NCBI GenBank assembly: GCA_030446525.1
Contig: JAUJNC010000207.1
Span: 1-10,792 of the forward strand
Length of the DNA stretch: 10,792 nt
Direction: 5' to 3'
Origin: Armatimonadaceae bacterium
GTDB lineage: Bacteria; Armatimonadota; Armatimonadia; Armatimonadales; Armatimonadaceae
Shown: positions 1 through 10,792 of the stretch, piece by piece
Layout of the letters: each line of letters starts with the position of its first letter
Numbering within the stretch: position 1 is the stretch's first letter
The notes under the pieces: model-generated
The model's input: only the letters and a program-made list of their open reading frames with translations
What the model was told of the DNA's origin: nothing
The model's database searches: none
Position numbers and translations under genes: made by a program

Positions 1-1283
1 CCTGCCGCCGGAGATGTGCGCCCTGGCGGAGGAAACCCTGCGGCGCATCTTTGCGACGGGACAGATGCACCCGCTCCATTTCTACCTTCCTTCCCCCACG
101 GGCACGCGGTATTTCGACGCCAGCGGCGTTCCTGGAGTTTGCGCCGGATGGCTCGGTCGAATGGGTGATGACCGTAAGCCGCGACGTGACGGAGCGCGTG
201 CGTGCCGAAGAGATGGTGTGGGCGCGTGCGCGTCAGCAGGGCGCGGTCGCTGAACTGGGCGTGTATGCCCTCTCCGGCGTTGACCCTGATGGCGCTAATG
301 AAGGAGGGCCACCCGCCCGTGGCCGAGACCCTTGCGGTGGAGTTGTGCAAAGTGCTCCAGTTGCTGCCCGATGGCAAGGGAATGCTTCTGGTTGCCGGTG
401 TGGGCTGGAAGGAGGGACTGGTCGGCCACGGCAGGTCGCCAGCACTGGGCTGGACTCGCAGGCAGGCTACGCCTTGCTTTCCAACGAGCCGGTCATCGTG
501 GAAGATCTGCGCACGGAGACGCGCTTTCCGGGCCGCTGCTGCTTCGCGAGCACGGGGTCGTCAGCGGCATCAGTTGCATCATCCACGGGCACGGGGGCAA
601 CCTCTATGGCGGTGCTGGGCGCGCACACAAGGACGCGGCGCAGATTCACCCGCGACGACGCCGCCTTTCTCCAGGGGGTAGCCAACGTACTCGCGACCGC
701 GATAGAGCGCAAGCGGAGCGACGAGGAGAAGGCAGAACTGCTGCGCCGGGTGGCGGAGGCCGCGACAGCAGCAGCGCACGTTCCTTGCGCGATGTTCTTA
801 GCTCGGTTACCGAGGGGCAAACTGCGCCTGTGCGACAACGCAGCCGACCTGCCGCCGCGTTTGGCGCGCGTGGGAGAGCCGATAGAACTGAGCGCCGAGG
901 CGCTGCGGGCGCTGCGCCAGCGGACGCTGGAGGCGGCGCGAGAGCAGGGCTTCGACAAGGATCGAGGGCACGACCTTGACCGCAGTCGGGGAGGCGAGCA
1001 TGAACGCGATTCGCCACGCCGGTGGCGGGACGGCGTGGGTAGGGCAGTTCCTTCGGGCACGGGTGCAGGTCTGGATCGAAGACAAGGGCAACGGTATCTG
1101 ATGGAGCGTCTTCCTGCAGGCCACGCTGGAGCGTGGCTTCTCGTCGGCAGGAACGCCAGCATGGTTTTTTCTTATTCTCGCCTCTGCGGACGCAGGCTGT
1201 ACCACTCACCGGGCCTTCCCACCACGGTGGTGATCGAGCAGGAGCGCGCTGCCCCGGAACCCGCTTGCCTCGCGGGGCGGTGA
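1..1283 (+). pseudogene. PAS-GAF-HATPase signalling protein, 3' part, many frameshifts
   Basis: The gene enters from outside the window and is readable only by hopping between all three plus frames. A PAS-domain end is seen at about 77-212 (FYLPSPTGTRYFD, then FAPDGSVEWVM and TVSRDVTERVRAEE). A GAF domain follows at about 270-720 (AETLAVELCKVLQLLPDG, NEPVIVEDLRTETRFPG, DDAAFLQGVANVLATAIERK). A GHKL ATPase domain ends the protein: N-box EASMNAIRHAG at 991-1023, G1-like motif EDKGNGI just before a stop at 1099, then in other frames ATLERGF and TTVVIEQER, ending at 1283. Proteins of this layout sense signals through PAS/GAF and act as histidine kinases or RsbW-like serine kinases/anti-sigma factors. 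No H-box histidine is obvious, so the RsbW-like reading is preferred. About eight frame changes are needed, and residues on both sides stay family-like. It could be a decaying gene or an intact one read badly. The 410-aa open frame at 51-1283 is a mixture and not the true protein. Confidence 0.75.
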
Positions 1284-1313
1284 TGCGGTGCCGGCGCGGT
1301 TCATTTCAGCCGC

Positions 1314-1958
1314 TCACCCTGCGCCGTATTCCTGTATGGCGAAGTCCCCAGCGTCACGGCGTAACTGCGCTGCTCGCCGCAGGCGGCACCGACGACGACT
1401 TCGCAGGCGACGGCGACGCTCAGAAGCACTAGGTTGCGCGCCAGCGGGTAGTCGCACACGTCGTCCCGCGCCGAAGACGGCACGCGGTACGCGTCGTTCC
1501 AGATCACCTCGGCATAGTCGCTCGCCAGGCCGGCGTGCAGGCAGGAGTGCCGGAGGCCGCGCAGGCGTCCTTCACCGCCTGGCGCGCCACGCTGTTGTCG
1601 AAGGTGTCGACGACGAGTCCGCTGCCGGCGAGCAGCTTGGCGGCGTTGGCGGACGCCGTACTTCCTCCGGCTTTGCGGTCACCGCCAGCCCCAGCGCCTG
1701 GTACAGCGTGTTCGCCAATATCTTGGCCTTGAACGCCCCGATGTCCGTTCGGAAATAGGGCTGCGTCGACAGGTTGCGCCCTTCCTCCACCTGATCGCGG
1801 TCGATCACCGTGAGCCGCGCGAACCTCTGGCGCGCCAGGCCTTCGGCCAGGTTCGCCCCCAGCGCGCCCGCGCCGCACATTGTAGACCGCGCCGGCGCAG
1901 CCGCCGCATCACCGCGTCCGTACGGTAGAGCCTGTTCGTGGTAAAGGATGCCGCTCAT
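1314..1958 (-). pseudogene. ThiF/E1-like adenylyltransferase, frameshifted
   Basis: The family is the E1/ThiF/MoeB/HesA Rossmann fold, which adenylates the C-terminus of a ubiquitin-like or sulfur-carrier protein. The glycine-rich nucleotide loop GAGALGANLAEGLARQ is followed by LTVIDRDQVEE, NLSTQPYF and IGAFKAKILANTLYQALG. Shifted frames then give LLAGSGLVVDTFDNSVARQ, YRVPSSARDDVCDYPLA and RNLVLLSVAVACEVVVGA. The VIDRDxVEERNLxxQ pattern is the classic acidic/Arg set contacting ATP. The repaired protein is about 215 aa, short for the family, so it is a minimal E1-like domain; no separate catalytic-cysteine domain is visible. At least three single-base breaks occur, e.g. a missing C near 1555 and a missing G near 1349; repairing the latter gives the ending GDFAIQEYGAG and a stop at 1314. 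The unrepaired frame runs to 1301. The ATG at 1958 overlaps the TGA of the upstream gene, indicating translational coupling. Its substrate is not identifiable here. Confidence 0.8.
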
Positions 1959-2879
1959 CGCCAATCGTCCTCGTAGCGCCGCTCGATCACGCCGACCAGC
2001 GACTGCAGGTCGAAGTCCTGGTCGCGGGTCGCTGAGGCAGATGTCGGTTCGACGACGGTCAGTCGCTCTTGGCGACGGCCGACGCGCTGCTCGCCGTCGC
2101 GCGTCGTCCGACCAGCCAGTACTCGCCCTGGTCGGTGAAGTCGCGCGCTCGCCGCCCCTGGTCCGCAGCGCCGCGCCGCGCCTCGTCCTGCAGTGACCTC
2201 CTGGCGCTGTCGCCGCCTCGTGCCCGGCACCTCCGAGATGTCGTCGCCGCCGGGTCCTCCCGCCACTGGCGCCCGGCCTCGCGCGGCGCGCGCTCCACGA
2301 ACCGTTCGTCCTGCTGCGCCACCAGGTCATAGACGGTCCGCATCTCGGGAGTGATGCCCTTGAAGCGCACCTGATCAGGCGGCGTTACGGTTCCGCAAGG
2401 CGTCGCGCAGGTGTTCGGCCGCGAGCGGGTCGGCCCGCCGGTCCACGTCCTCGAACCACCAGGTCCCGCCGACACAGCGCGCCGTCACCTGCTCGAAGGC
2501 AGCCCTCGACCAGATGCACGGCCAGGGGCCGCGCCGCCTCCCAGCGCTGTCGCATGTCTCCCTCGTTCGCCGGATACGCCAGCCACGTTTGCCCGGCGAG
2601 GAGCGCGCGAAGTCGGACCCGCAGCACCGGGAACAGCCCCAGGTACTCGGCGATGAGCGGCAGGTCCGCCTCCTCGACGACCTGCGCGGTTTTGGTATCC
2701 ACCGACTGGAAGATCCCCCAGCCTTCGAAGTCCGCGGGTCGAGGCGCGAGCGTCTGCACCAGCCCGGCTACCTTCGCCCGCACGGTGCCGCCACGGACGC
2801 AGGGTGCCAAGAACTGCGTCCTTTGAAAGTCCTCCTCCAGCTTCGCCATCTGGTCGAGCAGCTTACGTATATCGGGCAT
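1955..2879 (-). pseudogene. Conserved protein of unknown function next to ThiF, frameshifted
   Basis: I do not recognise a named family. The first ~140 residues read cleanly: a charged helical N-terminus (MPDIRKLLDQMAKLEEDF), then RGGTVRAKVAGLVQTL, GWGIFQSVDTKTAQVVEEA and LPVL-type helices, consistent with a small mixed alpha/beta domain. The frame then shifts and resumes with WWFEDVDRRADPLAAEHL, FKGITPEMRTVYDLVAQQ and FTDQGEYWLVG. It ends with RDQDFDLQSLVGVIERR and a TGA at 1955. Three or more indels fall between about 2100 and 2470. The repaired length is about 308 aa. The stop overlaps the ThiF ATG by ATGA, so the two are co-translated and probably work together. One guess is a substrate or scaffold for the E1-like enzyme, but nothing in the sequence proves that. 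No signal peptide or membrane segment is seen. Confidence 0.65.
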
Positions 2880-2970
2880 GACGGCACCGCCGGTTTCTCG
2901 GAATCAGGCGGGGACGGAAAAACCGCCCGCGTGCAAATGATCCGTCTTGATGCCCGCTTCGCTCAAATCG

Positions 2971-2996
2971 CGGGGCGGGCCTTTTGGCCCGCCCCG
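2971..2996 (-). terminator. Perfect 11-bp hairpin between Ro60-like gene and downstream pair
   Basis: An 11-bp perfect GC-rich stem (CGGGGCGGGCC with GGCCCGCCCCG) encloses a 4-base loop. It lies 22-47 bases after the TAA of the Ro60-like gene. There is no proper U-run after it in the minus direction, so it may act as a partial terminator or an mRNA 3'-end protector. That would lower expression of the two downstream genes rather than stop transcription. Confidence 0.55.
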
Positions 2997-3017
2997 GCAT
3001 TACCGGCCCGTTGTACT

Positions 3018-5035
<2,018 letters not shown>

Positions 5036-5073
5036 CGGTCTCACTTCTTCCTATCACGTCGTTTACGGTCGTC

Positions 5074-5087
5074 CCCGCTGAAACGGG
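5074..5087 (-). other. Small hairpin between Y-RNA candidate and first protein gene
   Basis: A 4-bp stem (CCCG with CGGG) closes a 6-base loop, about 40 bases upstream of the ATG at 5035. It may form the 3' end of the Y-RNA transcript or be a leader structure. It has no U-tract, so a terminator role is doubtful. Confidence 0.3.
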
Positions 5088-5100
5088 ATGCTCCGCAAGT

Positions 5101-5225
5101 CCGAAAAGCTGCTTTACTACTCTGACGCTCTGCCGCTGATTACGGACGCGCGTCCGGCGGGATTCGAACCCGCGACCCTCGGGTTGAACCCAATACCGTT
5201 CCGACCGACAGTAGAGGCAGTTCCT
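5101..5225 (-). ncRNA. Candidate bacterial Y RNA (YrlA-type, tRNA-mimicking)
   Basis: On the minus strand there is a perfect tRNA T-arm at 5173-5157 (stem GCGGG/CCCGC, loop TTCGAAT). It is followed at once by an acceptor-like 3' strand CGGACGC (5156-5150), then its own complement GCGTCCG (5149-5143), then TA and a D-arm-like TCAGCGGCAGAGC (5139-5127). The acceptor stem is thus closed as a hairpin and the order is T-arm, acceptor, D-arm, the reverse of a normal tRNA. YrlA-type Y RNAs are known to have this tRNA-like module, with the Ro60-binding stem in place of the anticodon stem. Candidate outer pairing: CTACT (5214-5210) with AGTAG (5121-5117), and CTGC (5220-5217) with GCAG (5112-5109), continued by GGAA with TTTT across a bulge. 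The D-stem itself is weak. It lies just upstream of a Ro60-like operon on the same strand, where Y RNAs are usually encoded. The exact ends are uncertain. Confidence 0.68.
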
Positions 5226-5254
5226 CCGTATCTCCACGAGCGATCAAACTCGGC

Positions 5255-5271
5255 AGGCGGAGGAACCGCCT
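5255..5271. repeat. Short inverted repeat (6-bp stem, 5-base loop)
   Basis: AGGCGG and CCGCCT flank a 5-base loop in the stretch between the Y-RNA candidate and the IS4-type remnant. No gene is seen in 5226-5300. It could be the end of a transcript or the outer edge of the insertion sequence, but nothing decides between these. Confidence 0.3.
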
Positions 5272-5299
5272 CATGCCTTTCATCCTACGACACGTGCAG

Positions 5300-6620
5300 T
5301 CCGGGGCAAGCTATGTCAGCAACTCTCGCTCGATGCCCTGAAGCCGCGCCACGAGCGGCGGCATTCAGCAGGCACTGCAAGAGACGCACGCACGCGCACC
5401 CGGCGAGAACGTAAACTCAACCTGGAGGTGATCGTCCTTTGGTGGTCGCTTCATGAGCCTGTACGCCAAGGATTCCGTCGGCTCTGTCGCGCAAGCTGTG
5501 CCACAGACTGCGCCTGCTGCAGAGTGACCCGGAGGCACCGCCCCGCGACGGTGCCCTCGTCGGCGCTATCAACTGGGCGTGCGTCCTATGGCAGCCTTGT
5601 CTCACCGTGCTCGCCGGCCCCTTGCCACAGAGCATACTCCCGGCGCGTTCGCCCCGGCTTGCGCCTTGTCGCCCTCGACGGCCAAGAGATCGACGTGCCG
5701 GACGCCTCGAGAACGCTCGCTACTTCGGTAAACGGCGCGGCAAGGGGGGACTCGGCTTGGCCCAAGGCGCGCCTGCTCTATCTGGGCGAATGCGGGACTC
5801 ATGCCATCTTTGATGCGGGCTTGTGGCCCTGCACGATGACGAGAAGGCAGTCTTGGCGCCTGTTGCGCTCGGTCAAAGACGGAATGCTGCTGTCTTCGAC
5901 CGCGGCCTGTGGAGCCGGAGCGTGTCAAAGCCGTGCGGCAGCGCAATGCCCATGTGCTGTGCGGCACCCGCCCCCTGTCCAGCCGGGGCGCAGCGCCGGC
6001 CAAGATGGCTCTTGGCTGGTCTGGATCGGCAGCAGCAGGGCGGCGGCAGGAAGCACGTCGCAGGACTCGGAAGCGCCTGCTGAGCGCCAGTCCAATACAC
6101 GATCTGTAGCCGAATCTGCCGGGCCATGGGCAACGGTACCAGGCTCATCACCACGCTGGACCCCGATCGTTGCCAGCGCGAGTTGGCATTGCCTGTCACG
6201 AGCGCTGGGAGATCGAGATCACCCTCGACGAAGATCAGGGTGCATCAGCACTTTCGCAGCAGCCCATCGACAAAAGCAGCCAGGTGATATTGCGGGAACT
6301 CTACGAACTGCTGATCGCCCATTGGGCCGTTCGGTTTCGTGCATCAGGCCGCCATCAAAGCGGATCTGGACCCGGAGCAGCGCTCCTTCCGCACGCTCCG
6401 GGTGATCGGCGAAGGCGGTCGGGACTTTCGAACGGCAGCGCGGAGATGATGCCGCTTGTGCCCGCATGCTGGAGGATCGCGTCGCGTCCTTTGCCTGCGC
6501 GTCATTAACACTGCAATGCGGGTGGTGAAACGAAAGATGAACGCTTTGACCTGAAGCGTCAGAACACGCCCATCCCACCCCGCAAACTGTTGGGAGAGCT
6601 ACTGGTCCCCTTGTTGAATG
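5300..6620 (+). pseudogene. IS4-family transposase remnant, frameshifted
   Basis: A DDE transposase of the IS4 family is readable across several plus frames. The N-terminal part around 5390-5440 reads RRERKLNLEVIVLW. Then come LRLVALDGQEIDVPDAS (about 5660-5710, first catalytic Asp region), DSAWPKARLLYLGECGTHA and IFDAGLWPC, and the second Asp region in AVFDRGLW (about 5890). The C-terminal signature CHERWEIEITLDE (about 6194-6232) matches the IS4 Y-(2)-R-(3)-E-(6)-K motif with Tyr replaced by Cys, and with the expected Lys position read as Arg after correcting one base. SSQVILRELYELLIAHWAV and KRKMN-like text close the gene. Coordinates are approximate because neither a start nor terminal inverted repeats could be found. 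Numerous indels make it inactive as written. Confidence 0.7.
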
Positions 6621-6825
6621 GTATTGTTGTTAGGGGCTCTTCAGCTCGACTTTGTCCTTTTCAACAGCTGGACAGCAGTGTCAAGGAGTGAGAGTGGCCT
6701 TTAGCCGGACTTTCGATGTCCGGGATCACCCAATATCGAAGTCCCCCGTGGGCGCACGGCCAATCGGAGCCGTTGCGGGTAAATGGATGAAGTCGAGCTT
6801 GGGTGCGTTGTTCGATGATAGTGGT
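6621..6825. other. No gene seen; edge region between IS4-type and IS1-type remnants
   Basis: Short open frames here resemble nothing I recognise. The stretch probably holds the end of the IS4-type element and the left end and promoter region of the IS1-type element, but I could not identify terminal repeats for either. Confidence 0.35.
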
Positions 6826-7316
6826 ATGGTCACTACTCCTGCCCTGCGGTAACCGCAAAATCATCGTAAGTTCGCGCCAACCGCTCCGGCACCGCGCGCT
6901 GCTGCTGTCCACGGCTGCGGCAAGGCCTACACTCGATCCCGAGCGCTTTCCACCAGAAGAGCAACGGGTCTGCTGGGCGCTGCAGGAGCGCGCTTCTCAG
7001 CGCGCAACATCGCCGTACCCTGAAGCTCAGGCGCCAGAGCATCCAGGCGCTGCGCAAAAATGCTGCCCGCATAAGCTCAAGTCCCGGCAACACGGCATCA
7101 CGACCGTGCCCGCGCCCGAGGGCGACGCAGTCGAGATCGATGAACTCTGTCCGGGTCTCGCCGAGGTCTGTGGCTCTGGACTGCCGTGTCTCGCCTGGTG
7201 CGACGAGTGGTCGGGTTCGTGATCGGCGACCACACCGATCCCATGCTCGTCCTGGTCTGGTCGGATGTACCCCGGACTATGGTGACCCCGTTTGTCCAGG
7301 CGTGGCGGCTTGTTTA
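6826..7316 (+). pseudogene. IS1-family transposase, 5' fragment, frameshifted
   Basis: The likely ATG at 6826 starts MVTTPA, followed after an indel by CGNRKIIVSSRQP, the remains of the InsA-like zinc-binding and helix-turn-helix part. The frame continues FPPEEQR, QERASQRA, and in another frame LKLRRQSIQALRK. The catalytic part appears as EGDAVEIDEL (first Asp region, about 7120-7147), then WLWTAVSRLVRRVVGFVIGD, typical of IS1 transposases. The reading ends with VTPFVQAWRLV and a TAA that falls inside the left inverted repeat of the neighbouring IS3 element. The usual second half, with the TN(H/T)-E-FN region, is missing, so the gene was truncated, most simply by IS3 insertion. The missing half was not found beyond 8483. 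Confidence 0.65.
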
Positions 7317-7333
7317 AGATAGAACCCTGTGTC
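7314..7333 (+). repeat. IS3 left terminal inverted repeat
   Basis: TTAAGATAGA then ACC then CTGTGTC. It pairs with the repeat at 8459-8479 with one gap. The stop codon of the truncated IS1-type frame lies across its outer edge. Confidence 0.7.
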
Positions 7334-7339
7334 CGATTT

Positions 7340-8130
7340 AGCGGTTTCAATTTCCCGTGATGAATCGCCGCAGGCATCTGGTGACAGCGATTGATGCGCT
7401 CGCTCCCAGTTATAACTGAAGGTACGCGCCAGACTCATGATGCCCAACGCCACCGTCGCGTACTCCTTCAAGTACACCTCCTGTGCCAGCGCTGCGCCGC
7501 AGACGCTCCACGAAATGTTGTCCAGAGCCCGGCCGCGCCGCCCATCCGCCTGATCCTGATCGCTCCCGGCAACCGCCCGTAAAGGCCGAACTCGTGAACT
7601 GCGCCCCCTGATCCGTGTTGGGGCACTCAGGACGCCCTGACCAAGTGCCTTCTCCAGAGCCACGACGAGCAGAAACTCCCCATCGGCGTGGTCGAGACAT
7701 CATGCAGTACAAAGCGGCTGCCGCAGTCCTCCACCGCCACCAAATGCGAAGGCCCTGAGGCATCGGGAAGGTGATGTCTGTACTCCAGACCTGGTTCGCC
7801 GCTCTGTCTTCACGCCCCACCCCAGCAGATGCAGATACACCTTGCTGTAGCCCCGGTGCGGCAACGCTCGTCTTCCTCTTGGGCAAGATCGCCGCCAGCC
7901 CCATCACCTGCATCGGCCAGGCTACGCGCTGCTTGTTGACCACGCGGCCTGCTCCCGCAACCGCACGCCGTGCGCCGTGCCCCATAGAGCAACGTTCTTG
8001 TGTACTGCGCGTCGATGGCCGCATCAGCCACGGGTCCTCTTGCCGCTCGCCCAGGTGCCGGTAGTAGCGGCCGGAGCATGAAGTCCCGGGGCGCGTTGGC
8101 GCACCAGCTCGGCTGCGGGTGTTTGGGCTC
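7340..8130 (-). pseudogene. IS3 OrfB transposase (rve-type DDE domain), frameshifted
   Basis: Catalytic-domain pieces are clear although spread over three frames. They run IEPKHPQ (N-terminus), DAQYTRTLLYGARR, VNKQRVAWPMQVMGLAAIL and PKRKTSVAAPG; NQVWSTDITF holds the first catalytic Asp, NTDQGAQFTS the second Asp, and FVERL the catalytic Glu, followed by EVYLKEYATVALGIM and YNWERAHQSL. In intact IS3 elements OrfB is made as an OrfAB fusion by programmed -1 frameshifting. Here there are at least five extra frame changes, so no working fusion is expected. Ends are approximate. Confidence 0.75.
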
Positions 8131-8144
8131 GATCGGGTGCCGCT

Positions 8145-8432
8145 TTAGACTCGGCCGAGTTGGCCCAGACTTTTTTTGAGCCAGTCGAGTTCCACCTGCA
8201 TTGCCCGATCGCACAATTTTTGGTCGCTCTTACGGCGCCTCCTGCTCTTTGTCGGCGTTTGTCGCAGAAGACCCGCGACTCGTCGAGGAGTTGCTTCTTC
8301 GAAGCGGTCAGTTGTGTCGGGTGAGAGCACCAGATCGCTGGCGATCTCGTTGACAGTGCGTTGTCCTTTGATGAGTTCCGGGGCGGCTTTAGCCTTGAAC
8401 TGGGCGCTGTATTGTCTGCGCTGTGTCGTCAT
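8145..8432 (-). pseudogene. IS3 OrfA (helix-turn-helix) transposase subunit, degraded
   Basis: A 95-aa open frame starts MTTQRRQYSAQFKAKAA and continues ELIKGQRTVNEIASDL, the helix-turn-helix DNA-binding part of IS3 OrfA. The middle (TTDRFEEATPRRVAGLL) is out of frame relative to the family. Its end returns to SDQKLCDRAMQVELDWLKK, the leucine-zipper-like region. It therefore contains compensating indels and is probably not functional, although no stop interrupts it. It lies just inside the right inverted repeat. Confidence 0.75.
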
Positions 8433-8458
8433 GTTTGCTTCCTTCGTCCTTTCATTGT

Positions 8459-8479
8459 GACACAGGCTCTCTATCTTAA
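8459..8479 (-). repeat. IS3 right terminal inverted repeat
   Basis: Read on the minus strand: TTAAGATAGA, GAGC, CTGTGTC. It sits 27 bases upstream of the OrfA ATG and 30 bases from the first attC-like site. Confidence 0.7.
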
Positions 8480-8508
8480 TTCCTGTCCGAAAACTTCCAG
8501 GGCATTAT

Positions 8509-8622
8509 ACCTAACGCTCCGCTTCGCAACGCCGGGCTCCCCGCAAGGTGTGAACGCGCTTGAGAAGCGTGCAACAGGCGACAGATGGCTGCTCTGGCGT
8601 CCGGTGCAAGCGGTTGTTGGGC
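8509..8622 (-). other. attC-like recombination site 1 (end of cupin cassette)
   Basis: Read on the minus strand the site begins GCCCAAC (8622-8616) and ends GTTAGGT (8515-8509), matching the integron core sites RYYYAAC and GTTRRRY. Inside, CCGCTT near the start pairs with AAGCGG near the end (AAGCGGAGCGTTAGGT), giving the typical imperfect hairpin. At 114 bases it is longer than the other sites here and lacks their shared inner block, so it is a divergent type. It lies 44 bases after the cupin stop, where a cassette's own attC belongs. Confidence 0.65.
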
Positions 8623-8665
8623 CATCGGTCGTGGATGCCCCAGTCACTGCGGTGCCTATTGCTCG

Positions 8666-9102
8666 TCATGCGCTCGGCGGTACCACAATCAGACCGTGAC
8701 GGCGCATAACCTCGGCCACCTGCGCCGGGTCAGGTGGGCCGCCTGCCAGCAGGGCGGCCAGATCGCGGAAGTATGCCGGCCCGATCAGGGCTGGTGAGAG
8801 TACCGACAGCGTGCGCGTGGTCTCTGTTCCGGCGTTGACGAAGTGATGAACGGCCCCGCGGGGAATGAAGCAGTGATCGCCAGGCCGCAGTTCGACGCTC
8901 CTGCCCTCGGCCGTAAAGGTGAGTACGCCCTCCAGACCATAGGCGACTTCATCCACGTGCTCGTGGTAGTGGGGGCAGGGACACGCGCGCCGGCGGGAAC
9001 AAGGAACTCGAACATCGAGAGGCGGACCGCGGTGTCGTCGCTGTCGAGCAGGAAGCGGATCTCGATCTGGCCGATCTGGATGATTTCTTTGGGTGGTGCC
9101 AT
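8666..9102 (-). CDS. Small single-domain cupin protein (one frameshift), cassette gene
   Basis: A protein of about 145 aa in two frames. The start MAPPKEIIQIGQIEIRFLL has a good ribosome site (AAAAGGA) before the ATG at 9102. After a five-C run near 8975 one more C is needed to join HYHEHVDEVAYGLEG, which is cupin motif 1 (HxH-x4-E-x6-G). Motif 2 is intact: GDHCFIPRGAVHHFVN (G-x5-P-x-G-x2-H-x3-N). The two His, Glu and third His are the usual metal ligands of a beta-barrel that binds Mn, Fe, Zn or similar. The C-terminal ~50 residues are helical (AYFRDLAALLAGGPPDPAQ) and resemble those of small cupins of unknown substrate. Specific activity cannot be told; sugar-, auxin- or antibiotic-type substrates are all possible. 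It sits alone between two attC sites and is a typical one-gene cassette. Confidence 0.8.
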
Positions 9103-9143
9103 TGTATTATCCTTTTCCCTATCGAACCCGCTACGGACCAGCC

Positions 9144-9237
9144 ACCCAACGGCCGAACTCAGGGGCGCGAAGCACTTGACCACCGGGCGAAGCAAGTCAC
9201 CGGCAGCTTTCGCGTCCCCTGCAGTGACTCGTTGGGC
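9144..9237 (-). other. attC site 2 (end of toxin-antitoxin cassette)
   Basis: Minus-strand ends are GCCCAAC (9237-9231) and GTTGGGT (9150-9144). The inner arms AGGGGCGCGAAG (9161-9172) and CTTTCGCGTCCCCT (9208-9221) are complementary apart from extra unpaired bases, as expected for the folded single-strand attC used by IntI integrases. It is 94 bases long, lies 27 bases after the DUF5615 stop and 42 bases before the cupin ATG, and is close in sequence to the site at 9943-10035. Confidence 0.85.
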
Positions 9238-9263
9238 CGCACTCCCTTTGGCTGCTACCGTTC

Positions 9264-9617
9264 TTACGTATGTACAATTAACGCCCCTCGGGTCAATTCC
9301 ACCAAGCTACTGGTGGTAAACGCCGTAACGATGGCAGCTATGTTCGGCAGCAGCAAGGCTTCCAGCTCAGCATTACTGATGTTGCCGGTCGAGACGAGCA
9401 ACAGTCTCTCCGGCTCCCCAGTGAGCAGGAACGAGTTGACGAAGTCGGCATCCTTGGTGACCACAACCCGACCTTCGCGCGCGGCCAGGTTCAGGATCTC
9501 GGCGTCCGTGGTGCGGTTCGCCTCGGGCAAATCCAGGGTGTGCACGGCATCATGACCCGCCTCCTGGAGCCGGTACGCTATGCGACGCGGCAGCTGGGCG
9601 TCCACCAGGAACTTCAT
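9264..9617 (-). CDS. DUF5615 PIN-like toxin, cassette gene
   Basis: A complete 117-aa protein, MKFLVDAQLPRRIAYRLQEA at the start, then HDAVHTLDLPEANRTTDAEI, GRVVVTKDADFVNSFLL and RLLLVSTGNISNAELEALL. The acidic residues of FLVDAQLP, TDAEI and TKDADF fit the metal-binding set of PIN-like/Mut7-C-type nucleases grouped as DUF5615. Proteins of this type are partnered with DUF433 proteins as toxin and antitoxin; RNA cleavage is presumed, not shown. The ATG overlaps the antitoxin stop (ATGA, 9617-9614), so translation is coupled and the toxin follows the antitoxin. All key residues appear intact, and no frameshift is present, unlike most genes in the left part of the window. Confidence 0.9.
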   Translation of the reverse strand: MKFLVDAQLPRRIAYRLQEAGHDAVHTLDLPEANRTTDAEILNLAAREGRVVVTKDADFVNSFLLTGEPERLLLVSTGNISNAELEALLLPNIAAIVTAFTTSSLVELTRGALIVHT

Positions 9618-9847
9618 GCGGCAAGAAGATCAAACCGCTTGACCTGAGAGAGCCGGGCGGCAAAAGCCAGCGCGGCCAGAATATCTTCGCGTTCCAGGTC
9701 TTCGTAATCGGTCAGGATCTCCTCACTGCTCATCCCGGCGCTGAGCAGTTCCAGGATCATCTCCACGGGGTAGCGCAACCCGCGGATGGTCGGCTTGCCG
9801 TGACAGATGGCAGGGTCAATGGTGATGCGCTCCGCCAGTTCTCTCAA
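9614..9847 (-). CDS. DUF433 antitoxin, cassette gene
   Basis: The core ERITIDPAICHGKPTIRGLR, then YPVEMILELLSAGMSSEEIL, DYEDLEREDILAALAFAA is the standard DUF433 domain, a winged-helix-like DNA-binding fold acting as VapB-like antitoxin. An in-frame ATG exists at 9877 (MEAKDKEVSGL), but a perfect ribosome site AAGGAGGTGA (9862-9853) lies 5 bases before an in-frame TTG at 9847, close to where family members usually begin, so TTG is chosen: 77 aa, against 87 aa for the ATG. A promoter -10 at 9899-9894 is so close to the ATG that the longer form would have hardly any leader. It is the first gene of its cassette and overlaps the toxin gene by four bases. It likely neutralises the toxin and represses its own promoter. 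Confidence 0.85.
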   Translation of the reverse strand: MRELAERITIDPAICHGKPTIRGLRYPVEMILELLSAGMSSEEILTDYEDLEREDILAALAFAARLSQVKRFDLLAA

Positions 9848-9852
9848 CCCGC

Positions 9853-9862
9853 TCACCTCCTT
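9853..9862 (-). promoter_or_regulatory. Strong ribosome binding site deciding the DUF433 start
   Basis: AAGGAGGTGA, a near-perfect anti-16S match, lies five bases before TTG 9847 and inside the longer possible frame that begins at ATG 9877. It is the main reason to prefer the TTG start. Confidence 0.65.
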
Positions 9863-9893
9863 GTCCTTTGCTTCCATGTGAAGCCCGTGCTTC

Positions 9894-9899
9894 AGTATA
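9894..9899 (-). promoter_or_regulatory. Extended -10 promoter of the toxin-antitoxin cassette
   Basis: On the minus strand TGTTATACT reads as TGn plus TATACT, one mismatch from consensus. No good -35 is present at 17 bases, as is common for extended -10 promoters. It would start transcription near 9887, about 40 bases before the TTG start, inside the cassette. Own promoters are usual for toxin-antitoxin cassettes, which must be expressed wherever they sit in the array. Confidence 0.5.
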
Positions 9900-9942
9900 A
9901 CACAACGCCAATCGCGCGGGCGGGTGTTGGTTGAAGAATGCG

Positions 9943-10035
9943 GCCCAACGGCAAAACTCAGGGGCGCGAAGATGCTGAGTTGGCGCGAAGCAGATAACCG
10001 CCTGCAGTCGCGTCCCCTGCAGTGCTTGGTTGGGC
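9943..10035 (-). other. attC site 3 (end of ankyrin cassette)
   Basis: Minus-strand ends are GCCCAAC (10035-10029) and GTTGGGC (9949-9943). The inner arms AACTCAGGGGCGCGAAG (9955-9971) and CGCGTCCCCTGCAGTG (10009-10024) match those of the site at 9144-9237 almost base for base, while the centre differs. The length is 93 bases. It lies 34 bases after the ankyrin stop. Confidence 0.85.
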
Positions 10036-10069
10036 CGCTCCGGGTTCGGGTTTGTCGGTGAGGTGCTCT

Positions 10070-10657
10070 CTACTCCCTGCCACCCGCTTGCTTGAGCAAG
10101 GGGACAGCGTCGGCGAAGCCCAGACCCTTGGCCCACTTCAGCGCGGTGTTACCCTCGCGGTCCCTGGCGTTCACCCGCGCGCCCGTCTCCAAAAGCAAAC
10201 GTAGCGCCGCGGTGTCCTTGCCTGGTCCTGACACCGCTAACATCAGAGCCGTCTCGGCGCCGGGGCCAAGCGCGTTCGCGTCTGCGCCGCGGGCGAGCAG
10301 CGTCTGTATCATCGCCGCATCTTTCCAGAGTGCTGCCGTCAGCAGAACGGGCCTGTCTTGATGGTATCTGGGCGCGCGTATCTTGTTCCACAGCCGCTCG
10401 AAGCGTTGTCGCAGCGCCGGCGAGCTAGGCGGCTCCAGCCCGGTCCAGAACGGCCCCCACGCCTCCTCGCGCATGTTAGCGTCCGCGCCGCGGTGCAGTG
10501 CGCGCTCGGCAGCGGCAACGTCTCCTGCATGGACGGCTTTGACGAGGGCCGCATTGAGTTGAGCGCGCCGCGCGGCTTGACGACTTGCCAGGGCCAGAAC
10601 AACCACAGCCAAAGCAAGCAGAGATAACACGATGAACCATCTTCGACAGCGAAACAT
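10070..10657 (-). CDS. Membrane-anchored ankyrin-repeat protein, cassette gene
   Basis: A complete 195-aa protein. The start MFRCRRWFIVLSLLALAVVV has basic residues followed by a hydrophobic segment (about residues 8-24), an uncleaved signal anchor or signal peptide placing the rest outside the cytoplasm. Ankyrin repeats follow: NAALVKAVHAGDVAAAERAL with RGADAN (about 34-62), LLTAALWKDAAMIQTLLARG with ADANAL (about 104-129), ETALMLAVSGPGKDTAALRL with GARVNARD (about 135-165), and NTALKWAKGLGFADAVPLL (about 169-188). A longer, less regular linker of about 40 residues (EEAWGPFWTGLEPPSSPALR) separates repeats one and two. Ankyrin repeats bind proteins; the partner is unknown. A ribosome site (AGGAAGAG) lies just upstream of the ATG. 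The single gene lies between two attC sites. Confidence 0.88.
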   Translation of the reverse strand: MFRCRRWFIVLSLLALAVVVLALASRQAARRAQLNAALVKAVHAGDVAAAERALHRGADANMREEAWGPFWTGLEPPSSPALRQRFERLWNKIRAPRYHQDRPVLLTAALWKDAAMIQTLLARGADANALGPGAETALMLAVSGPGKDTAALRLLLETGARVNARDREGNTALKWAKGLGFADAVPLLKQAGGRE

Positions 10658-10683
10658 GGATGCTCTTCCTCATTTCAGCTCAC

Positions 10684-10721
10684 TGTCACGAGGGCCTGAA
10701 GCCGACCAGCCCTTCGTGACA
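10684..10721. repeat. Inverted repeat in the leader of the ankyrin cassette
   Basis: TGTCACGAGGG (10684-10694) and CCCTTCGTGACA (10710-10721) are complementary over 11 bases with one extra T; the loop is 15 bases. It lies between the attC site at 10728 and the ribosome site of the ankyrin gene. It might be an operator or an mRNA hairpin controlling translation; no U-run follows, so a terminator is unlikely. Confidence 0.55.
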
Positions 10722-10727
10722 AGCGCG

Positions 10728-10792
10728 GTCCAACGGTCCGAACTCACGGGCGCGAAGAAGATGGGCTGTAGCGGGCCCTTGCTCCCCTCGCC
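10728..10792 (-). other. attC site 4, cut by the window end
   Basis: The minus-strand end GTTGGAC (10734-10728) matches GTTRRRY, and AACTCACGGGCGCGAAG (10741-10757) matches the inner arm of the two complete sites with one mismatch. The other half lies outside the window. It shows that at least one more cassette, or the attI end, lies beyond. Confidence 0.75.

Follow-up and report, generated by a model that had tools for sequence, protein, structure and literature searches.

A putative Y RNA-type tRNA mimic beside a divergent Ro60-like operon and arrays of related units in cyanobacteria

What does a tRNA-like sequence with its arms out of order do upstream of an operon that encodes a Ro60-like protein? 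This question is raised by a stretch of 10,792 nucleotides from an Armatimonadaceae bacterium (contig JAUJNC010000207.1), which is called the window here. A sequence-only reading had described a T-arm, an acceptor strand, its complement and a D-arm in this order and had interpreted them as a Y RNA of the YrlA type. The order was indeed found on the minus strand, but the acceptor, a self-complementary 14-mer, can be folded by eye as only 5 bp with a 4-nt loop, and only approximately two of four D-stem positions pair. The features are given below from 5' to 3' of the minus strand; R1 denotes a covariance model built from relatives only.

5193-5179, minus strand: anticodon-arm-like hairpin UUGGG-UUCAA-CCCGA with a 5-nt loop, 5' of the T-arm (by eye)
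5173-5157, minus strand: T-arm of the tRNA-like module, GCGGGTTCGAATCCCGC, with 5/5 pairs and a TTCGAAT loop (sequence and R1 match)
5156-5143, minus strand: closed acceptor hairpin, CGGACGCGCGTCCG, in which a loop joins the 3' and 5' acceptor strands (sequence, R1 match, homologous 7-bp hairpins in relatives)
5140-5127, minus strand: D-arm-like stretch with a partly paired stem (sequence and R1 alignment)
5112-5090, minus strand: 3' arm of the Y stem, GCAGCTTTTCGGACTTGCGGAGC, after the D-arm (likeness to the conserved 3' box of the units of relatives)
4480-4650, minus strand: frameshifted gene remnant between the RNA and the Ro60-like gene, homologous to the end of the gene upstream of the Ro60-like gene in the related locus L001 (64% over 70 aa)
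3018-4447, minus strand: Ro60-like protein with a helical repeat region and a VWA domain, one frameshift near 3755 (open reading frames, homologs, fold match of a homolog, tblastn)
1976-2879, minus strand: operon gene b, without Pfam match and with several frameshifts (conserved in the operon of relatives; homology)
1349-1960, minus strand: ThiF/E1-like protein, frameshifted (Pfam and homology)

R1 matched the core of the element with 21.8 bits and an E-value of 7e-5, calibration and E-values of this model being rough; the second-best place in the window reached 8.2 bits. The 3' arm scored 8.2 with a weight matrix, compared to a median of 2.7 and a 95% value of 9.2 for the maxima of shuffled windows, and its partner, the 5' Y box, was not recognisable in the window by the box-matrix scan. 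In the window copy, nothing beyond the tRNA-like core and the 3' arm is visible. The absence of a normal tRNA body, which had also been claimed, was borne out by ARAGORN, which found no tRNA in the window, and an ordinary tRNA in the unaltered sequence of the site was rejected on these grounds. The YrlA model of Rfam, the search proposed along with the claim, did rank the site (5205-5097), but with 21.8 bits against a cut-off of 69 and an E-value of 0.73. Folding, which had been proposed as well, spoke against a special structure: the folding energy was ordinary (z -1.71 for 5097-5205, z 0.02 for 5085-5240) and the T-arm was missing from the minimum free energy structure. From other known RNA families, Rfam gave only candidates under its cut-off, namely a T-arm fragment of tmRNA and three weak chance families, and a viral origin was rejected since no relative was found among viral contigs. 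A 15-bp inverted repeat (5214-5228 / 5258-5272) lies 5' of the RNA; it may form a hairpin of its own or represent a small repeat element.

For the comparison with relatives, the best 80 of 252 loci from a scan of genome contigs were used, 77 of which bear cyanobacterial titles. The window Ro60-like protein has homologs with up to 79% identity, and the fold of one of them (P0001) matches Ro60 over the full length, with helical repeats and VWA domain, at an identity of 14-16%; the claim that a Ro60-like gene follows on the same strand therefore held. The DxSxS motif of the VWA domain, a further likeness to Ro60/Rsr, is kept in the alignment. Unlike Ro60/Rsr, the Ro60-like proteins gave no match to Pfam TROVE (PF05731); VWA and weak chance families were listed, and VWA exceeded the Pfam cut-off for P0099 only. 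Downstream of the Ro60-like gene and on the same strand, gene b is found in 39 and the ThiF gene in 36 of the 80 loci, as in the window, where they are 53% (over 122 aa) and 55% (over 101 aa) identical to those of relatives. The predicted structure of gene b was of low confidence (pLDDT 55) and was left out of the analysis. Clusters of nearby genes, of each of which one member was scanned for domains, comprise a 265-aa protein of unknown kind (41 loci), a protein starting with MSDRPSTYQ (25 loci) and an L7/L12-like ribosomal protein (28 loci, e.g. L007:3355-3744), whose gene lies upstream of that for the Ro60-like protein, close to the Y units, and which has both Pfam domains in the scanned member. 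A Tpt1/KptA-like RNA 2'-phosphotransferase is encoded near the operon in 8 loci (e.g. L021:10047-10622), hinting at RNA repair; rtcBA was absent from the gene clusters common to at least 8 loci. A known defence system was rejected, the ThiF protein being the only one of nine proteins that resembles E1-E2 models. Elsewhere in the window, a gene pair encoding DUF433 and DUF5615 (PIN-like) resembles a toxin-antitoxin module (9264-9877, minus strand), and a fragment at 8145-8432 (minus strand) has a transposase helix-turn-helix, HTH_Tnp_1, just under the Pfam cut-off. In locus L042, a CRISPR repeat array (6268-9949, minus strand) follows downstream of the Ro60-like gene at a distance of approximately 1.3 kb.

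In the relatives, the operon carries an RNA array in which one shared Y stem bears differing top modules. The stem surrounds the modules upstream of the gene in many of the 80 loci, with CGCGCCCTAAC..GAAGCTTACAYAC on the 5' side and AGCTTT..AACTTGYGCG on the 3' side. A weight-matrix scan counted 326 units upstream of the Ro60-like gene on its coding strand; they belong to 77 of the 80 loci, with a median of 4 and a range of 1-10 units per locus. One unit was found in 459 kb of gene and downstream sequence and none in 801 kb of minus strand, which is the cleaner control, the box matrix having been trained on forward-strand pattern units of the same 80 loci. Three loci lack units, with 324, 42 and 1830 bases available upstream of the gene; among them, L054 has no unit in 1.8 kb. 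In many loci, a minimal unit is located in the leader of the Ro60-like gene. The 5' and 3' ends of the units pair, with covariation, to a basal stem, of which the window shows the 3' arm only, and several relatives have an anticodon-type hairpin at the position that matches 5179-5193 of the window. A scan of the 80 loci for a T-arm followed by a closed hairpin gave no match on the minus strand; the plus-strand matches include a few chance or tandem-tRNA matches (e.g. L063:1854, L041:295). Since 117 of 194 ARAGORN calls in the 80 loci fall inside units, annotation may list some of the units as tRNA genes. tRNA genes outside units occur in 13 of the 80 loci, and in three of these (L017:42-2639, L035, L041) there are 20-23 of them upstream of the Ro60-like gene. 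The 5' arm of the units (UUACAUAC/UUACACAC) often contains UACAU, which is tabulated as a cleavage motif of some MazF enzymes (PMC5408214); this may be coincidence. The T-loops of some mimics are broken by short repeat-like stretches of the type GGTACCCTNCGGGAA (L010:418-557, L065:4139-4287, L072:4482-4630, L080:3358-3509), and leader units of 140 nt at L035:4800-4940 and L041:4798-4937 have an insert (..GGAGGGATACGCTGCAAGCCTGAGACCGATAGCAGGC..); Rfam gave no useful match for the L041 unit.

Three kinds of modules are present: permuted tRNAs with closed acceptor, tRNAs of normal order whose acceptor end is joined to the stem, and a permuted 23S-like piece around helices 69-71. A script sorted the 326 units into 82 permuted tRNAs, 75 normal-order tRNAs, 29 of the 23S type, 68 minimal and 72 other, these classes being partly misassigned, since some units called permuted have the normal order (e.g. 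L007:3183, L014:2161); the 72 others are, by eye, largely tRNA mimics missing a rule. In permuted units the acceptor is closed and the Y stem lies between D-arm and anticodon arm, or, in a few judged by eye, within the D-loop; in normal-order units it prolongs the acceptor stem. Non-redundant units were aligned (33 of 54 permuted, with L044 trimmed, 37 of 42 normal-order and 17 of 18 23S-type) after over-long, short, class II/Leu-like, D-loop-broken and misassigned rows had been dropped. With scored structures derived from the same alignments that were used for the pair counts, 96.8% of the cells were paired in the permuted alignment (covariation 0.460 vs 0.218 shuffled, double changes in 20/32 pairs), 96.9% in the normal-order alignment (0.482 vs 0.237, 19/30 pairs) and 95.1% in the 23S-type alignment (0.367 vs 0.214, 21/49 pairs), in which the count of further pair types was not above that of shuffles. 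The YrlA-type layout thus stood up to the comparison with relatives: upstream of the same gene they repeat this order on the same strand, and beside the same operon they keep the fold, with strong covariation. In sum, the observation itself is partly confirmed and its interpretation as a Y RNA-type element beside a Ro60-like operon is supported, with the caveats that the protein lies outside Pfam TROVE, the RNA scores under the YrlA cut-off and no 5' arm is recognisable in the window.

In a BLAST comparison, 21 of the 253 units of a first set matched E. coli 23S 1909-1941 with E-values of 2e-7 to 2e-3, the match beginning 43-46 bases into the extracted unit. Two other units matched a D-arm-like 23S site near 1074-1136, and shuffled units gave no match. 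In the consensus structure the unit end is paired, in 89% of the cells, with the counterpart of the helix 69 3' strand. Compared to 23S 1885-1915, the 5' strand of helix 69, the tail of the units scored at or above the 99th percentile of the null in 15 of 29 cases, and this region was the best match within the entire 23S in only 9 of 29. Because Rfam gave nothing useful for the one 23S-type unit searched (L076), the case rests on BLAST, position and pairing. In our reading, the loop of helix 69 would have been opened and the Y stem put in its place, again a circular permutation. The 23S region copied by the modules is heavily modified. Most of the modules have UUCGA or UUCGG where 23S has UUCCU, so that the MazF-mt6 site itself is not kept.

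The tRNA modules are diverse in identity. Among 102 parsed normal-order units, the anticodon positions are the most variable of the loop (entropy 1.85, 1.67 and 1.48 bits), with position 33 almost invariant (0.38 bits, T in 96/102); 28 different anticodons occur, and stop anticodons are found in 24 of the 102. For a subset, the 44 units whose D-stem is GCC, variability is higher at positions 32 and 38 than at 35 and 36. Compared to the incomplete sets of 48 and 46 host tRNAs, respectively, the units of L028 are nearest to tRNAs of Leu, Arg, Asp, Lys and Met type and those of L014 to Asn, Glu and Leu.

Next to their arrangement, the distribution of the units ties them to the protein. In 292 cyanobacterial genomes, the protein was found in 18, the 5' box pattern in 17 and a reversed control pattern in 3; protein and box pattern occurred together in 15 genomes (Fisher p 2e-20). 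Culturable strains are among the carriers of the array, e.g. Nostoc carneum NIES-2107, Calothrix parasitica NIES-267 and Fischerella thermalis PCC 7521. Three genomes have the protein without the pattern, two of them with a partial protein and one also with a stop, and two have the pattern without the protein. In a phylum sample around the Armatimonadetes record L001, the protein was present in 6 of 201 genomes; matrix units were found in the flanks of L100 (3), L101 (2) and L102 (3), none in L099 (324 bases upstream) and none in L103-L106, whose two source genomes encode more distant proteins. An extra short unit follows ThiF on a different contig of the L001 genome (R1 and by eye). Some units or box matches lie apart from the Ro60-like gene, in L094 (G010 C1:4302048-4302189) and on contigs C14, C23 and C30 of G271, one of them inside a tRNA array. 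Partial matches of R1 (58-113) are probably tandem ordinary tRNAs and were not counted.

In Anabaena, TrcR represses the trn tRNA operon via TGTAGTAT over the -10 box, and translation-targeting antibiotics lift this repression (PMC10272220). We searched with the TGTAGTA heptamer of that report and a tandem spacing taken from the loci studied here. The combination of a TTGAC box with tandem TGTAGTA boxes after it, at 17-18 base spacing, was found 32 times in 31 of 77 loci, always preceding the first unit; there was none in gene and downstream sequence and none on the minus strand. Tandem boxes without the -35 rule and with up to one mismatch were found 46 times upstream, 20 times in gene and downstream sequence and 4 times on the minus strand. 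By its pattern in 31 of 77 loci, a TrcR-type site over the -10 box of the array is a candidate. Both systems would share TGTAGTA boxes over the promoter -10 and an RNA array tied to translational stress, but the Anabaena trn array consists of ordinary tRNAs (PMC10272220), whereas here tRNA and 23S mimics sit on Y stems and the boxes are in tandem.

How does the array relate to known systems? YrlA (Rfam RF02553), which accompanies Rsr in Salmonella and others, shares with it the T-arm, closed acceptor hairpin and D-arm on a basal stem, and the adjoining Ro60 gene. Apart from the Rfam scores (21.8 bits for the window and 29.6-32.3 for the relatives scanned, under the cut-off of 69), the differences are arrays of up to 10 units, many of which have an anticodon arm, other permutation points and the 23S-like modules. 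Circularly permuted tRNA genes of algae and archaea encode the 3' half before the 5' half and yield working tRNAs; the 3'-half-first order is common to both, but here the acceptor is loop-closed and a Y stem is attached. TROVE itself is found in 31 of the 292 cyanobacterial genomes, and a separate TROVE gene is present in two of four genomes tested, including Nostoc carneum. A second case was found beside TROVE genes: 39 tRNA-like genes with insertions of 28-65 bases in 17 of 24 loci fetched, 32 of the 39 carrying GGTTATCG. Sixty host-tRNA loci gave 8 insertion calls, none with GGTTATCG, which was also absent from the 80 array loci. These genes have the normal order and several end in CCA (L197:2503-3016, L209, L213, L216, L219, L220, L222, L223). 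By eye, D-arm and anticodon arm are separated by an insert that forms a closed Y-type hairpin (..CCTTGCCTG..GGCCGACGA..GAGGGTTATCG), apparently the topological counterpart of the permuted units. A literature search covering titles and the beginnings of abstracts found nothing on cyanobacterial Y RNA arrays or 23S-mimicking Y RNAs; an earlier description is possible.

With confidence evenly balanced, we propose that the window element is a Y-RNA-type tRNA mimic of a divergent Ro60 operon and that the arrays are a set of decoys. The Ro60-like protein would bind the Y stem, and the modules, presumably not chargeable, would be displayed as baits that catch proteins whose substrate is tRNA or the 23S A-site region. 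The likeliest targets would be damaging enzymes met in translational stress, such as anticodon or 23S nucleases, and the array would act as a decoy set beside tRNA supply and repair. Through the minimal unit in its leader, the protein probably limits its own synthesis. Competitive inhibition of an anticodon nuclease by YrlA was already suggested by Hughes et al. (PMC7790460). Close behind ranks a tether model as for Rsr and its Y RNA, which we regard as possible but less likely than not: the modules would bring RNA enzymes of the cell itself (PNPase, TruB, Dus and other tRNA or 23S modifiers) to the Ro60-like ring, where misfolded or damaged tRNA and rRNA would be processed. Direct precedent in the behaviour of YrlA and Rsr (including PMC7790460), the kept T-loop and D-arm and the modification of the copied 23S region argue for tethers, but a single enzyme would need neither 28 anticodons nor several permutation types. 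Three points make us prefer decoys over tethers: the high variability of the anticodon, the nearby tRNA arrays (supply) and Tpt1 (repair) in some loci, and the fact that nucleases are known to attack tRNA anticodon loops as well as 23S helix 70 (PMC5408214). Against decoys stand the stop anticodons, which have no obvious natural tRNA target, the greater variability of positions 32 and 38 in the GCC D-stem units, the loss of the MazF-mt6 site, the match of the 23S tail in only part of the units, the imperfect co-occurrence of protein and RNA together with the unit-less L054, the tandem boxes without -35 rule downstream and on the minus strand, and a window copy that has an ordinary folding energy and no 5' box.

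We consider it improbable that the units serve a long operon mRNA as processing or attenuation signals, a tRNA-like punctuation instead of independent RNAs: the position of the counted units on the coding strand upstream of the gene, the single promoter pattern before the array in 31 loci and the minimal unit in many gene leaders fit it, but closed acceptors and the 23S piece should not be substrates of RNase P or Z, and units also occur away from the operon, for example on several contigs of G271 and inside a tRNA array of G010. Less probable still are decayed tRNA genes or mobile tRNA-derived repeats that pile up at a permissive site; unit number varies and some T-loops have repeat-like insertions, but the compensatory changes in all three alignments already disfavour this, as does the tight co-occurrence with the protein. 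The window copy by itself could well be a dead or mis-sequenced relic of an array, a suspicion that falls somewhat short of evenly balanced: it lacks the 5' box and adjoins frameshifted genes, but T-arm, closed hairpin and 3' arm look intact.

The preferred reading, decoys on a Ro60-like protein, can be carried further, though we would rather doubt than believe this step. The operon may encode a stress-induced library of RNA decoys, in which one Ro60-like protein carries exchangeable modules that copy many tRNA identities and 23S helix 69-71, and over evolutionary time anticodon loops may have been exchanged to keep up with ribonucleases from rivals, phages or toxin-antitoxin systems. If true, the ring protein and its module library would be a general defence by RNA mimicry. 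To our knowledge, bacterial Y RNAs are one or two tRNA-like RNAs per genome and their purpose is unclear. A conserved array in which one kind of stem carries tRNA mimics of diverse isoacceptors and a 23S-like module, often behind a stress-type promoter, could show the purpose of the mimicry and could make it testable in culturable cyanobacteria, and a lineage with the Ro60 fold that was missed by Pfam is added.
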